DNA of 64,000 nucleotides from Moraxella lacunata. Its GTDB lineage: Bacteria; Pseudomonadota; Gammaproteobacteria; Pseudomonadales; Moraxellaceae. This document shows positions 1 through 64,000 of this stretch, piece by piece. A model generated the notes under the pieces. The model ran no database searches, had not been told where the DNA came from, and saw only the letters and a list, made by a program, of their open reading frames with translations. The first letter of the stretch is position 1. Every line of letters begins with the position of its first letter. The stretch spans positions 248,001-312,000 of the forward strand of contig NZ_UGQU01000003.1 in NCBI RefSeq assembly GCF_900453205.1. The letters run 5' to 3'. The position numbers and the translations under genes are program-made.

Positions 1-1
1 G

Positions 2-367
2 TATCATCATGATTTGCCATATTTGTCAAAAGATGATGTGCCGATTGTGCTTTTTCATCATGATTATGATGAAGCTGATATTCTGGCAAAAGATTTACAG
101 GATTTTATTTTTTATTTGATGTTGTATGGCGTTGTTGATATTGAGACTGACAGCGAGCTTATGCAGGATATTGGGACAAATTTAGCCAATTATCTAAAAA
201 GCCATAAAAAATACCTAAAACCCGAGCATTACGATGTCATCAAGAAAATTTATGGATATGATTTTGATGATAATAAAGAAGGATTGATTGATGAAGATGA
301 ATTTATAAAAATTTTACATGAGCATATCGGCTTTGAAGGATTATTGACAAGTTTTGATTGTCGGTAA
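2..367 (+). CDS. Hypothetical protein, 5'-truncated by the window edge (SMI1/KNR4-like tail, tentative)
   Basis: The reading frame is open from base 2 without a convincing start, so the true start lies upstream of the window. About 121 residues are visible, acidic and soluble, with no membrane segment or signal. The stretch around VPIVLFHHDYDEADILAKDL followed by a hydrophobic helix resembles the C-terminal half of SUKH (SMI1/KNR4) proteins, where a beta strand precedes a helix packing on the fold. Such proteins are often immunity proteins of contact-dependent toxins. The assignment is by eye only and could be wrong. The 164 bp before the next gene is AT-rich with no obvious terminator. Confidence 0.5.
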   Translation, partial: YHHDLPYLSKDDVPIVLFHHDYDEADILAKDLQDFIFYLMLYGVVDIETDSELMQDIGTNLANYLKSHKKYLKPEHYDVIKKIYGYDFDDNKEGLIDEDEFIKILHEHIGFEGLLTSFDCR

Positions 368-531
368 ATTGTTTGATATCAAAAATTGGTATTATTAAGA
401 TGTATTATTAATGTCAAACAATATATTATTTTATAAAAAATATAAATTTTCTTATAAGAATATATTTGTCTTGCTTTTTAAAGCCCCCATCTTAATGATA
501 AAATAAATTCCCTTGTAAAAAACCAAATCCC

Positions 532-1419
532 ATGCCAAAACTTCTACCCCTACTCTGCACCGCCTTAGCCTTATCTGCTTGTGTGAGTACGCACGCTCCA
601 CAGGACAGCTTGCAAGACAATTTGTGGCAATCACCCGCACCCACATTCGCCCCACATACCCCAAAAGCCGAACGCATCGCCCAAATCGCCCTGCGTGAAC
701 ACAAGGCATGGGGCGAGCCGTTTATCACCACAAACGGACAAATCGCCAAATATAGCCATTACGAATCCGAAAACGCACGCCTGACGGACGGCTCACGGGC
801 GTGGGAGCGTGTAGTGGCGTATTGGCGTGATAGTGGGGCGTTGGCACGGCTTGATAGGGCGTTGCCTTATGAGCGTTGCGACAAGGCGGACAGCGGCGAG
901 AACGCCAGCACCAACATTTGCCGAGCCTTTGTGAGTGATGTGGCATGGTCGGCAGGCTTTGTGTCGTATGTGATGAGACAGGCGGACGTGGATTTTTATG
1001 TGTCGCCACGCCATTTTGATTATATCGCCACATCTTGGCAGGGCGTGGGCGATTATCGCACGGCAGACCCTTTGGTAAGCCCCCTAAAACAGGGCGATAT
1101 ACTGTGCTATGTGCGAAGTTATGGGCGTGAGCTGATTGGCAGTTATCAGGATTTGGATAAGTATTTGGCGGATAATGGACGTGGTTTGCCTGCTCATTGT
1201 GATATTGTGGTCAAGACTGATAAGAAAAATCGTGAGATTTGGCTCATCGGCGGTAATGTACTGCATACCGTCATGCTACGCAAAATGCCTATGGATAATG
1301 ACGGCAAGGCGATATTACCAGCCCCAAGCGAGACAGAATGTAGTCCCAATCATGAAACGGCGTGTAATTTTAATCGGCAAAATTGGGTGGTGGCATTGGT
1401 GTTGCAGGAGTGGGATTAA
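532..1419 (+). CDS. DUF2272-type lipoprotein
   Basis: This 295-residue protein starts with a lipoprotein signal (MPKLLPLLCTALALSAC, lipobox LSAC), so it is expected in the periplasm anchored to a membrane. The rest resembles DUF2272 proteins, a family related by fold to NlpC/CHAP-type papain-like enzymes. The segment with 'CRAFVSDVAWSAGFVSYVM' and the later 'PAHCDIVV' would hold the Cys and His region of such a fold. No function is established from sequence alone. The gene ends 10 bp before the right end of an inverted IS110 copy, so the insertion appears to have spared the coding region but removed the native downstream context. Confidence 0.75.
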   Translation: MPKLLPLLCTALALSACVSTHAPQDSLQDNLWQSPAPTFAPHTPKAERIAQIALREHKAWGEPFITTNGQIAKYSHYESENARLTDGSRAWERVVAYWRDSGALARLDRALPYERCDKADSGENASTNICRAFVSDVAWSAGFVSYVMRQADVDFYVSPRHFDYIATSWQGVGDYRTADPLVSPLKQGDILCYVRSYGRELIGSYQDLDKYLADNGRGLPAHCDIVVKTDKKNREIWLIGGNVLHTVMLRKMPMDNDGKAILPAPSETECSPNHETACNFNRQNWVVALVLQEWD

Positions 1420-1493
1420 ATACAATAGTAGCAACTGTATCCCTAAAGAATACAGTACCACCAACCCTCATTAACTTTGTTGGCTTGTGGATG

Positions 1494-2531
1494 TTACTTA
1501 ACGCTAAGATTAAGATGATAATCCGCTTGCCAAACACTGTCATTTCTAACAATGGCGTTAATGACGATTAGGAGTTTACGCATACAAGCGTTGATGGCAA
1601 CTTTAAAGGGTTTGCCTTTGCCTATCAAACGCTCATAAAACTGTTTAAATTTGGGTTCATATTGTCTTGCCACATTGGTGGCATTGTATAAGACATTACG
1701 AACCGATTGCCTACCCCCTTTGCAATGGCTCTTGTATTTAAGTGTGCCACTTTCTTTGGGGTGTGGGGCAACGCCCACTAAGGAGGCGATTTCTTTATTG
1801 CTTAATGTACCAAGTTCAGGTAACATTGACATCAAGGTAGCGACAGTAACACCACCAATCCCCTTGATGTCTTTAAACTTTTTTGTGGTGTCATCAAAAT
1901 GTTTGCTTAGGGTGTCGATGTCTTGTTCTAACTTAGCAATCTGTTCATCAAGGTAAGCAATGACTTGTTTAACACTCTCAAGCTGACTTTGATGAATTTG
2001 CCAAATACGGTTCTTTTCTTGTACACGCATTGCCACAAGCTGATGACGGCGTACTACCAATGCCTCTAAGCGTTCTTGCTCTTCGCTTGGTGGGACATAG
2101 AGCAAATGAGTAAGTTTGCTCTCATCAAGACTTAAAAACTTGGCATAAAGAGCAAGCATTTTGGCATCTTGGTTATCTGTCTTAGCATTAGAATAAGACT
2201 TAGCAAACTGGCTGGTTTTATTAGGATTGGCAATCACCACATTAAAGCCTGATTGATACAGGGCTTTGGCAAGGGGGATTTCTAATCCGCCTGTACTTTC
2301 AAGTACTACCAAAGCTAGGTTTGTGCCTGCATTGGTATTAAGATAAGCCATCGCTTGTTTGATGTCGCCCCCAGTGTTTGAAAAGGTTTTGGTTTTATCC
2401 TTACAAGAAAGTGATACCACAAAGACCTTTTTGCCCACATCAATGCCACAGTAAATGGGTTCATTGGGCTTGTTCGCTACATTGGTTTTGGTTTGCTTGG
2501 TATTTTTGGTTTGTTTAGCATTATTCATCAT
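1494..2531 (-). CDS. IS110-family transposase (DEDD recombinase)
   Basis: This 345-residue transposase has the IS110 architecture. An N-terminal RuvC-like DEDD domain starts at 'YCGIDVGKKVFVVSL' and holds the first Asp. Next come the 'LVVLESTGGLEIPLAKAL' segment (Glu) and 'AKTDNQDAKMLA' (Asp pair), then a coiled-coil linker around residues 175-210. The C-terminal Tnp domain has 'IKGIGGVTVATLMSMLPELG' and the conserved serine region near 'HPKESGTLKYKSHCKGGR'. It is intact and has the same 345-residue sequence as the second copy. Family enzymes cut and join DNA guided by an element-encoded bridge RNA; a candidate lies immediately upstream. Confidence 0.93.
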   Translation of the reverse strand: MMNNAKQTKNTKQTKTNVANKPNEPIYCGIDVGKKVFVVSLSCKDKTKTFSNTGGDIKQAMAYLNTNAGTNLALVVLESTGGLEIPLAKALYQSGFNVVIANPNKTSQFAKSYSNAKTDNQDAKMLALYAKFLSLDESKLTHLLYVPPSEEQERLEALVVRRHQLVAMRVQEKNRIWQIHQSQLESVKQVIAYLDEQIAKLEQDIDTLSKHFDDTTKKFKDIKGIGGVTVATLMSMLPELGTLSNKEIASLVGVAPHPKESGTLKYKSHCKGGRQSVRNVLYNATNVARQYEPKFKQFYERLIGKGKPFKVAINACMRKLLIVINAIVRNDSVWQADYHLNLSVK

Positions 2532-2532
2532 T

Positions 2533-2680
2533 AACCTGCCTTGTATTCGGTTTAGAGTCTATCAACTGTACGGTTTTGATTGATGAAAGGTTATCCACTC
2601 TTAAAGCTACGACACGAACTTAATCTTGGGTGGTTGCCCTTATGGTTCTAAGGTGCGTACAAGATGTGGATAACGGGTTT
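2533..2680 (-). ncRNA. Candidate IS110 bridge RNA, copy 1
   Basis: This is the non-coding left end of IS copy 1, identical to 8678-8825 and described there in detail. The target-guide-like segment TACGCACCT falls at 2651-2659 on the minus strand. Boundaries are approximate: the 5' end is set about 7 bases after the TATAAT box and the 3' end just before the transposase start. Confidence 0.55.
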
Positions 2681-2713
2681 TTGCTTATTATACCTTAAAA
2701 GGGGGTATACAAA

Positions 2714-2730
2714 GGTGTGTATTACGCACC
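2714..2730. repeat. GTGCGT palindromic repeat (IS target, copy 1)
   Basis: The sequence GGTGTGTATTACGCACC is a 17-bp palindrome with one mismatched position, one of at least six GGTGCGTNNTACGCACC-type palindromes in the window. It touches the left end of IS110 copy 1, so the element sits directly beside it. Confidence 0.7.
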
Positions 2731-2866
2731 GTTTTGGCATACAAAAATTACTTTACACTTAACTTAAAATATTAATTTATTGACTATGCAGTAATTATTT
2801 TTAATTGCAGGGGCAAATTGCAACTCACCCGTGCTAAATAAATCACTTATATAAAGGATAATAATT

Positions 2867-2883
2867 GGTGCGTGGTACGCACC
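2867..2883. repeat. GTGCGT palindromic repeat
   Basis: A GGTGCGTGGTACGCACC palindrome, intact and unoccupied, in the 336-bp non-coding stretch between IS copy 1 and pheA. The rest of that stretch is AT-rich up to about 2910 and then strongly C-rich (2922-2999), with seven runs of three to five C. I see no gene in it. Confidence 0.7.
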
Positions 2884-3048
2884 TTACCTTTCGTTTGTTT
2901 TTATCAATTTAACACCCACAGCCCCAAAAACCGCCAATTTCCCCAACCAATCCCCACAAAATCACCCCCAAACCCCAAAAAAACATTTGCCCAAACCCCT
3001 AGTATTCATGTATCATTAACCTATTTTTAGCACACAAAAAGGGCAGAC

Positions 3049-4161
3049 ATGAGCAAACAAACCCCCAAAGCCAACCTAGACACCAACCAAATTACCGATT
3101 TGCGTGGCAAGATTGACAGCATTGATGAACAAATTCAACGACTTATCAACGAGCGAGCAGGCATCGCCCAACAGGTCGCCATCGCCAAAAAGAACCATGA
3201 AAATCACCCCATTTTTTATCGCCCTGAACGTGAAGCCCAAGTGCTAAAAGCGGTCATGGCTCGTAATACAGGACCTTTGAGCGGTGAGAAAATGGCACGC
3301 CTATTCCGTGAGATTATGTCGGTGTGTTTGGAGCTTGAAGCTCCGCAAAAGGTCGCTTTTTTGGGGCCTGTTGGCACGTTTACCCACGCCGCCGCCCTAA
3401 AACATTTTGGTAAGGCAGCGACAACCGTACCGCTTGCCACGATTACCGATGTGTTTCGTGAAGTGGAGGCGGGCTCTGCCATGTATGGCGTGGTGCCTGT
3501 GGAAAATTCCAGTGAGGGCGTGGTCAATCATACGTTGGACGCCTTTCTGGGGTCAAGTCTTAAAATCATCGGCGAGGTGGAGTTGCCCATTCATCACAAC
3601 TTTTTGGTGGCAGAACACACCAAGGTGGACAGCCTAAGTCGCATTTATTCGCACCAGCAGTCGCTTGCTCAGTGCCGTCATTGGCTTGATGTCAATTTCC
3701 CCAATGTGGAGCGTGTGGCGGTATCAAGCAATGGCGAGGCGGCAAAACGCCTGCAAAACGAATGGCATTCGGCTGCCATTGCAGGCGATGTGGCAGTGGC
3801 AGAATACGGCTTGCACAAGTTGTACGAAAACATTGAGGACAACCCCAACAACACCACTCGCTTTCTTATCATCGGACACGAAACAGTTGCCCCAAGCGGT
3901 CAGGACAAAACGTCCATAGTCGTGTCAAGCCCAGACCGTGCAGGGGCATTGATTGAGCTACTAGAACCCCTAAAAAAACACGGCGTATCCATGACGAGCA
4001 TTGAGACCCGCCCCGAACGCCCCAACAAATGGGCGTATGTGTTCTTTATTGATATGATTGGACATATTAATGATGATAATGTCAAAAATGCCATTGATGA
4101 CATTGCCAAAATCGCCAAAGACGTGCGAGTATTGGGGTCATATCCTAAGGCGGTTTTGTAA
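3049..4161 (+). CDS. pheA: Bifunctional chorismate mutase / prephenate dehydratase (P-protein)
   Basis: This 370-residue P-protein converts chorismate to prephenate and then to phenylpyruvate, the committed steps to phenylalanine. The domains run in the usual order. An AroQ-type chorismate mutase covers about residues 15-95 ('DLRGKIDSIDEQIQRLINER'). The prephenate dehydratase follows at about 105-285, starting 'VAFLGPVGTFTHAAALKHFG', with the 'NSSEGVVNHTLDAF' loop and the 'NTTRFLII' catalytic Thr-Arg-Phe motif. A C-terminal ACT domain carries an ETRP motif (usually ESRP), the expected site of feedback control by phenylalanine. The ATG at 3049 is preceded by AAGGGCAGAC. tyrA and aroA lie downstream, separated by inserted accessory genes. 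Confidence 0.95.
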   Translation: MSKQTPKANLDTNQITDLRGKIDSIDEQIQRLINERAGIAQQVAIAKKNHENHPIFYRPEREAQVLKAVMARNTGPLSGEKMARLFREIMSVCLELEAPQKVAFLGPVGTFTHAAALKHFGKAATTVPLATITDVFREVEAGSAMYGVVPVENSSEGVVNHTLDAFLGSSLKIIGEVELPIHHNFLVAEHTKVDSLSRIYSHQQSLAQCRHWLDVNFPNVERVAVSSNGEAAKRLQNEWHSAAIAGDVAVAEYGLHKLYENIEDNPNNTTRFLIIGHETVAPSGQDKTSIVVSSPDRAGALIELLEPLKKHGVSMTSIETRPERPNKWAYVFFIDMIGHINDDNVKNAIDDIAKIAKDVRVLGSYPKAVL

Positions 4162-4199
4162 AATCATGATGATAAAATTGCCCTGTTTTGGGGTAATTT

Positions 4200-4339
4200 G
4201 GTATTGTTAATTAACCCTATCTTTGAGCGGTTTTGTAGGGGTAAATTGCAATTTGCCCTTTGACAAAATGTTGATTTTGGGCGAATGTAATTCGCCCCTA
4301 CTGCCCGAATTTTAAAACATATTTTTATTAACCAATACC
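4200..4339. repeat. MITE-like element, copy A (140 bp, TIRs, imperfect 8-bp TSD)
   Basis: The element begins GGTATTGTTAATTAACC and ends TTATTAACCAATACC, forming imperfect terminal inverted repeats. Inside is the hairpin GGGCGAATGTAATTCGCCC. A second copy at 14002-14142 has the same layout. Its flanks GGTAATTT and AGTAATTT match at 7 of 8 positions, as for an old target-site duplication. It contains no ORF and lies between pheA and the AbrB/VapC pair. Confidence 0.75.
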
Positions 4340-4364
4340 AGTAATTTTAAATAGGGAGTAAACA

Positions 4365-4625
4365 ATGATTACTGATACAGTAACAATTAACGAATACGGG
4401 CAAGTAACATTGCCGATGTGGTTTTTTGAAAAAATTGGAGCAAAAAAAGGCTCTCCATTAACCATTCAATTTGATGAACAAAGTGGCAATTTCCAATTTT
4501 TATCGCCCACTCATCAAGACGAACCAAAAAAGCAAATTAAATCAGGGTTTGGTATGCTAAAAACACATTTATCAGCACAAGATTTAGATGTAGATGTGGC
4601 ACAATTTGCAAGAGATATTTTATGA
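4365..4625 (+). CDS. vapB: AbrB/MazE-type antitoxin (VapB role)
   Basis: This 86-residue protein has an N-terminal swapped-hairpin AbrB DNA-binding domain (about residues 5-48, 'TVTINEYGQVTLPMWFFEKI' then 'GSPLTIQFDEQ'). Its C-terminal tail is expected to wrap around and block the toxin. Its stop overlaps the start of the PIN-domain toxin gene (ATGA), so the two are translationally coupled. Family knowledge predicts autorepression by the toxin-antitoxin complex at the upstream promoter. A good AGGGAG ribosome site precedes the ATG. Confidence 0.85.
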   Translation: MITDTVTINEYGQVTLPMWFFEKIGAKKGSPLTIQFDEQSGNFQFLSPTHQDEPKKQIKSGFGMLKTHLSAQDLDVDVAQFARDIL

Positions 4626-5044
4626 TTGGTTTGGATACAAATGTCTTAGCTCGCTATTATGTGCAAACCCAAAATGATGATATAAAAACGCAAAAGCAAA
4701 AACAAATTGCCAAGCAACTTCTTGACCATTCGCCAAGTTTATTTATTGCTAATACGGTAATTATTGAGTTTGAATGGATATTGCGTGCAATTTGTAAATT
4801 TAGTGTTGATGATATTATATTGGTTTATGAGCATTTATTATCCCTACCCAATGTATTTTTTGAAAATAAAACAATGATAGAAAAAGCCATTATTTTTGCC
4901 AAAGCTGGCATTGAATTTACGGACGCATTTCATTTGGCAAGTTATCAACATTGCAACGTCATGTATTCGTTTGACAATAAAGGTTTTGCCAAAAAAGTGG
5001 AAAAGTATCAATTTTTGCCAACCGTGATTGTGCCAAGTGAATAA
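4622..5044 (+). CDS. vapC: PIN-domain RNase toxin, VapC family
   Basis: This 140-residue PIN-domain protein is predicted to be an Mg-dependent RNase that cuts a structured RNA, usually tRNA or rRNA. The acidic active-site residues are visible: Asp5 in 'MIGLDTNVLA', Glu in 'VIIEFEWIL', Asp in 'IEFTDAFHLA' and Asp in 'YSFDNKGF'. It overlaps vapB by four bases. Its stop lies one base before the tyrA ATG, so tyrA may be partly transcribed with the module. The pair is an insertion into the pheA-tyrA interval. Confidence 0.88.
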   Translation: MIGLDTNVLARYYVQTQNDDIKTQKQKQIAKQLLDHSPSLFIANTVIIEFEWILRAICKFSVDDIILVYEHLLSLPNVFFENKTMIEKAIIFAKAGIEFTDAFHLASYQHCNVMYSFDNKGFAKKVEKYQFLPTVIVPSE

Positions 5045-5045
5045 G

Positions 5046-5966
5046 ATGACTACCAAACCATTATTTAACAAAACCGCCATTATCGGACTTGGGCTTATCG
5101 GCGCAAGCCTTGCAACCGCCATGCTTGACAAAAGGCTCACCCATGAGATTGTGGCGTGCGATGACAATGCCGACACCCTAAAAACCGCCCAAGAAATTGG
5201 GCTTATCTCGCAAGGCTCGTCCATGCTCACGGACGTGCTACAAGGGTGCGATTTGGTCGTGATTTGTGTGCCTGTGCAAGCGGTGTTGCCGATTTTTCGT
5301 ACGCTCGCCCACGCCAAAAAAAGCGGACTGCTTACGGACGACTGTATCGTGAGCGACGTGTGTAGCACCAAAATGAACGTCATCACCGCTTGCAACACCG
5401 CCCAAGATGAAACGGGCATTGACCTAAATTTTGTCCCTGCTCACCCCATTGCAGGGGCGGAGCGGTCTGGGGTACTCTCTCGTAAGGCGGATTTGTTTGT
5501 CAATCATGCCCTTATCATCTGCTCCAATCAAGCGGACGATATTTATACCAATAAAATCATAGACTTATGGCAAAATATCGGAGCGGTTGTGAGTCTGATG
5601 ACCCCACAAAAGCACGATGAAATCCTAAGCCTAACCAGTCATTTGCCCCATTTATTGTCCTATGCCTTGACTTATCAGCTTGCCAAAGATGATGATAATT
5701 TAGAGATTTTTAAATATGCGGCGGGGGGATTTCGGGATTTTAGCCGTATTTCGGCAAGTAGTCCGATTATGTGGCACGACATTTTTTTGGCAAATAAACA
5801 GGCGGTATTAAAAGGGTTAGATGAGTATCAAAAGATATTGGACGAATTAAAATCTGATATTGAAAATAACAATTCAGATAAGTTATTAGAAACTCTTGCC
5901 ATTGCCAAAAATGCCAGAGAATATTTTGGACAGCTTTTGATTGAAAAAGAGAAGCTCAAACAGTAA
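5046..5966 (+). CDS. tyrA: Prephenate/arogenate dehydrogenase
   Basis: This 306-residue enzyme oxidatively decarboxylates prephenate (or arogenate) with NAD(P) in tyrosine synthesis. It has an N-terminal Rossmann motif 'AIIGLGLIGASLATAML', the 'VPAHPIAGAERSG' substrate-binding motif with the catalytic His, and the all-alpha C-terminal dimerisation domain. A longer GTG start at 5028 exists, but the ATG at 5046 gives the family's usual N-terminus. In several related gammaproteobacteria tyrA is fused to aroA; here it is a separate gene and aroA is 4.4 kb away. Its last 25 codons recur in diverged form at 6661-6735. Confidence 0.93.
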   Translation: MTTKPLFNKTAIIGLGLIGASLATAMLDKRLTHEIVACDDNADTLKTAQEIGLISQGSSMLTDVLQGCDLVVICVPVQAVLPIFRTLAHAKKSGLLTDDCIVSDVCSTKMNVITACNTAQDETGIDLNFVPAHPIAGAERSGVLSRKADLFVNHALIICSNQADDIYTNKIIDLWQNIGAVVSLMTPQKHDEILSLTSHLPHLLSYALTYQLAKDDDNLEIFKYAAGGFRDFSRISASSPIMWHDIFLANKQAVLKGLDEYQKILDELKSDIENNNSDKLLETLAIAKNAREYFGQLLIEKEKLKQ

Positions 5967-5998
5967 TAAATCAAATCAACCTTTTTAGGAATACGCCA

Positions 5999-6661
5999 AT
6001 GGATATCTTTATCAGCAATCTTGGAGCAAGTTTTGGCATTCATCATTTAATGTTATTTATCAGTTCAGCGGTTATTTTTATTTTGACACCGGGCATTGAT
6101 ACAGTATTTGTATTAAATCGCACTCTACAAAATGGGCGAATGGCAGGGATTTTATCCGCTCTTGGTGTGGCGACAGGTGTTTTGGTACATACTTTATTTG
6201 CCACGCTTGGGCTTGCCAGTATTTTGGCAAAATCAGCAACCGCTTTTATGGTGATTAAATATTTGGGGGCGGTGTATTTGATTTATTTAGGCATTATGGC
6301 GATTAAAAATGCCCTAAATGCTAAAAACTACCAAATCAATGCAGACACCAGCCCAAAATCTACCAAAAACGCCTATTTAATGGGGTTATTAACCAATGTC
6401 TTAAATCCCAAAGTGGCGTTATTCTTTTTGGCATTTTTTCCGCAATTTATCCAAAAAGAACAATTAGCGAGTGCCACGCCTTATTTATTTTTGGGTGGAT
6501 TGTATTCGCTCTTTTCAGCCATTTGGCTTGTATTATTGGCGGTCATTGGAGCGATGTTTATTGGCTATTTGCAAAGTGTCAAAGCAAGACGGTCAATGGA
6601 CGGCATCTCTGGCACGGCTTTTATTGGGCTTGGAGTGAAATTGGGATTTGCACAGCAATAA
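5999..6661 (+). CDS. LysE/RhtB-family amino-acid exporter
   Basis: This 220-residue inner-membrane protein has about six hydrophobic segments and the LysE/RhtB signature 'SAVIFILTPGIDTVFVLNRTL' near residue 23, followed by 'ALGVATGVLVHTLFATLGLA'. The family exports amino acids such as homoserine, threonine or lysine; the substrate cannot be read from sequence. It is inserted right after tyrA (33-bp gap). Its stop codon abuts a second, diverged copy of the tyrA 3' end, which suggests it came in with foreign DNA by homologous recombination. Confidence 0.85.
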   Translation: MDIFISNLGASFGIHHLMLFISSAVIFILTPGIDTVFVLNRTLQNGRMAGILSALGVATGVLVHTLFATLGLASILAKSATAFMVIKYLGAVYLIYLGIMAIKNALNAKNYQINADTSPKSTKNAYLMGLLTNVLNPKVALFFLAFFPQFIQKEQLASATPYLFLGGLYSLFSAIWLVLLAVIGAMFIGYLQSVKARRSMDGISGTAFIGLGVKLGFAQQ

Positions 6662-6735
6662 ACTTTTGAAATTGCTAAAAATGCCAGAGAATATTTTGGG
6701 CAGTTATTGGTGGAGAAAGAGAGGTTAAAAAATAG
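6661..6735 (+). pseudogene. Duplicated 3' end of tyrA (fragment)
   Basis: These 75 bases translate as TFEIAKNAREYFGQLLVEKE and onward, matching the last 24 or so residues of TyrA (TLAIAKNAREYFGQLLIEKE) with only a few conservative changes, and end in a stop. There is no start or upstream domain, so it is a fragment. It marks where the ancestral, or a donor, tyrA gene ended before lysE was placed between. Confidence 0.85.
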
Positions 6736-6760
6736 TTCGTAGAGTATGTAAAGTTTGTAA

Positions 6761-6777
6761 GGTGCGTATTATGCACC
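6761..6777. repeat. GTGCGT palindromic repeat
   Basis: A GGTGCGTATTATGCACC palindrome downstream of the tyrA fragment, same family as 8527-8543 and 62866-62882. Confidence 0.65.
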
Positions 6778-6813
6778 AAATATAAAAAATGATGCGTAAC
6801 AAACAAAACAAGA

Positions 6814-6903
6814 TTATTTTTTAAACTTATTTTTTACATAATTGACACCGATACTAGCAAAAATAAATATAACAATAAGTTTGATGATTGTCATAATATC
6901 CAT
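6814..6903 (-). CDS. 29-residue membrane peptide (small ORF)
   Basis: A short ORF encoding MDIMTIIKLIVIFIFASIGV plus a basic tail (NYVKNKFKK). It consists of one hydrophobic helix and positive C-terminal residues, a form shared by small inner-membrane proteins and type I toxins. It starts 8 bp after the stop of the gene at 6912-7112, on the same strand, behind a GTGAG ribosome-site candidate, so it would be the third cistron of that operon. There is no homology evidence; the call rests on position, ribosome site and hydrophobicity. Confidence 0.35.
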   Translation of the reverse strand: MDIMTIIKLIVIFIFASIGVNYVKNKFKK

Positions 6904-6911
6904 AAATAAAC

Positions 6912-7112
6912 TCACTTTTTGCTTGAATTAAAGATAGCATTGCCAATATACAAAATAAAGCAATACAATAAAAATGCTCCAAAAATATCTACCATTCCAG
7001 ACGAAACCATTCCACGATTGAGCATTTGGACTGCGTTTGGATTTAGAATAATTGCCAACACTAAGGATACAATAGGTATCCAAATTGGAAATTTTTTACG
7101 ATTGTTTGACAT
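6912..7112 (-). CDS. Small two-helix membrane protein, unknown function
   Basis: A 66-residue protein starting MSNNRKKFPIWIPIVSLVLA, with two predicted transmembrane helices (about residues 8-25 and 37-58) joined by a short loop. A longer in-frame start exists at 7154, but the ATG at 7112 has an AGGAG site 9 bp upstream and does not overlap the preceding gene. It lies 10 bp downstream of the 309-residue membrane-anchored gene and probably shares its transcript. I do not recognise the family. Confidence 0.6.
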   Translation of the reverse strand: MSNNRKKFPIWIPIVSLVLAIILNPNAVQMLNRGMVSSGMVDIFGAFLLYCFILYIGNAIFNSSKK

Positions 7113-7122
7113 TGATAAGCTC

Positions 7123-8052
7123 CTAATAACTACTTCGTAATAAATTATCACCAATCATTTGTCTATATTTGACAGCGGAATTCCAAGGGGCAAGTATTTC
7201 ATTTTTAAGGCTACCAGCTCTCATTTTTAGGTATGAGTCTGCATTGTTTTCGGTGTATATGAATTCTGCACCCAATTTTTCCCTAGAAGCCTGTTCTAGG
7301 AAATTCTGATACATTTTCAGAAAAATAGGTATGTAATTTTGTTCAAAACCACGCTCGCTACGAAATTCGTAATGTTTTTCACAAAATTCTAAGAATGTTA
7401 TGTAAAAATCGCCATTATAGACAGCTTTCTTTTTGCCCCTTTGTTGCTCCAATGTATCTACATAAAAACTATGTCTTTCTTGCAGAAAATTCTTTATAAT
7501 AGTAATATTATTCTCATTGTGATTTAATCCATAAATTTTTAATATTAACTCAATCCATTTGTTTTCAATCCCTTTGGCAATACTTCGCCTTTTTTCTCTT
7601 AAATTTTCTATTTGTATGGCTTCATTGGATTGTGCAATATTGCTCAGAACTTGATTGTCTCTATTCTTATCTCCGCTAGGATTACTTGCTATGGCATAAC
7701 GCATCATATCGGTAGAATGCATTTCGTATAGTGTAATACAATGTGTGAAAATAATTAGCTGAAAATAAGCAATTTCCAATTCAAACGCATAACTCCAAGC
7801 GTTTTTATCTTGATTTAATGAGAAAAATCCATCGCTATTTATAATATCCATTGTTTCTTGGTAACTTTTGGATAAGTATTCTAATCCCAATGCGATTTCT
7901 CTATTGTAATTGTTGGTGTGGCTTGATTTTGGGGCTTGGCTATCTTGGTTGTTTTGAGAGAATAAATAAAACAAAATAACAACGCCTGCAAGACCGCCAA
8001 AAAATATAAGAACTTCCACAAAACTCTCCAAAAAATTTTGAATTTCAACCAT
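7123..8052 (-). CDS. Membrane-anchored protein of unknown function
   Basis: A 309-residue protein with one N-terminal transmembrane helix (about residues 13-31, 'VLIFFGGLAGVVILFYLFS'). A largely alpha-helical, charged soluble part follows, predicted to face the cytoplasm. I see no recognisable catalytic motif. It is the first gene of a minus-strand operon with one or two tiny membrane proteins and is divergent from the XRE regulator at 8148, from which it is 95 bp away. That arrangement suggests the regulator controls it. The base composition is more AT-rich than pheA or aroA, consistent with acquired DNA. It might belong to a defence or toxin system, but nothing in the sequence proves that. 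Confidence 0.6.
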   Translation of the reverse strand: MVEIQNFLESFVEVLIFFGGLAGVVILFYLFSQNNQDSQAPKSSHTNNYNREIALGLEYLSKSYQETMDIINSDGFFSLNQDKNAWSYAFELEIAYFQLIIFTHCITLYEMHSTDMMRYAIASNPSGDKNRDNQVLSNIAQSNEAIQIENLREKRRSIAKGIENKWIELILKIYGLNHNENNITIIKNFLQERHSFYVDTLEQQRGKKKAVYNGDFYITFLEFCEKHYEFRSERGFEQNYIPIFLKMYQNFLEQASREKLGAEFIYTENNADSYLKMRAGSLKNEILAPWNSAVKYRQMIGDNLLRSSY

Positions 8053-8147
8053 TATATGTTACAATAATTTATTTTATTTTTAAACCAACCTGCACTTGTC
8101 ATTTGACAACTGCGAGTGGTCTTTTGTTAAAAAATATGGGTATTTTT

Positions 8148-8513
8148 ATGATAAATGTTGAAACCATTCGTGAGTTAAGAGAGCAAAAGGACTGGACGCA
8201 AGAGCAAGTGGCGGAAAAATTAGGCATTACCAGAAATGGCTATGCCAAAATAGAAAGGGGTGAGAGTATGCCAAATTTAGAACGATTAAATGATATAGCG
8301 ACTTTATTTGGTGTTGAAGTTACTGAATTATTGGATAATAAAAAATTTGTTTGTCAAATTAGTGAAAATCATAGCAATAATTATTATAATGGCGACCAAT
8401 ATTTAATTGCCCAAATTGAAAAATTGCAATTATTCCTTTGCCATAAAGATGAATTACTTGCTCAAAAAGATAAAGAAATTGAATTATTAAGAAAACTTTT
8501 GGATAAAGTTTGA
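8148..8513 (+). CDS. XRE-family HTH transcriptional regulator
   Basis: A 121-residue regulator. The N-terminal Cro/C1-type helix-turn-helix (residues about 6-62) is clear: 'LREQKDWTQEQVAEKLGITR' then 'YAKIERGESMPNLERLNDIA'. The C-terminal third is a charged helix ('ELLAQKDKEIELLRKLLDKV') likely to form a dimerising coiled coil. The open frame extends upstream to 8103, but the ATG at 8148 gives the usual XRE N-terminus. It is divergent from the membrane-protein operon, and the 95-bp gap probably holds operators for both. Confidence 0.85.
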   Translation: MINVETIRELREQKDWTQEQVAEKLGITRNGYAKIERGESMPNLERLNDIATLFGVEVTELLDNKKFVCQISENHSNNYYNGDQYLIAQIEKLQLFLCHKDELLAQKDKEIELLRKLLDKV

Positions 8514-8526
8514 TATTTAATCGTAA

Positions 8527-8543
8527 GGTGCGTCATACGCACC
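8527..8543. repeat. GTGCGT palindromic repeat
   Basis: A GGTGCGTCATACGCACC palindrome 13 bp after the XRE gene stop. A second family member lies 86 bp further on, touching the IS110 left end. The rest of 8514-8645 is AT-rich and shows nothing else. Confidence 0.7.
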
Positions 8544-8628
8544 ACTTAATGAGATAATTATAATTGCTATTAATTTTTTATTTAATAATTATAATTACCC
8601 AATTCAAGAACTTTTATTTTTTAAAAAG

Positions 8629-8645
8629 GTGCGTAATACGCACCT
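8629..8645. repeat. GTGCGT palindromic repeat (IS target, copy 2)
   Basis: A perfect GGTGCGTAATACGCACC palindrome directly abutting the left end of IS110 copy 2. The CT of 'CACCT' would be the shared core dinucleotide between target and element. Confidence 0.75.
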
Positions 8646-8665
8646 TTGTATACCCCCTTTTAAGG

Positions 8666-8671
8666 TATAAT
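8666..8671 (+). promoter_or_regulatory. -10 box inside the IS110 left end
   Basis: A perfect TATAAT 20 bp inside the left end, immediately before the candidate bridge RNA. No good -35 is present at the linear site. In a circular form the joined ends would read TTGCTT 19 bp upstream, matching the known IS110 theme of a promoter completed at the circle junction. The same box occurs in copy 1 on the minus strand. Confidence 0.5.
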
Positions 8672-8677
8672 AAGCAA

Positions 8678-8825
8678 AAACCCGTTATCCACATCTTGTA
8701 CGCACCTTAGAACCATAAGGGCAACCACCCAAGATTAAGTTCGTGTCGTAGCTTTAAGAGTGGATAACCTTTCATCAATCAAAACCGTACAGTTGATAGA
8801 CTCTAAACCGAATACAAGGCAGGTT
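8678..8825 (+). ncRNA. Candidate IS110 bridge RNA, copy 2
   Basis: This non-coding stretch lies between the TATAAT box and the transposase start. GTTATCCAC (8684-8692) pairs perfectly with GTGGATAAC (8760-8768), enclosing an inner ATCTTG/CAAGAT hairpin. Between them TACGCACCT (8699-8707) equals the left target next to copy 2, including the CT core. GTAG (8748-8751) is complementary to the CTAC on the right of both insertion sites. Downstream, TACAGTTG (8788-8795) equals the element's right end at 9919-9926, and ATACAAGG (8812-8819) can pair with the left end CTTTGTAT, one pair being G:T. This layout of target loop then donor loop is that of the IS621 bridge RNA. Confidence 0.65.
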
Positions 8826-8826
8826 A

Positions 8827-9864
8827 ATGATGAATAATGCTAAACAAACCAAAAATACCAAGCAAACCAAAACCAATGTAGCGAACAAGCCCAATGAACC
8901 CATTTACTGTGGCATTGATGTGGGCAAAAAGGTCTTTGTGGTATCACTTTCTTGTAAGGATAAAACCAAAACCTTTTCAAACACTGGGGGCGACATCAAA
9001 CAAGCGATGGCTTATCTTAATACCAATGCAGGCACAAACCTAGCTTTGGTAGTACTTGAAAGTACAGGCGGATTAGAAATCCCCCTTGCCAAAGCCCTGT
9101 ATCAATCAGGCTTTAATGTGGTGATTGCCAATCCTAATAAAACCAGCCAGTTTGCTAAGTCTTATTCTAATGCTAAGACAGATAACCAAGATGCCAAAAT
9201 GCTTGCTCTTTATGCCAAGTTTTTAAGTCTTGATGAGAGCAAACTTACTCATTTGCTCTATGTCCCACCAAGCGAAGAGCAAGAACGCTTAGAGGCATTG
9301 GTAGTACGCCGTCATCAGCTTGTGGCAATGCGTGTACAAGAAAAGAACCGTATTTGGCAAATTCATCAAAGTCAGCTTGAGAGTGTTAAACAAGTCATTG
9401 CTTACCTTGATGAACAGATTGCTAAGTTAGAACAAGACATCGACACCCTAAGCAAACATTTTGATGACACCACAAAAAAGTTTAAAGACATCAAGGGGAT
9501 TGGTGGTGTTACTGTCGCTACCTTGATGTCAATGTTACCTGAACTTGGTACATTAAGCAATAAAGAAATCGCCTCCTTAGTGGGCGTTGCCCCACACCCC
9601 AAAGAAAGTGGCACACTTAAATACAAGAGCCATTGCAAAGGGGGTAGGCAATCGGTTCGTAATGTCTTATACAATGCCACCAATGTGGCAAGACAATATG
9701 AACCCAAATTTAAACAGTTTTATGAGCGTTTGATAGGCAAAGGCAAACCCTTTAAAGTTGCCATCAACGCTTGTATGCGTAAACTCCTAATCGTCATTAA
9801 CGCCATTGTTAGAAATGACAGTGTTTGGCAAGCGGATTATCATCTTAATCTTAGCGTTAAGTAA
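8827..9864 (+). CDS. IS110-family transposase (DEDD recombinase)
   Basis: A 345-residue protein identical to the copy-1 transposase. It has the N-terminal DEDD RuvC-like domain ('CGIDVGKKVFVVSL', 'LESTGGLEIPLAKAL', 'KTDNQDAKMLALYA'), a coiled-coil linker and a C-terminal Tnp domain with 'GIGGVTVATLMSML' and the serine region 'KESGTLKYKS'. The start ATGATG follows AGGCAGGTTA. The long 5' and short 3' (about 65 bp) non-coding ends match the IS110 group rather than the IS1111 group. The two copies being identical implies recent transposition or gene conversion. Confidence 0.93.
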   Translation: MMNNAKQTKNTKQTKTNVANKPNEPIYCGIDVGKKVFVVSLSCKDKTKTFSNTGGDIKQAMAYLNTNAGTNLALVVLESTGGLEIPLAKALYQSGFNVVIANPNKTSQFAKSYSNAKTDNQDAKMLALYAKFLSLDESKLTHLLYVPPSEEQERLEALVVRRHQLVAMRVQEKNRIWQIHQSQLESVKQVIAYLDEQIAKLEQDIDTLSKHFDDTTKKFKDIKGIGGVTVATLMSMLPELGTLSNKEIASLVGVAPHPKESGTLKYKSHCKGGRQSVRNVLYNATNVARQYEPKFKQFYERLIGKGKPFKVAINACMRKLLIVINAIVRNDSVWQADYHLNLSVK

Positions 9865-9950
9865 CATCCACAAGCCAACAAAGTTAATGAGGGTTGGTGG
9901 TACTGTATTCTTTAGGGATACAGTTGCTACACATTGAACAAATTTTTAAA

Positions 9951-10310
9951 ATGAAAGCAGAAATCAAAGAAATTTTAGAAACTGAAAATTTTGGCTATTT
10001 AAAGGATTATTATCCTGAAAATCCCAATGATTTTTGTATCAATATTAGTATGGAAATTGGTATATTTGGTCAAGAAGGTACGGATTATTTTTATACCAGT
10101 ATTTGTTCTTTTGATTATTTAAATCAATTAAAAGGACAGCAAAAAACTTTTCATCAAAGAGAGTTGATAATTATGGAAAAATATGATTATCAAGCCATTA
10201 TGGCACATTTAAATCGCATTGTTACAATGTATGATGAAAATGATTGGCATACTTTGGCAAATCAATTAAACAAATATTTTTTGTGGGAATTTGATGATTA
10301 TCGCCCTTAG
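9951..10310 (+). CDS. Imm8-like immunity protein
   Basis: A 119-residue soluble acidic protein starting MKAEIKEILETENFGYLKDY. The N-terminal pattern of 'MKAEIK' followed by 'YYPENPNDFCINISMEIG', and then a fold rich in beta strands ending in a long helix, resembles the Imm8 family of polymorphic-toxin immunity proteins. Family recognition is by eye. The start at 9951 is only 21 bp after the IS110 right end, so the IS has cut it off from its native promoter and from any cognate toxin gene. No toxin is present nearby, so it is probably an orphan. Confidence 0.6.
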   Translation: MKAEIKEILETENFGYLKDYYPENPNDFCINISMEIGIFGQEGTDYFYTSICSFDYLNQLKGQQKTFHQRELIIMEKYDYQAIMAHLNRIVTMYDENDWHTLANQLNKYFLWEFDDYRP

Positions 10311-10353
10311 ATGAATTTTTTAACTAACTATTTTATTTGAACGGAAAAACCCT

Positions 10354-11682
10354 ATGAAATACAAACTCACCCCAAGCAACACTTTTACAGGCACACATAA
10401 AGTCGCTCCTGACAAATCCATTTCGCACCGCTGTATTATGTTTGGTTCTTTGGCAAATGGCGTAACTCGTGTTACGAATTTCCTAGAAGGCGAAGACGCA
10501 CTCTCAACCCTACAAGCCTTTAAAGATATGGGCGTACGGATAGACCGAGATGGCGATAAGGTAACGATTTATGGCGTGGGAATGCACGGACTAAAAGCCC
10601 CCGCCAAACCGCTTGATATGGGCAACTCTGGCACAAGTATGAGGCTACTGGCTGGGATTTTGTCCGCTCAGAGCTTTGACAGCACGATGATTGGCGACCC
10701 AAGCCTATCCAAACGCCCAATGGAGCGAGTCGCCAAACCCTTACGCCAAATGGGGGCGGTTGTGGCGACCACAGGCGAGCGTGGCACACCGCCAATCACA
10801 ATCACAGGCAATCAGACCCTAAATGCCATCACTTATGATATGCCTATGGCGTCCGCTCAGGTCAAATCCTGCCTGCTTTTGGCAGGTCTATGGGCAGATG
10901 GCGAGACGGTGGTGGTAGAGCCAGAGATTACACGAGACCACACCGAGCGAATGCTGACCGCTTTTGGTTATGAGGTTAAGGTTACGCCTATGGGGCACGG
11001 CAACGAAATCCGTGTCAAGGGCGGTGGGGAGCTTGTGGCGTGTGATATTGAAGTGCCTGCAGATATTTCAAGCAGTGCGTTTTTTATGGTGGCAGGTCTG
11101 ATAGCAGGGCGTGGCGATGTGGTGCTACCTAAGGTGGGTATCAATCCGACCAGAACAGGGGTCATTGATATTTTACGCCTGATGGGGGCGGATATAACGC
11201 TTAAAAATCAAACAATGGTTGGTGGCGAGCCTGTGGCTGACATTTGTGTCAAATCAAGTCAATTACACGGCATTGAGATTCCTTTGCACCTTGTACCGCT
11301 GGCGATTGATGAATTTCCTGTGATTTTTGTGGCAAGTGCCTGTGCGACTGGCAAGACCATTTTGCGTGGGGCAGAAGAGCTTAGAGTCAAAGAATCTGAC
11401 CGCATTCAAGTCATGGCGGACGGTCTTGCCACGCTTGGCATTGATTGCACGGTGCTTGATGACGGCATTGAGATTGTCGGGCGTGGCGGACACGAATTTG
11501 TGTTTGGTGGTGGGGAGATTGAATCGCACCACGACCATAGAATTGCAATGAGCTTTGCGGTAGCGAGCCTGCGAGCGTCTGATGAGATTGTGATTAACGG
11601 CACAGAAACGGTGGCGACAAGTTTTCCGAATTTTGCCAAGTTGGTAAAAGAAGCGGGGCTGAATTTGGAAGTGGTTGAATAA
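10354..11682 (+). CDS. aroA: 3-phosphoshikimate 1-carboxyvinyltransferase (EPSP synthase)
   Basis: This 442-residue enzyme joins phosphoenolpyruvate to shikimate-3-phosphate in the sixth step of the shikimate pathway. Visible motifs are 'APDKSISHRCIMFGSLANG' (S3P binding), 'LDMGNSGTSMRLLAGILSAQ' (PEP/glyphosate loop), 'RPMERVAKPLRQMGA', 'ELRVKESDRIQVMADGL' and 'DHRIAMSFAVASL'. The two-domain fold is complete. The loop reads GNSGTSMRLL rather than the enterobacterial GNAGTAMRPL, nearer to class II forms. Its stop overlaps the ATG of a PIN-toxin gene (TAATG). Confidence 0.95.
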   Translation: MKYKLTPSNTFTGTHKVAPDKSISHRCIMFGSLANGVTRVTNFLEGEDALSTLQAFKDMGVRIDRDGDKVTIYGVGMHGLKAPAKPLDMGNSGTSMRLLAGILSAQSFDSTMIGDPSLSKRPMERVAKPLRQMGAVVATTGERGTPPITITGNQTLNAITYDMPMASAQVKSCLLLAGLWADGETVVVEPEITRDHTERMLTAFGYEVKVTPMGHGNEIRVKGGGELVACDIEVPADISSSAFFMVAGLIAGRGDVVLPKVGINPTRTGVIDILRLMGADITLKNQTMVGGEPVADICVKSSQLHGIEIPLHLVPLAIDEFPVIFVASACATGKTILRGAEELRVKESDRIQVMADGLATLGIDCTVLDDGIEIVGRGGHEFVFGGGEIESHHDHRIAMSFAVASLRASDEIVINGTETVATSFPNFAKLVKEAGLNLEVVE

Positions 11683-12080
11683 TGAAAAATATCATTGTTG
11701 ATGCCAATATTTTGATTGCAATTGGATTGAATTTTTCTGAAAAACCGACCATTATTCAAGGGACAAAAGGGGCAAATTTATTTGCTCCGATTGTATTGCC
11801 TTTTGAAATTGGCAACGCATTATCAGCAATGGTTAAAAGAGAGCAAATCCAAATTGATGAAGCGAATGAATGTTGGCAAACCATACAATCTTTTCCTGTG
11901 CAATTATTAAAATTTGATATGCAACAAGCAATTAACCTTGCTTTTGCCAACAATAGTTATGCCTACGACGCTTATTATTTGCAATTGGCATTAGAAACTG
12001 GATTTTCTTTATTTACCTTTGATAAGAAAATGCAAAATATTGCCAATTCTTTATCCATTCCCTTAATAGAAGGAAAATAA
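11682..12080 (+). CDS. vapC: PIN-domain toxin, VapC family
   Basis: A 132-residue PIN-domain protein with acidic residues at the family positions: Asp7 in 'NIIVDANILIA', Glu in 'PFEIGNALSAM', Asp in 'SYAYDAYYLQLA' and Asp in 'FTFDKKM'. It is predicted to be an RNase toxin. It precedes its antitoxin by one base, the reverse of the usual antitoxin-first order. Its ATG overlaps the aroA stop, so it is likely expressed by read-through from aroA. It is only distantly similar to the VapC at 4622. Confidence 0.82.
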   Translation: MKNIIVDANILIAIGLNFSEKPTIIQGTKGANLFAPIVLPFEIGNALSAMVKREQIQIDEANECWQTIQSFPVQLLKFDMQQAINLAFANNSYAYDAYYLQLALETGFSLFTFDKKMQNIANSLSIPLIEGK

Positions 12081-12081
12081 T

Positions 12082-12312
12082 ATGCAAACTTTATCTGTAC
12101 AAAATTTTCAAAAATCTTTTAATGAAATCATTCACATTGCCAAAAAAGAACCAATAGAGGTGAGTGCTGATGATGGTACAGTTTTTGTTTTTCAAATAAA
12201 AAAAGAATTTTACGAACAAAAATCGCCCCTTGATGTTGAAGGTGTAAAAACCAAAAAACAACTTTGTATGGCGGATTTGATGAGTGCGGTTGAAGAAAGC
12301 CGAAATCGATAA
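12082..12312 (+). CDS. Phd/YefM-like antitoxin
   Basis: A 76-residue protein. The N-terminus 'MQTLSVQNFQKSFNEIIHIA' then 'KKEPIEVSADDGTVFVF' follows the Phd/YefM pattern (short strand, helix, then a hairpin with 'EPI.V'). The C-terminal part is charged and would bind the toxin. It starts two bases after the PIN-toxin stop, so the pair is one unit. The gene after it, rarD, starts 8 bp later. Confidence 0.7.
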   Translation: MQTLSVQNFQKSFNEIIHIAKKEPIEVSADDGTVFVFQIKKEFYEQKSPLDVEGVKTKKQLCMADLMSAVEESRNR

Positions 12313-12320
12313 TTAAAAAA

Positions 12321-13199
12321 ATGCAAACCAATCAACAAAAAGGCATAGTATTAGGATTAACCGCCTATTTTATTTGGAGTTTATTTCCATTTTATTTTAA
12401 GGAGTTAAGTCATTATCATGCCATAGAAGTCATCGGTCATCGTTTAATTTGGACTTGTGTGCTTTTATTGTTATTTCTAATCCTCAAAAAACATTGGCAA
12501 GCCATCACGCTCATTAAGCAAAACCCCAAAATCATTTTTTGGACTTTTATTTCAGGTGTGCTGATTGCAATTAATTGGCTCACTTATGTATGGGCGGTGG
12601 GGCATGATAGGATTATCGATGCCAGTTTGGGTTATTTTATCAGTCCTTTAATGGGGGTGGCATTATCATTTTTTATTTTAAAAGAGCGACTTAGACCCTT
12701 ACAATTCTTGGCGATTGCTTTGGCATTTATTGCGGTATTTATTCAAGTGGTAATGCTTGGATTTTTACCCATTGTGTCTTTATTATTGGCACTAAGCTTT
12801 GCATTTTATGGGCTGATGCAAAAACGCACGCCACTTGACAGTATTTCGGCATTGTTTTTGGAAACTGCCATGCTTGTGCCATTTTGTGTGGTGTGGTTTA
12901 TGACTCATGATGTGCCAAGCAGTGAACCATCATTTTGGGTATCCCATGATATTTGGCTATTAATGCTCGCAGGCCCTATTACTTTAATTCCGTTATTATT
13001 ATATAATCAATCCACCAAACTCGTGAATTTTAATACCCTAAGTTTCATGCAATATATTACGCCCACATCAGTATTTATGATTGCGGTGTTTTATTATCAT
13101 GAACCCATTGACAGTAAAAGACTGCTGGTATTTGGACTAATTTGGCTTGGGCTTATCATATTTAGTATTGATATTTTAAAACATAGGAAGTCATCATGA
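12321..13199 (+). CDS. rarD: EamA-family permease RarD
   Basis: A 292-residue inner-membrane protein with ten predicted transmembrane helices in two EamA repeats. RarD-type features include 'GLTAYFIWSLFPFYFKELSH', 'EVIGHRLIWTCVLLLLF' and 'VNFNTLSFMQYITPTSVFMI'. RarD proteins are drug/metabolite superfamily transporters whose natural substrate is not settled. Its stop overlaps the folB ATG (ATGA), indicating an operon rarD-folB-folK. Confidence 0.88.
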   Translation: MQTNQQKGIVLGLTAYFIWSLFPFYFKELSHYHAIEVIGHRLIWTCVLLLLFLILKKHWQAITLIKQNPKIIFWTFISGVLIAINWLTYVWAVGHDRIIDASLGYFISPLMGVALSFFILKERLRPLQFLAIALAFIAVFIQVVMLGFLPIVSLLLALSFAFYGLMQKRTPLDSISALFLETAMLVPFCVVWFMTHDVPSSEPSFWVSHDIWLLMLAGPITLIPLLLYNQSTKLVNFNTLSFMQYITPTSVFMIAVFYYHEPIDSKRLLVFGLIWLGLIIFSIDILKHRKSS

Positions 13200-13555
13200 A
13201 TGATATTGTGTTTATTAAATCCTTAGAAATAAATACGCTCATCGGTGTCTATGATTGGGAGCGAGCCATTAAACAATCACTGGTAATAGATTGTGAAATG
13301 GTGTGCGACATGACACAGGCAAGCCAGACTGATGATGTGGCGTATGCCATCAATTATAAAACGGTGTGCGAAGACATAGAACGGCTATGCCACAAGATAC
13401 AGGCGAAGTTATTGGAAAAACTTGCCGAAGAGATTTGTACATACTTGCTCGCCCATTATCCTTGCCAAACCATTACGCTTACCATTCATAAGCCCAATGC
13501 CATAAAACAAGCCGAAAGCGTGGGCGTAAAAATCATTCGCCATAAATCTGCATAA
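13196..13555 (+). CDS. folB: Dihydroneopterin aldolase
   Basis: This 119-residue enzyme cleaves 7,8-dihydroneopterin to 6-hydroxymethyl-dihydropterin in folate synthesis. The family N-terminus 'IVFIKSLEINTLIGVYDWER' holds the substrate-binding region with the conserved Glu22. 'DDVAYAINYKTVCEDIERL' holds the active-site Tyr, and 'LLEKLAEEI' and 'TLTIHKPNAI' complete the T-fold. Length is normal. It overlaps rarD and lies 15 bp before folK, the next pathway step. Confidence 0.93.
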   Translation: MNDIVFIKSLEINTLIGVYDWERAIKQSLVIDCEMVCDMTQASQTDDVAYAINYKTVCEDIERLCHKIQAKLLEKLAEEICTYLLAHYPCQTITLTIHKPNAIKQAESVGVKIIRHKSA

Positions 13556-13570
13556 GTATTTTAATTAAAA

Positions 13571-13999
13571 ATGATACGCCAATATATCATCGCCTTAGGC
13601 AGTAATCATGATAGCCAGATGAGTTTTAAAATCGCCCTTGATGAATTAAAGTCATGGGGCGATGTGGACTTGTCGTCTGTAATCATTGGTAAAGATTTTA
13701 CAGGCAAAACAGAACTCATCTATCATAATGCCGTGATAATGATAAAGTTATACAAGCCGATGAATTATGATGAATTTAATGGCGTATTAAAAAACATAGA
13801 AACACAATGCGGACGAGAGCAGGATAATTTAAAAAAGGACAGTTTAAAAAAAGTGACTATTTTAAAAGTGCCTATGGATTTGGATATTTTGGCGTATTAT
13901 GAAAATGATGAATGGTTTATTATTAAAAAACGCTTGCCCTTTAAAAATCATGAAAAAACGGGACTGATTGAAATCGCCCCGTTTTTATTAATTGATTAA
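13571..13999 (+). CDS. folK: HPPK (6-hydroxymethyl-dihydropterin pyrophosphokinase), divergent
   Basis: At 142 residues it is slightly shorter than E. coli HPPK (about 159). The N-terminus 'MIRQYIIALGSNHDSQMSFK' fits 'ALGSN', and 'NAVIMIKLYKPMNYDEFNGV' and 'IETQCGR' match the central strands. 'VPMDLDILAYY' contains the two Mg-binding aspartates. Conserved arginine-rich loop residues are fewer than usual, so activity is likely but not certain. Its TAA stop lies inside the 8-bp target duplication of MITE copy B, so that element inserted exactly at the gene end. Confidence 0.82.
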   Translation: MIRQYIIALGSNHDSQMSFKIALDELKSWGDVDLSSVIIGKDFTGKTELIYHNAVIMIKLYKPMNYDEFNGVLKNIETQCGREQDNLKKDSLKKVTILKVPMDLDILAYYENDEWFIIKKRLPFKNHEKTGLIEIAPFLLID

Positions 14000-14001
14000 T
14001 T

Positions 14002-14142
14002 GGTATTGTTAATTAACCATACCTTTGGGTATATTTGTAGGGGAAAATCACATTTGCCCTGTGATAAAGTGTTGATTTTTGGGCGAATGTAATTCGCCCC
14101 TACACGTCCAAATTTTAGAATATATCTTTATTGAACAATACC
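14002..14142. repeat. MITE-like element, copy B (141 bp, perfect 8-bp TSD)
   Basis: Same structure as 4200-4339: GGTATTGTTAATTAACC at the left, GAACAATACC at the right, and the internal GGGCGAATGTAATTCGCCC hairpin. It is flanked by a perfect direct repeat GATTAATT (13994-14001 and 14143-14150), good evidence for insertion of a discrete mobile unit. There is no coding capacity. Confidence 0.82.
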
Positions 14143-14173
14143 GATTAATTAATTTACGAATAAAACCAATTCA

Positions 14174-15469
14174 TCAATTTATCTGGTCAACATTTCGCTC
14201 ATTTAATGCGTCTCGCCATTCATTGACATAACCGCCACTGTGTAAGATTTTGACAATCACGCCATAATCGCTATTTTGGCGAATCAAATCTACTTTGCGA
14301 AGTACGCCCCTATCAGGCAGGATACGGCAGTCCACGCCGAGTAGGATTTGGGCGTGTAGGGTGCTGGCGATTTGGGTGAGATACAGCACGTCTTCTTTGG
14401 TATCAACCGCCCCTAAGTTTTTGACATCATCGGTCAGTCCGTGCCATAGCTCATCATCGCTTGCCCACTCTAAGGTTGCCACGACTTTTTTGTGAGTGCT
14501 AAGGGCGGTTTTGGTGGGTGTTGGCGTGCGTGGGGTGAAGTCGTCTTTATCAACAATGGTTTGGTTAAAGGTGCGAAGTAAGTTTTCGTAATAATATAAA
14601 TTGGGATCAATGGCAAAACGCTCACGGGCATTAAAATGGCACAGCAGGTAAGCACACAGGCGGGGTATCATGCCATAGACCACCACGGACAACATCATGA
14701 GTGTGGCAAGGCGAGCAGGGGGAACATCGCCCCGAGATAGGCTGATTTGGCTGGGTAGTTCAAAACCAAACAGGCTCGGCACAAAGCCCAAACCCTTTAA
14801 AATCATGGCAAAATGGCTTTGGGATAACAGCGTGGACTCCCACATAAAGGCATAGCTTTTGAACAAAAACAGCATGAGCAGGGCAAGCACACTGCCTGCC
14901 AAGCCACAGAGCCACGCCTTGTGAATGACTTTGCCGATTTGCCATGCGGTGTTTTTTTGAAATTCTTCTTGATAGATGTCAAAGGCTTCACTTTCTATGG
15001 CGGATTTGGGGCGAAGTCGGTCTAGTATGCCATAAATACCAGAATAGCGGTTGGGGTTGTTTAGCCTCACAAACCACAAAATAAGCGTAACCGTATGCCA
15101 GCCGAGCAGTCCAAGCAGTACATAGAAAAAATTAACCACGTGCGTGCTAAGCAGTCCAAGCACGCCCACAAACCCGACCACGAACGAGATACCTGCATAG
15201 AGCCTGCCGACACCCTTCACCAAAAAATCGCCTTTGTGCAGGGCGGTTTGTAAGTCGCCTTGACTGTCCATGAGCGTGGCACGATAGATGAGCTTATCGG
15301 TGGGCGTGCCGTCTGATGAGCGAGCAAGGTCGGTGGCAACTTTGGGGTCGGTGGCAAAGATAAAGCCTGACTTCTCTAAGCGTCTGACTAGGTCAAGCTG
15401 TTTGTGCGTGGCAGGGTCTATCTCATGGGCATTACCCAGATTTTCTAGGCGAATATTTTCTAATGACAT
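14174..15469 (-). CDS. Multipass membrane protein, DUF2868-like
   Basis: A 431-residue protein. A soluble N-terminal part of about 90 residues is followed by paired hydrophobic helices near residues 90-135, further helices near 185-215, 225-240 and 260-285, and a cytoplasmic C-terminal half. This layout resembles DUF2868 proteins, which often neighbour a DUF3482 GTPase; no such partner is present here. It follows the RnfB-like gene by 16 bp on the same strand. Function unknown. Confidence 0.6.
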   Translation of the reverse strand: MSLENIRLENLGNAHEIDPATHKQLDLVRRLEKSGFIFATDPKVATDLARSSDGTPTDKLIYRATLMDSQGDLQTALHKGDFLVKGVGRLYAGISFVVGFVGVLGLLSTHVVNFFYVLLGLLGWHTVTLILWFVRLNNPNRYSGIYGILDRLRPKSAIESEAFDIYQEEFQKNTAWQIGKVIHKAWLCGLAGSVLALLMLFLFKSYAFMWESTLLSQSHFAMILKGLGFVPSLFGFELPSQISLSRGDVPPARLATLMMLSVVVYGMIPRLCAYLLCHFNARERFAIDPNLYYYENLLRTFNQTIVDKDDFTPRTPTPTKTALSTHKKVVATLEWASDDELWHGLTDDVKNLGAVDTKEDVLYLTQIASTLHAQILLGVDCRILPDRGVLRKVDLIRQNSDYGVIVKILHSGGYVNEWRDALNERNVDQIN

Positions 15470-15485
15470 GGCGTGGCTCGTGGGG

Positions 15486-16316
15486 TTATTGCTCTAATTC
15501 TCGCAATTTCTGCGTTAAATTGTCAAGTTCATCTTGTATGGCAGGGTTGTTTTTTACGCTTAGCTGTTTGGTGAGTTTTTTGATTTGGGTGCGGATTTTG
15601 GCAAGTTCAATGGCGTTTTTGGCAGTGTCTTTGTCCATGGGCGTGCCACTTGGCTCGCTCATGACGTTCGCCATGACCGACTCAACCGAGCTGACCACAG
15701 GTTTGGTGCCGTCCGTGATACTTTGGGCGACACGGTCAAGATGGCGATGATAGCGAGTGCGTAGATGTGCCTGCTCGTCCGCTCGCCCCTCTGCCGTGAT
15801 GGTGCGTGGGTGTACTTCTAGGCGAATGCAGTCCACAGGACAGGGCGGTAGGCACAGCTTGCACCCTGTGCATAGGTCGGTTAAGATGGTGTGCATGTGC
15901 TTGGCGGTGCCGATGATGGCGTCCACAGGGCAGACAGGGATACATTTGGTGCAGCCGATACAGTCGTTCTCATTGATGATGGCTCGTACCTCCACGGGGC
16001 GGTCGGTGGCAGGGTCGGTTGCCCATTTGCTGGCAGTGGCGCTCAGGGTGGGGCGTGGGTCGCCATGCTCGGCAAGCACCGTGCTAATGGCGTCCGTTAC
16101 CGCTTGACCACCCGGCACGCATAAGTTGTGAGGCTCGCCACGCACCGCCACGCCATAGGCATAGGGCAGACAGCCGTCTGGGTGTCCGCACAGACCGCAC
16201 TGGGTCTGGGGCAAAAGTTCGTCTATTTGCTGGACGATGATTTTTTGGGTGGGGGTCAGGCGGTCAAGGGCTAAGGTGTTAAATAAAATCGGTAGGCAGG
16301 CTAAGCGGTCATTCAT
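15486..16316 (-). CDS. RnfB-like iron-sulfur (ferredoxin) protein
   Basis: A 276-residue protein. An N-terminal [4Fe-4S] motif of the RnfB type ('CGLCGHPDGC' with a distal 'LCVPGG') is followed by two bacterial ferredoxin motifs, 'CIGCTKCIPVCP' and 'CTGCKLCLPPCP', each CxxCxxCxxxCP. The C-terminal 90 residues are charged and partly coiled. It lacks the N-terminal membrane helix of true RnfB, and no other rnf genes are nearby. It is therefore likely a soluble stand-alone electron carrier of the RnfB-related type rather than part of an Rnf complex. Confidence 0.85.
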   Translation of the reverse strand: MNDRLACLPILFNTLALDRLTPTQKIIVQQIDELLPQTQCGLCGHPDGCLPYAYGVAVRGEPHNLCVPGGQAVTDAISTVLAEHGDPRPTLSATASKWATDPATDRPVEVRAIINENDCIGCTKCIPVCPVDAIIGTAKHMHTILTDLCTGCKLCLPPCPVDCIRLEVHPRTITAEGRADEQAHLRTRYHRHLDRVAQSITDGTKPVVSSVESVMANVMSEPSGTPMDKDTAKNAIELAKIRTQIKKLTKQLSVKNNPAIQDELDNLTQKLRELEQ

Positions 16317-16486
16317 GGCGACAGGCTGTGAATAAAAGGGGTATTATAACAAGTTTTGGCAGGTTGTGCGAATTTGTGATTGGTGTGTGGCAGGCGTGAT
16401 GTTAAATGTTGGATTTTATTTGCCAAAAGGAGTAAAATTCTTTATAATCCAAGGGTTTATTCAATGATTTTTATTTAGGAAAGCCC

Positions 16487-17569
16487 ATGTCAAAAATTAA
16501 CGTTGCCATCATCGGCGGTACAGGCTATACAGGCGTTGAGTTGATACGTCTGTTATCACGCCACCCCCATATTAATATCAGCCACTTGACTTCTCGCAGT
16601 GAAAAGGGGCGGGCGGTGAGTGAGATTTTCCCGAGCCTGCTTGGTGTGTGCGATGTTGTGTACAGTGATATGACGGATGATGTCATGGGCGAGATTGGCA
16701 AGGCGTGCGATGTTGTGTTTTTTGCCACGCCACACGGGGTCGCCATGAGTCATACGCCACGCCTTATCGCACAAGGGGTGAAGGTCATTGATTTGGGGGC
16801 GGATTTTCGTTTGCAGGATTTGAGCGAGTTTGGCAAATGGTATGGTTTGGAGCATATCTGCCCTGATGTGTTGGCCGAAGCGGTGTATGGCTTGCCTGAG
16901 ATTCACCGTGAAAAAATCAAATCCGCCAAGGTCATCGCCAACCCTGGTTGCTATCCCACCACCGCCATTTTGGGGTTAAAACCTGTGATAGGCACCCAAA
17001 ACAGTGCGGATAAACCGTTGATTTTGCCAAACATTATCATTGATGCCAAATCGGGCGTATCGGGGGCAGGACGTAATGCCAAGATGAACCTGCTATTTAG
17101 TGAATTATCCGACAATTTCTCTGCCTATGGCGTGGCAGGTCATCGCCATACCCCTGAGATAAGCCAAGGCGTGCATCTGTTCTTAGGGTCTAAATTTACC
17201 CAAAAAGTGCGGTTTGTCCCTCACCTTGTACCGATGATTCGGGGCATGTTTAGTACCATTCATCTGACCTTAACCGATGACGGTAAGGCGTTAAATTGGC
17301 AAGAGATTTTTGAAAAAACGTATCAAAACGAGCCATTTGTGGACGTGCTTGCCAAAGGAGTGCTCCCTGATACCCGTTCGGTGCGAGCGTCCAACCGCCT
17401 AAAAATCGCCGTTCATCAAGATGATGATGCCTTGACCGTGCTGGTCGTCCAAGATAATTTAGTGAAAGGAGCGAGCGGTCAAGCGGTGCAAAACATGAAT
17501 ATCCTGTGCGGATTTGATGAGATGTGCGGATTGGGTGTGGAGTTTGGCGGTTGTGCGGTTGTGCCTTGA
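16487..17569 (+). CDS. argC: N-acetyl-gamma-glutamyl-phosphate reductase
   Basis: This 360-residue enzyme reduces N-acetylglutamyl phosphate with NADPH in arginine synthesis. The N-terminal Rossmann loop is 'VAIIGGTGYTGVELIRLLSR'. The catalytic Cys is in 'VIANPGCYPTTAILGL', and 'AKSGVSGAGR' and 'GHRHTPEI' carry conserved substrate and catalytic His residues. A GGAAAGCCC ribosome site precedes the ATG. Length is slightly above the usual 345. It is a single gene divergent from the ferredoxin gene. Confidence 0.95.
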   Translation: MSKINVAIIGGTGYTGVELIRLLSRHPHINISHLTSRSEKGRAVSEIFPSLLGVCDVVYSDMTDDVMGEIGKACDVVFFATPHGVAMSHTPRLIAQGVKVIDLGADFRLQDLSEFGKWYGLEHICPDVLAEAVYGLPEIHREKIKSAKVIANPGCYPTTAILGLKPVIGTQNSADKPLILPNIIIDAKSGVSGAGRNAKMNLLFSELSDNFSAYGVAGHRHTPEISQGVHLFLGSKFTQKVRFVPHLVPMIRGMFSTIHLTLTDDGKALNWQEIFEKTYQNEPFVDVLAKGVLPDTRSVRASNRLKIAVHQDDDALTVLVVQDNLVKGASGQAVQNMNILCGFDEMCGLGVEFGGCAVVP

Positions 17570-17654
17570 AAAATATGTGTTTATCCCAACATAAAACACA
17601 CCACTTGATTTTAGCGGTTTAATTTACCAATTTAATTTAACAAAGGAGCGTATC

Positions 17655-17867
17655 ATGGCAGTTGAAACCCTAACCCTAAAAGTCTTTGGCATGACCTGTG
17701 ATGGCTGTGTGCAAAGCGTGCATAACGCCATTAATGACATTGCAGGCGTGCAAAACGTGGAAGTCAATCTGCCCCTTGAACAAGCCGTCATTGAATATGA
17801 CGACACCCAAGTGGATAAGATTGAGCTGATTCGTGCGGTAGAAGACGCAGGATTTAGTACGACCTAA
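17655..17867 (+). CDS. copZ: Heavy-metal-associated copper chaperone, CopZ-like
   Basis: A 70-residue single HMA domain (ferredoxin-like fold) with the metal loop 'GMTCDGC' (CxxC) near residue 14 and the usual 'VQNVEVNLPLEQAVIEYDD' strand. It would bind Cu(I) in the cytoplasm and hand it to a P-type ATPase; a CopA is encoded at 52898-55048. AAGGAG precedes the start. A terminator hairpin follows directly. Confidence 0.88.
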   Translation: MAVETLTLKVFGMTCDGCVQSVHNAINDIAGVQNVEVNLPLEQAVIEYDDTQVDKIELIRAVEDAGFSTT

Positions 17868-17885
17868 GATAAATATAGACATAAA

Positions 17886-17917
17886 TAAAAGGCTAATCCT
17901 ATGGGTTAGTCTTTTTT
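17886..17917 (+). terminator. Rho-independent terminator after copZ
   Basis: AAAAGGCTAA ... TTAGTCTTTT forms a stem with one G:T pair and a short loop, followed by T residues. It probably also serves the convergent histidine-phosphatase gene. Confidence 0.7.
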
Positions 17918-17929
17918 ATACGTTAGGGA

Positions 17930-18550
17930 TTAGGCAATCCATGCCAGATTTTTGACATTATCCGCCACGTCTAACCGATACAGTACGGTGTTATGCATGG
18001 GCATGGCGGTCTGAAAAGCACGAAATCGCCTTATGTCGCCACTATCACGCACAGGCAGATTCATGAGCCGATAGGCAAGCAGTCCAAGCCAAATCCCATG
18101 CCCAAAAAACAGCGTATTATCATTAAATTCATCAATCCTACCGATGAATGTGTCAACACGCCCCATAAACTCGCCAAAGCTGTCCGCTCCCACGCCATGC
18201 CTATCATCTAGTCCCGCCGTTTGCCACCAGTTGGCATTCATCAGACGGCGTGCGTCCATCGAGATGTCTTTGATGGCATCAAAGGCAAGGGTATTTAACT
18301 CATCAAGCAGGTCAAGTGTGCTTGCGGTCATGTTATAGTGCCGACAAAATGGCAGGGCGGTCTGCTGTGTGCGAAGCATGGCAGAATGATAAATGTGGCT
18401 TGGGCGTATACCCATCTGTTGCCAATGAGTAAGGCGGTCTTTGGCTTGAGTGTGTCCTTTTTCGGTCAAAGGAATATCAGCATTGGGCAGGGGCGTGCCA
18501 CCAGCGTTGGCAAGGCTTTCGCCATGACGGATAAAATATAGACTTTTCAT
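17930..18550 (-). CDS. Histidine phosphatase (phosphoglycerate mutase-like) family protein
   Basis: A 206-residue protein. The start at 18550 places the phosphohistidine motif 'LYFIRHGESLAN' at the usual N-terminal position; the longer frame to 18601 would add an atypical leader. The second conserved His region appears as 'NTLFFGHGIWLGLLAYRL'. Substrates of such small members (SixA, GpmB, CobC-like) vary, so no specific reaction is claimed. It is downstream of, and codirectional with, the PfkB kinase. Confidence 0.85.
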   Translation of the reverse strand: MKSLYFIRHGESLANAGGTPLPNADIPLTEKGHTQAKDRLTHWQQMGIRPSHIYHSAMLRTQQTALPFCRHYNMTASTLDLLDELNTLAFDAIKDISMDARRLMNANWWQTAGLDDRHGVGADSFGEFMGRVDTFIGRIDEFNDNTLFFGHGIWLGLLAYRLMNLPVRDSGDIRRFRAFQTAMPMHNTVLYRLDVADNVKNLAWIA

Positions 18551-18615
18551 GGTGTTTGTACCTATTAAAAAAGCGGAACTTTGCCCGCCTTTTAGATTCA
18601 TATCAAATTTTAGAT

Positions 18616-19611
18616 TTATCCCAAAACCGTCTGTTTAATCAAGCCATACTCCGCTTTGGGCAGTCTTGCCCCAAACTGGCTCACCACACGGCTTGCCACT
18701 GCTCCTGCCAATGCCACGCACGCCTGATAATCCGCCCCTTGTGCTAAGGCGTACAAGAACGCCCCTGCAAAGTTATCGCCTGCCCCGTTGGTATCCACCA
18801 CGTCCGCAGGTGGGACATCATACAGGCGAACGCTGTCTTTGTCTGCCACGGTAGTGGGGTTTGCTCCGTTGGTGATGACGACTACTTTGGCGTGATTTAG
18901 CAGGGCATGAACCGCCCGAATGTCATCATCTGTCTCGGCAAAGAGTTTGGCTTCGTCCATGTTGCAAAAAATCATGTCCACACCGTCAGAAAGCCACGAC
19001 ATCACACCGTCTTTGGCAAAGCGAACTACTGCAGGGTCGGCAAAGCTCACCACGATTTTGACCCCTTGTGCTTTGGCGGTTTGGCACAGTTTGCCAATGG
19101 CATTTTGTACGGACGGAGTCATGGCAAGATAGCCTTCTAGGTATAGGTATTTTGCCCCAGCCAACACATCAAAATCCACGTTCGTCTCGTCAATGTCGCC
19201 ACTTACCGCCAGATTGGTCTGCATGGTGCGTTCGCCGTCAGCGGTAACTAATACTGCACAAGTACCGGTCGCCCCTACCACTTCGGCTTTACTACCGTCT
19301 ATCGTCACGCCCATATTTGCCATGTCGGATAGATAGAACGCCCCACGTTTGTCATGCCCCACTCGGCAGTTATAAAAAGACGTGCCACCCAATGCTGAAA
19401 AGCACGCCACCGTGTTGCCTGCCGAACCGCCCCCTGCTTGCTTGGCGGGGGTCAGCCCATGCGTGTTTAAAATGTCAAATAGGGCGGTCTGCTCGTCTGT
19501 GCTAGCAAGAGTCATGTTGCTTTTGGTGAGTCCTGTTTGGGTCAAAATCTCATCGGTGAGTTTAAATTCGGTATCAAGAAGAGCGTTACCAATGGCGACA
19601 AGTTGGTACAT
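18616..19611 (-). CDS. PfkB-family sugar/nucleoside kinase (adenosine kinase-like)
   Basis: A 331-residue ribokinase-fold kinase. 'GGGSAGNTVACFSALGG' is the N-terminal PfkB signature, and 'DTNGAGDNFAGAFLYALAQG' contains the catalytic Asp and anion hole (signature 2). The N-terminus 'LVAIGNALLDTEFKLTDEIL' is typical of bacterial adenosine-kinase-like members. The phosphate acceptor is not certain from sequence. It is single-domain and complete. Confidence 0.88.
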   Translation of the reverse strand: MYQLVAIGNALLDTEFKLTDEILTQTGLTKSNMTLASTDEQTALFDILNTHGLTPAKQAGGGSAGNTVACFSALGGTSFYNCRVGHDKRGAFYLSDMANMGVTIDGSKAEVVGATGTCAVLVTADGERTMQTNLAVSGDIDETNVDFDVLAGAKYLYLEGYLAMTPSVQNAIGKLCQTAKAQGVKIVVSFADPAVVRFAKDGVMSWLSDGVDMIFCNMDEAKLFAETDDDIRAVHALLNHAKVVVITNGANPTTVADKDSVRLYDVPPADVVDTNGAGDNFAGAFLYALAQGADYQACVALAGAVASRVVSQFGARLPKAEYGLIKQTVLG

Positions 19612-19744
19612 GGGGTTTCCTTATGATTTAGAAAATGAAAAACGCCATTATAACAAAATTTGCCAAAATTGCCTGTTAAATTCATGACTTTATCAGATTT
19701 TTTTTGTATAATAAGCGGTTAATTTTTTAAAATAAAACAATACC

Positions 19745-20932
19745 ATGACCGCCAAAATTCCTGTGATTCACACGCCCGACACGCCAAACACCGACCAAAA
19801 AACCAATCTTTTGGGTATGTCAAAAGAGGAACTCTCCCAATTTTTTGTAGCTATGGGCGAAAAGGCATTCCGTGCCACGCAGGTGATGAAATGGATTTAT
19901 CAGTTTGGCGTTACCGACTTTTTTGAGATGACCAACCTATCCAAAGCCTTGCAAGCCAAGCTCGACAAAGTGGCGTGCGTTGTGCCACCCACGGTCAAAT
20001 TCAAGCAGTTTAGCGAGGACGGCACTCGCAAATGGGTGTTTGAAGTGGCGGGCGGTTCGCTTGTTGAGACGGTGCTAATCCCTGCCGAAGATGGCAAGCA
20101 GTTTGGGCGTAAGACCTTGTGCGTGTCTAGTCAAGTCGGCTGTGCGTTGGACTGCTCATTTTGTAGTACAGGCAAACAAGGCTTTGAGCGGGATTTGACC
20201 GCCAGCGAGATTATCGGACAGTTGTGGGTTGCCAATCAGTCCTATATGCAAGGCGTTGCCCCAACTGAGCGTGAAAACCGTGTTACCAATGTTGTCATGA
20301 TGGGCATGGGTGAGCCACTGTTAAACTACGAGCCTGTCGTGGCGAGCATGAGCCTCATGCTTGATGACCATGCCTTTGGCTTATCCAAACGCCGTGTTAC
20401 ACTCTCCACGTCTGGCATCGTGCCAAAAATGTATGACCTTGCCAAGGACATTGATGTGGCTCTTGCCATCAGTTTGCACGCTCCTAATGACGAACTGCGT
20501 AACGAGCTTGTGCCTATCAATAAAAAGTACCCGTTGGCAGAGCTTATCCGTGCCGCCAAAGCCTACGTCTATGATGAAAACCCCCGCCACAAAAAGCACG
20601 TTACCATTGAATATGTCATGCTACACGGGGTCAATGACAGCGATAAACACGCTCATGAATTGGTGGCGTTACTGGCGGATTTGCCAAGTAAAATCAACTT
20701 AATTCCCTTTAATCCTTTTCCGCACGCTCCTTATGGACGTTCTAGCAATAACCGCATTCATGCGTTTAGTAATATCCTAAATCAAGCAGGCTTTGTCTGC
20801 ACCGTCCGCCAAACTCGTGGCGATGACATTGATGCAGCGTGCGGTCAGCTTGTCGGACAAGTGGCGGACAGAACACGGCGAGCCAAAAAATGGCAAGAGA
20901 GTATCCAAAAACGTCAAGACCAAAAAGCGTGA
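19745..20932 (+). CDS. rlmN: Dual-specificity 23S rRNA/tRNA C2-adenine methyltransferase
   Basis: This 395-residue radical SAM enzyme methylates A2503 of 23S rRNA and A37 of tRNAs. The radical SAM cluster motif '[14 protein letters not shown]' (CxxxCxxC) lies near residue 130. The family's other hallmarks are '[13 protein letters not shown]', '[13 protein letters not shown]' and the C-terminal methyl-carrying Cys region '[17 protein letters not shown]'. It opens the conserved rlmN-pilW-rodZ-ispG-hisS block. Confidence 0.96.
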
Positions 20933-21151
20933 TGGTTTAAAAATACGATGAAATAACAAGATTTTGGTAGGAAAAAGGCAAAAATATTGGCAAAAATCAT
21001 TGATAATTGTTAGAATGGCGATTATTTGTCCGCTGTATTTGTTCAATGCCAAATAAGTATGTAAGTTTTGGGGTTGTCAGTATGGATTTGACGCCCTACT
21101 TAGGTTAAGACAAAACGGTTAATTTTAAATCATAGTCATTATGGTAAAGTC

Positions 21152-21979
21152 ATGAAATATTTAGTCATTCCTGTGCTATTGACCGCCTTATTGGCAGGAT
21201 GTCAGAGTACCTCACAAAGTTCGAGTACGGTTTATCAAGGCACTGACCCATCACAGCGTAAACGTGATAAGTCTGAGCTTGCCCAAGCACGTACTGCTCT
21301 GGCGGGACAGTTTATCGCTCAAAGACAGCTTGATGCCGCCAAAAGACAGCTTGATGAAGCGTTAGAGGCGGACAGCCGTTATGCTCCCGCCTATGACATG
21401 ATGGGCAATCTACTTAGAATAGAGGGCAGTCCTAGCAATGTCGCCAAAGCTGATGAGTATTTTAAAAAGGCGATTAGCCTAGACCCTGAGTTTACCCAAG
21501 CACGCAACAACTATGGCGTGTATCTGTCAGAGCGTGGGCGTTACCAAGAGGCAATAGAGCAATTTAATATCGCAGGGGGCACGCTCGGCTACCGTAACCG
21601 TGCGGGAGCCCTTGAAAATCTTGGGCTGACTTATTTAAAAATGAATAACCCAGCAGCGGCAGAAGTAGCCTTTAATAAGGCGATGGAAACTGAGCGTGGT
21701 ACAGTCGTGGCAAAGATGGAGATGATTGACATTCTCATCAATAGACGTGAGTCTCTAAAAGCCAAAGAGTATTTTGAGGATTTAAAGAGTTTATCCCAAA
21801 TGCATGGTCAGCCCATGCCACCACGTCTGATATACCAAGGCATTCGTCTAAATATTTTACAAAACAATCACCAAGAGATTCAGCGGTTGTCCAGTCAGCT
21901 TTTGTCGCAGTATCCGCTGTCCGATGAAGCAAAAAAACTAAAACAATGGCTAAATAACCCAACGGGAGCATTAAAGTGA
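21152..21979 (+). CDS. pilW: Type IV pilus biogenesis/stability lipoprotein (TPR)
   Basis: A 275-residue outer-membrane lipoprotein (PilW/PilF). The lipobox 'LLAGC' ends the signal at about residue 16, and tandem TPR repeats span about residues 45-250 (for example 'RQLDAAKRQLDEALEADSRY', 'ARNNYGVYLSERGRYQEAIE'). The family is needed for PilQ secretin assembly. Its TGA overlaps the GTG start of rodZ. Position between rlmN and rodZ-ispG is classical. Confidence 0.92.
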   Translation: MKYLVIPVLLTALLAGCQSTSQSSSTVYQGTDPSQRKRDKSELAQARTALAGQFIAQRQLDAAKRQLDEALEADSRYAPAYDMMGNLLRIEGSPSNVAKADEYFKKAISLDPEFTQARNNYGVYLSERGRYQEAIEQFNIAGGTLGYRNRAGALENLGLTYLKMNNPAAAEVAFNKAMETERGTVVAKMEMIDILINRRESLKAKEYFEDLKSLSQMHGQPMPPRLIYQGIRLNILQNNHQEIQRLSSQLLSQYPLSDEAKKLKQWLNNPTGALK

Positions 21980-22785
21980 GTCAAACCAACGACAAACCAA
22001 CATCAAACACAGGTTTTGGCGGTAAATTAAGAAGTGCCAGAACATCTCGGGGTTACTCACTAGATGCAGTGGCAGGCGAGCTCAACATTCTAAAACGCCA
22101 TGTGCAGGCGATGGAAGAAGAAAACTTTGATGCCCTGCCCCAATTTGCATTTGCTCGGGGTTTTGTGGTGAACTATGCTAAGTTTTTGGAACTTGATGCC
22201 GATGAGTTTGCCCGAGAGTTTGAAAGCATCTATCCTGAGAGCAAACGCACCAAGCGTGTTGAGGACATCAAAGCACCACTGGCACCCATGGGTACCATTG
22301 AGCGTGGGCGTGGGGGCATGCGATTTAATCCATGGCTCATTGCAGGGGTGATTGCTTTGGTGATTTTTGGGTTTGTGCTATTAAAAATCATATCTAGTGC
22401 AGTGGGTAAATCAGATGAGACCAATCCAACGACCCAAACACAAGTGCTAAGCCCGAGCGAACAAGCCCAAGGAGCGGCAGTCGGGGCATCGGGTTCGGCA
22501 TTAAACCTAGGTACAAATGATGGCGAGCCTACTACCCAAGCTGTGACAGGACAAGGCGTGATTGATATTTGGTCAAAGGGTGATGTGAATATCAAAATCA
22601 CCGACAAAAATGATAACGTACTCATGCAGGGCTTGCAGTCTCGTGGCGGTTATCAGTTAAAGGGCGAAACACCCTTTACCATTGAAATTGACAATCCTGC
22701 TCAGGTGGATTTAAACTTCAACCAACGCCCCATTCGCTTGGGCGAGCATACCCAAAACGGCAAAGCCACTCTAACCCTACAATAA
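21976..22785 (+). CDS. rodZ: RodZ-like HTH membrane protein
   Basis: A 269-residue protein with a cytoplasmic helix-turn-helix (about residues 15-80, '[20 protein letters not shown]'). A positively charged stretch leads into a transmembrane helix near 118-138 ('[18 protein letters not shown]'). A low-complexity periplasmic linker and a C-terminal DUF4115 domain (about 190-269) follow. RodZ links MreB filaments to the cell-wall machinery. The start is GTG, overlapping the pilW stop, with ispG 10 bp downstream. Confidence 0.88.
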
Positions 22786-22795
22786 GCGAGTCATC

Positions 22796-23914
22796 ATGAG
22801 CCATCACAGCCCCATCAAACGCCGTCCCACTCGCCAAATCATGGTTGGCAATGTCGCCATCGGTGGTAACGCTCCCATTAGCGTACAGAGCATGACCAAC
22901 ACCAACACTTGCGATGTGGATGCCACAGTCGCCCAGATACAACGCTGTGTGGACGCAGGGGCGGACTTGATGAGGGTCTCCACGCCTACTATGGAGAGTG
23001 TGGAGGCATTCGCCCAAATCAAAAGACAGGTAAACATTCCGCTCATTGCTGACATTCATTTTGATTACAAAATCGCCCTAGCGGTGGCGGACGCAGGGGC
23101 GGACTGCTTACGCATTAACCCTGGTAATATCGGCAATGACCAAAAGGTGCGTGAAGTGGTGGCTTGTGCTCGCCACCATAACGTGCCTATCCGTATCGGG
23201 GTCAATGCAGGTTCGCTTGAAAAAGATTTACAAAAAAAATATGGCGAACCGACAGGACAAGCCATGTTGGAGTCGGCATTACGTCATATTGATATTTTAG
23301 AAAAACTAAATTTTCAAGACTACAAAATCTCAGTCAAGGCGTCTAACGTTTTTTTGACCCTAGATGCTTATCGGCTTATCTCGGCAGAGGTGGACTGCCC
23401 GTTGCATTTGGGCGTTACCGAGGCTGGCGTGTATCGTACAGGCACGGTCAAATCCGCCATTGCCCTAGGTGGGCTTTTGCTTGACGGCATTGGCGACACC
23501 ATGCGGATATCCTTGGCAAGTCCGCCTGAGGAGGAGATTAAAATCGGTTTTGATATTTTAAAATCGCTAAACATTCGCTCCAATGGCGTAAACTTTATCG
23601 CTTGTCCGTCCTGTAGTCGTCAAGAATTTGACGTGATTAAGGTCATGAACGAGCTAGAATCTCGCCTAGAAGACATCAGAGAACCGCTTGATGTGTCCGT
23701 CATCGGCTGTAAGGTCAATGGACCGGGGGAGGCTAAGGAAGCGACCATTGGCGTGGTGGGGGCAAGCCCCAATTCGCTCGTGTATAAAATGGGACAAAAA
23801 AGCCATTTGATTGATACCAAAAATCTAGTGGACGAAATAGAGCAAATGGTGCGTGAAAAAGCCAAAGAGTTGGCAGACAAGCGAGCCAATGAGATTATTA
23901 GAGTGGCTCAATAA
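22796..23914 (+). CDS. ispG: 4-hydroxy-3-methylbut-2-enyl-diphosphate synthase
   Basis: A 372-residue [4Fe-4S] enzyme of the MEP isoprenoid pathway, converting MEcPP to HMBPP. The TIM-barrel part has '[20 protein letters not shown]' and '[19 protein letters not shown]'. The C-terminal cluster domain has '[14 protein letters not shown]' and '[20 protein letters not shown]', which supply the three Cys and Glu ligands. It is complete and of normal length. Confidence 0.96.
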
Positions 23915-24049
23915 AATTGTCATTTGGTATTTTAACGTATGCTTGTATTTTGCATTTGTTAATGATGGGTATTCTCCGATACATAAATGTTCTTGCCGAC
24001 TTTAATAGATTATTTTTTTTAATTTTATGTTTTTATATGAGGTAATGTG

Positions 24050-24724
24050 ATGAAACATACTTTTGTTTTGGGTCTTCTGATCCTATCATTTGGTATGCAT
24101 GGTTGTGCCAAAGAAGAAAATTTTGCCGAACAGCCTGCTGTGGAGAGTAACCCCCCCCCGCACGGTGTCCAAATGGCAGAAAAGTCAAATGAACTATCCT
24201 TTTGGATTTTAGATGAGGCAGACATTAGGTTTTATAGCACAAAGACCGATAAGGATGACAATGATATTGTTGAGGAGGGTGTTTTTAATACCTATTTTGG
24301 CTATTTGGATAAGCAAGGTAACCTAAAAATGGAGATAGAGCTTGACAGTGTTGAAACTGACATCTCTATCAGAAACCAAAGAATTAAAGAATGGCTTTTT
24401 GAGACAGAGAGATTTCCAAAAGTGGAGATTCAATCTCAAATAGATTATGACTGGATAAATACTCTTGGTGTTCATAAAGAAGTAAGTAAAGTGCAACCAC
24501 TGACCATTTCTTTTCATGGTAAGACAATACAAACCGAGGCGTCTCTTAAAATCATAAAGTTGGATAATAATACAATAAATGTGATGACACAGGAGCCTAT
24601 TCACTTAAATCTGCTAGAACTTGAAATGATGCAAGGCTTAAATAGCTTAACAGAGGTGATGAATTTAAAGAGCATTGGTTATTTGGTGCCAGTCAAATTT
24701 CAAGGCATATTTAAGAAACCTTAA
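24050..24724 (+). CDS. YceI-like lipoprotein with in-frame C9 tract
   Basis: A 224-residue protein with a lipoprotein signal (MKHTFVLGLLILSFGMHGC, lipobox MHGC). A beta-rich region resembling YceI lipocalin-like proteins follows: 'NTYFGYLDKQGNLKMEIELD', 'VETDISIRNQRIKEWLFETE', 'RFPKVEIQSQ'. Family members bind isoprenoid lipids in the periplasm. Nine consecutive C residues (24151-24159) lie 34 codons from the start, just after the mature N-terminus. A change of one base there would shut the gene off, so it is a candidate phase-variable gene. The present frame is open. Confidence 0.75.
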   Translation: MKHTFVLGLLILSFGMHGCAKEENFAEQPAVESNPPPHGVQMAEKSNELSFWILDEADIRFYSTKTDKDDNDIVEEGVFNTYFGYLDKQGNLKMEIELDSVETDISIRNQRIKEWLFETERFPKVEIQSQIDYDWINTLGVHKEVSKVQPLTISFHGKTIQTEASLKIIKLDNNTINVMTQEPIHLNLLELEMMQGLNSLTEVMNLKSIGYLVPVKFQGIFKKP

Positions 24725-24906
24725 ATGATATTTATCAAATCATACATAAAATGACTTTGCATTTAATTGGCTATATTGATATAAAATCTTACGCCTTAAT
24801 AGCACCCAGGATAATAACGCAAATCAATCATAAAGATGATTTGTAAATGCTTATCTCGTATTTGTGTTTGTGTATTTAATGGCTTTTACTTCTTGGAATT
24901 TATTTT

Positions 24907-25743
24907 ATGAAAAAAAATATTTTATCATTCATGACAGTTTTATCATGTTCTTTATTAATGTTTGCTTGCTCAAATTCTGACAATTCATTAAAGAATGATG
25001 AAAATAAACAATCAGGTATTAATAGTAATGTTAGTACCACTCAAAAATCATCTTTTGATGTTAAAGTTGGTCTTATGTCGTCTTCAACTGGCAATGCGCC
25101 AGTTATTTTTATTAACGAAAAGGGAGATATTCAGGGTTTTGAGTACGATATTTTAAAAGAAATAGATAAACGTTCTGATTATAATTTTCAATATGAATAT
25201 CAGCCAAGAGATGACCTTTTCAATCGCATGAATAATAAAGAGATAGATATTATCGCAGGTATTGAGATTAGTGAGCAACGAATTCAAAAATATAATATGA
25301 CCAACTCTTATTTGGATGTTTATCCGATAACTTTGCTAAGTAAAAATCCAAAAATAAAGAAATTGGAGGATATTGGGAAAAATTCAACAGCTGTTAAAGA
25401 AGATTCAATGCAAACCACATTTGCAATTGTCAAAGATTATGAAAATAATTATGACGATGCTAACATAGACTATACAGTCAGTGATTGGATTTCTGTACAG
25501 ACTCTTTTAAGAGATGATGCTCAGATTGCAATTGGCAATTCTGTTGTCATACCTTATTTTTATTCAAAATATTCAACAAAAAAAGACCCTTTGTATTTTT
25601 CGATTGATTATGACTATCCGCAAGAATCTTATGGATTTTTGATAAACAAAGAAGATGTGGATATGATGAATGACATAAATAAGCACATTTTAGATATGAA
25701 AAGTGATGGCACTTATCAAAAGATATTTAAAAAGTGGTTTTAG
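24907..25743 (+). CDS. Amino-acid-type ABC transporter substrate-binding lipoprotein
   Basis: A 278-residue lipoprotein (lipobox 'LLMFAC', then a Ser/Asn-rich linker) with an SBP_bac_3 fold. 'VGLMSSSTGNAPVIFINEKG' then 'IQGFEYDILKEI' matches the family's first lobe, with 'IDIIAGIEISEQRIQKYNMT' and the C-terminal 'DMKSDGTYQKIFKKWF'. These receptors deliver polar amino acids to an ABC importer; no permease or ATPase gene is adjacent, so it is an orphan receptor here. It is more AT-rich than ispG and hisS on either side, suggesting a later insertion between them. Confidence 0.82.
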   Translation: MKKNILSFMTVLSCSLLMFACSNSDNSLKNDENKQSGINSNVSTTQKSSFDVKVGLMSSSTGNAPVIFINEKGDIQGFEYDILKEIDKRSDYNFQYEYQPRDDLFNRMNNKEIDIIAGIEISEQRIQKYNMTNSYLDVYPITLLSKNPKIKKLEDIGKNSTAVKEDSMQTTFAIVKDYENNYDDANIDYTVSDWISVQTLLRDDAQIAIGNSVVIPYFYSKYSTKKDPLYFSIDYDYPQESYGFLINKEDVDMMNDINKHILDMKSDGTYQKIFKKWF

Positions 25744-25786
25744 TTTTTAACTAATAACAAAAATGATGTTAATCTAAATTGAGCTA

Positions 25787-25860
25787 CTCTCTGCAAAATG
25801 AAAAAGTGCTACGCTTTCTATTCATGGCGAGCTTGTAAAACCATAGAAGAAACCGAATTT
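25787..25860 (+). repeat. CTCTGCAAAATGAAAAAG dispersed repeat
   Basis: CTCTGCAAAATGAAAAAGTG followed by an imperfect palindrome (TTCATGGCGAGCTTGTAAAACCAT region) and GAAACCGA. Related copies lie at 49771-49855 (reverse) and 52651-52733. It is non-coding and sits upstream of hisS. Confidence 0.6.
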
Positions 25861-25947
25861 TTGATAAGCTTAGGGTGAATGGTTTGTGTAGTAAAATTTA
25901 ATTTTGCTAGCTGTATCTTTTTGATAAAACTGACTTAGGAAAAAAAC

Positions 25948-27822
25948 ATGAGTAAACTTACCGCCATTCGTGGCTTTAATGACATTTTACCCACTGATAC
26001 CGCCAAATGGCGAGCGGTGGAGAGTGTTTTGACCCAAGTGCTAGACGGTTATGGGTTTAGCCAAATCCGCCTGCCCATGGTGGAGGAGACCGACCTGTTC
26101 GCCCGTGGCGTGGGCGAGGCGACCGACATTGTCGAAAAAGAGATGTTTGGCGTGGTGCATGGCAACCAAAATACAGGCAAAGACGAGAATGAAAAATCGT
26201 TCACGCTCCGCCCAGAGGGGACAGCAGGGTGCGTGCGTGCGGTGGTGGAGCATAATCTGACCCGTGGCGACACGCCAAAACTGTGGTACATGGGGGCGAT
26301 GTTCCGCTATGAGCGTCCGCAAAAGGGACGTTATCGCCAGTTTACTCAGCTTGGGGTAGAGAGCATTGGCTCGCCCCTGCCTGACGCTGATGCCGAGCTG
26401 ATTGCGATGACGGCGATGATGTGGAAATGCCTTGGTATTGATGAGCATGTAACGCTGCAGCTCAACACATTGGGCGAGGCTCATGAACGTATCGCTTATA
26501 AGACGGCATTGGTTGAGTATCTGACTGCTCATTTTGATGGGCTAGATGACGACAGCCAACGCCGTGTGAGTACCAACCCCTTGCGAGTGCTTGACAGCAA
26601 AGATGAGCAAACACAGGCGATTTTGCTTGGGGCTCCGAAGTTGTCCGACTTTTTGGGCGATGAGAGTCGTTTACATTTTGAGCAGGTGCAAAACTACCTG
26701 CACACGCTTGGCATTGATTTTGAGATTAACGAAAAGCTCGTGCGTGGGCTTGACTACTATAATAAAACCGTTTTTGAATGGGTAACGGACAAACTTGGCT
26801 CACAGGCGACGGTGTGCGGTGGTGGGCGTTATGACGGGCTTGTTGGCATTGTCAAGGGTAAGCCTGAGCAGAGCGAGCCTGCGGTGGGCTTTGCCATGGG
26901 GCTTGAACGCTTGATGTTACTCATGGAAACTGTCAATCCGATTGCCGATACTGCCGACTGCGATGTGTTTGTCGTGGCAAGCGAAAACGTGTATATGAAT
27001 GCCGTGCTATATGCCAATGAGCTACGCACGCACCGCCCAAATATGCGTGTCAAAATGGCGTCCGCCACTAGCCTAAAATCACAAATGAAAAAGGCGGACA
27101 AGTCGGGGGCAAAATTTACCGTGATTATCGGTGATGATGAAGTTGCCAATCAAACCGTGTCGATCAAAAATATGGCGACAGGGGAGCAAAGGTCGTTTGA
27201 TGTGGACGATGTGTTTTTTGATTTTGGCTTTATTGGTGAAAGCCTATTTGCTCAGTGGGAAGAAAAAACAGGCACGACATTGCCAAAAAGGTTTGAAGAA
27301 TTTGAAAACTTTACCAAAGAATACGCCGACTTTGCCGAAGGGGTGTATTTGACAGAAGATTTTGACAAAGACACTGTCAAGGCGTGGATTGACCAAGAAG
27401 ACGGGGAATTTGTTGAAAAGATTCATATCTTTGCCAATGCCAATGGCACGGGGAGCGAATATGCCTTTTGGCAAAAAGATGATGAGACAGACCTTGAAAA
27501 TGCCCCAATCGTGGTATTGGGCGATGAAGGCGGACTTCATGTTGTCGCCCAAAACTTTGATGAATGGCTAAGTCTTTTGTCGCTTGACAGTGAAATTTAT
27601 GTGGATTGGGAAGAGGCGGGCTTCGCCCAAATGAGCGATGAAGAAAAAGAAGAGTACGGCGACAATCCAAGCGAGTTTGCCGATGAGTATCGTTCTTGGC
27701 TTGACGAGCAGGGGCTAAGTGCCATTGATTTTGATGAGGCGGACAAGATTGTCCAAAACGCCCAAGCCAACCATGGCGATGACTTTTTGGCGTGGTGCAA
27801 CCAATTTTTTGATGAAGAGTGA
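25948..27822 (+). CDS. hisS: Histidyl-tRNA synthetase with a long C-terminal extension
   Basis: Residues 1-425 are a normal class II HisRS charging tRNA-His: motif 1 around '[20 protein letters not shown]', motif 2 '[20 protein letters not shown]', the histidine loops '[15 protein letters not shown]' and '[14 protein letters not shown]', motif 3 '[13 protein letters not shown]', then the anticodon-binding domain. Ordinary HisRS ends near residue 425, but this frame continues without a stop for about 200 more residues. The extension is acidic and resembles SMI1/KNR4 (SUKH) proteins, with '[20 protein letters not shown]', '[20 protein letters not shown]' and '[20 protein letters not shown]'. 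This looks like a gene fusion. yfgM follows after 2 bp. Confidence 0.93.
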
Positions 27823-27824
27823 TT

Positions 27825-28625
27825 ATGACAGAATTAGTAACGACAGATAAGCAAGCCATGAATGCTCTAAAAAAGCACGGCAACAAAATCGTGTGGGCAG
27901 TGATTTTGGTATTGGCAGGATATTTTGGCTGGGATTTTTATCAAAAAAACTATGCCAAAATTGACACCGTGGCAGCCGATAGCTACACGCTAATCACCGA
28001 GAAAAATGATGCGTTTGTCCATCAAGCCGATAAAGAAGCATTAGCCAGGGACCAACAGGCTTTGTTTGCAGATATTGATAAATTGGTGGCGAACCATGGC
28101 AAGACCGCTTATGCATGGCAGGCTCTCATGATAAAGGCGCGCCATCAGTCGGATAACGGTCAGTACACCGAGGCGGCGACAACCCTAAAACAGGCAAGTC
28201 AGATAAACTTGGATGATGAGGGGCTGACCGCAATCACTCAGCTAAGACTGGGGCAGTCGCTATTGGCGGCAGGTAATGCTGATGAGGCTTTGACGGTGGT
28301 CAATGGTGAGTTTCCTAAGGCGTTCGAGAGTTCAAAGCAAGAACTACTGGGCGATATTTACGTCTTAAAAAATGAGGATGACAATGCCAAGCAAGCCTAT
28401 CAGCTGGCGTGGGATGGACTGACCGAGCGTGGCGAGAGTCGCTCACTGCTTAGCCTAAAAATGCAAGCACTGGGCATGACCCCAACGCCCATCACGCCCA
28501 AACACCAAGTAGTGGCAACGCCAGTCCAAACTGATGCGGACGTGACAAGTGCCAATGCCCAAACAGTGGGTGCAAATGATGTACTGTCAAATGAGAATGA
28601 GACTGTGCAGGGCGGCGGCGAGTGA
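27825..28625 (+). CDS. yfgM: YfgM/UPF0070-family membrane-anchored TPR protein
   Basis: A 266-residue protein with a cytoplasmic N-terminus, one transmembrane helix (about residues 21-39, 'KIVWAVILVLAGYFGWDFYQ') and a periplasmic TPR-like helical domain. YfgM is an ancillary SecYEG/PpiD partner in periplasmic chaperoning. The C-terminus carries an extra Thr/Gln/Asn-rich tail. The ATG at 27825 is preferred over the GTG at 27819, which overlaps the hisS stop. The order hisS-yfgM-bamB is conserved in gammaproteobacteria. Confidence 0.88.
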   Translation: MTELVTTDKQAMNALKKHGNKIVWAVILVLAGYFGWDFYQKNYAKIDTVAADSYTLITEKNDAFVHQADKEALARDQQALFADIDKLVANHGKTAYAWQALMIKARHQSDNGQYTEAATTLKQASQINLDDEGLTAITQLRLGQSLLAAGNADEALTVVNGEFPKAFESSKQELLGDIYVLKNEDDNAKQAYQLAWDGLTERGESRSLLSLKMQALGMTPTPITPKHQVVATPVQTDADVTSANAQTVGANDVLSNENETVQGGGE

Positions 28626-28754
28626 TGACACAAAGTGGCAATACAAACACACCATTTATCAACTCATGATAAACAAAACTTTGCTAAAATTAATGCGTTT
28701 TAACTGATACACCCAAGAGACTTTAAAATCACTACAAACGCAATGATGTTTGGA

Positions 28755-28822
28755 TGTAGGGGCGTGCTGTGCACGCCTTGTGTAGTAATGTTATCAAAGG
28801 GTGTGCTCAGCACACCCCTACA
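28755..28822. repeat. 68-bp inverted-repeat element
   Basis: It starts TGTAGGGGCGTGCTG and ends CAGCACACCCCTACA, a 15-bp terminal inverted repeat with one mismatch. Each end also folds on itself (GGCGTGCTGTGCACGCC and GGGTGTGCTCAGCACACCC). It sits in the 282-bp gap between yfgM and bamB, which holds no ORF. Confidence 0.65.
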
Positions 28823-28907
28823 AACCCGTGGTAGATATCAAGTTGTTTGGGTGTATATCAACCACAATCAAATCTAAACCAAATACAGAAATCAAATAAG
28901 GATTCGC

Positions 28908-30086
28908 ATGAAACACATCACCAAACCTTTGGCTGTGGCAAGTGTGGCGGTATTGGCACTGACTGCCACAGGTTGCGACCGTTTTAGTCGCAGTAAAACC
29001 CCTGAGAACAAACCTGCCAAACTGGTCAAGATTGATAATGAAGTGGCAGTCTTAAATAAAGTTGCCAGTTTTTCATTGCCCCAAACAGGTGGGCGTTTTA
29101 AGGGTACCAATGTCAATAAAAAAGACGTGGCAGACTTGCAGGTGGCTTCTGTGGGTGATATGCTCATCGCTGCCAGTCGTACGGGTGTGGTCAGTGCCTT
29201 TACTGGTAATGCTCAGACATGGTCGGTAAATGTTGGCGATGTCATCAGCAGTGGCGTGGCAACCGATGGTCGGCTTGTGGTGGTTGGCACTCGCTCGGGT
29301 AAGGTGGTGGCACTCGATGGCACGACAGGGAGTGTGGTGTGGGAGCGAAGCTTGCCTAGCTCGTCACTTGCTCCTGCCCTTATTGGCAGTGGTCGTGTGA
29401 TGGTCTCTGCCAATGACGGCGTGATTTATGCTCTAAATGCCAGTGATGGCAGTCAAGTGTGGCAGTTTAGTACCCAAAACCCTGCCGTCAGTGTGCGTGG
29501 TGTGGCAACACCCATCAGCCTAGATGCTAACACGGCACTATTTGGCACAGCAGATGGGCGTATTCATGCCATCAACCCACAGGCAGGTACACCGTTGTGG
29601 ACACGTCGGGTAGGGCGTGCAGTCGGTGGCAGTCAAGTCCACCGCATGAGCGATGTTGATGGCACGCCATTGGTAGTAGGTCAATATCTGTATGTACCAA
29701 GTTATAGTGGGCAGTTGACTGGGTTTGACATGAGTGCAGGACGTACTCTATTTGTCAGCGAGCTTGCCAGCACCAAATCTCCTGCTCTGCTGGGTAATCA
29801 GCTCATTGGCACAAGCATTCATGGCGATGTGGTTGCCTTTAATGCGATGACAGGCGATGTTTTGTGGGAGAATAATGAACTCAAATACCGCCGTCTGACC
29901 AATCCTATCGTCATTGGCAGTCATGTGGCGGTGGGCGATTTGGACGGTGTGGTGCATGTTTTTGATAACACAGGCAGAATCATCAGTCGTACAAATACCA
30001 AAGGACAGCTAACCAGTTTGCAAGTGATAGAAAACCGCTTATACACCCAAAGCAGTGAGGGCGTGGTTGCGGTGTGGCAGTTTTGA
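28908..30086 (+). CDS. bamB: Outer-membrane assembly lipoprotein BamB
   Basis: A 392-residue lipoprotein (signal with 'ALTATGC') with an eight-bladed PQQ-type beta-propeller. Repeats such as 'GKVVALDGTTGSVVWERSLP', 'GVIYALNASDGSQVWQFSTQ' and 'GRIHAINPQAGTPLWTRRVG' are visible. BamB supports BamA in inserting outer-membrane beta-barrels. Context (yfgM upstream, der downstream past nhaC) fits. Confidence 0.93.
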   Translation: MKHITKPLAVASVAVLALTATGCDRFSRSKTPENKPAKLVKIDNEVAVLNKVASFSLPQTGGRFKGTNVNKKDVADLQVASVGDMLIAASRTGVVSAFTGNAQTWSVNVGDVISSGVATDGRLVVVGTRSGKVVALDGTTGSVVWERSLPSSSLAPALIGSGRVMVSANDGVIYALNASDGSQVWQFSTQNPAVSVRGVATPISLDANTALFGTADGRIHAINPQAGTPLWTRRVGRAVGGSQVHRMSDVDGTPLVVGQYLYVPSYSGQLTGFDMSAGRTLFVSELASTKSPALLGNQLIGTSIHGDVVAFNAMTGDVLWENNELKYRRLTNPIVIGSHVAVGDLDGVVHVFDNTGRIISRTNTKGQLTSLQVIENRLYTQSSEGVVAVWQF

Positions 30087-30117
30087 TAATTGACTGAAAA
30101 GTTGTAAGTCCAAAAAA

Positions 30118-30150
30118 TAAAAAAGCCAATGCATGACATTGGCTTTTTTA
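30118..30150. terminator. Bidirectional terminator between bamB and nhaC
   Basis: AAAAAGCCAATG-CATGA-CATTGGCTTTTTTA: a 7-bp perfect GC-containing stem with A-run and T-run on either side, serving both convergent genes. Confidence 0.85.
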
Positions 30151-30171
30151 TGTTGGCTTGATGTTGGTTTG

Positions 30172-31605
30172 TTAGTGGGTCTTAGCTTGCTCTAATTTAT
30201 CATCAGCCCTTGTAATCGTAATTCCTGTAAAGCCAAAAAAGAGCGTCAAAAATAAACAACTATAACAAAACACCGCATACGGCACATAGTCAAGCACAGG
30301 CATACCAAACACCCCTGCCAAAAACACCCCATACACACCCCACGGCACCAAAGGATTGATGACTGTGCCTGAATCTTCTATCGTGCGAGCCAAGTTTTTG
30401 GGGTGCAAGCCTAGGCGTTTGAACTCAGGAGCAAAGGTATTGCCCGATAACAATAGGCTCAAATACTGCTCGCCCACCAAAAAATTGACCCCAAATGCCG
30501 TCAAAGACGCTGTCAATACCGCACGACTGGCACGAGTCAAAAGATGACGAATGGCGGATAATAAAGCAGGCAACACTCCCAAAGCGTGCAAGAGTCCGCC
30601 CAAGCTCAATGCCAAAATCACAAGAAGCTGGCTAAAAAACATACTTTCCAAACCGCCCCTTGACACCAATCGCCCCACATCGCCAAGCTCCAAGCCTTCG
30701 GCAGGTTTGTACCCTGCAAAAAACCACTCGCCAAGCTCAGCAAGACTTGGCGAGCTATGGATATAAGTGATGATAAGCGACACGGCAATGGTTGCCGATA
30801 TGGCATAAATGGCGTTCACTCGCATGACAGCAAGGGCAATCAGCACAGCAAAGGGGATAAGGGCATAGCCATGTACCAAACCACTTGCCACAAGACTATC
30901 CTGCAACACCGCCACGTCCGCCAAATCGGCACCGCCATCGCCTGACAACACAAAAAACACCACCGCCGAGATAAGCCACGCAGGTATGGTTGTGTACATC
31001 ATGTTTTTGATATGGTCAAATAAGTCAATGCCCACGATACTGGCGGCAATGCTTGTTGTGTCGGACAAAGGCGACATCTTATCGCCAAACAATGCCCCCG
31101 AGACCACCGCCCCTGCGACTATGGCAGGATTGGCGTTAAAGGCTTCGGTCATGCCCAAAAACGCCACGCCCACAGTCGCACAAGTGGTAAACCCGCTACC
31201 AAGTGCCACGCCAATCACACTTGCCAAGATAAAGGCGGACAAATAAAACATCTGGGGCGATAAGACATTAAAGCCATAATAAATCAAGGCTGGAATCGCC
31301 CCACTCATCATCAAAGCGGACACGAGTAGTCCAATGAACGAAAACAGATAAATCGCCCCCATGCCTGTGGATACGCCCTTTATCATACGCTCTTGCATAT
31401 CATCAAAGGCGATACGCCGACTAAACCCAAACATAAGCAGACCCAATATCACCAAAAGCAAGGACAAATGTGGCACAAAGCCCCATGCTATCATCGTAAC
31501 GCCCAAAATGATAATGGCGCTGATGGCAATCACTACCGCTTGGGTGTGGTTTAGGGTCAAAAGGGTGTCGTCATGATGTGAATGATGAATGTGTTTGTCG
31601 GTCAT
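30172..31605 (-). CDS. nhaC: NhaC-family Na+/H+ antiporter
   Basis: A 477-residue inner-membrane antiporter with about eleven helices. The family signature 'GALFGDKMSPLSDTTSIAAS' is present, as is 'GSGFTTCATVGVAFLGM'. The start chosen is the ATG at 31605 (MTDKHIHHSHHDDTLLTLNH); the longer frame to 31701 has no ribosome site and would add an unlikely leader. The His/Asp-rich N-terminus is short and cytoplasmic. It is inserted, in opposite orientation, between bamB and der. Confidence 0.9.
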   Translation of the reverse strand: MTDKHIHHSHHDDTLLTLNHTQAVVIAISAIIILGVTMIAWGFVPHLSLLLVILGLLMFGFSRRIAFDDMQERMIKGVSTGMGAIYLFSFIGLLVSALMMSGAIPALIYYGFNVLSPQMFYLSAFILASVIGVALGSGFTTCATVGVAFLGMTEAFNANPAIVAGAVVSGALFGDKMSPLSDTTSIAASIVGIDLFDHIKNMMYTTIPAWLISAVVFFVLSGDGGADLADVAVLQDSLVASGLVHGYALIPFAVLIALAVMRVNAIYAISATIAVSLIITYIHSSPSLAELGEWFFAGYKPAEGLELGDVGRLVSRGGLESMFFSQLLVILALSLGGLLHALGVLPALLSAIRHLLTRASRAVLTASLTAFGVNFLVGEQYLSLLLSGNTFAPEFKRLGLHPKNLARTIEDSGTVINPLVPWGVYGVFLAGVFGMPVLDYVPYAVFCYSCLFLTLFFGFTGITITRADDKLEQAKTH

Positions 31606-31763
31606 TTTCGCTTCTTTGATGTCTCTAAATGGCTTATTATACCTTATTGATCGCCATTCGTATATGTAGTGATGTTCTTTGTTTGGCGTAAGCAAAATCA
31701 ATAAATACCATACCCCGTCAATTTTATGTTAAAATAGTAAGTTTAAAAATACAAGAGAACACC

Positions 31764-33182
31764 ATGTCCCTAAAACCCGTAGTCGCCCTGATAGGTCGCC
31801 CCAATGTCGGCAAATCCACACTGTTTAACCAATTTACCAAATCCCGTCAAGCCCTAGTCGCTGACCTAGCAGGGCTGACCCGAGACCGCCAATATGGCGA
31901 TGTGTTTTTTGAAAATAAATCCTTTATCGTCATTGACACAGGCGGTATTGGCGAGGCTGATGACGGCAAGGGCAACATTGATGACTATATGGCAACACAG
32001 TCGTACACCGCCATTCATGAGGCGGACATGGTCGTGTTTGTCGTGGACGCACGGGCAGGACTAACCCCAAGCGATGAGGAGATTGCCAAGTTTTTGCACA
32101 CGCTGGGCAAGCCTGTCTTTTTGGTAACCAACAAAACAGACGGTGTACACGAAGCGTCCATTGCTGAGTTTTTTGGCCTAGGTTTTGGCGAGCCAATTCC
32201 GACAAGTGCCAGCCACGGCAAGGGTGTAACGAGCCTGCTTGAAATCATCACTGCTGATATGCCCGAGACGCTCGCCGAAAATCCCGAGACGGACGGCTTG
32301 AAACTGGCGATTATCGGTCGCCCTAATGTCGGCAAATCCACGCTGGTCAATCGCTTGCTTGGTGAGGAGCGTGTCGTGGTGTTTGATATGCCAGGGACGA
32401 CAAGGGACAGTATTTATATTCCCTTTGAGCGAGAAGGTCGCCAATACACGCTCATTGATACCGCAGGCGTGAGACGGCGTGGGCGGATTGATGAAAAAGT
32501 AGAAAAATTTAGCGTTATCAAGACCTTGCAGGCCATCAAAGATGCCAATGTGGTCGTGTTGGTGATTGATGCCCACGAGGGTATCGTTGACCAAGATTTA
32601 CATATGTTAGGCTATGCTCTGGACGCTGGGCGGGCGATTGTGATTGCCATTAACAAATGGGACAATCTTAGCCAAGACCAAAAAGACATTGTCAAAATTG
32701 AAATGGACAGACGTTTTCATTTTATTCCGTGGGTTAAGATTCATCTGATTTCTGCCCTGTATGGCAATGGCGTGGGCAATCTGTATCCGTCTATTCATAA
32801 GGCGTATGATGCGTCCATGTTTAAGGTGTCCACGTCTCGCCTTACGCAGATTTTGCAAGATGCGGTGGAAGCTCACCAGCCGCCAATGGTGGGCGGTCGC
32901 CGTATCAAACTTCGCTATGCTCATCTGGGTGGGCATAATCCGCCTGTCATCGTCATTCATGGCAACCAAACAAGCAGTTTGCCAAAGAGTTATCAGCGTT
33001 ATCTTGAAAACGTGTATCGGGACGTGTTTAAATTAGAAGGCACGCCCCTTCATGTGGAATTTAAACAAAATGCCAACCCATACGAAGGCAAAAAAAATCC
33101 CGTCATCAAAAATAAAGCCAAGGTCATGCGTGAGCGTAAACGTATTGCTGAATTTAAGAAACGGGATAAGAAGAGAAAGTAA
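31764..33182 (+). CDS. der: Ribosome-assembly GTPase Der (EngA)
   Basis: A 472-residue GTPase acting in 50S assembly. It has tandem G domains, the first with '[14 protein letters not shown]', 'DTGG' and 'NKTD', the second with '[14 protein letters not shown]', 'DTAGVRRRG' and 'NKWD'. A C-terminal KH-like domain ends in a basic tail. Its stop overlaps the ATG of a BrnT-type toxin gene (TAATG), so the toxin-antitoxin pair is likely expressed by read-through from der. Confidence 0.96.
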
Positions 33183-33484
33183 TGCTGGTATTATTTAAGC
33201 ATGGGATTTATTTTTATTGGAATGACAATAAATTTAAATTGGTGTATGATAATAGAGAAGTGAGTTTTGATGAAGTGGTTTCGGTATTTGATGACCCTTA
33301 TCAATTAACCAATATTGATAGTCGCTTTGATTATGATGAATTGCGTATGCGTACTGTTGGTATGTCAAATCAAGGCAGACTATTGGTGGTGGCATGGGTA
33401 CAAACATCTGATGATGAAATTACAATCATCACAGTATTTAAACCTGTCAACACACAACTTAGGGAGTACCAAAATGCAAGATAA
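33182..33484 (+). CDS. brnT: BrnT-family ribonuclease toxin
   Basis: A 100-residue protein matching the BrnT pattern: 'FYWNDNKFKLVYDNREVSFD', then 'EVVSVFDDPYQL', then 'RTVGMSNQGRLLVVAWVQT' and a C-terminal 'ITVFKPVNTQLREYQNAR'. BrnT is a RelE-like RNase neutralised by BrnA. It overlaps der upstream by one base and brnA downstream by 11 bases, so translation of the three is probably coupled. Confidence 0.82.
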   Translation: MLVLFKHGIYFYWNDNKFKLVYDNREVSFDEVVSVFDDPYQLTNIDSRFDYDELRMRTVGMSNQGRLLVVAWVQTSDDEITIITVFKPVNTQLREYQNAR

Positions 33485-33719
33485 ATCCATAAAAGAAATT
33501 GAAGTGGCGGATTTTGTTGTAACTGCCAAAGATAATGTTATGCCAGCGATATTAGAGCGGTATCATGCCAATAAATCCCAAGAGCAATCAAAAGTATTAA
33601 AAGACACTCAAATTAAAGAATTATTTGATGATGACGTCATTGATATATTGGCAAACCTACCCAAAAATACCAAAGACAGACAAATCATCAATGGGTTAAT
33701 TCGGGCGGTTTACGCTTAA
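33474..33719 (+). CDS. brnA: BrnA-like antitoxin
   Basis: An 81-residue protein (MQDKSIKEIEVADFVVTAKD...) overlapping the brnT 3' end by 11 bp. Its C-terminal half ('LFDDDVIDILANLPKNTKDR' then 'QIINGLIRAVYA') fits a ribbon-helix-helix DNA-binding dimerisation segment as in BrnA. The ATG at 33474 follows AGGGAG. The open frame extends upstream inside brnT, but that portion is not meaningful. Confidence 0.75.
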   Translation: MQDKSIKEIEVADFVVTAKDNVMPAILERYHANKSQEQSKVLKDTQIKELFDDDVIDILANLPKNTKDRQIINGLIRAVYA

Positions 33720-33733
33720 TTTAATAAAATCTT

Positions 33734-34495
33734 ATGTTCAAAAATATCCGCATTCTTATCCTACTGTGCATTTTGCTGATTGTCGCTGTTAATAGCTTTC
33801 GTGATAAAAACCACGATTGGCAAAAGCCTGTTTATGTCGCCATTTATCCCATTAACGTGGATAATTCGCCAGAAGTTGCCAAATATATCGCAAGTCTATC
33901 TGATAGCGATTTTAAAGAAATAGAGACTTATCTCAATACCGAGAGCAAAAAATACGGTCAAAACGCCAGTTTTTATTATCGGCTAGGGCAGGAAGTCAAA
34001 GCCATGCCCCCTGTGGTGCCAAGAAATGGCGGAATTACAGACGCGATTATTTGGAGTTTAAAATTTCGCTATTATGCTTATAAAAATGCCCATGACGTTG
34101 GCGTGCCGACCAATTTGCGGTTGTTTTTGCAGTATCATAGCCCTGACAAAAAAATCATCACTGAGACATCTACCGCCCTACAAAATGGACGCATTGGCGT
34201 GGTCAATTTGTTTGGCATGGACAAAAAAACCGCCAATAACAACGTGGTCATCGCCCACGAGAGCCTGCACGCTTTTGGGGCGAGCGACAAATACGACCTA
34301 GCAAATGGCATTCCCATTTATCCGCACGGCTACGCCAACCCCGCCCAAAACCCACGCTATCCGCAGACCCAAGCCGAGCTTATGGCGGTGCATATCCCCA
34401 CATCGCCGACCAAATTTGACATGGCACGAGACCTAAAACAAACGGTCGTGGGCGAGATGACGGCAGTTGAAATCAAATGGAAAACACTGGATTAG
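33734..34495 (+). CDS. Membrane-anchored zincin-type metalloprotease-like protein
   Basis: A 253-residue protein with an N-terminal signal anchor ('IRILILLCILLIVAVNSF') and then a periplasmic domain. The motif 'VIAHESLHAFGASDKYD' fits HExxHxxGxxD, the extended zinc site of metzincin-like proteases, with two His and Asp/His as ligands and Glu as catalyst. The downstream 'PQTQAELMAVHIP' segment could form the following active-site turn. Substrate unknown. It starts 14 bp after brnA and ends 2 bp before the next gene, so it looks operonic. Confidence 0.7.
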   Translation: MFKNIRILILLCILLIVAVNSFRDKNHDWQKPVYVAIYPINVDNSPEVAKYIASLSDSDFKEIETYLNTESKKYGQNASFYYRLGQEVKAMPPVVPRNGGITDAIIWSLKFRYYAYKNAHDVGVPTNLRLFLQYHSPDKKIITETSTALQNGRIGVVNLFGMDKKTANNNVVIAHESLHAFGASDKYDLANGIPIYPHGYANPAQNPRYPQTQAELMAVHIPTSPTKFDMARDLKQTVVGEMTAVEIKWKTLD

Positions 34496-34497
34496 TC

Positions 34498-35091
34498 ATG
34501 CTTTTTGAGACGCTTGCCATAAATAACGGACATATTTTAAATCTGAATTATCATAATAGACGATTTAAACAGGGGCAGTTATTTTTACATTGTCAAAGCA
34601 TGATTGATGATATTGCCGATATAATTTGTGTGCCTGATGAATTTAACAATAAATTTATCCGTTGTCGTGTTACTTATGATAAATATAGCATAAAAGTAGA
34701 ATATTTTGATTATACCCCAAAATCCATTCACTCTTTTAAAATAATAGAATGTGATAGTATAGATTATGCTTATAAATATGATGATAGAAATTTATTAAAT
34801 CAGTTATTATCCCAAAAGGGCGATTGTGATGAAATTATCATTATAAAAAACGGCTTGGTTACGGATTGTTCTATTGGAAATTTATTATTTTTAAAAGATA
34901 ATCATTGGTACACGCCTGATACACCATTATTACAAGGCACTCAGCGAGCTTATTTATTGGAAACCCAAAAAATTCATTTGGCAAATATTGATAAAAATAA
35001 TATTTGGCAATATGAAAAAGTGATGATGATAAATGCCCTAAATGCGTTTGATGAAAATAGGGCGGTGTTAATTACAAATATTAAGGAGTAA
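34498..35091 (+). CDS. Class IV aminotransferase family protein (PabC-like)
   Basis: A 197-residue protein starting MLFETLAINNGHILNLNYHN with 'RRF', typical of short aminodeoxychorismate-lyase-like class IV PLP enzymes. 'RCRVTYDKYSIKVEYFDY' would supply the PLP region, and 'NGLVTDCSIGNLLFLKDNHW' with 'TPLLQGTQRAYLL' are the family's C-terminal signatures. If it is PabC it forms 4-aminobenzoate for folate, but shorter paralogs have unclear roles. The ATG at 34498 is preferred to the upstream start inside the protease gene. Confidence 0.78.
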   Translation: MLFETLAINNGHILNLNYHNRRFKQGQLFLHCQSMIDDIADIICVPDEFNNKFIRCRVTYDKYSIKVEYFDYTPKSIHSFKIIECDSIDYAYKYDDRNLLNQLLSQKGDCDEIIIIKNGLVTDCSIGNLLFLKDNHWYTPDTPLLQGTQRAYLLETQKIHLANIDKNNIWQYEKVMMINALNAFDENRAVLITNIKE

Positions 35092-35092
35092 T

Positions 35093-35947
35093 ATGCTAAG
35101 ATTGGCGATTTTTGCGGACATTCATGGCAAATTTTTATTGCCATTTAAACTAGTGAATTATTACCAAACCCTGACAGGGCAAGCGATTGACGCCATTATC
35201 CAATGTGGCGACATGGGAGCATTTCCCGATAAAAACAACATGGATAAAGCGACATTAAAACACGCCAGACATGACAGAGATGAGCTGGGTTTTATGGATA
35301 ATTTTGTCAAAATGGATAATGACATTGCCAAATTTTTAAATACGCTTAATATCCCCATGTATGCCGTGCGTGGCAATCACGAAGACCATGATTTTTTGGA
35401 TAATTTAGAACATAACAGTGATAAAAATTTGCCTTATTTTCATATTGATTGTTATCAAAAAATTTGGGTATTAAAAACAGGCTTTCCGCTCATATTAACC
35501 AATGAAACTGACAGCATTAGCCTGTTGGGAATTGGACGAATTGGTGATAGAAAAGGGAGAGATAATAAAACATTTATCCAAAACTACGAACGAGAACAAT
35601 TAAAAAAGCTCTATCAAACCTGTGGCGACATAGATATTTTAATCACGCATGACAAACCAAGCGAAAGCATTCGTGGTTATGGCTCATCTGATGTGGCGGA
35701 TGCATTGGATAATATTGCTTTTTATTATCATTTTTATGGGCATACGGGCGAGCCTTATCATGAAACACTTGCTGATAATGGCATTACCCAATCGGTAAAA
35801 ATCAAAGAATTGGAATTTAATCAAAAAGGCAAATTAGAAACAGGCTCTATGATAATTTTAGAAAAAGACAAAGACAATATCAGCATAAAAAGCGTGCCAT
35901 TATTTGACATTATTCATTCTGATAAAGAAAGTTGGCGATATGTATGA
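35093..35947 (+). CDS. Metallophosphoesterase, calcineurin-like
   Basis: A 284-residue protein with the metallophosphoesterase motifs in order: 'FADIHG' (D-x-H), 'QCGDMGAF' (GD), 'VRGNHEDHDF' (GNHE), 'ILITHDKPS' (H) and 'YGHTGEPYH' (GH). It would bind two metals and hydrolyse a phosphoester; substrates in this superfamily range from nucleotides to proteins. It starts 1 bp after the aminotransferase gene, in one operon with it. Confidence 0.8.
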   Translation: MLRLAIFADIHGKFLLPFKLVNYYQTLTGQAIDAIIQCGDMGAFPDKNNMDKATLKHARHDRDELGFMDNFVKMDNDIAKFLNTLNIPMYAVRGNHEDHDFLDNLEHNSDKNLPYFHIDCYQKIWVLKTGFPLILTNETDSISLLGIGRIGDRKGRDNKTFIQNYEREQLKKLYQTCGDIDILITHDKPSESIRGYGSSDVADALDNIAFYYHFYGHTGEPYHETLADNGITQSVKIKELEFNQKGKLETGSMIILEKDKDNISIKSVPLFDIIHSDKESWRYV

Positions 35948-35983
35948 CTGTTTGGGATTTTTATAAAAATTTTTAAAAACCCC

Positions 35984-36011
35984 TTGACTTTTTATTTTTA
36001 TCGCTTATCAT
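35984..36011 (+). promoter_or_regulatory. Strong sigma-70-like promoter of a short transcription unit
   Basis: TTGACT (35984-35989) and TATCAT (36006-36011) are separated by 16 bp. Transcription would begin near 36018, just before an 8-bp GCACCAAG/CTTGGTGC hairpin (36024-36043). Confidence 0.6.
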
Positions 36012-36078
36012 ATACACATTCACGCACCAAGTACGCTTGGTGCATTTCATTCACCCAAACAGCAATAGGAGTAAAACA

Positions 36079-36156
36079 ATGTCTGTATCTTACAATCTTT
36101 GTAATTCAAAAAAGACCAGCCGTTTTGACTGTTTGGGCAAATCATTTTTGATATAA
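36079..36156 (+). CDS. 25-residue small ORF, possible leader peptide
   Basis: Encodes MSVSYNLCNSKKTSRFDCLG plus KSFLI behind an ideal AGGAG site 8 bp upstream. It lies between a strong promoter and a terminator hairpin, so it is probably the only gene of a roughly 210-nt transcript. The segment AAGCCTT, which overlaps its stop codon, repeats in the terminator stem, so translation could influence folding. rtcB starts 385 bp downstream. I do not recognise the peptide. The rest of 36227-36541 is AT-rich with one GGCGAATGACATTCGCC hairpin (36472-36488). Confidence 0.5.
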   Translation: MSVSYNLCNSKKTSRFDCLGKSFLI

Positions 36157-36183
36157 GCCTTATATCAAGCCAAACACATAAAG

Positions 36184-36226
36184 ACGGTGGCAAGCCTTAA
36201 TATACAAGGCTTTCACCGTTTTTTAT
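36184..36226 (+). terminator. Terminator or attenuator hairpin
   Basis: ACGGTG-GC-AAGCCTT-AATATAC-AAGGCTT-T-CACCGT followed by TTTTTATT: a long stem with one internal bulge and a U tract. The upstream AAGCCTT at the small-ORF stop could pair with AAGGCTT instead and disrupt the terminator. Confidence 0.75.
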
Positions 36227-36541
36227 TGTCTAAAATTTGCCCAAAAAATCGCTAAGATTTGTCTTAAAAATTGATAAAGTGCTTTATCAGTTTTGACGGT
36301 TTTCTTTTCCCAAAATATTGTCTTTTATTTGTCATTTTTATATTTAAAAATGATTGGGGAAGTATTGTCTTTTAATTTTTGTTTATTTAATTAGCTAAAA
36401 ATTGAATGATTTTTGGTTGGGGTTTTTATATCAAAAATTTGGTTTTTTTTAAATTCAATCATCATTGTAGAGGCGAATGACATTCGCCCAAAAAATACCA
36501 ATAACACAATCCCCAAACCAACCCAAAAGAGAAATAATTTT

Positions 36542-37756
36542 ATGAGTATCGGACTTATTTTAAATGAAAATGGCAACAATGGCGTGCCTGTCAAAATCTT
36601 TACCAAAGACGTGGAGCAAAAGGCGTTAAATCAGCTCTACGCCATGAGCCAGTTGCAGTTTATCCATAGCCATATCGCTGTCATGCCTGACGTTCATGCG
36701 GGCAAGGGGGCGACTGTGGGGAGTGTGATTCCGACCAAATCGGCAATCATTCCGTCTGCGGTGGGCGTGGATATTGGTTGTGGCATGAACGCCCTACGCC
36801 TGTCTATCAAGGCAGGGCAGTTGCCCGATAACCTAAAACCTGCCCGCCTTGCTATTGAAAAACACGTCCCTGTCGGCTTTGAAAAGCACAAGCAAATCAT
36901 GGCAAAAATGAGTACGCTTGACCCGCTTGCCATTCGTCTCAAAAAAATTACCGACAAGCACAAGGGCTTGTTAAAAATGCTTAATAACTTTGACAGAACG
37001 TGGGCAAAACAGCTTGGCACATTGGGCGGTGGCAACCACTTTATTGAGCTGTGCGTGGACGAGAATGATGATGTGTGGATTATGCTCCACTCTGGCTCTC
37101 GTGGGATAGGCTCGTGCATTGGCGAGTATTTTATTAGCCTTGCCAAAAAGGTGAATGAGACGTGTTTTGGTTATATTCCTGACCGTGAGTTGTCGTATTT
37201 GGCGGAGGGTACGCCGTTTTTTGAGGATTATATTGAGGCGGTGGGCTGGGCTCAGGACTATGCGACCGAAAACCGCAAGGAGATGATGAGACTCATTATC
37301 AAAGCCTTGCAAGGCAAAGACGCTCAATTTCCCCGCTTTACCGTAACCAAAGAGGCGATAAACTGTCATCACAACTATGTGAGCCGTGAGACGCATTTTG
37401 GCAGTTCGGTCTATGTAACTCGCAAGGGGGCGATTAGTGCCTATGAGGGCGAGCTTGGCATTATCCCTGGCTCTATGGGAGCGAAGTCCTATATTGTGAA
37501 AGGCAAGGGTAATAGCGAGAGTTTTTGTAGCTGTTCGCATGGGGCAGGGCGTAGGCTAAGCCGTGGGCGTGCGGTGCGTGAGTTTGGCTTGGCGGATTTG
37601 GTCGCTCAGACGGACGGTATTGAATGCCGTAAGGACAAGGGCGTGCTGGACGAGATTCCACAGGCGTACAAAGACATTGATGAGGTCATGGCAAACCAAA
37701 CTGATTTGGTGGAGGTGGTGCATACGTTAAAGCAGGTGATGTGTATTAAGGGGTAA
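36542..37756 (+). CDS. rtcB: RNA-splicing ligase RtcB
   Basis: This 404-residue ligase joins 2',3'-cyclic phosphate and 5'-OH RNA ends using GTP and Mn. Visible motifs are 'PDVHAGKGATVGSVIP', 'AVGVDIGCGMNAL' (Asp and Cys metal ligands), 'LGGGNHFIELCVDE' (His ligand), 'LHSGSRGIG' and 'SCSHGAGRRLSR', which holds the GMP-linked His. The ATG at 36542 gives the usual N-terminus; the open frame begins further upstream without a ribosome site. No rtcA or rtcR is near. Two small hypothetical genes follow. Confidence 0.94.
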   Translation: MSIGLILNENGNNGVPVKIFTKDVEQKALNQLYAMSQLQFIHSHIAVMPDVHAGKGATVGSVIPTKSAIIPSAVGVDIGCGMNALRLSIKAGQLPDNLKPARLAIEKHVPVGFEKHKQIMAKMSTLDPLAIRLKKITDKHKGLLKMLNNFDRTWAKQLGTLGGGNHFIELCVDENDDVWIMLHSGSRGIGSCIGEYFISLAKKVNETCFGYIPDRELSYLAEGTPFFEDYIEAVGWAQDYATENRKEMMRLIIKALQGKDAQFPRFTVTKEAINCHHNYVSRETHFGSSVYVTRKGAISAYEGELGIIPGSMGAKSYIVKGKGNSESFCSCSHGAGRRLSRGRAVREFGLADLVAQTDGIECRKDKGVLDEIPQAYKDIDEVMANQTDLVEVVHTLKQVMCIKG

Positions 37757-37759
37757 TAA

Positions 37760-38200
37760 ATGATTGAATTTAAACAAAAAATAACGCCATTATTAAGCAA
37801 AGAAAAAATATTTATTTTTGATAAATATTTTAATGCTTATGATAATTTAATGCAAAGTATTGAATTTTATTACAAACAAAATAATGATACTTATTATTTT
37901 ATTTGTGCAACTTATTATATTGAGCTGTTGCTAAATGGTTTGGCGGACATTACCCCAAAAAATCCGTGCCAGTTATTGTCAGATTATCTTGATAATTATC
38001 GTGATTTGGATTTTGCAAATAATGAAAAATCTATGATTAACGATAAGGATAATTTTATTCAAAACATACAATTATTTATTGATAATTATCGCAATCATCA
38101 AGGGTTTTGTGATAAAGATGATTTGATTGTGGTTTGTAATGATTTAATTGAATTTATAAAATTAAGCCAAGATAATGATTTGGTTAAACGGTATGGTTAA
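37760..38200 (+). CDS. Hypothetical protein
   Basis: A 146-residue, AT-rich, helical acidic protein (MIEFKQKITPLLSKEKIFIF...) starting 3 bp after the rtcB stop, so probably cotranscribed. It has no signal, membrane helix or recognisable motif. Its aromatic and Asn-rich composition differs from rtcB and resembles the small immunity or accessory genes elsewhere in the window. Confidence 0.6.
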   Translation: MIEFKQKITPLLSKEKIFIFDKYFNAYDNLMQSIEFYYKQNNDTYYFICATYYIELLLNGLADITPKNPCQLLSDYLDNYRDLDFANNEKSMINDKDNFIQNIQLFIDNYRNHQGFCDKDDLIVVCNDLIEFIKLSQDNDLVKRYG

Positions 38201-38218
38201 AATTTAAAGGAGAGCGTT

Positions 38219-38440
38219 ATGAAAATCAAAACCCAAAAATCTCTCATCAAACTTGGCGAAAAATTGGCAAATCACCCAATTTACCCAAGTGCGATTAAAG
38301 TACGCAACCAAACCGCCTTAAACCCTTTATTAAAAAAGGGCGGTATCCACGACAAAGACAACCCCAAAACACGCCATAAAAAAGAGCGTGCCAAAATACG
38401 TTTGCACCTAAAACATGGGGGGTATGACAACAATTTTTAA
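38219..38440 (+). CDS. Small basic hypothetical protein
   Basis: A 73-residue, strongly basic protein (MKIKTQKSLIKLGEKLANHP... ending HLKHGGYDNNF), with a good AAGGAGAG ribosome site 8 bp upstream. Its Lys/Arg/His-rich second half suggests RNA or DNA contact, but no family is recognised. It lies 18 bp after the preceding gene, at the end of the rtcB group. Confidence 0.6.
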   Translation: MKIKTQKSLIKLGEKLANHPIYPSAIKVRNQTALNPLLKKGGIHDKDNPKTRHKKERAKIRLHLKHGGYDNNF

Positions 38441-38457
38441 AAATTTTTCAAATTTTT

Positions 38458-38485
38458 TGTAAGATATTTGCCCCACGTCCGTCTA
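38458..38485 (+). promoter_or_regulatory. Candidate ECF-sigma promoter upstream of the MNIO cluster
   Basis: TGTAA (38458-38462) and CGTCTA (38480-38485) are spaced by 17 bp, resembling ECF promoters with a conserved -35 ending in AA and a CGTC-type -10. It sits about 45 bp before the first gene of a cluster that ends with its own ECF sigma gene. The motif was chosen by eye. Confidence 0.4.
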
Positions 38486-38529
38486 AGGTGTATCATAAAA
38501 TGGTTTATGATGTTTAATTGGAGTTTATC

Positions 38530-38904
38530 ATGTCAAATCTTAACCGTAAAATCACAGGTCTTGCCGTTGCAACCCTACTTGCCACAGGACTTACTGCTTG
38601 TAAAGAAGAAAAGGTAGAAGCACAGCCCATGGAGCAAGGCTACCAAAATGCCGAGCCAGCCCAGCCTGCTACTGCCGAGCCTAACCAAGCAACTGCTACC
38701 GCCACCGACACCAAAACTGCCGAAGGCAAATGCGGTGAGGGTAAATGTGGCGAAGCAGGGTGCAGTGCCACCATGACCGACAAATCAGCCAATGCAGGCT
38801 GTGGGGCGAACACCGCTACGGCGACTGCCGACAAATCAGCAACTGCCAGTTGTGGAGCAAGCACCGACAAAAACGCTAATGCCAGTTGTGGCGGCAACAA
38901 ATAA
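38530..38904 (+). CDS. Cys-rich EGKCGEGKCG lipoprotein, candidate MNIO substrate (bufferin/HvfA-like)
   Basis: A 124-residue protein. Residues 1-24 are a lipoprotein signal (lipobox LTAC, Cys24). A Pro/Ala/Thr/Glu linker follows, then EGKCGEGKCGE at residues 65-75 and Cys at 78, 91, 108 and 120. The last three lie in repeated Cys-Gly units separated by Asp-Lys-Ser/Asn-Ala stretches. EGKCGEGKCG is the hallmark of precursor peptides modified by DUF692 (MNIO) enzymes, such as bufferins and HvfA, where Cys become thiooxazoles or related groups and bind copper. The MNIO gene is in this cluster (41138). Lipidation and the extra spaced cysteines are unusual. A GGAG site precedes the ATG at 38530. 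Confidence 0.82.
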   Translation: MSNLNRKITGLAVATLLATGLTACKEEKVEAQPMEQGYQNAEPAQPATAEPNQATATATDTKTAEGKCGEGKCGEAGCSATMTDKSANAGCGANTATATADKSATASCGASTDKNANASCGGNK

Positions 38905-38916
38905 TCCCATGTCATC

Positions 38917-39150
38917 ATGGTGTCTAACAAATTTTCATCTGTGATTTTTGCCCTTTACATGGCGGTGATAATGGCATTCATCATGTCGCTGGTATCTGTC
39001 GCCATGAATACAGGGATAGATGACAATTACCTAATAAGAGTATTTTGGGCATACATCAAAACCATGCCTATTACCTTTGTGTGCATTTTATCTTTGCGTC
39101 CTTTGGTTGTGCGTTTGACTGAACGGACGCTTGGACGTTGGTCGTCATAG
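38917..39150 (+). CDS. DUF2798 small membrane protein
   Basis: A 77-residue protein with two transmembrane helices ('SSVIFALYMAVIMAFIMSLV' and 'YIKTMPITFVCILSLRPLVV') joined by a short polar loop, matching DUF2798. Function unknown. It lies 12 bp after the lipoprotein gene and 8 bp before the RclA gene. Its presence inside the cluster suggests a role at the inner membrane. Confidence 0.78.
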   Translation: MVSNKFSSVIFALYMAVIMAFIMSLVSVAMNTGIDDNYLIRVFWAYIKTMPITFVCILSLRPLVVRLTERTLGRWSS

Positions 39151-39158
39151 GAGTTTTT

Positions 39159-40475
39159 ATGATACAAACCAAAAACTTAATCATCGGCTTTGGTAAAGCA
39201 GGCAAAACGCTGGCAGGGCTGTTTGACAAACAGGGCGAGCGTACCATTTTGGTTGAGCAATCGGACAAAATGTATGGCGGAACGTGTATTAACGTGGGCT
39301 GTATTCCGTCAAAAAAACTGATTCATGAAGCCAAAACAGACAGTTTTGCCGTTGCCATGCAGGACAAGGATAAACTCATCTCTGCCTTGCGTGAAGCTAA
39401 TTTTAACAAAATCAATGACTTACCAAATGTAACCGTCATTACCGCACAAGCGAGTTTTATTGATGATAATACTGTTGCCCTATCCACAGGCGAGACGGTG
39501 CGTGCCGAGCGGATTTTTATCAACACAGGCACGACCCCCATTATGCCACCGATTGCAGGCGTGGACGGCGAGCGTGTTTATGACAGCACGGGGCTTTTAA
39601 ACTTAGGCGACAGCCAAGCGACCGCTCCCAAGCGACTGGTTATCGTGGGTGCAGGCTTTATCGCCCTTGAATTTGCCTTTATGTATCACGCTTTTGGCAG
39701 TCAAGTGAGCATTGTTGAAAAATTTGACAGCTTTTTGCCAAACGTTGATGATGATGTGCGTGCGATTGTGCTTGACCTATTAAATGAGCGTGGCATTACG
39801 GTGCATTTAGGGCAAGATGTCCAAGAATTTAAACACCTAACAGAGCATACCCAAGTCATCACCGATAAGATGACCCTTGATGCTGATGCTGTGCTTGTCG
39901 CCATTGGTAGACGACCCAACACGGACGGTCTAAACCTACAAAATACAAGCGTACAACTAAATGAGCGTGGCTACGTGGTGTGCGATGACAAGCTAAAAGC
40001 CACCGACCGCATTTGGGCGATGGGCGATGTCGCAGGTTCACCGCAATTTACCTATATCTCTCTTGATGATTATCGCATTGTGGCGGACGATTTGTTTGGA
40101 GACGGCACACGCCATAGAGCCGACCGCAAAATTTTCCCAACGAGCGTTTTTATCACACCGCCTTTATCACAAATCGGCATGAGCGAAAAACAAGCCAAAG
40201 ACAGTGGCAAAAATTACCAAGTGGCAACCTTGCCCGCCCAAGCCATTGTCAAAGCCAAAATCACAGGCAATACCAAAGGTTTATTAAAAGCGATTGTGGA
40301 TAAAGATAGTAACGAGATTTTGGGCGTTACGTTGTTTTGTGAAAATAGCCATGAGATTATCAATTTATTTAAATTGGCAATGGATAATGGCATTAAAGCG
40401 GATTATTTTAAAGGGCAAATTTTTACACACCCAACCATTAGCGAATCATTAAATGATTTATTTGCCCAATTTTAA
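39159..40475 (+). CDS. rclA: RclA-like pyridine nucleotide-disulfide oxidoreductase
   Basis: A 438-residue flavoprotein close to E. coli RclA. 'LIIGFGKAGKTLAGLF' is the FAD Rossmann motif, 'GGTCINVGCIPSKKLIHEAK' has the redox pair Cys43/Cys48, 'LVIVGAGFIALEFAFMYHAF' is the NAD(P)H motif, 'IWAMGDVAGSPQFTYISLDD' the second FAD motif, and 'IFTHPTISESLNDLF' the C-terminal end. RclA homologs reduce hypothiocyanous acid and have been reported to reduce Cu(II). The ATG at 39159 has an AGGAG site. In E. coli rclA pairs with rclBC; here it is embedded with MNIO genes and an ECF sigma factor. Confidence 0.88.
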   Translation: MIQTKNLIIGFGKAGKTLAGLFDKQGERTILVEQSDKMYGGTCINVGCIPSKKLIHEAKTDSFAVAMQDKDKLISALREANFNKINDLPNVTVITAQASFIDDNTVALSTGETVRAERIFINTGTTPIMPPIAGVDGERVYDSTGLLNLGDSQATAPKRLVIVGAGFIALEFAFMYHAFGSQVSIVEKFDSFLPNVDDDVRAIVLDLLNERGITVHLGQDVQEFKHLTEHTQVITDKMTLDADAVLVAIGRRPNTDGLNLQNTSVQLNERGYVVCDDKLKATDRIWAMGDVAGSPQFTYISLDDYRIVADDLFGDGTRHRADRKIFPTSVFITPPLSQIGMSEKQAKDSGKNYQVATLPAQAIVKAKITGNTKGLLKAIVDKDSNEILGVTLFCENSHEIINLFKLAMDNGIKADYFKGQIFTHPTISESLNDLFAQF

Positions 40476-40520
40476 TTGTTTTTAAATAAATTTAATCGGT
40501 TTAATTTAAAAAGGTGTCTT

Positions 40521-40910
40521 ATGAAAAAACTCACTCTTGCCATTGCAATTAGCATTTTGGGATTAACTGCGTGTAACAGTTTTGCCAATACCTCATCAAA
40601 ACAAAACAATGCCAAATCTCAAACCCAAACTCAATCACAAATCAAACCAAAAGCAAAAGGCGTTTGGATTGATGTTCGTAGCCCCGAAGAGTATCAAGCA
40701 GGGCATTTGTCAAATAGCATCAATATCCCTGTTGGCGATATTGCATCAAAGATTTCTGCCATTGAACCCAATAAAAACAATCCTATCAATCTATATTGCC
40801 GAAGTGGCAGACGTGCCGAAGCCGCTCGCACAGAACTCTTAAAATTGGGCTATACCAATGTTACCAATCACGGTGGTTATGAAGACCTAAAACAACAAGG
40901 CTATCGTTAA
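40521..40910 (+). CDS. Rhodanese-domain lipoprotein
   Basis: A 129-residue protein with a lipoprotein signal (lipobox LTAC, Cys18), a Gln/Lys/Ser-rich linker and a single rhodanese domain: 'GVWIDVRSPEEYQAGHLSNS', then the active-site loop 'YCRSGRR' with Cys93 and a closing 'GGYEDL'. Rhodaneses move sulfane sulfur, for instance from thiosulfate to cyanide or to protein thiols. Here the domain is predicted in the periplasm, tethered to a membrane like the Cys-rich lipoprotein of the same cluster. The ATG at 40521 is 45 bp after rclA. Confidence 0.88.
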   Translation: MKKLTLAIAISILGLTACNSFANTSSKQNNAKSQTQTQSQIKPKAKGVWIDVRSPEEYQAGHLSNSINIPVGDIASKISAIEPNKNNPINLYCRSGRRAEAARTELLKLGYTNVTNHGGYEDLKQQGYR

Positions 40911-40920
40911 GAGGTGTTTT

Positions 40921-41121
40921 ATGAAAATCAATGTTGGTAAACCTGATAAAATTGTACGAATTATTTTGGGTGTTGTCATTATTGGCTTGGGTGTTTATTT
41001 TGGTTCGTGGTGGGGAATTGTTGGGCTTGTGCCATTATTGACAGGTTTTATGAATTTTTGCCCCATTTATCATATTTTGGGCATCAGCACTTGCAAATGC
41101 CATGTTGATAACAAACCCTAA
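40921..41121 (+). CDS. DUF2892 (YgaP-type) membrane protein
   Basis: A 66-residue protein matching DUF2892: 'NVGKPDKIVRIILGVVIIGL' is the first helix and 'WGIVGLVPLLTGFMNFCPIY' the second, ending with Cys residues in 'FCPIYHILGISTCKC'. In YgaP this domain is fused to a rhodanese; here rhodanese and DUF2892 are adjacent genes 10 bp apart, which supports a joint role in sulfur handling. Confidence 0.85.
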   Translation: MKINVGKPDKIVRIILGVVIIGLGVYFGSWWGIVGLVPLLTGFMNFCPIYHILGISTCKCHVDNKP

Positions 41122-41137
41122 TAATTAGGAAAATAAA

Positions 41138-42046
41138 ATGACAAGTAAAAGACCATTACACGGGGCAGGGCTTGGCTTTCGCCGTGAGTTATTGCCACAA
41201 ATGTCTCTTGATGATGCCAATGCCATTCATCAATTAAGCCAGATTGATTTTTTTGAAGTGTCGCCTGAAAATTGGATAAACTCCCACGGCATTATGGGCG
41301 GACGTTTTGAAAATATCTTGCGTGCTTATAGCGAGCGATTTTCTTTTATTTGTCATGGACTTTCTTTATCTATTGGCAGTTCAAAAGAATTGGACGTGGC
41401 TCATGTAAATAATATTAAGCATTTTATGAAGTCGCATAACATCAATTTATTTACCGAGCATTTGTCTTGGTGTAGTGATGACAAAGGGCATTTGTATGAT
41501 TTATTGCCCATTCCTTGCACCGAAGAAGCGGTATTTTGGGTTGCCGAGCGTATTAAAAAAGTACAAGATATTTTAGGTTCTCAAATTGGCATTGAAAACG
41601 CCTCATATTATTATCTACCGCCCCAAAGCCAAATGTCCGACAGCGAATTTATTTCTGCGGTGGTAAAAGAAGCCGATTGTTTATTGCATTTAGATGTGAA
41701 TAATATTTTTGTCAATAGCCAAAACTTTGGTTTTGACCCACACCAATATTTGCGTGAATTGCCGCTCGAGCGGACGTGTTATTTGCACGTTGCTGGGCAT
41801 TATGTGGACGATGACGGCTTGATTGTGGATACGCATGGCGATAGCGTGGTGGAGCGTGTTTGGGCGTTATTAAATGACGCTTATGGTTTGATATTTGCCA
41901 AAACAGGTAAAACGGCAGATAAGATTCCGACTTGTTTGGAGCGTGATTTTAATTTCCCAGAACTTAGCGAACTCACCCGTGAAGTTAAATTCATTCGGGA
42001 AATTCAAGAACGTCATAAAAATAATTCTACATTTAAATTGGCTTAA
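41138..42046 (+). CDS. DUF692 multinuclear iron oxidative enzyme (MNIO; HvfB/BufB-like)
   Basis: A 302-residue TIM-barrel enzyme. Candidate metal ligands are in 'FFEVSPENWI', 'FICHGLSLSIG', 'LFTEHLSWC', 'QIGIENASYYY', 'LLHLDVNNIFVNSQN', 'CYLHVAGHY' and 'IVDTHGDSV'. Relatives (MbnB, TglH, ChrH, HvfB, BufB) use two or three irons to oxidise cysteines of peptide substrates into oxazolone/thioamide, thiooxazole or related groups. It is followed by its usual DUF2063 partner. The substrate is predicted to be the lipoprotein at 38530. Confidence 0.92.
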   Translation: MTSKRPLHGAGLGFRRELLPQMSLDDANAIHQLSQIDFFEVSPENWINSHGIMGGRFENILRAYSERFSFICHGLSLSIGSSKELDVAHVNNIKHFMKSHNINLFTEHLSWCSDDKGHLYDLLPIPCTEEAVFWVAERIKKVQDILGSQIGIENASYYYLPPQSQMSDSEFISAVVKEADCLLHLDVNNIFVNSQNFGFDPHQYLRELPLERTCYLHVAGHYVDDDGLIVDTHGDSVVERVWALLNDAYGLIFAKTGKTADKIPTCLERDFNFPELSELTREVKFIREIQERHKNNSTFKLA

Positions 42047-42081
42047 TTATTTTAATGATAATTTAATAAAATGGCATAACA

Positions 42082-42873
42082 ATGATGATTGATAAAGCAC
42101 CCAAGTTACGCATCTTTCAGCGTGAATTTGGCGATTATATCCGCAAACAAAAACACGATAATACTGATACCGTGCCTGCTCGTGTGGGGCAATTATATCA
42201 AAATCTGATTTATAATAATGTCTCTGGCTTTGTCAATCAATGCTTTCCCATTACTCGCAGTATTATTGAGACGCATTTTGGCATATTGGTTTGGCAAAAT
42301 CTGATTAAAGATTTTTTAAAACATGGCGATATGGCAAGTCCGTATTTTAGTGAAATTACCGAGCAATTTGTCGGCTATTTGACCGATGATGTTTTGACAA
42401 AATTTGATTTGCCTGTTTATTTGTCCGAATTTGCCCATTATGAATGGGTGGAATTGTTTGTAGATAATCTACCGAACAATACTCCCAAGCCTATTTTAAT
42501 GTATCAAAATGCGTCTATTTTTATCAATCATACCGCCCAGATTTTATATTATGAATGGGCGGTGCAGGATATTAGCGTGGCATTTTCTCCCAGTCAAAAA
42601 AGCCCGACTTTTTTGGTGGTGTATCGTAAAGTGGTGGACGGTACATTTAAAACGGCATTTATGACCATAAGCCAGCTTAGTTTTATCATACTAACCTTTA
42701 TGCAAGAAAAGCAAAATGAAGAGGTATGTTATCAAAATACAAATGAGTTATTGGCAGAGCTACAACGCACCTTTGAATTAAATGATGAGATTTTTGATAA
42801 TATCAAAACTTCGTTTGATGATTTGGTCAATACAATGATTGATAATCAAATTTTTTATAACCAATCTTTTTAA
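42082..42873 (+). CDS. DUF2063 partner protein (HvfC/BufC-like)
   Basis: A 263-residue protein. The N-terminal DUF2063 domain is clear in 'APKLRIFQREFGDYIRKQK', 'YQNLIYNNVSGFVNQCFPIT' and 'YLSEFAHYEWVELFVDN'. The C-terminal half is a mixed alpha/beta domain. Such partners bind the precursor peptide and present it to the MNIO enzyme. It begins 35 bp after the DUF692 gene and is always found beside it in hvf/buf-type operons as I know them. Confidence 0.88.
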   Translation: MMIDKAPKLRIFQREFGDYIRKQKHDNTDTVPARVGQLYQNLIYNNVSGFVNQCFPITRSIIETHFGILVWQNLIKDFLKHGDMASPYFSEITEQFVGYLTDDVLTKFDLPVYLSEFAHYEWVELFVDNLPNNTPKPILMYQNASIFINHTAQILYYEWAVQDISVAFSPSQKSPTFLVVYRKVVDGTFKTAFMTISQLSFIILTFMQEKQNEEVCYQNTNELLAELQRTFELNDEIFDNIKTSFDDLVNTMIDNQIFYNQSF

Positions 42874-42890
42874 TAAAAATAAGGTAAATT

Positions 42891-43529
42891 ATGATAAAAA
42901 AATACAACGCTTATTACAATAAATTTGTTGTAAATTTAAATAAATTAGACTTTTTGCCATTATTCGCCATTCGTCTTTATCTTGCCCCTGTGTTTATTAT
43001 GGCAGGGCTAACCAAATACCGTTCGTTTGATGATACGGCACAGTGGTTTGGTAATGCCGATTGGGGGCTTGGTTTGCCATTTGCATCCTTTTGGGTAGCA
43101 ATGGTGATTGTTGCTGAATTGATTGGTGGTGTGGCGTTATTACTCGGCGTGGCGACTCGTTTTTTTGGCGTGTTATTGGCAATCACAATGGCGGTTGCCA
43201 TGCTTCTTGTGCATTTAAAAAACGGCTGGCACGCCATTACCCCAACCGACCCTGCGACCAATATCGCCCAATTATTTGGCGGATTGGGACAGGCAAGTTT
43301 GGATAATTCCATACAAGCGGGCGAGCGATTAAATAAAGCCCGTGAAATCTTACAAACGCATGGCAATTATGACTGGCTGACCGAAACGGGTAATTTTGTG
43401 GTTTTAAATAATGGCATAGAATTTGGCATGACGTATTTTATTATGCTACTTGTTTTAATTACCTATGGGGCGGGGCGGTATATAAGCATTGACTTTTGGA
43501 TAAACAAAAGTCTGCCAACTTTGAAATAA
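42891..43529 (+). CDS. DoxX-family membrane protein (HvfD/BufD-like)
   Basis: A 212-residue inner-membrane protein with four helices of the DoxX type: 'FAIRLYLAPVFIMAGLTKYR', 'FASFWVAMVIVAELIGGVAL', 'GVLLAITMAVAMLLVHLKNG' and a last helix near residue 185. A periplasmic or cytoplasmic loop of about 60 residues separates helices three and four. DoxX proteins are regular members of DUF692/DUF2063 operons, with an unproven redox or quinone-linked role. Confidence 0.88.
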   Translation: MIKKYNAYYNKFVVNLNKLDFLPLFAIRLYLAPVFIMAGLTKYRSFDDTAQWFGNADWGLGLPFASFWVAMVIVAELIGGVALLLGVATRFFGVLLAITMAVAMLLVHLKNGWHAITPTDPATNIAQLFGGLGQASLDNSIQAGERLNKAREILQTHGNYDWLTETGNFVVLNNGIEFGMTYFIMLLVLITYGAGRYISIDFWINKSLPTLK

Positions 43530-43530
43530 T

Positions 43531-43602
43531 ACTGTGTCAAACTCGCTCACAGTACTATTTGTACAGCTTCGCTCGTTTTCCTTGTCTTATTCCAAATTTG
43601 TT
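43531..43602 (+). repeat. Structured intergenic repeat before the sigma gene
   Basis: ACTGTG...CACAGT forms a 6-bp stem (43531-43553), followed by GTAC/GTAC and a pyrimidine-rich run. From memory, similar 'TCAAACTCGCTCACAGTACT' elements recur in Moraxellaceae intergenic regions; only one copy was noticed here. Confidence 0.4.
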
Positions 43603-43612
43603 TGACTTAAAA

Positions 43613-44200
43613 ATGCACCAAATAGAATTACGCCAATTTGATAAAAAAAGCATGGATGAGATATATCAGTCCATGTTTGCTTTTGCGTATAACCAATTAA
43701 ATCACGAACAGCACGCCAAAGATGTGGTGCAAGATGCTCTCTTAAATGCCTTAAAATATGCCGACAGTTTTCAAGGAAAGTCCGCCTTTAAAACATGGGT
43801 ATTTGCCATTTTAAAAAATAAAATTGCCGATTTTATTCGCCGAAATAAACACTATGAAATGATAAGCGATATGAGTGAAAATAGCGATGAAGAATTTTTG
43901 GCAATGCTGTTTGATGATATTGGGCATTGGCAAAATGGCTCATCGCCAAATGCCTTTGATAATCGTTGGGCAAGTCCGCATGAAACAGCTGAAAATGATG
44001 AATTTTGGCAAGTATTGGAACTTTGTTTGGAAAATCTGCCAAAAGAGCAGGCGCAAGTTTTTTTGATGAAAGAATATATAGAATTGGGTAGCGATGAGAT
44101 TTGTCAAAACTTAAATATCACTCGCCAAAATTTATATGTGTTATTGCACAGAGCCAGATTAAGATTGCAAATGTGTTTGTCGGTAAAATGGTTTGTTTAG
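43613..44200 (+). CDS. ECF-type RNA polymerase sigma factor
   Basis: A 195-residue sigma factor. Sigma region 2 is seen in 'YNQLNHEQHAKDVVQDALLN' and 'SFQGKSAFKTWVFAILKNKI' with 'DFIRR'. Region 4 is near the C-terminus, with 'LPKEQAQVFLMKEYIELGSD' and 'LNITRQNLYVLLHRARLRL'. The linker is longer than average. It is followed after 10 bp by a small zinc-type anti-sigma gene. The pair resembles the Neisseria ECF-MseR pair, which also neighbours DUF692/DUF2063 genes. It likely activates the promoter before 38530. The ATG at 43613 is chosen over an upstream frame that runs through the repeat. Confidence 0.9.
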   Translation: MHQIELRQFDKKSMDEIYQSMFAFAYNQLNHEQHAKDVVQDALLNALKYADSFQGKSAFKTWVFAILKNKIADFIRRNKHYEMISDMSENSDEEFLAMLFDDIGHWQNGSSPNAFDNRWASPHETAENDEFWQVLELCLENLPKEQAQVFLMKEYIELGSDEICQNLNITRQNLYVLLHRARLRLQMCLSVKWFV

Positions 44201-44210
44201 GGGGAATACA

Positions 44211-44399
44211 ATGAAACGATTAAAAAATTGCCAAAAAATGACTGAATTGATGAGCTTATCACAAGAAGAACCATTGACTTTATCTCAAAAAATGGCGGTA
44301 AAGTTTCATCTTTTGATGTGTCCTGAATGCCGCAGGTTTGATGATAATAATCGGGTGTTAAAAGAGATGATAAAACAGCATAAGAATTTAAAGGGATGA
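44211..44399 (+). CDS. Zinc-type anti-sigma factor (MseR-like)
   Basis: A 62-residue protein with a HxxxCxxC motif in 'KFHLLMCPECRRF' (His33, Cys37, Cys40) and a further Cys7, the pattern of ZAS-family anti-sigma factors that hold their ECF partner and release it when zinc-bound thiols are oxidised. It has no membrane helix, so it should sense cytoplasmic oxidants. It starts 10 bp after the sigma gene behind GGGGGA and ends 15 bp before convergent rnhB. Confidence 0.88.
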   Translation: MKRLKNCQKMTELMSLSQEEPLTLSQKMAVKFHLLMCPECRRFDDNNRVLKEMIKQHKNLKG

Positions 44400-44414
44400 T
44401 TTGTTTTAAAGCGA

Positions 44415-45146
44415 TTAAAAAAGCTGATTTGCCAATATCGTCCGCATGGGATTAAAACTTTTACGATGCTCGGGCAATATCCCATGCTCATAAATGGCGG
44501 TGGTATGGGCTTTGCTGGCATAGCCTTTGTGCTTGTCTAGTCCATAATCAGGATAAATCTTGGTATAGTCATTCATGGCGGTATCACGATGAACCTTGGC
44601 AAGGATACTGGCACAAGCGATAGACGTGTGAAGGCTGTCGCCCTTGATGAGCGTGTGAATGCACGGTTGAAAATCGGTAAAGTCATCGGACAGCGTGGGC
44701 GCAGCGTTGCCGTCTATCACGATGATAAGATTGTCATTTTTGCTAACGTTATTTAACACAATCAAATTTTCAATAGCAAGTCTCATGCCCAAAAGAGTCG
44801 CTTGATAAATGTCAATCGTATCAATCACATAAGCAGGAATGTCAATAATGACATAGCTTTGGCAGGTTTGCTTAATCGGGTCAAAGACCAGATTCCGCTT
44901 TTTTTCGGACAATTTTTTGCTGTCGTTGATAAGAGCAAGGGGCGTATTTGTCAGGTCAATTTGCCCAAATTCGCCCGTCAAATCATTATCCAAAATCACC
45001 GCCCCAACCGTCATTTGCCCAAACAGTGAACCTCGCCCTACTTCATCAATGCCGATGACAAAAGTGCGTGATGTGGGTTCGTGATTTTTGTGGGCGACAA
45101 CGGTGCAAGCGTGGGCGTGCGTGTTTTGGGTGTGGGCTTTTATCAT
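44415..45146 (-). CDS. rnhB: Ribonuclease HII
   Basis: A 243-residue enzyme that removes ribonucleotides from DNA and RNA-DNA hybrids. The active-site motif 'VIGIDEVGRGSLFGQMTVGA' carries the DE pair, and further aspartates are in 'IIVIDGNAAP' and the 'IKGDSLHTSIACASILAKVH' region. About 30 residues of His/Thr-rich sequence precede the domain. No internal start is available, so the extension is real or the start is non-ATG. Confidence 0.93.
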   Translation of the reverse strand: MIKAHTQNTHAHACTVVAHKNHEPTSRTFVIGIDEVGRGSLFGQMTVGAVILDNDLTGEFGQIDLTNTPLALINDSKKLSEKKRNLVFDPIKQTCQSYVIIDIPAYVIDTIDIYQATLLGMRLAIENLIVLNNVSKNDNLIIVIDGNAAPTLSDDFTDFQPCIHTLIKGDSLHTSIACASILAKVHRDTAMNDYTKIYPDYGLDKHKGYASKAHTTAIYEHGILPEHRKSFNPMRTILANQLF

Positions 45147-45163
45147 GGTATTTTTAAAATTAT

Positions 45164-45206
45164 AAAAACCGTTCGTGCTGAGCTTGTCGAAGCATGGCGG
45201 TTTTTT
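45164..45206 (-). repeat. GAGCTTGTCGAAG-type palindromic repeat with terminator form
   Basis: AAAAACCG ... GAGCTTGTCGAAGC ... GCGGTTTTTT. The outer arms form a stem with a T run, so it may terminate transcription between mnmC and rnhB. The core is the widespread GAGCTTGTCGAAG repeat, related to the palindromes in the 25787, 49771 and 52651 repeats. Confidence 0.55.
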
Positions 45207-45214
45207 GCGTAAAT

Positions 45215-47113
45215 TTATCTATTTTGGTCAATCGGTGTTTGCAGGCGTGGACGGTTTGGGTTTAATTTATCCAATAAAATATGAGAGACAGGCAACGGCT
45301 CATCAAAAATCAACCCTGCCAAAATCTCACCACAAATCGGAGCAAAACTAAACCCCTTTGATCCCATGCCATAGACGGTGTATAGTCCTTGATTGCCCAT
45401 TTCACCGCCAACTTGACCGCCTATTTCTCCGACTAGGGGGTGGTAATCAGGTGTTTGGGCTCGTATGCTTGCCCGTCCGTGTAAGTCCTTGGTATTGATG
45501 TTTAACTCATCGGCAAGGCTTGGTAGACTTTGGCGAAGTTTAGCCAAATTAAATTCATGCTCATCATCACGCACCGATGTATCAGTATCATTACGCACAA
45601 AACTTGCCCCCATTAAAAAGGTGGGCGTATCGCCTTTATCAAAAGTGGCACAATAGCCGTCATATTTTATTGGGGTGGCGATTTTGGCTTTTAACTCATC
45701 AGATATATGGCGAATATCAAGCCATGAGACTTGCCCACGGATTTTTCTGGGGTTAAATAACTCATCATTTAATAAATAACTTTCAAACCCTGCACAAATG
45801 ACCACGATGTCGGCAGATAGCTCTCTGTTGTCATCTTTTGCCGTCCATGTGTCATTGTCTTTTGTGATGTGTTTGGCATGAAACTGTTTAAAATGAATTA
45901 GGGGGTTTGATAAAATAAAATCCGCCAATTTATGTGTATCAATTAGACCTGCTTTTGGCGTGTGGGTGTTGATGATTTGATGATTAAAATCAGCATTGTC
46001 TGAATTAAAATTTTCATTAAAAATACCAATCAGCTCATCAGGATAGCTGTTTGCTAAATGAGCTAATTTTTCATGCGATTTTTGCGTGGGTAATAAAAAA
46101 TCTATCGCCCCTGTTTGGGAGAATATCTCATCATTTGATGATTGATTAAACGCTTTGTAAATCCGCTCGGCATACAAAAAGCTGACGGTGGGCAGATGAT
46201 TGGGAGCGTCTGATAGTTGGGTGAGTTTGGGGGCGAACAGGGCTTTGGGGTTGCCTGACGCTCCTGCTAGTGGGGCGGTTTTGTCAATCACGCTGACCGC
46301 CACGCCACGCCTTGCCAACGCATGAGCGGTAAAGAGTCCTGATACGCCAGCTCCGATGATGATAGCCGATTTTGGCGTGGGTTTGGGTGTGGCGTTGCCG
46401 TCAAAGGTGGCGGTTATCATCTCACGCTTACGCCCAAAGCCCTTGATTTTTTGTACACTCATGTCGATAGCTGTCAAGGCTCGTCTGACTGCCCCACTGC
46501 TGGTAAAGGTGGCAAGGGTGGCGTTAGGTCTAGATAGGCGTTTGATTTGACCAAAAATCTCGTCTGACCACAACTCGCTGTTTTTGGCAGGGGCAAAACC
46601 GTCTAAGAACCAAGCATCCGCAAGTCCATCGCTTATTTTGCAGAAACTATCCAACGCATCGCCTAGCCATAAATCTAGCGTGATATTGCCAAAATGCAAG
46701 CGATGACACCCTGTTAAGGCAAGCGGATAATTATCCAGTAAATCCTTGATAAATGGGGTGGTTTGTTCGTCCTGCCATGCCGATAGGGCGGTGGTTAGGT
46801 CGGCATGAGAGAGCGGATATTTTTCGGTACTGACAAAATACAGACGGGCGGACGGCGGGGCGGTTTGTTGCCAGAGCAGGCAGGTTGCCAAAAAGTTTAG
46901 CCCTGTGCCAAAGCCTGTCTCCATGATGACAAAATGCTCATGTTCGCCCAAATTGGCAAAGCGGTGGGGCAAATCATTGCCTTGCAAAAAGACATGATTG
47001 GTCTCATCAAATCCGCCCGCTTTTGAAAAATAAATGTCGTCAAACTGCTCGGAGCTGGGCGTGATGTTGCCCAAACTGTCGGTTTGCCATGTGATGTCTG
47101 CGGTCTGTATCAT
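45215..47113 (-). CDS. mnmC: Bifunctional tRNA mnm5s2U biosynthesis protein MnmC
   Basis: A 632-residue protein that completes the wobble-uridine modification mnm5s2U34. The N-terminal methyltransferase half has 'MIQTADITWQTDSLGNITPS', the SAM motif 'FVIMETGFGTGLNFLATCLL' and 'WFLDGFAPAKNSELWSDEIF'. The C-terminal FAD oxidoreductase half opens with 'SAIIIGAGVSGLFTAHALAR' and ends with 'YGMGSKGFSFAPICGEILAG'. Both halves are complete. Confidence 0.93.
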   Translation of the reverse strand: MIQTADITWQTDSLGNITPSSEQFDDIYFSKAGGFDETNHVFLQGNDLPHRFANLGEHEHFVIMETGFGTGLNFLATCLLWQQTAPPSARLYFVSTEKYPLSHADLTTALSAWQDEQTTPFIKDLLDNYPLALTGCHRLHFGNITLDLWLGDALDSFCKISDGLADAWFLDGFAPAKNSELWSDEIFGQIKRLSRPNATLATFTSSGAVRRALTAIDMSVQKIKGFGRKREMITATFDGNATPKPTPKSAIIIGAGVSGLFTAHALARRGVAVSVIDKTAPLAGASGNPKALFAPKLTQLSDAPNHLPTVSFLYAERIYKAFNQSSNDEIFSQTGAIDFLLPTQKSHEKLAHLANSYPDELIGIFNENFNSDNADFNHQIINTHTPKAGLIDTHKLADFILSNPLIHFKQFHAKHITKDNDTWTAKDDNRELSADIVVICAGFESYLLNDELFNPRKIRGQVSWLDIRHISDELKAKIATPIKYDGYCATFDKGDTPTFLMGASFVRNDTDTSVRDDEHEFNLAKLRQSLPSLADELNINTKDLHGRASIRAQTPDYHPLVGEIGGQVGGEMGNQGLYTVYGMGSKGFSFAPICGEILAGLIFDEPLPVSHILLDKLNPNRPRLQTPIDQNR

Positions 47114-47129
47114 GGTCTGTCAGGTCGGT

Positions 47130-47552
47130 TTATTTGCGTTTCATGATGAGTGACGCTAGGATAAAGCCAAGGATGAACGACACCAAGGTGCTGATAACGC
47201 CATAAAGAAACAACTGTCCACTACGTTCATTGACCAACACATTGACCTGCGTGGTCAGCTCGTCAATCCGCCCTTGTAGTTCGCTGTTTTTGGCGAGTAG
47301 CTCGGTATTGGCACGGGACAGCTCATTATCGTCGGGGCTGTTCAGCTCGGCAATGGTGGGGGCGTTGGGGTCGTGCGGGCTTGCAGGTGGTGGCGGGACG
47401 GGGGTTTGGCTCTCTGCGTTCTCACTCTCGCTGGCATTGCCATTGGTGCTGGCGGTGGGCGTGCCAGATGTCGGATTGGAGGCGGTTTGAGCAAGGCTGA
47501 CCGCAGGCAGTAAGGCGGTGGCAAGCAAGGCGGTAATGATGGCAACTCTCAT
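47130..47552 (-). CDS. Secreted/membrane-tethered hypothetical protein
   Basis: A 140-residue protein. A Sec signal peptide ('IITALLATALLPAVSLAQ', cleavage near AQA/AQT) is followed by a low-complexity Pro/Ser/Asn-rich region. A short coiled coil ('ELSRANTELLAKNSELQGRI') and a C-terminal transmembrane helix with a basic tail ('SFILGFILASLIMKRK') complete it. The domain between would be periplasmic. Family not recognised. It lies between mnmC and the yciI-like gene on the same strand. Confidence 0.6.
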   Translation of the reverse strand: MRVAIITALLATALLPAVSLAQTASNPTSGTPTASTNGNASESENAESQTPVPPPPASPHDPNAPTIAELNSPDDNELSRANTELLAKNSELQGRIDELTTQVNVLVNERSGQLFLYGVISTLVSFILGFILASLIMKRK

Positions 47553-47560
47553 GGCAACTC

Positions 47561-47866
47561 TCAGGCGTCACTGTCGGCAGGCAAGGCTTGGATAAAGGGG
47601 CGAATGTCCACATGGCTATACACACCGCCATGCAAATACGGCTCGTCATTTGCCCATGCTCGGGCTTGCTCGATGTCATCAAAATGGGCGATGATAAGGC
47701 TGCCGCTCATGGCAGGTTCGCCGTGTGTGATGGGCGTGGGGCCTGCGATGACAAGGCGGTTTTGGGCGTGTAGGGCGGTCAGTCGCTCGATGTGAGCAGG
47801 GTGAATCTCGCTACGTTTGGCGGTGCTGTCGGCAACATCATGACCGATAATGGCAAATAGTGGCAT
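47561..47866 (-). CDS. YciI-family protein
   Basis: A 101-residue ferredoxin-like alpha/beta protein. 'MPLFAIIGHDVADSTAKRSE' contains the family's N-terminal strand with the H-D pair, followed by 'HIERLTALHAQNRLVIAGP' and 'GSLIIAHFDDIEQARAWAND'. YciI-like proteins are putative enzymes with a His-Asp dyad but no assigned reaction. It starts about 785 bp upstream of the yciB start in transcription order reversed; the intervening 158 bp at 47867-48024 show nothing notable. Confidence 0.85.
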   Translation of the reverse strand: MPLFAIIGHDVADSTAKRSEIHPAHIERLTALHAQNRLVIAGPTPITHGEPAMSGSLIIAHFDDIEQARAWANDEPYLHGGVYSHVDIRPFIQALPADSDA

Positions 47867-48024
47867 GGGGTTTTCCTAATTTTGGATTAATGTGTTGTTT
47901 GATTTGGTTGTTTGTTACGAATAGGGTTTGCAAGATATTTTTATCAATTTTATTTTGATAAATTAAAATAAAATCTATGGATATCTATGAATCATAGGTA
48001 AAGCCATATTTTAGCACTTTTAAA

Positions 48025-48651
48025 TTATTTTTTAACTGCTGTTTCATCTATCTTAATGTGTTTACGCAGGACAATAAACATACCGACCATAAAGCTTATC
48101 ATGACGATAATATCGCCAAAGGCGGTAAACTCGCCCCAGTACTCGCCCCCCATAAAGATAAAGGCAAAAAAGGCGTGTAGGCTTGCCATGAGTACAAAAA
48201 ATCCTGCCCATGCTAGATTAAGTTTTTTCCATGCTGATGATGATAAGTCAAACACAGGGGAGAGTAGTTTTTGAATGGCGGATTCTTTGTTGCTCAAAAA
48301 AAATGGCGACAAAAATAAGGCAAGGGCAAAGCCTAGATTAATTAAAATCGCTTTTAGGCGAATATAAAAATCATCACGCAAGGCAAGGGTTAGCCCGCCA
48401 AACACCACGGTCATCAGTAGCACAAAAATCTGCTGTTTTTGCAGACGAAATTTTTGACTGACAAACAAAAAGCCATATATGACAAGCGTGGCAAGGGTCA
48501 GCCCTGCGGTCGCTACGATGATGTGGTTGTTGTTCTCGCCCCCTGTTAGCCCAATGGCGGTCAGTAGGGGGTGGGCAGGATTGTCCTTGTCTGTGGTCTT
48601 ATACAGATAAAAAAAGACAATGATGGGAATGTAATCAAGTAGGGCTTTCAT
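48025..48651 (-). CDS. yciB: Inner-membrane septation protein YciB
   Basis: A 208-residue protein with five or six transmembrane helices. The family N-terminus 'MKALLDYIPIIVFFYLYKTT' fixes the start at 48651; the open frame runs further upstream but adds non-conserved sequence. 'LRDDFYIRLKAILINLGFAL' and 'WKKLNLAWAGFFVLMASLHA' are typical. YciB has roles in cell envelope integrity and septation. In many genomes yciB and yciI are neighbours, as here. Confidence 0.9.
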   Translation of the reverse strand: MKALLDYIPIIVFFYLYKTTDKDNPAHPLLTAIGLTGGENNNHIIVATAGLTLATLVIYGFLFVSQKFRLQKQQIFVLLMTVVFGGLTLALRDDFYIRLKAILINLGFALALFLSPFFLSNKESAIQKLLSPVFDLSSSAWKKLNLAWAGFFVLMASLHAFFAFIFMGGEYWGEFTAFGDIIVMISFMVGMFIVLRKHIKIDETAVKK

Positions 48652-48840
48652 GGGTGTGATGTGTCTAAAAGGTGCTATTTTACACGCTTTTGGGGGTAAA
48701 AGTAAAATAAATTGGGATTTGGTGGGTGTTTTTTGCAAGATGAATAAATTGCAAGATAAACTGGCGTTATTTGTTGTAGCAAGGTAAAATACTGCCCCAG
48801 TCGCTCTATCAGGCAAGCTAAATAAATCGGAAACGGCAAA

Positions 48841-49563
48841 ATGTTACAAATTTTATATCAAGATGATGACGTGGTGGTGGTAAACAAACCTGCTGGTATG
48901 CTTGTTCATCGCTCATGGCTTGACAAGCATGAGACGGTATTTGTGATGACGGTTTTGCGTGATATGCTTGGGCAACACGTTTTCCCTGTTCATCGGCTAG
49001 ACCGCCCGACATCAGGGGTGCTATTATTTGCTAAGTCGTCAGACGTGGCACGGACATTATCTTTACAATTTGAAAAGCACACGGTAGAAAAGTCGTATCT
49101 GGCGGTGGTGCGTGGGTATTTGCTCGGCAGCGGGCGGATTGATTATCCCTTAAAGGTCAAACTTGACAAAATCGCTGATAAATTTGCCAGTAGCGACAAA
49201 GAACCACAGTCCGCCATGACTGATTATGAGAATTTGGCAACGTGCGAAATGCCCTTTGTCTCGGTGGATAGATACGCCACATCTCGGTATAGCCTTATGA
49301 AACTTATCCCAGTTACAGGGCGAAAACACCAACTAAGACGGCACATGACTCATCTTTTTCACCCCATTGTTGGCGATACCACGCATGGCGACACCGCCCA
49401 AAATCGTGCGGTGGCAGAGTTCACAGGCGTATCAAGGCTGCTTTTGCACGCTCATACTTTGGCATTTGATGACATGAGTGGCAAGCGTATCACGGTGGTC
49501 GCCCCACTTGATGATGGATTTGGCAAGGTGGTGCGTGATTTTGGGTGGGGTAATTTGCTCTAA
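48841..49563 (+). CDS. truC: tRNA pseudouridine(65) synthase-like (RluA superfamily)
   Basis: A 240-residue pseudouridine synthase. The catalytic motif 'VFPVHRLDRPTSGVLLFAKS' carries the nucleophilic Asp, the N-terminus 'ILYQDDDVVVVNKPAGMLVH' is the first conserved block, and 'LIPVTGRKHQLRRHMTHLFH' the third. The size and 'HRSWLD' after the first block fit TruC, which acts on U65 of tRNAs. Specificity is inferred. Confidence 0.85.
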   Translation: MLQILYQDDDVVVVNKPAGMLVHRSWLDKHETVFVMTVLRDMLGQHVFPVHRLDRPTSGVLLFAKSSDVARTLSLQFEKHTVEKSYLAVVRGYLLGSGRIDYPLKVKLDKIADKFASSDKEPQSAMTDYENLATCEMPFVSVDRYATSRYSLMKLIPVTGRKHQLRRHMTHLFHPIVGDTTHGDTAQNRAVAEFTGVSRLLLHAHTLAFDDMSGKRITVVAPLDDGFGKVVRDFGWGNLL

Positions 49564-49770
49564 TAATGTTGTATTTTGACAAAACCACCCAATTGAACCG
49601 ACCTTTAAATCTTAGACATAAGACAAAAGACTAGGTTGTGGCAAGTGGTTGTATCAACTCCGATTGGACTAAGATTCTGTAAGTTCACAGGACTTAGCCC
49701 TTTTGGTTTGCTCTTTATTCTACAGCGAACAAAATTGAATTCTGCACGCAAGCCGTTCACCCTGAGTTAC

Positions 49771-49855
49771 GCCTGTGGGTCGGTTTCTATTATGGTTCGA
49801 CTTAGCTCATCACGAACGAAAAACCTTAGCACTTTTTCATTTTGCAGAGTGTACT
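49771..49855 (-). repeat. CTCTGCAAAATGAAAAAG dispersed repeat, reverse copy
   Basis: Read on the minus strand it gives CTCTGCAAAATGAAAAAGTG, then a GTTCGTGATGAGCTAAGTCG palindrome region, then GAAACCGACCCACAGGC. It matches 52651-52733 closely and 25787-25860 in part. It occupies the middle of the 381-bp gap between truC and the DAHP synthase gene. The rest of that gap (49564-49770) shows no ORF or RNA gene. Confidence 0.65.
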
Positions 49856-49888
49856 TTTTAGGTTAATGTCTTTATAGGGTATAGAAAC

Positions 49889-49916
49889 AATAAAGGCGAA
49901 TCTCTCCGCCTTTATT
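49889..49916 (-). terminator. Terminator after the DAHP synthase gene
   Basis: On the minus strand AATAAAGGCG-GAGAGATT-CGCCTTTATT gives a perfect 10-bp stem; the A/T-rich arms allow use in either direction. It lies about 30 bp after the stop of the gene at 49945-51024. Confidence 0.75.
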
Positions 49917-49944
49917 TGTGGATTTAAGGTTTTTACCGCCAGTT

Positions 49945-51024
49945 TTAACGATTTGGCAAATGCTCTTTGACGTCTTTGGCAAACTGACGTAACACGTCCA
50001 CTGTGCTGTCCCAATCCAAACAGCCGTCCGTAACCGATTTGCCGTATTCTAATTGGCTTAGGTCGGCAGGGATATTTTGACGACCGCCTTTTAGGTGACT
50101 TTCAATCATGAGACCCATGATAGATTTGTTGCCTTTTTGGATTTGCCCTGCGATGTTTTGGATAACCATGGGCTGTAAGTAGGGGTCTTTGCCAGAGTTG
50201 GCATGGCTTGCGTCCACCATGATTTTGCCGTTGGTTTTGCCACGGGCAAGCTCGTTTTCGGCGGCGGCAATGGCGGTTTCATCATAGTTGGGCTGGTCGT
50301 TACCGCCACGCAATACCACATGGGCGTATTTATTGCCCTTGGATTTGATGATAGACACTTGTCCGTCTGATGACAATCCCAAAAAGCTATGCCCTGAGCT
50401 GACCGCTTGCATGGCATTGACCGCTACGGTCATGGAGCCGTCCGTACCGTTTTTAAAACCGACAGGGCAAGACAAACCGCTTGACATCTCACGGTGGGTT
50501 TGTGATTCGGTGGTTCTGGCTCCGATTGCCGACCAGCTAATCAAATCTTGCATATATTGGGGGGTGTTAGGGTCAAGGGCTTCGGTGGCACACGGCAAGC
50601 CTTTTTCGTTTAATTCCAAAAGTAGCTTACGAGCCATACCAAGCCCTTTTTCGATGTCAAAGCTGTCGTCCATGTTCGGGTCATTGATAAGCCCTTTCCA
50701 GCCTGTGGTGGTGCGTGGCTTTTCAAAGTACACACGCATGACGATAAATAGCTCGTCTTTTAGCTCGTCCGCCAACACTTTTAATTTGTCCGCATACTCA
50801 TGGGCGGCATTGACATCATGGATAGAGCAAGGTCCGACCACGACTAGGATACGCTTGTCTATGCCATCCAAAATGTCTTCGATGACCTTGCGACCGTGCA
50901 ACACGGTGCTAAATGCTTGGCTAGATAGGGGGTAGGTGCGTTTTAGTTCGGCGGGGGTGATTAGGGGTGTGATTTTTTCAATATTCACATCATCAATTTC
51001 TGTATGGTGGGTTAAAAAAGACAT
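49945..51024 (-). CDS. aroG: 3-deoxy-7-phosphoheptulonate (DAHP) synthase, class I
   Basis: A 359-residue enzyme condensing PEP and erythrose-4-phosphate, the entry to the shikimate pathway that pheA, tyrA and aroA of this window depend on. Type I-alpha features are 'RILVVVGPCSIHDVNAAHEY', 'VMRVYFEKPRTTTGWKGLIN', 'GARTTESQTHREMSSGLSCP' and 'VDASHANSGKDPYLQP'. Which aromatic amino acid inhibits it (AroF, AroG or AroH type) cannot be told with confidence from sequence here. Confidence 0.92.
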   Translation of the reverse strand: MSFLTHHTEIDDVNIEKITPLITPAELKRTYPLSSQAFSTVLHGRKVIEDILDGIDKRILVVVGPCSIHDVNAAHEYADKLKVLADELKDELFIVMRVYFEKPRTTTGWKGLINDPNMDDSFDIEKGLGMARKLLLELNEKGLPCATEALDPNTPQYMQDLISWSAIGARTTESQTHREMSSGLSCPVGFKNGTDGSMTVAVNAMQAVSSGHSFLGLSSDGQVSIIKSKGNKYAHVVLRGGNDQPNYDETAIAAAENELARGKTNGKIMVDASHANSGKDPYLQPMVIQNIAGQIQKGNKSIMGLMIESHLKGGRQNIPADLSQLEYGKSVTDGCLDWDSTVDVLRQFAKDVKEHLPNR

Positions 51025-51259
51025 AATACCTGCCTGTATTTATTGGGTTTGGTCAAAGGGGTATTATGCACAGTTTTACACCGTTTGACAAGATAAAAAG
51101 TGAGAAAAAGGGCAAAAATTTTAAAAATAGTTTATGGATTTTTATAAATTGATAATTTATGGTTATTTATAAAATTGCTAAAAGTTGGTACAAAATCCCA
51201 TCTCTCCTTTTGCCCAATGCCCTCAAATGTGCTATCATAGCCCCATTTTAGTTTTGAGA

Positions 51260-52261
51260 ATGACAATGATCACGCCCACTTATTCTGAGATTTTATCCGT
51301 TGTTGCTGATGATTTTGCCGTCATGGACAAGCAGGTTTTTGGCTCGCTAAATTCCAAAGTTCAGCTCATCATGAAAGTGTCCGACCACGTCATCAACGCA
51401 GGCGGTAAGCGTATGCGACCTTTGATGACTTTGCTTATCTCACGCATGATAAAGGACGAGCAGTACAAGCCAAGTCTAGAACTTGGGGCGATTACCGAGA
51501 TGCTCCACACCGCCACGCTCGTGCATGATGACGTGATTGATGAGTCTGGCATGAGACGGGGGCGACCGACCGCCAACGCCACTTGGAATAACGCCACGGC
51601 TGTACTGGTGGGCGACTATCTTATTGCACGCTCGTTTAACCTTTTGACGGGTTTTGGCGACATGGCGTTATTAAAGCTGTTCTCGGACGGGACGTGCGAC
51701 ATTGCCGAAGGCGAGGTACTACAACTGCAACACCAGCACAACATCGAGACGACCGAAAGCGACTATCTACAAATCATTGATGGTAAGACTTCACGGCTTT
51801 TTATGATGGCGTGCGTGGGTTCGGCTTTGCTTCATGGTAAGCATGATGACAAGGAGTTACTTGCCAATTTGTCTGATTTTGGGCAACATTTTGGCAATGC
51901 CTTTCAGATGATTGATGACGTGCTGGACTTTATGGGCGACAGTCAAACGATGGGCAAAAATCTGGGCGATGACCTAGCCGAAGGTAAGCCCACTTTACCG
52001 ATTATCAAAACCTTAGAAATCCTAAAACAAACCAACAGCGATGACTATGACAAGCTAAGAATCGCTGTGCAAACAGGCAAAACGGACAATGCCGAGACGC
52101 TCATCGGCTTGGTGAAGTCATCAGGGGCGTTGGACTATTGCAAAAATCGGGCGTTGGACGAAACTCGCCTTGCCCAAACGGCTCTCATGAAACTGCCTGA
52201 TAACAAATACCGCCATGCGTTGTATCAGCTGACTCAATTGGCGAGTGCCAGATTGGTATGA
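51260..52261 (+). CDS. ispB: Octaprenyl diphosphate synthase
   Basis: A 333-residue trans-polyprenyl synthase building the ubiquinone side chain. The two Asp-rich motifs are present: 'LVHDDVIDESGMRRGRPTAN' (DDxxD type) and 'FQMIDDVLDFMGD'. 'VINAGGKRMRPLMTLLIS' is the IPP-binding block. The ATG at 51260 is chosen; the frame opens further upstream at 51185 but without conserved sequence. Chain length is assumed from family similarity. Confidence 0.92.
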   Translation: MTMITPTYSEILSVVADDFAVMDKQVFGSLNSKVQLIMKVSDHVINAGGKRMRPLMTLLISRMIKDEQYKPSLELGAITEMLHTATLVHDDVIDESGMRRGRPTANATWNNATAVLVGDYLIARSFNLLTGFGDMALLKLFSDGTCDIAEGEVLQLQHQHNIETTESDYLQIIDGKTSRLFMMACVGSALLHGKHDDKELLANLSDFGQHFGNAFQMIDDVLDFMGDSQTMGKNLGDDLAEGKPTLPIIKTLEILKQTNSDDYDKLRIAVQTGKTDNAETLIGLVKSSGALDYCKNRALDETRLAQTALMKLPDNKYRHALYQLTQLASARLV

Positions 52262-52285
52262 TTTTTAAAAACTACCGTTATCTAA

Positions 52286-52650
52286 TGAACCACCCCCAAA
52301 GCTTGCCACTCTAACCTTTGGGGTACTTTCTATGGCAAAATACCAACCGACTTTAAACTGTCTGTGATTGAGTATTATCTTAATCATCACAGTTATCACC
52401 AAACCGCCAAACACTTTAATCTAAACCACAAGACTGTAGAGCCATGGGTTAAAACCCATCAAACACATGGCATTGATGGCATCAAAAGACGACATGCAAA
52501 GGCTGTTTATGACACAGACTTTAAGCTTAATGCCGTTCAAGCCATTCAACAAAGCCCAACTCATCAAAGCAGACAAAGACTTGCCTTTAAAAGAACAGAT
52601 AAAGCACATTTATCATACACACAAAGGCAGGTATGGTTATCGTCGAATTA
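52286..52650 (+). pseudogene. IS3-family transposase remnant
   Basis: The stretch starts TGAACCACCCCCAAA, like an IS3-type terminal repeat. An OrfA-like frame follows: after ATGGCAAAATACCA a shift leads into 'FKLSVIEYYLNHHSYHQTAK' and 'HFNLNHKTVEPWVKTHQTHG'. The frame then jumps to an OrfB fragment 'LPLKEQIKHIYHTHKGRYGY' with 'RRIT'. The core of OrfB, including the DDE residues, is missing. It is a deletion relic, joined at about 52650 to the dispersed repeat. Confidence 0.78.
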
Positions 52651-52733
52651 CACTCTACAAAATGAAAAAGCACCACGGTTTTTCGTTCGTGGTGAGCTAT
52701 GCCTGCCCATGACGGAAACCGACCCACAGGCAA
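52651..52733 (+). repeat. CTCTGCAAAATGAAAAAG dispersed repeat, fused to the IS3 remnant
   Basis: CTCTACAAAATGAAAAAG, TTTTTCGTTCGTGGTGAGCT, then GAAACCGACCCACAGGC, as in the reverse copy at 49771-49855. The remaining 52734-52897 is AT-rich with a degenerate GTGCGTAATTAGCACC palindrome (52832-52847) and no gene. Confidence 0.65.
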
Positions 52734-52897
52734 GCGTTTGGCGAACGGAAAACCTAGTTCAACATACTTTTTTAGACCACACCTAATTTTTTAATCAATT
52801 TATTTTAAAAAATAAATTTAATCACAATTTTGTGCGTAATTAGCACCCACCAATATCGTGTATTTTTACCATCATTTTAATTAAAATGATACCCCAT

Positions 52898-55048
52898 TTA
52901 TTTATCCTTTGTATTTTCTTTTAAATCCACCCCCTTTAACCGCAACGCATTGGCAAGCACCGACAGCGAACTTAATGCCATGGCGATACTGGCTATCATC
53001 GGATTTAAGACACCAATCATCGCAAGCGGTATGCCGATGATGTTATAAATAAAGGCAAAAAATAGGTTTTGTTTGATGTTCGTCAAGGTCAATTTGGCGA
53101 TTTTGTGGGCGTGATAAACACTCATCGCCCCGCCCGTCTCCGACTGTATGAGCCGAACACTTGCCGAGCCTGTCGCCACGTCTGTGGCACCCCCCACCGC
53201 CATGCCGATGTCGGCTGTGGTCATTGCTAGGGCGTCATTGATACCGTCCCCTATCATGGCGGTTTTGTGAGTTTTTTGTAATTCTTTGATTTTTAAGGAT
53301 TTATCCTGTGGCGATAGCTCCCCATAGCCGTCTATGCCAAGCTCATCTGCTACGCTGTCCACCACGCTTTGACGGTCGCCACTTAGGATAACAGGCGTGA
53401 TACCGTCTGCTTTGAGTTTATCAATGAGCGTGCAGGCGTCCGCTTTTAGGGTGTCGGCTAGGGCAAAAATCCCTGCCAGCTTGTCATCAATTGCCACAAA
53501 CACAAGACTGGCAGTAGGATTGGCTTGGATAAAGGCGTGTTCTTTCTCGCCCAAATCAGCATGAACAAAACCGCTCGTCCCCACCTTTACCACGCCCACG
53601 CCAGCGATGTCGCCTTGTATGCCTTGCCCTGCTTGGCTTAGGATATTTTGGGCAGTCAATGTCGGAGCGTGATTATCATGAGCATAAGCGGTTATTGCAC
53701 GGGCCAGGGGGTGCGTGCTGTGGCTCTCAATGCTTGCACTCACGCCAAGCAATGTGGGCGTATCGGTCAGGCTCAATGTATCCACCACCACAAGATGACC
53801 GTTCGTCAGCGTGCCTGTCTTATCAAAGGCGATCGCCCCAATCTGCCCTGCCGTCTCCAACGCCACCGCGTCCAAAAACTGCACCCCATGCCGACTTGCC
53901 ACCCCCATGCCCGCCATAATCGCTGTGGGCGTGGCAAGCCCCAACGCACACGGGCAAGCAATAACAAGTACGGCAACCGCTCGCATGAGTGCGGTGTCAA
54001 ATTGCCCCAAAAGATACCAATTTGCCAAAAACGTCAGCACCGAAAGCCCCACCACCACAGGCACAAACACGCCTGCCACACGGTCGGCAAGCCGTGCAAT
54101 CGGAGCCTTTGTCCCCTGTGCGTGCGACAGTGCGTCCGTCATCTGCCCAAGGGTGGTCTGTGAGCCTGTGGCGTGGGCTTGATAGGCAAAACTACCGTCC
54201 ACCACCACGCTCCCTGCCAGTACGTCATCGCCATAAGTTTTTGATAAATAGGCACTTTCTCCTGTTAGATGAGCTTGGGTAATGTCCCCTTGACCGTCCA
54301 TGATGACCCCGTCCACGGCGATTTTGTCGCCATGATTGGCTTGCAAAATATCGCCCACTTTGACGTCCGCCAACGCCACGTCCGACCACACATCGCCACG
54401 CTTGACCTTGACCGTCTGCGGTAGTAGCTCCATGAGTTTGGATAAGGCGTTAAGACTGCCTGTTTTGGTGCGGTGTTCTAGGTATTTACCAAGGCTCACA
54501 AAAGTCAAAATCATCACGCTTGCTTCAAAATACACATGACCGCCCACAAGATAAGCATAAGTAGAATACGCCCAAATCATACTCGTCCCCAATGCCACCA
54601 GCATGTCCATGCCAAGAAGTCCGCCCCTTATCCCTGCCCACGCTCCTTTATAAAAAGGTGTGGCAAGGGCAAACTGGGCAATGCTTGCTAGCACAAACTG
54701 CACCCAATTTGGGGGCATGAGTGCGTGCGAGCCTATCATCATGCCTGCCATACCCACCCAAAACGGCAAGGACAGCACACCAAGGGCAATCAAGCGATAT
54801 GGCGGTGCGTCACTATGGGGCGTGGTTTGGGATTGGTCTTGGACAAATTCCCCTGTAAAGCCTGTCTTTTTTATCCATGTCAAAATCTCATCGTGAGACG
54901 TGTCGCCTATCATGCTAAGGGTCAGCGTTTCTGTGGCAAAGTTCACATCAGCACGCTCTACGCACTCTTTTTTATTTAAGACTTTTTCTAGGCGAGTGGC
55001 ACAGGCTTGGCAGGTCATGCCTTGTATGGTTAGGGTGTGGGTGGACAT
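52898..55048 (-). CDS. copA: Copper-exporting P1B-type ATPase
   Basis: A 716-residue ATPase exporting Cu(I) from the cytoplasm. One N-terminal HMA domain carries 'GMTCQACATRL' (CxxC at 13-16). Eight transmembrane helices include the metal-path motif 'CPCALGL', and the catalytic parts are 'DKTGTLT' (phosphorylated Asp), 'STHPLARAI' (HP motif) and 'MIGDGINDALAM'. One HMA domain instead of two is common in this group. The CopZ at 17655 could be its chaperone. A promoter lies 45-72 bp upstream. Confidence 0.95.
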   Translation of the reverse strand: MSTHTLTIQGMTCQACATRLEKVLNKKECVERADVNFATETLTLSMIGDTSHDEILTWIKKTGFTGEFVQDQSQTTPHSDAPPYRLIALGVLSLPFWVGMAGMMIGSHALMPPNWVQFVLASIAQFALATPFYKGAWAGIRGGLLGMDMLVALGTSMIWAYSTYAYLVGGHVYFEASVMILTFVSLGKYLEHRTKTGSLNALSKLMELLPQTVKVKRGDVWSDVALADVKVGDILQANHGDKIAVDGVIMDGQGDITQAHLTGESAYLSKTYGDDVLAGSVVVDGSFAYQAHATGSQTTLGQMTDALSHAQGTKAPIARLADRVAGVFVPVVVGLSVLTFLANWYLLGQFDTALMRAVAVLVIACPCALGLATPTAIMAGMGVASRHGVQFLDAVALETAGQIGAIAFDKTGTLTNGHLVVVDTLSLTDTPTLLGVSASIESHSTHPLARAITAYAHDNHAPTLTAQNILSQAGQGIQGDIAGVGVVKVGTSGFVHADLGEKEHAFIQANPTASLVFVAIDDKLAGIFALADTLKADACTLIDKLKADGITPVILSGDRQSVVDSVADELGIDGYGELSPQDKSLKIKELQKTHKTAMIGDGINDALAMTTADIGMAVGGATDVATGSASVRLIQSETGGAMSVYHAHKIAKLTLTNIKQNLFFAFIYNIIGIPLAMIGVLNPMIASIAMALSSLSVLANALRLKGVDLKENTKDK

Positions 55049-55092
55049 GGTTTGACTCTTTTGATAGATGACAGGGCTTACCTAATCCCTAC

Positions 55093-55120
55093 TATCTATG
55101 GGCAAAAGATTGTTTGTCAA
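55093..55120 (-). promoter_or_regulatory. Candidate copA promoter
   Basis: On the minus strand TTGACA (55120-55115) and TAGATA (55098-55093) are separated by 16 bp, 45 bp before the copA ATG. The spacing is normal rather than the elongated 19-20 bp of CueR-type promoters, and no clear CueR dyad was seen. Confidence 0.45.
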
Positions 55121-55214
55121 TAGCTCATAGGCATGACTGCTTAAATGAGAATTTGGGCTTGTTGATGGTTTAATAATTAAAATGACCACATTCTTATGAT
55201 TTAAGAAGTATTTT

Positions 55215-55748
55215 TTATGATGGGTTCTTGTTGGTATTTTGTACAATTTTTTCCTTTACAGCATCAACCCACGCCTGCGTTTCTGGGGTTTTGGCATAAG
55301 GATTTAGGGTAAATTCTTTATTATAATTACAAGTATCCGCCCAACTGATAAACCTTACTTTATTTCCCAATGTGGTGGGGTTTTTAAAGGTTAATTCTAC
55401 CACATTATTTTTGATGGAAAATAAATAGCGATAAGTAACAGATTGGATATTACCATAATCTATTGATTTACTTATCTTGCCATTTCTAATAAATAACCCA
55501 TTTTCTACTTCTTTGACTTCATCGGCAAGAATTAAAATATTTGCTTTCATATAATTAAAAGCCATTATATGAAAAGCAGTCATCACAATCACAAAAATGA
55601 AAAATATGATTGATGAATTGCATGCCATTGGTAGGGCGGTTAAGGTAAAAATACTGATAAAAATTATCCCAATAAAATACATTATTTTATATTGTATTTT
55701 ATAAAAATAAACAGTATCACTGGCAATACTTTTTGGAATTAAGGTCAT
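55215..55748 (-). CDS. Two-helix membrane protein, paralog of 56173-56667
   Basis: A 177-residue protein with two adjacent transmembrane helices (about 25-45 and 48-66) and a C-terminal soluble beta-rich domain. 'LADEVKEVENGLFIRNGKIS', 'IDYGNIQSVTYRYLFSIKNN' and 'VRFISWADTCNYNKEFTLNP' parallel segments of the protein at 56173, so the two are paralogs. The fold may be a PH-like domain on a membrane hairpin. No function is known to me. Confidence 0.6.
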   Translation of the reverse strand: MTLIPKSIASDTVYFYKIQYKIMYFIGIIFISIFTLTALPMACNSSIIFFIFVIVMTAFHIMAFNYMKANILILADEVKEVENGLFIRNGKISKSIDYGNIQSVTYRYLFSIKNNVVELTFKNPTTLGNKVRFISWADTCNYNKEFTLNPYAKTPETQAWVDAVKEKIVQNTNKNPS

Positions 55749-55753
55749 AATAC

Positions 55754-56140
55754 TTAAACCACCTTAAATTCGGTAAATAAAAGCCTCATTTGTTTGTCAA
55801 ATACCCCATAGCGTTCAAAAAATTCTTGATGGGCTGTTCGCCAATACTGCAAAGACAAATCGCCTTCACCTTCTTTTTTTGCCAAATTTTCATCAACTTC
55901 ATCAAAGTTTTTGATAAATTGGGCGACAAGTTGCACCACGCATTTGGGTGTGTCTTGACCGTCCGTGATGACTTCATAGCCACCGACCAAAGTTTTGTCA
56001 TTTTCTTTCAAATGCCAGCTTAGGGCGGTGCAAGTCAATGTCTTTTTGCCGTCTAATACAAGTTGTACAAGTTCATCCGCCATTTGTGGACTGTCGCCAA
56101 ACGACCAATGGGGTAGGGTATCAAGGTTTGGAATGGTCAT
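55754..56140 (-). CDS. ASCH-domain protein
   Basis: A 128-residue ASCH-fold protein: 'HWSFGDSPQMADELVQLVLD' then 'GKKTLTCTALSWHL' holds the conserved G-K-K-T element, and 'DLSLQYWRTAHQEFFERYG' is typical of the C-terminal helix. ASCH proteins bind RNA or modified nucleosides; some are N4-acetylcytidine amidohydrolases or RNases. It is sandwiched, 5 bp and 32 bp away, between the two paralogous membrane proteins on the same strand. Confidence 0.85.
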   Translation of the reverse strand: MTIPNLDTLPHWSFGDSPQMADELVQLVLDGKKTLTCTALSWHLKENDKTLVGGYEVITDGQDTPKCVVQLVAQFIKNFDEVDENLAKKEGEGDLSLQYWRTAHQEFFERYGVFDKQMRLLFTEFKVV

Positions 56141-56172
56141 TGTGTATTTGTTAATAGGTTTTGATTGACTGT

Positions 56173-56667
56173 TTACTTGATTTTTTCTTGCAGGCTATGG
56201 ATATAACTTTCCGTTACAGGATTTTTTGTCCAAGCGGTTTTAAAATTACTCGCATCTTCCCAAGTAACAAAATATACCTTTTTACCAAATTGATTGGGCT
56301 TTTTAAAATAAAATGTAACAATCGGATTTTTGTTATCCAAAAACCAGTTGGTATGATATTTTACTTGTTCCAAATCACTAAAAAGAATTTTTTCGTATTT
56401 TTGACCAATAACAATAATAAAACCGTCAATCGTTTCCCAAACTTCATCAGCGTGATTTTTGCTAAGTGTGATAAAATAAAAAATACCAATGGCAAATAAT
56501 ACAAGCATCGTCACGACTTCAGAGGGCGTTAATTCTTGAAACTTCATAACAAAAAATATGCCAAAGAATAGGGGCAATACATACTTTGAAAGTGATTTGT
56601 CCAAAGCGGTACAATCAACCGCAATACTCTTTAAGCCATGTTGTTTGATAAATTGACGGTCTAGCAT
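56173..56667 (-). CDS. Two-helix membrane protein, paralog of 55215-55748
   Basis: A 164-residue protein with two central hydrophobic helices (about 28-45 and 50-70) and a soluble C-terminal domain: 'HADEVWETIDGFIIVIGQKY', 'LFSDLEQVKYHTNWFLDNKN' and 'VYFVTWEDASNFKTAWTKNP'. The pattern of strands and the conserved W-x-D/E and N-P near the end match the paralog two genes away. Function unknown. It starts 11 bp downstream of ilvA. Confidence 0.6.
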   Translation of the reverse strand: MLDRQFIKQHGLKSIAVDCTALDKSLSKYVLPLFFGIFFVMKFQELTPSEVVTMLVLFAIGIFYFITLSKNHADEVWETIDGFIIVIGQKYEKILFSDLEQVKYHTNWFLDNKNPIVTFYFKKPNQFGKKVYFVTWEDASNFKTAWTKNPVTESYIHSLQEKIK

Positions 56668-56678
56668 AAATTAGCTAA

Positions 56679-58220
56679 CTACTTCAAAAACACCCCATAG
56701 CCCACATTTTCACTTAAATCTTCACAATCATAACCAATCTCAGTCAATGCGTCCACGATTTGCCGTGATGAATGGGCGGTAGCTTGTAGTCCCACCAATA
56801 CTCGTCCTTCTGCCGCCCCGTGATTGCGGTAGTGAAACAGAGTTACATTAAAATCTTGCCCGAGTTTTTCAAGGAAATTTAATAGAGCATTGGGGCGTTC
56901 TGGGAACATCACACGGAACAATTTTTCGTCATTGAGCCGACCGTGTCCGCCAATCAAATAGCGAATGTGCGTTTTGGCGACTTCATCATCGGTCAAGTCA
57001 AAGGCGGTGTAGCCCCCCTTGTCCAGATTGTCCATAATCGTGGTGCGTTCCGCCTGACCGTCTTTTAAGCCAATGCCCACAAATATTTGGGCAACGCTTG
57101 GACTCGTTGCGTCTAACCGATAATTAAATTCGGTGATGTTACGCCCTTGCAAGGTGCGACAAAAGTCCAAAAACGCCCCTGTTTTTTCGGGCAACTGCAC
57201 CGCAAAAATCGCTTCTTTGTTTTCGCCAATCTCAGTGCGTTCGGCAATATAACGCAAGCGGTCAAAATTCATATTTGCCCCCGAGACAATCGCTACGCAG
57301 TTTTTGCCAGTCAAGTTATGCTCTTTGATGTACTTTTTTAGCCCTGCCAATGCCAACGCCCCAGACGGCTCAACGATATGGCGGTTTTCTTCAAAGATGT
57401 CTTTGACACTGGCACAAATTTCATCGTTATTGCAGGTTATCACGTTATCGATGACTTTGCCTTGACCGTTGGATTTGGTTAGATTGGCGATGTCAAAAGG
57501 AATTTGTCCGATTTGGGCGACCGCCACCCCGTCTGCAAATAGGCTTACTTGCGGTAAGCGAGTGCGTTTGCCGTCCGCTAAGGCGACTTTTAGGCACGCT
57601 GCCCCTTCGGATTCCACCGCAATGACCTTGACGTGTGGGGCAACTTCCCCCAAAAATGCCGACACGCCTGCCACCAAGCCACCACCGCCCACAGGTACAA
57701 ACACATATTCCATCTCTCGCCAGTCTTGGGAGAGTTCAAGGGCGACCGTGCCTTGCCCTGCGATGACTGCTTTGTCATCATAGGGGGCGATGTAGGTCAT
57801 ACCGTCCGTTTGGGATTTTTCTATGGCATAGCGGTTGGCTTCGTCAAAACTGTCGCCGTGTAGATACACCTGTCCACCAAAGGCTTTGACCGCTTGGACT
57901 TTGATGTCGGGCGTGGTTTTGGGCATTACAATTAAGTTATTGATTTTTAAGCGATTTGCCGAATATGCCACCCCTTGTGCGTGGTTGCCAGCCGAGGCAC
58001 AGATGATGCCTTTTGCTTTTTGTTCGTCCGAAAGCTGGCTGATTTTGTTGTATGCTCCACGCAATTTAAAGCTAAACACAGGCTGTAAGTCTTCGCGTTT
58101 CAAGCGAATGTCGTTGCCAAAACGGGCGGAGAGTTTGCTTGCCTTATCAAGTGGTGTGCGAATGGCGACATCATAAACGGTGGCGGTGATGATAGAGCGG
58201 ACGTAGTCGGATAGGGTCAT
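56679..58220 (-). CDS. ilvA: Threonine ammonia-lyase, biosynthetic
   Basis: A 513-residue PLP enzyme making 2-oxobutanoate for isoleucine. The PLP lysine is in 'PVFSFKLRGAYNKISQL', the phosphate loop is 'VPVGGGGLVAGVSAFLGEVA', and two C-terminal ACT-like regulatory domains (about residues 335-510) mark the allosteric, isoleucine-inhibited form rather than the catabolic enzyme. The ATG at 58220 overlaps the stop of the frame-restored Fic gene upstream. Confidence 0.95.
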   Translation of the reverse strand: MTLSDYVRSIITATVYDVAIRTPLDKASKLSARFGNDIRLKREDLQPVFSFKLRGAYNKISQLSDEQKAKGIICASAGNHAQGVAYSANRLKINNLIVMPKTTPDIKVQAVKAFGGQVYLHGDSFDEANRYAIEKSQTDGMTYIAPYDDKAVIAGQGTVALELSQDWREMEYVFVPVGGGGLVAGVSAFLGEVAPHVKVIAVESEGAACLKVALADGKRTRLPQVSLFADGVAVAQIGQIPFDIANLTKSNGQGKVIDNVITCNNDEICASVKDIFEENRHIVEPSGALALAGLKKYIKEHNLTGKNCVAIVSGANMNFDRLRYIAERTEIGENKEAIFAVQLPEKTGAFLDFCRTLQGRNITEFNYRLDATSPSVAQIFVGIGLKDGQAERTTIMDNLDKGGYTAFDLTDDEVAKTHIRYLIGGHGRLNDEKLFRVMFPERPNALLNFLEKLGQDFNVTLFHYRNHGAAEGRVLVGLQATAHSSRQIVDALTEIGYDCEDLSENVGYGVFLK

Positions 58221-58230
58221 GGCTGGTTAC

Positions 58231-58842
58231 TTATAATGTTAAAAATAATCTCTTCAAAGCCGTGATAAGTGGCATAATAATGACTCTCTTCGGCGGCTTG
58301 ATACCATTTTGTTGGGAAAGATAAGGCGTTGTGGTGTCGTTTAGCACGACATAAAAGCCTGCTTGATTAGCAATGATAAGCAAGGTCTCTCGCTGTGTGC
58401 GACCATTGCCGTCAATAAAGGGGTGTATGGCGTTTAGCTCGCCCATAAATTTGGCACTTATTTTGACAAAGGCTTGTTTGTCCATGCCGTGATGTAGTTG
58501 GCAAGTTAATTCATCATAGATTTTGGCAAGCTCTTTGGCGATAAATTCAGGACGACAAAAAGGCAATCCTCGCCCTGTGGTATAGTCCCGAAATTGCCCT
58601 GCCCACGCATAAAGCTCACCAAAAAGCTCCTTGTGCATGGCTTGTAAGTCTTGCGGCGATAGGCTTTGGGCGTTTTTTGACAAACCATGGTGTAAGGCAT
58701 ATTCCACAAAAAACGCTTCGGCACGGTCAAGGTCGGCTTGGGTGGTAATGCCAAGTTTATTGACAAGCACGCTTTTGCCAATCTCGCCATAAAAATAATG
58801 CTTGGCGGTGGTCTCATCAGAATGTGCCGAACCGATTTTCAC
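58231..58842 (-). CDS. fic: Fic-domain AMP-transferase toxin with likely 3' frameshift
   Basis: A 203-residue Fic protein with the canonical HxFxxGNGRxxR motif ('HPFIDGNGRTQRETLLI'), which transfers AMP to target proteins; in TA modules the targets are often topoisomerases. It starts with GTG overlapping the stop of a small antitoxin gene (GTGA). After 'GFYVVLND' the annotated frame turns into unusual sequence. A one-base shift near 58335-58345 instead reads 'LSFPTKWYQAAEESHYYATY' and 'HGFEEIIFNII', a typical Fic C-terminus, ending in a TGA overlapping the ilvA start at 58217-58219. The gene therefore seems recently frameshifted. Confidence 0.85.
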   Translation of the reverse strand: MKIGSAHSDETTAKHYFYGEIGKSVLVNKLGITTQADLDRAEAFFVEYALHHGLSKNAQSLSPQDLQAMHKELFGELYAWAGQFRDYTTGRGLPFCRPEFIAKELAKIYDELTCQLHHGMDKQAFVKISAKFMGELNAIHPFIDGNGRTQRETLLIIANQAGFYVVLNDTTTPYLSQQNGIKPPKRVIIMPLITALKRLFLTL

Positions 58843-59009
58843 GCCTTTATGCCCAAATGCTGTTTGACGGCTTGATAAAACTGTGCCTTGGGGCGGTCAA
58901 TCACCGTTGTCATAAAACGCTTGTCATCTTGGGTTAGCACAATCCCTTCAATGGCGTTGTTTAGGCGAGTGTAGTTTTGACGATGTGTGGTCTGTTGGTT
59001 GGTTGTCAT
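58839..59009 (-). CDS. Fic-partner antitoxin, VbhA-like
   Basis: A 56-residue ORF (MTTNQQTTHRQNYTRLNNAI then EGIVLTQDDK and so on, ending KQHLGIKA). It directly precedes fic, and its TGA overlaps the fic GTG. The 'RLNNAIEGI' helix resembles the inhibitory helix of FicA/VbhA antitoxins, whose Glu blocks the Fic ATP site, though the Ser/Thr of the usual S/TxxxE motif is Asn here. The call rests on position, size and this helix. Confidence 0.72.
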   Translation of the reverse strand: MTTNQQTTHRQNYTRLNNAIEGIVLTQDDKRFMTTVIDRPKAQFYQAVKQHLGIKA

Positions 59010-59061
59010 TTATCTATCCAAATCAAAATAGCCATGCAAAACACGGCTATTTATTAAAGCA

Positions 59062-59811
59062 TTACGCATCTAATTGTGCCATCACTTCATCGCTAAAATT
59101 CACGTTAGTATAGACTTCTTGTACGTCATCTAAATCCTCTAACATATCAATCATTTTTAGCACACGCTGGGCATCATCAATGTTATCAATGTCAGCATTT
59201 GTGCTTGGCGACATGGTTACTTCGGCATTGTCCGCTTTTAGCCCTGCATCAGCTAGTGCATCCACCACCGCCCCAAAATCGTTAGGCTCTGTGATGACAA
59301 GCAAGCTCTCGCCGTCATTTTCAATATCCGTTGCCCCTGCTTCTAGGGCGACTTCCATGACTTTATCTTCAAGAGATACATCATTAAAAACAATCTCGCC
59401 ACGCTTAGAGAACAAATACGCCACCGAACCTGATGTACCTAGGTTGCCACCGTGCTTAGAAAAAGCATGGCGAACCTCGCCCACCGTGCGGTTTACGTTG
59501 TCGGTCATGGTCTCCACGATGACTGCCACACCGCCCACGCCATAGCCTTCATAGGTAATCTCTTGGACGTTGTCGCCTTCTCCGCCCCCTTGCCCACGTT
59601 CAATGGCACGTTTAATCACGTCTTTGGTCATGTTGGCGGCGTTGGCTTTTTCTAGCACGGCACGCAGGCGTGGGTTGTTGGCAGGGTCTGGGTCGCCACC
59701 TTTACTGGCGGAGACGATTTCACGAATGATTTTGGTAAAGATTTTGCCTTTTGCGGCATCTTGTTTGGCTTTACGATGTTTGATGTTCGCCCATTTACTA
59801 TGACCTGCCAT
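59062..59811 (-). CDS. yebC: YebC/PmpR-family protein
   Basis: A 249-residue protein of the YebC family, long annotated as transcriptional regulators and more recently tied to translation of stalled ribosomes at proline stretches. The N-terminus '[20 protein letters not shown]' fixes the start at 59811, three codons inside the open frame. '[20 protein letters not shown]' and '[20 protein letters not shown]' are family hallmarks. Complete. Confidence 0.94.
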
Positions 59812-59884
59812 AGAATGCACCTTTAAAATGAAAATAATAAAAATGAGTTATTATACAAGGTTTGGGCGGATTTGCCAATATTTG

Positions 59885-60097
59885 CTAGGGGCAATGTGTG
59901 CGATGATGCGTTTCTTGATATTCAGGCGAACTCATGTCAAGATAGCCTTGTGGTGTGCGTGGGGCTGGGATATGGCGTTGGCAATTTGGGTCGTAAGTTG
60001 GGTAAGTTTGGGGGTTTTGGCTCCCATTGTCAGAAAAATCCGCCATGTTCATGCAAGTGGTCAGGACAAGGGGTAGCATTAAGATGATGATTCTCAT
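59885..60097 (-). CDS. Small putative lipoprotein
   Basis: A 70-residue ORF with a short lipoprotein-like signal (MRIIILMLPLVLTTC, lipobox LTTC) and a Pro/Thr/Tyr-rich polar mature part. The ribosome site is weak. No family recognised. It lies upstream of yebC on the same strand with a 73-bp gap. Confidence 0.45.
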   Translation of the reverse strand: MRIIILMLPLVLTTCMNMADFSDNGSQNPQTYPTYDPNCQRHIPAPRTPQGYLDMSSPEYQETHHRTHCP

Positions 60098-60216
60098 GAT
60101 AAATCAAATGTAAAAAGCCTAAAACGTATCAATCATAACAAGAATTTTGTAAAAATACTATCCCAAGCCCCAACTTTATTATAAAATACGCCCATCTTTC
60201 TCTCATTCTATCTTGC

Positions 60217-61047
60217 ATGAAAGCCCCTGTTTACAAAAAAAGCCTGCCCTTAAAAGAGAAAATCCACATCATTATCGAAGGCACTGACACGCCTGCGGGA
60301 CGATTTTTTGATGTGGGGCTACTCATCGGTATCGCTTTTAGCGTGGTCGTGGTCATGCTTGACAGCGTGCTGTATTTGCGTTTGCAGTATGGCACGCTGT
60401 TTTTGTATGCAGAGTGGTTTTTTACCATTTTATTTACCATAGAATATTTATTACGACTATACTCCGCCCCCAATCGCAAGCGTTATGCGTTTAGCTTTTT
60501 TGGCGTGATTGACTTACTTGCGTTATTGCCAAGCTATCTTAGTTACTTTTTTGTGGGAACGCAGTATTTGCTTGTGGTGCGGATTTTGCGGATTTTGCGG
60601 ATTTTTAGGGTATTTAAGCTCAAATCCTACATGCAACAAGCAGGATTTTTGGCGGCTGCCTTTCGCACCAGTCAGCACAAAATCATCGTCTTTTTCCTAT
60701 CATTATTACTGCTTGTGACCATTTTTGGCTCGGTCATGTACGTGGTCGAAGGCCCTGAGAACGGCTACACCAGCATCCCCAAATCCATCTATTGGGCGGT
60801 TGTGACTTTGACAACCGTGGGTTATGGCGACATCTCCCCCAAAACCCCGATAGGGCAAGCGATTGCAAGCATGGTGATGATTATGGGTTACTCCATCATT
60901 GCCGTACCGACAGGGATTTTTACCGCTGAGCTGTCACGCACCATGCGACCACAGCTACACCCCATCACCTGCCCAAAATGCGGTAAATTCGGGCATGCAT
61001 CCAATGCTAAGTTTTGTGATAGATGTGGACATGATTTGCATTTGTGA
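60217..61047 (+). CDS. Voltage-gated K+ channel with C-terminal zinc ribbon
   Basis: A 276-residue six-helix ion channel. S4 carries regularly spaced arginines in 'VVRILRILRIFRVFKLKSYM', and the selectivity filter is 'TLTTVGYGDISP', a K+ signature. After S6 a C-terminal zinc ribbon 'CPKCGKFGHASNAKFCDRCG' (CxxC...CxxC) would sit in the cytoplasm. Bacterial Kv-like channels often end without a ligand domain, so the zinc ribbon may serve as a sensor or assembly element. Confidence 0.9.
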   Translation: MKAPVYKKSLPLKEKIHIIIEGTDTPAGRFFDVGLLIGIAFSVVVVMLDSVLYLRLQYGTLFLYAEWFFTILFTIEYLLRLYSAPNRKRYAFSFFGVIDLLALLPSYLSYFFVGTQYLLVVRILRILRIFRVFKLKSYMQQAGFLAAAFRTSQHKIIVFFLSLLLLVTIFGSVMYVVEGPENGYTSIPKSIYWAVVTLTTVGYGDISPKTPIGQAIASMVMIMGYSIIAVPTGIFTAELSRTMRPQLHPITCPKCGKFGHASNAKFCDRCGHDLHL

Positions 61048-61175
61048 TTTATCTGTTTTATGCTCTCTAAATCATCAGAATGCAGAATGCCAAGCCTTAT
61101 CAAACTTACATTAACTATGACCTAAACATCTGCTTTGCTTTAAATAAATATCACATCTAATGAATTTGAAATTTG

Positions 61176-61781
61176 TCATAAGCCAGGCTTTGTCGCAACT
61201 GTGTTGATAAATAGCCAATATTGATGATTGTGGGTTATTTTTAAAATCTTTTGCATGTCTTTTTGATAAATTTCATAATCACCATTTAAAATAACAGTAT
61301 GGATAATGTTGTCATCTAAATCTTTAGGTAGTGGTGAGCAAGCCATTTCAGTTGTTGGTAGGCTACCTTGAATTTTTATACCCGTCTTGGTGAGTACAAA
61401 TTCACCATCCATGCTGTTGCAATTATTGGGCATGTATATCCAATGATTGTCTAATTCTACACTTTTTTCAAAAATCAATATAAAATCATCTTTTTTAACA
61501 ATCGGCAAATTTAGGTTGTTAAAATTTATATCACTTACTACAATCAATCGCCACTGATTGGATATAGTTTCATAAGTTAACACTAATTTTTGCCAATCAC
61601 TAGATTTTAGGGAGCTTAATAATTCATCATTGGTTGGTAATGCTGGCGGTGGTTTGTTGTTATCTTTGTTGCCATTGGTGATATTGACATCATGTTCAAT
61701 CGTGTTTTTTGAATTTTGATTGTGATTGGTGCAGGCAGAAAGTAACATTATGAATAAAAGAATAGAAATTTTTATGTTCAT
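61176..61781 (-). CDS. Hypothetical lipoprotein
   Basis: A 201-residue lipoprotein (signal 'MNIKISILLFIMLLSAC', lipobox LSAC) with an Asn/Lys-rich linker and a beta-rich mature domain containing two Cys likely to form a disulfide ('PNNCNSMDGEF', 'EMACSPLP'). It is AT-rich, with no recognised family. The gap 61782-61963 shows no further gene. Confidence 0.6.
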   Translation of the reverse strand: MNIKISILLFIMLLSACTNHNQNSKNTIEHDVNITNGNKDNNKPPPALPTNDELLSSLKSSDWQKLVLTYETISNQWRLIVVSDINFNNLNLPIVKKDDFILIFEKSVELDNHWIYMPNNCNSMDGEFVLTKTGIKIQGSLPTTEMACSPLPKDLDDNIIHTVILNGDYEIYQKDMQKILKITHNHQYWLFINTVATKPGL

Positions 61782-61963
61782 CGCACCGTATTTTTGTTAA
61801 GTTTGATGCTTTATTATCACACATCATATTGATGATTTCAAATGGAGAATTGGATAAAAGGGTGGACATCTTGGTTGATTTGGTGAACACCCCTTCACGC
61901 CACTTGACAAACGCCCAATTATGGTTATAATATCACACCAATTTGTAACAAAATATTTCATCC

Positions 61964-62833
61964 ATGATTTTTCTACTCTCTGCCATTTGTGCCAGTGTCT
62001 TGGTGTCTATTTTTCTAAAAGTAGCACGCCGTCAAGGTATTGATATCGCCCAAGCCATTTTGGTGAATTATATCACCGCCATTATTTTATGTATTTTTTT
62101 ATTAAAGCCCAGTTTAAATGTCAGTGAAATTATGGCAAATGGGGCATTTATCGTCATCGCCTTGGGCGTGCTGTTGCCGAGTGTATTTATCATCATGGCA
62201 AAGGCGGTGCAATTAGTCGGTATCGCCAAATCAGACGTGGCACAGCGTTTGGCGTTGTTTTTGCCGATATTGGCGTCATTTACCATTTTTGGCGAAAGTC
62301 TAACGCTTGCCAAAGGCGTGGGTATTGTCTTAGCCTTTTTATCTTTAATCACCCTAACTTATAAACCCAATCTAAAAAACAGCCACGCAAAAACGGACAA
62401 TTCATTAAATATCAAAAACACCGCCTTAATATTAGGTGGGGTATGGGTAGGCTATGGCGTGATTGATATTTTATTTAAACAAATGGCGAAACTTGGCAAT
62501 GCGTTTCCTAATACACTTTTAATCAGTTTTATATTGGCATTTGTGCTGTTATTTATTTATTTGATAATCAATAAAACCAAATGGCAAGGTAAAAGTTTGA
62601 TGAGTGGGATTTTGCTTGGGGCATTAAACTTTTTTAACATTTTATTTTATATCAAAGCTCATCAAGCCTATAAAGATGACCCGACCTTGGTATTTGCTGG
62701 CATGAATATCGGCGTGATATGTTTGGGGGCGGTTGTGGGGCTGCTTATTTTTAAAGAAAAAATCTCCAAAATTAACGGTATGGGGATTGTCTTGGGCGTG
62801 TGTGCGGTGTGGTGTTTGTTTTATTTGACTTGA
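61964..62833 (+). CDS. EamA-like (DMT superfamily) transporter
   Basis: A 289-residue inner-membrane protein with ten helices in two repeats, matching EamA-type drug/metabolite transporters: 'FLLSAICASVLVSIFLKVAR' at the start, 'VQLVGIAKSDVAQRLALFLP' mid-protein, 'GMNIGVICLGAVVGLLIFKE' near the end. The substrate is unknown. It is distant from RarD at 12321. Confidence 0.8.
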   Translation: MIFLLSAICASVLVSIFLKVARRQGIDIAQAILVNYITAIILCIFLLKPSLNVSEIMANGAFIVIALGVLLPSVFIIMAKAVQLVGIAKSDVAQRLALFLPILASFTIFGESLTLAKGVGIVLAFLSLITLTYKPNLKNSHAKTDNSLNIKNTALILGGVWVGYGVIDILFKQMAKLGNAFPNTLLISFILAFVLLFIYLIINKTKWQGKSLMSGILLGALNFFNILFYIKAHQAYKDDPTLVFAGMNIGVICLGAVVGLLIFKEKISKINGMGIVLGVCAVWCLFYLT

Positions 62834-62865
62834 TTTGAAATAATTTTAAATAATAAAAATCATCA

Positions 62866-62882
62866 GGTGCGTGTTACGCACC
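62866..62882. repeat. GTGCGT palindromic repeat
   Basis: A GGTGCGTGTTACGCACC palindrome 33 bp after the transporter gene, unoccupied, followed by 141 bp of non-coding DNA before rep. Confidence 0.7.
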
Positions 62883-63023
62883 TTTCTATGTAATATGGAT
62901 AAATTTTAACCAAAAAATACGGCATAACAACACTGCACATTACCGATAAATTTACCACAAACTTTTGCCCAATTTGCCAAAATCCATTATAATAGCCAAC
63001 CATTTGCCCGAAGAATTTAGATT

Positions 63024-64000
63024 ATGAGCCAATTAAACCCCCGCCAACAAGAAGCCCTAGCCCATGTTTCAGGTCCTTTGCTCGTTCTGGCAGGGGCAGG
63101 GTCGGGCAAGACATCGGTCATCACCCAAAAAATCGCTCATCTTATCCAAAACTGCAACACGCCTGCCGAGCGTATCACGGCAATGACCTTTACCAATAAG
63201 GCGGCAAGGGAGATGAAAGAGCGTGTCAAAAAACTCCTGCCAAGCGAGAAAACTCGTGGGCTGACGGTGTCCACATTTCACCAGTTTGGTTTGCAGTTTT
63301 TGCGGTATGAACTCATTAACACGCCCCTAAAAGGCAATTTTAGTATCATGGATGCAGACGACAGCAAACGCCTGCTTGCCGAGCTAATGGTGCGTGATAA
63401 CCTATCAGGGGCGGAGCGTGCGGACATGGTGGGTAAGGCGATTAAGATGATTAGCGACTGGAAAAATGACCTAGTCGCCCCCGAAGATGCCGAGCGGACA
63501 CTGACCGACCCCGAAGATGTGATTTTTGCTCATCTGTATGGACTCTATGAGCGGAATTTGCGAGCGTATAATGCGGTGGATTTTGATGATTTGATTGTCC
63601 TGCCTGCTCGCATTTTAAAAGAAAATGAGCGAGTGCGTGAAAAATGGCAAAACCGCATTCGCTACCTGCTCGTGGACGAGTATCAAGACACCAACACCGC
63701 CCAGTATGAGCTTATCAAGCTACTGGTCGGCATTCGGGCAAGGTTCACGGTGGTGGGCGATGATGACCAATCTATCTATGCGTGGCGTGGGGCAAAGCCT
63801 GAGAACATGGCATTATTAAAGCAGGATTTCCCCAATTTGCACGTTGTCAAGCTAGAACAAAACTACCGCTCTACCAACCGCATACTGGCGTCTGCCAATG
63901 CGGTGATTACTAATAATGAGCATATTTTTGAAAAATCGCTGTGGTCAGATAAAGGGCATGGCGAGCTGATTCGGGTGCTAAGCTCGCCCGATGATGAGGT
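63024..64000 (+). CDS. rep: ATP-dependent DNA helicase Rep, 3'-truncated by the window edge
   Basis: The frame runs from the ATG at 63024 through the window end; 325 residues are visible of an expected 670 or so. Superfamily 1 motifs are 'LNPRQQEALAHVSGPLLVLA' (Q motif), 'GAGSGKTSVI' (Walker A), 'AMTFTNKAAREMKERV' (Ia), 'LLVDEYQDTNTAQYEL' (Walker B), 'VGDDDQSIYAWRGA' (III) and 'LEQNYRSTNRIL' (IV). Rep rather than UvrD is suggested by 'MSQLNPRQQEA' and overall similarity. It drives 3'-5' unwinding and replication restart. Confidence 0.93.
   Translation, partial: MSQLNPRQQEALAHVSGPLLVLAGAGSGKTSVITQKIAHLIQNCNTPAERITAMTFTNKAAREMKERVKKLLPSEKTRGLTVSTFHQFGLQFLRYELINTPLKGNFSIMDADDSKRLLAELMVRDNLSGAERADMVGKAIKMISDWKNDLVAPEDAERTLTDPEDVIFAHLYGLYERNLRAYNAVDFDDLIVLPARILKENERVREKWQNRIRYLLVDEYQDTNTAQYELIKLLVGIRARFTVVGDDDQSIYAWRGAKPENMALLKQDFPNLHVVKLEQNYRSTNRILASANAVITNNEHIFEKSLWSDKGHGELIRVLSSPDDE

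Follow-up and report, generated by a model that had tools for sequence, protein, structure and literature searches.

Ten adjacent genes of Moraxella lacunata, located in the 64,000-nucleotide stretch of DNA analyzed here (hereafter the window), form what is fairly likely to be one ECF-controlled envelope-stress operon. It would have arisen by the merger of an oxazolin-type (hvf) RiPP operon, including its sigma/zinc-anti-sigma switch, with an RclA-rhodanese module. The sequences themselves show which genes are present, a single promoter-like element in front of them, and that the genes are conserved and under purifying selection; six genomes group in one clade, which fits a single merger. Both the hvf system and HOCl-linked ECF control in Haemophilus are known; what appears to be new is an hvf operon into which RclA and a rhodanese have been merged, an arrangement absent from the other bacteria sampled. 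No counterpart of such a joint module was found in the literature searched.

Organization and conservation of the gene cluster

All ten genes lie on the + strand between positions 38530 and 44399 as intact ATG-to-stop frames, with intergenic gaps of 8-45 bp except for 83 bp ahead of the ECF sigma gene. The ten closely spaced same-strand genes of an earlier sequence-only reading were thus borne out, and the Pfam families agreed with those it had named. Six genes constitute the hvf set (HvfA-like precursor, HvfB, HvfC, HvfX, ECF sigma and zinc anti-sigma), and the other four, located between the precursor and maturase genes, encode in order DUF2798, a reductase resembling RclA, an exported rhodanese and DUF2892. 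The order hvfA-rclA-rhodanese-DUF2892-hvfBCX-sigma-anti-sigma recurred in five other Moraxella genomes, with RclA identity down to 77%, and the cluster is therefore more than a chance association. The nearest named relatives by HvfB identity were M. caprae (99%) and M. bovoculi (98%). Omega was 0.05-0.29 for nine genes in comparisons with two of the five other genomes (G010 and G094; one value was not computable), and the cluster is evidently under purifying selection.

The oxazolin-type peptide system

The precursor gene (38530-38904) encodes a protein of 124 aa without a Pfam match, which carries a lipobox LTAC (Cys24, by pattern), two EGKCG cysteines and four more cysteines. It scored 24.6 bits against the NCBIfam KCGExKCG_twice domain (cut-off 19.5) and 16.5 bits against the HvfA equivalog, which is below the cut-off of 95; hence the names 'HvfA-like' and 'oxazolin-type' are used here. 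The three maturation genes all exceeded their cut-offs: the MNIO (DUF692) peptide maturase HvfB (41138-42046, 302 aa; MbnB_TglH_ChrH E 2.5e-89) reached 377.8 bits against NF003818 (cut-off 360) and matched PDB entry 3bww (E 1e-63), its partner protein HvfC (DUF2063/RRE; 42082-42873, 263 aa; DUF2063 E 2e-13) reached 166.7 bits against NF050145 (cut-off 142), and the DoxX-like membrane protein HvfX (42891-43529, 212 aa; DoxX E 6e-20) reached 211.1 bits against NF050144 (cut-off 80). These matches support the earlier proposal of a RiPP set with EGKCG motifs, of HvfA/B/C/X type and with a lipobox precursor. It should be noted that, in the survey of precursors, the lipobox pattern missed one locus (L026), and the precursors of two others (L023 and L033) failed the motif filter and had lipobox-like ends by eye.

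Copper peptides made by MNIO enzymes are mainly interpreted as copper buffers, and the operon described here probably makes a modified copper-binding peptide. The earlier claim that DUF692-DUF2063-DoxX sets modify cysteines agrees with the EGKCG set found here, but it needs updating, since the modification in oxazolin, which binds copper, is now assigned as 5-thiooxazole in the parts of the report cited (PMC13419390). MNIO bufferins have likewise been linked to copper stress (PMC12452194, in part).

The closest known system is the H. influenzae oxazolin hvf operon, which shares the HvfB, HvfC and HvfX families, an EGKCG precursor, and an ECF sigma with a small zinc anti-sigma. The Moraxella precursor carries two EGKCG motifs and is a lipoprotein, whereas that of H. 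influenzae is described, in the same portion of its report, as having three AEGKCGEGKCG units with six modifiable cysteines (PMC13419390). Moreover, the Moraxella operon differs in containing the sigma pair within it and in the insertion of RclA, the rhodanese and DUF2892.

The RclA-like reductase and its neighbors

The RclA-like flavoprotein reductase (39159-40475, 438 aa; Pyr_redox_2 E 3e-56) is a probable reductase of hypothiocyanous acid (HOSCN), a host-made oxidant of tears and saliva, which it looks able to disarm. By sequence it belongs to the same enzyme family as RclA of the E. coli RclABC system, S. aureus MerA and S. pneumoniae Har. The published signature of these HOSCN reductases, given in the cited part of the source as two active-site lysines, CXXXXC and HXXXXE (PMC11107202), is present as K13, K16, C43, C48, H424 and E429; for RclA and Har, the same source gives kcat/KM values with HOSCN near 1e7-1e8 per M per s. 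PDB matches included RclA (6kgy, E 3e-129) and MerA (8ajj, E 5e-106), whereas the protein scored below the NCBIfam equivalog cut-offs for both RclA (543 vs 740 bits) and MerA (494 vs 650 bits). In a midpoint-rooted family tree with a long-branch warning, from which MerA and Har themselves were absent, it fell within a 17-row clade (100/99) that included E. coli RclA and two lactic-acid-bacterial proteins and stood apart from relatives in Rhizobium, Deinococcus and two further genomes (G188 and G329). Its original identification as RclA was upheld by the signature residues and by this grouping. The enzyme is expected in the cytoplasm; the precursor and the rhodanese are exported.

The rhodanese (40521-40910, 129 aa; Pfam Rhodanese E 3e-17) is an exported, PspE-like single domain with a lipobox and an active cysteine in the loop CRSGRR; it matched PspE in the PDB (2jtq, E 2e-18) and scored 80.2 bits against the NCBIfam PspE equivalog, below the cut-off of 102. 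The DUF2892 protein (40921-41121, 66 aa) belongs to the YgaP transmembrane family (YgaP-like_TM, PF11127, E 4e-23); a search of PDB sequences at E 0.1 gave no match, and a weak pairwise alignment placed its FC opposite that of YgaP at Cys159. In YgaP, a cytosolic rhodanese and the membrane part form one protein, whereas in Moraxella they are separate proteins and the rhodanese is exported.

The neighbors of RclA also differ between species, being RclB, RclC and the regulator RclR in E. coli and the rhodanese, DUF2892 and the ECF switch in Moraxella. The roles of RclB and RclC are described as still unknown in the cited part of a recent report (PMC12096828). Our results provide concrete candidate partners of RclA outside Enterobacteriaceae, namely the exported rhodanese, a DUF302 lipoprotein and DUF2892. 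DUF302 was rejected as part of the cluster in the window, the sole match in this genome (50% identity) being on another contig.

Distribution and probable origin of the merged operon

RclA was located inside the hvf operon in 6 of the 10 Moraxella genomes with HvfB over the cut-off, whereas none of 80 HvfB loci sampled across Gammaproteobacteria (13 of which had <5 kb on one side because of contig ends) had an RclA gene less than 5 kb away in the same orientation. Seven of 60 contig-derived loci were left out of the survey as duplicates of G-handle genomes. A general RclA-MNIO association was thus rejected: the joint RiPP plus HOSCN/sulfur module of the sequence-only reading does exist, and selection acts on it, in a single Moraxella clade, but it is not found class-wide. 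The rclA profile drifted to other flavoprotein reductases. Within 5 kb, its matches comprised three class loci on the opposite strand (L134, L158 and L164) and four loci of named genomes, two from Hydrogenophaga on the same strand (L109 and L111) and two on the opposite one (L067 and L113); these seven matches within 5 kb, and four further off, were only 25-33% identical to the RclA of the window and were therefore not counted as RclA. Close relatives had served to build the profiles for the rhodanese and DUF2892, and the counts of these two are therefore minimum values.

When the best 4 or best 10 first-look candidates per genome were scored, 10 of 12 Moraxellaceae RclA genes were directly followed by a rhodanese gene, six within hvf operons and four outside. 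Since the pair also occurs away from hvf, the single joint module envisaged earlier, both halves of which the operon does hold, is better regarded as a merger of two modules. The same observation bears on the view that this is a copper operon in which RclA reduces Cu(II) and feeds or protects a Cu(I)-binding peptide, HOSCN being incidental. That view draws on the copper binding of oxazolin and the copper-stress link of bufferins cited above, and on the RefSeq label of E. coli RclA, 'cupric reductase'. We consider it unlikely, since a rhodanese is the usual neighbor of RclA in Moraxellaceae even without hvf nearby, so that sulfur/thiocyanate chemistry fits better than copper; in addition, RclA is expected in the cytoplasm whereas the peptide is exported, and Pfam and NCBIfam profiles revealed no copper pump, sensor or oxidase among the ten families of the block.

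Returning to the merger, the six genomes with RclA in hvf formed one clade in the trees of RclA (100/98), HvfB (94/94) and sigma (99/99). G094 and then G010 branched first in all three, and the order of the four closest differed. On the basis of this grouping, one fusion probably occurred, followed by vertical inheritance under purifying selection; the fusion appears to be old and to have been maintained by selection. The rhodanese tree was too weak for dating the entry of the rhodanese into the hvf operon. Ordinary operon growth, in which RclA and the rhodanese came to lie downstream of a strong stress promoter and have a stimulus, but no chemistry, in common with the RiPP, is a possibility to which we give a minority weight: DUF2798 shows gene turnover at the locus, the RclA-rhodanese pair exists independently and the association is confined to one clade, whereas the gene order was kept as RclA identity fell to 77%, and the low omega values also speak against it. 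It overlaps the merged-operon explanation on all but joint action.

HvfX was encoded less than 5 kb away in the same orientation at 46 of the 80 class-wide HvfB loci, and a rhodanese, by a narrow profile, at 2. These frequencies argue against a thiol/sulfur-repair complex, in which HvfX, the rhodanese and DUF2892 would form a membrane oxidoreductase unit like mycobacterial DoxX-SseA-SodA, with RclA reducing low-molecular-weight disulfides on its behalf. DoxX with a sulfur transferase has been recorded in M. tuberculosis (Nambi 2015, as cited in part of PMC7907618), and one genome (G025) has a rhodanese preceding hvfB without RclA; however, the same cluster also lacks HvfX, and we regard such a complex as quite improbable. 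A rhodanese before hvfB in G150 and G511 (L155 and L166; one genus) was shorter and without a signal, and was set aside as a separate case.

Proposed control by the ECF sigma factor

A putative ECF sigma promoter, TGTAAG-N16-CGTCTAA, was found at 38458..38486 on the + strand, 72 bases before hvfA, so that the block is fronted by one promoter-like element; position 38458, where the earlier reading let the cluster begin, is its first base. It is the single match in the window (0.02 expected by chance for the slightly looser TGTAA-N15-18-CGWCTAA) and the sole exact match in the 2.83 Mb genome, other sites being at 2 mismatches. The same element lies upstream of hvfA in related Moraxella species. 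Across 22 genomes of the genus, the pattern and its reversed control gave 11 matches each, and the promoter evidence therefore rests on position. A wider sigma regulon was rejected, with no second exact promoter in the genome and 32 sites at up to 2 mismatches versus 80 control sites. Likewise, the six standalone RclA loci had no strict match, nor a relaxed one within 2 kb of RclA.

The ECF sigma factor (43613-44200, 195 aa; Sigma70_r2 E 1e-13) scored 204.7 bits against TIGR02943 (cut-off 162.2). The adjacent zinc anti-sigma (ZAS; 44211-44399, 62 aa; zf-HC2 E 1e-6) scored 61.1 bits against NF052368 (cut-off 50) and has the sequence features of the MseR/HrsE type, C7 followed by H33xxxC37xxC40, with Cys/His spacing identical to C4/H30/C34/C37 as given for MseR. 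The Neisseria sigma-E operon NMB2140-2145 similarly encodes the sigma and ZAS anti-sigma that control it; RclA or a rhodanese, present in Moraxella, is not mentioned for that operon in the cited portions of its reports. Neisseria sigma-E also drives msrA/msrB (PMC3240639, in part), whereas the Moraxella genome has one exact promoter site. The earlier statement that the Neisseria regulon answers oxidants conflicts with the cited part of PMC2893595, in which MseR did not respond to H2O2, diamide or singlet oxygen. A better precedent appears to be the HOCl-responsive ECF/ZAS pair RpoE2/HrsE of H. influenzae, which, according to part of PMC7907618, controls an operon of DoxX, COG3220 and DUF2063 genes that we take to be hvf; in the same source, an rpoE2 deletion mutant resisted oxidants in vitro as the wild type did.

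A possible response to host oxidants

The most likely role of the merged operon is that of an envelope regulon induced by oxidants, which would combine the reduction of HOSCN with the production of a Cu(I)-binding peptide held by a lipid anchor; its signal, peptide modification and HOSCN activity are inferred. An oxidant (HOSCN or HOCl) would attack the zinc thiols of the anti-sigma, a protein of 62 residues, and by oxidizing them free the sigma factor, which would then transcribe all ten genes. HvfB and HvfC may convert cysteines in the EGKCG motifs of the precursor to heterocycles that bind Cu(I). The lipobox would anchor the modified peptide in the envelope, where it could stop copper from catalyzing further thiol damage. 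As part of the same response, cytoplasmic RclA would reduce HOSCN, yielding thiocyanate, which DUF2892 may let out of the cell, and the exported rhodanese could handle sulfane sulfur or the cyanide that arises when HOSCN breaks down. If this is true, the operon, with a likely HOSCN reductase encoded between the precursor and maturase genes under one sigma switch, would tie MNIO copper peptides to host peroxidase chemistry, and it makes this link testable in one strain.

More tentatively, and at a probability that we put rather low, RclA, the exported rhodanese and DUF2892 might form a complete thiocyanate cycle (HOSCN to SCN-, cyanide to SCN-, SCN- out), wired by one merger into the sigma switch of a lipid-anchored copper-binding thiooxazole peptide as a single operon against lactoperoxidase-type attack. 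On this reading, a rhodanese of the same kind would have become the neighbor of RclA in two different RclA lineages, one of them Prevotella-like. In favor of the merged-operon explanation itself, cyanide has been named as a possible HOSCN breakdown product (part of PMC12736191), and the YgaP transmembrane domain responds to SCN- (part of PMC4730233); the Km of PspE for cyanide, reported as 32 mM (part of PMC2593051), would be poor for detoxification.

Counted against the merged-operon explanation were this Km, the RclA and HvfA scores below cut-off, the genus-wide promoter count equal to its control, the reported unresponsiveness of MseR to oxidants and wild-type resistance of the H. influenzae rpoE2 deletion, the expected cytoplasmic location of RclA as against the exported precursor and rhodanese, the broken DUF2892 gene in one genome (G089), and the standalone RclA loci without the promoter.

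Other features of the locus

DUF2798 (38917-39150, 77 aa; Pfam PF11391, E 5e-18), which had been listed as a cluster member, had a DNA match in only one (L029, in G089) of nine other Moraxella loci, and blastn revealed no remnants in sister species; we regard it as a lineage-limited passenger. A scan for intrinsic terminators found 9, compared with 7.0 in shuffles, and a repeat-like stretch ahead of the sigma gene occurs once in the window.

The ten-gene cluster

All ten genes of the same-strand cluster proposed in the sequence-only reading were intact on the + strand (38530-44399), in the order hvfA-like precursor, DUF2798, RclA-like reductase, rhodanese, DUF2892, HvfB (the MNIO maturase), HvfC (DUF2063), HvfX (DoxX-like), ECF sigma factor and anti-sigma. 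The source genome (Moraxella; 2.83 Mb, six contigs) encodes an HvfB with 99% identity to that of M. caprae and 98% to that of M. bovoculi, an eye organism of cattle. Upstream lies rtcB, with small frames in between, and downstream an opposite-strand gene that we take to be rnhB. Gene families were assigned via Pfam and NCBIfam. HvfB (377.8 bits against a curated cut-off of 360), HvfC (166.7 against 142), HvfX (211.1 against 80) and the anti-sigma (61.1 against 50) passed in NCBIfam, as did the sigma factor with TIGR02943 (204.7 against 162.2). The precursor, with two EGKCG and four other Cys (lipid Cys not counted), passed the KCGExKCG domain model (24.6 against 19.5) and fell below the HvfA equivalog (16.5 against 95); the rhodanese fell below NCBIfam PspE (80 against 102).

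The proposed RclA identity stood in part. The reductase lies under the NCBI cut-offs for RclA (543 against 740 bits) and MerA (494 against 650), but its predicted residues K13, K16, C43, C48, H424 and E429 match the features described for reductases of hypothiocyanous acid (HOSCN), namely two active-site lysines, CXXXXC and HXXXXE; these lysines are described as missing in glutathione reductase of E. coli and in human thioredoxin reductase (PMC11107202). The best PDB sequence matches were 6kgy and 8ajj, which are E. coli RclA and S. aureus MerA (PMC11107202). In a 21-row tree, which did not include MerA and Har and drew a long-branch warning from the tool, the reductase fell in a 17-row clade (100/99) that also contained E. 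coli RclA and two proteins from lactic acid bacteria; Rhizobium and Deinococcus proteins lay outside it.

Distribution of hvf loci and of RclA

HvfB above the cut-off was found in 54 of 149 Moraxellaceae genomes, 10 of 22 Moraxella genomes and 117 of 369 genomes in the class. We compared 40 Moraxellaceae loci (window excluded), 80 class loci (one per genome, from 80 of the 117 positive genomes) and 60 named-genome loci (53 once duplicates were dropped), counting genes on the same strand as HvfB within 5 kb. HvfC was near HvfB in 38, 80 and 48 loci of these samples, HvfX in 16, 46 and 17, and the sigma factor in 30, 3 and 3, respectively. The anti-sigma was found in 30 Moraxellaceae and 3 class loci and rhodanese in 6 and 2; DUF2892 (6) and RclA (5) were also present near Moraxellaceae HvfB. 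The proposed association with RclA held in six of the ten HvfB-positive Moraxella genomes (G000, G010, G078, G081, G089 and G094) but in none of the 80 class loci, in 13 of which a contig end cuts the 5 kb short on one side. Four matches among named genomes (two same-strand, two opposite-strand) to an rclA profile that had drifted were 31-32% identical to the window's RclA and were rejected as RclA.

Other arrangements were also observed. The hvf cluster of genome G025 has rhodanese and lacks RclA, and one of the two hvf loci of G050, a genome from a second genus, carries DUF2892 alone. HvfC is directly followed by sigma, without HvfX, in loci L023, L024 and L033. In another gammaproteobacterial family, a short rhodanese with no visible signal directly precedes hvfB (L155 in G511, L166 in G150). 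G089 (L029) has an interrupted DUF2892 gene among operon neighbours that are open frames.

RclA (E 1e-95) occurred in 12 of 149 Moraxellaceae genomes and, in an order-wide sample, in 2 of 390, both Moraxella. Rhodanese was the next same-strand gene in 10 of the 12; six pairs lie inside the hvf operon and four elsewhere (G045, G050, G056, G063), and in G045 and G050 the hvf and RclA-rhodanese loci are separate within one genome. As for the other two, G086 has rhodanese and a DUF302 lipoprotein 2-3 kb from RclA on the other strand, and G097 has its rhodanese on another contig, with none beside RclA. Rhodanese without RclA is also present in other Moraxella. From these gene arrangements, the hvf operon and RclA-rhodanese appear to be two modules that merged. 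DUF302 is found upstream of RclA in G045, G050 and G056 (the lipoprotein of L225, L227 and L228, before RclA-rhodanese). In G078 and G089 (L027, L029) it lies 0.6 kb upstream of hvfA. It is possibly a third member of the RclA module.

Evolution of the operon

The six operon RclAs formed one clade (100/98), as did their HvfBs (94/94) and sigma factors (99/99). G094 and then G010 branched first in each tree, and the order among the four closest genomes varied. When named RclAs were included, the operon line together with G097 joined a Prevotella RclA (95/94) and the remaining Moraxellaceae line stood apart (100/100), in a tree thinly sampled outside the family (nine rows, seven named); thus, two RclA lines precede the same kind of rhodanese. 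Omega was 0.05-0.29 for nine operon genes versus G010 and G094 (except for one value that could not be computed), with dS versus G094 mostly >1.

Putative promoter and possible mechanism

TGTAAG-N16-CGTCTAA, a putative ECF-type promoter, begins 72 bases upstream of hvfA. It is the sole match within the window (0.02 expected for TGTAA-N15-18-CGWCTAA) and unique in its genome at 0 mismatches. Across 22 Moraxella genomes, TGTAAG-N15-17-CGWCTAA gave 11 matches in 11 genomes and the reversed control also gave 11, so the count alone proves nothing; nine of the matches sit upstream of an hvfA gene, including one in G109 that lies at the end of a contig. The remaining two are the same site in G025 (L128, G025:C57:148897) and G036 (L132, G036:C14:239738), followed by a membrane-protein gene, methyltransferase-like by eye, and a PhzF-like gene. 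Both genomes have hvf clusters without HvfX and RclA, and carry just partial versions of the pattern at hvfA.

RpoE2 of H. influenzae is an ECF factor that answers HOCl and is held by HrsE, a 67-residue anti-sigma with a ZAS (zinc anti-sigma) motif. The operon under RpoE2 control, which we read as hvf, encodes DoxX, COG3220 and DUF2063 proteins together with a periplasmic one; an RpoE2 deletion mutant had wild-type oxidant resistance in vitro but survived poorly in mice (PMC7907618). The Neisseria sigma-E operon encodes its own ZAS factor, MseR, reported to be unresponsive to H2O2, diamide and singlet oxygen (PMC2893595); the window's anti-sigma has the same spacing as MseR. HvfBC products are copper-binding 5-thiooxazoles (PMC13419390). 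The membrane domain of YgaP, of the DUF2892 family, changes upon SCN- binding and is a proposed exporter (PMC4730233). HOSCN is a possible source of cyanide (PMC12736191), and the E. coli PspE Km for cyanide of 32 mM (PMC2593051) argues against an efficient cyanide role. Lactoperoxidase is present in saliva and tears (PMC12154331). Taken together, we infer that an ECF/ZAS switch would control a copper peptide along with HOSCN and thiocyanate handling.

Each part of the cluster is already known, and the merger and its proposed regulon are apparently new. In its main text, the MNIO landscape paper does not use the words rhodanese, DUF2892 or RclA; it describes a small number of EGKCG clusters that include other oxidoreductase genes. 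In open-licence literature, where absence is weak evidence, no paper linking RclA and rhodanese in an operon was found, and RclA alongside oxazolin, DUF692, HvfB, DUF2063 or bufferin gave one paper among the matches listed, which was unrelated.

Precursor features

A lipobox was found by pattern in none of 64 precursors from 61 class loci, in 2 of 14 in named genomes, and in 7 of 32 Moraxellaceae precursors plus that of the window, with three more by eye. After the signal peptide, NPF-x4-L-x-SGY (allowing near variants of N, L and S) was present in 39 of the 64 class precursors (L133-L212) and a looser PF-GY form in 55, compared with 0 and 3 of the 32 in Moraxellaceae; in those of Moraxella, a PMxQGYQN-like stretch occupies this place. 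The stretch just after the HvfA signal peptide is a candidate recognition motif. Repeated EG-S-CG precursors, also with a lipobox, were seen at distant MNIO loci of deltaproteobacterial MAGs (L091, L093).
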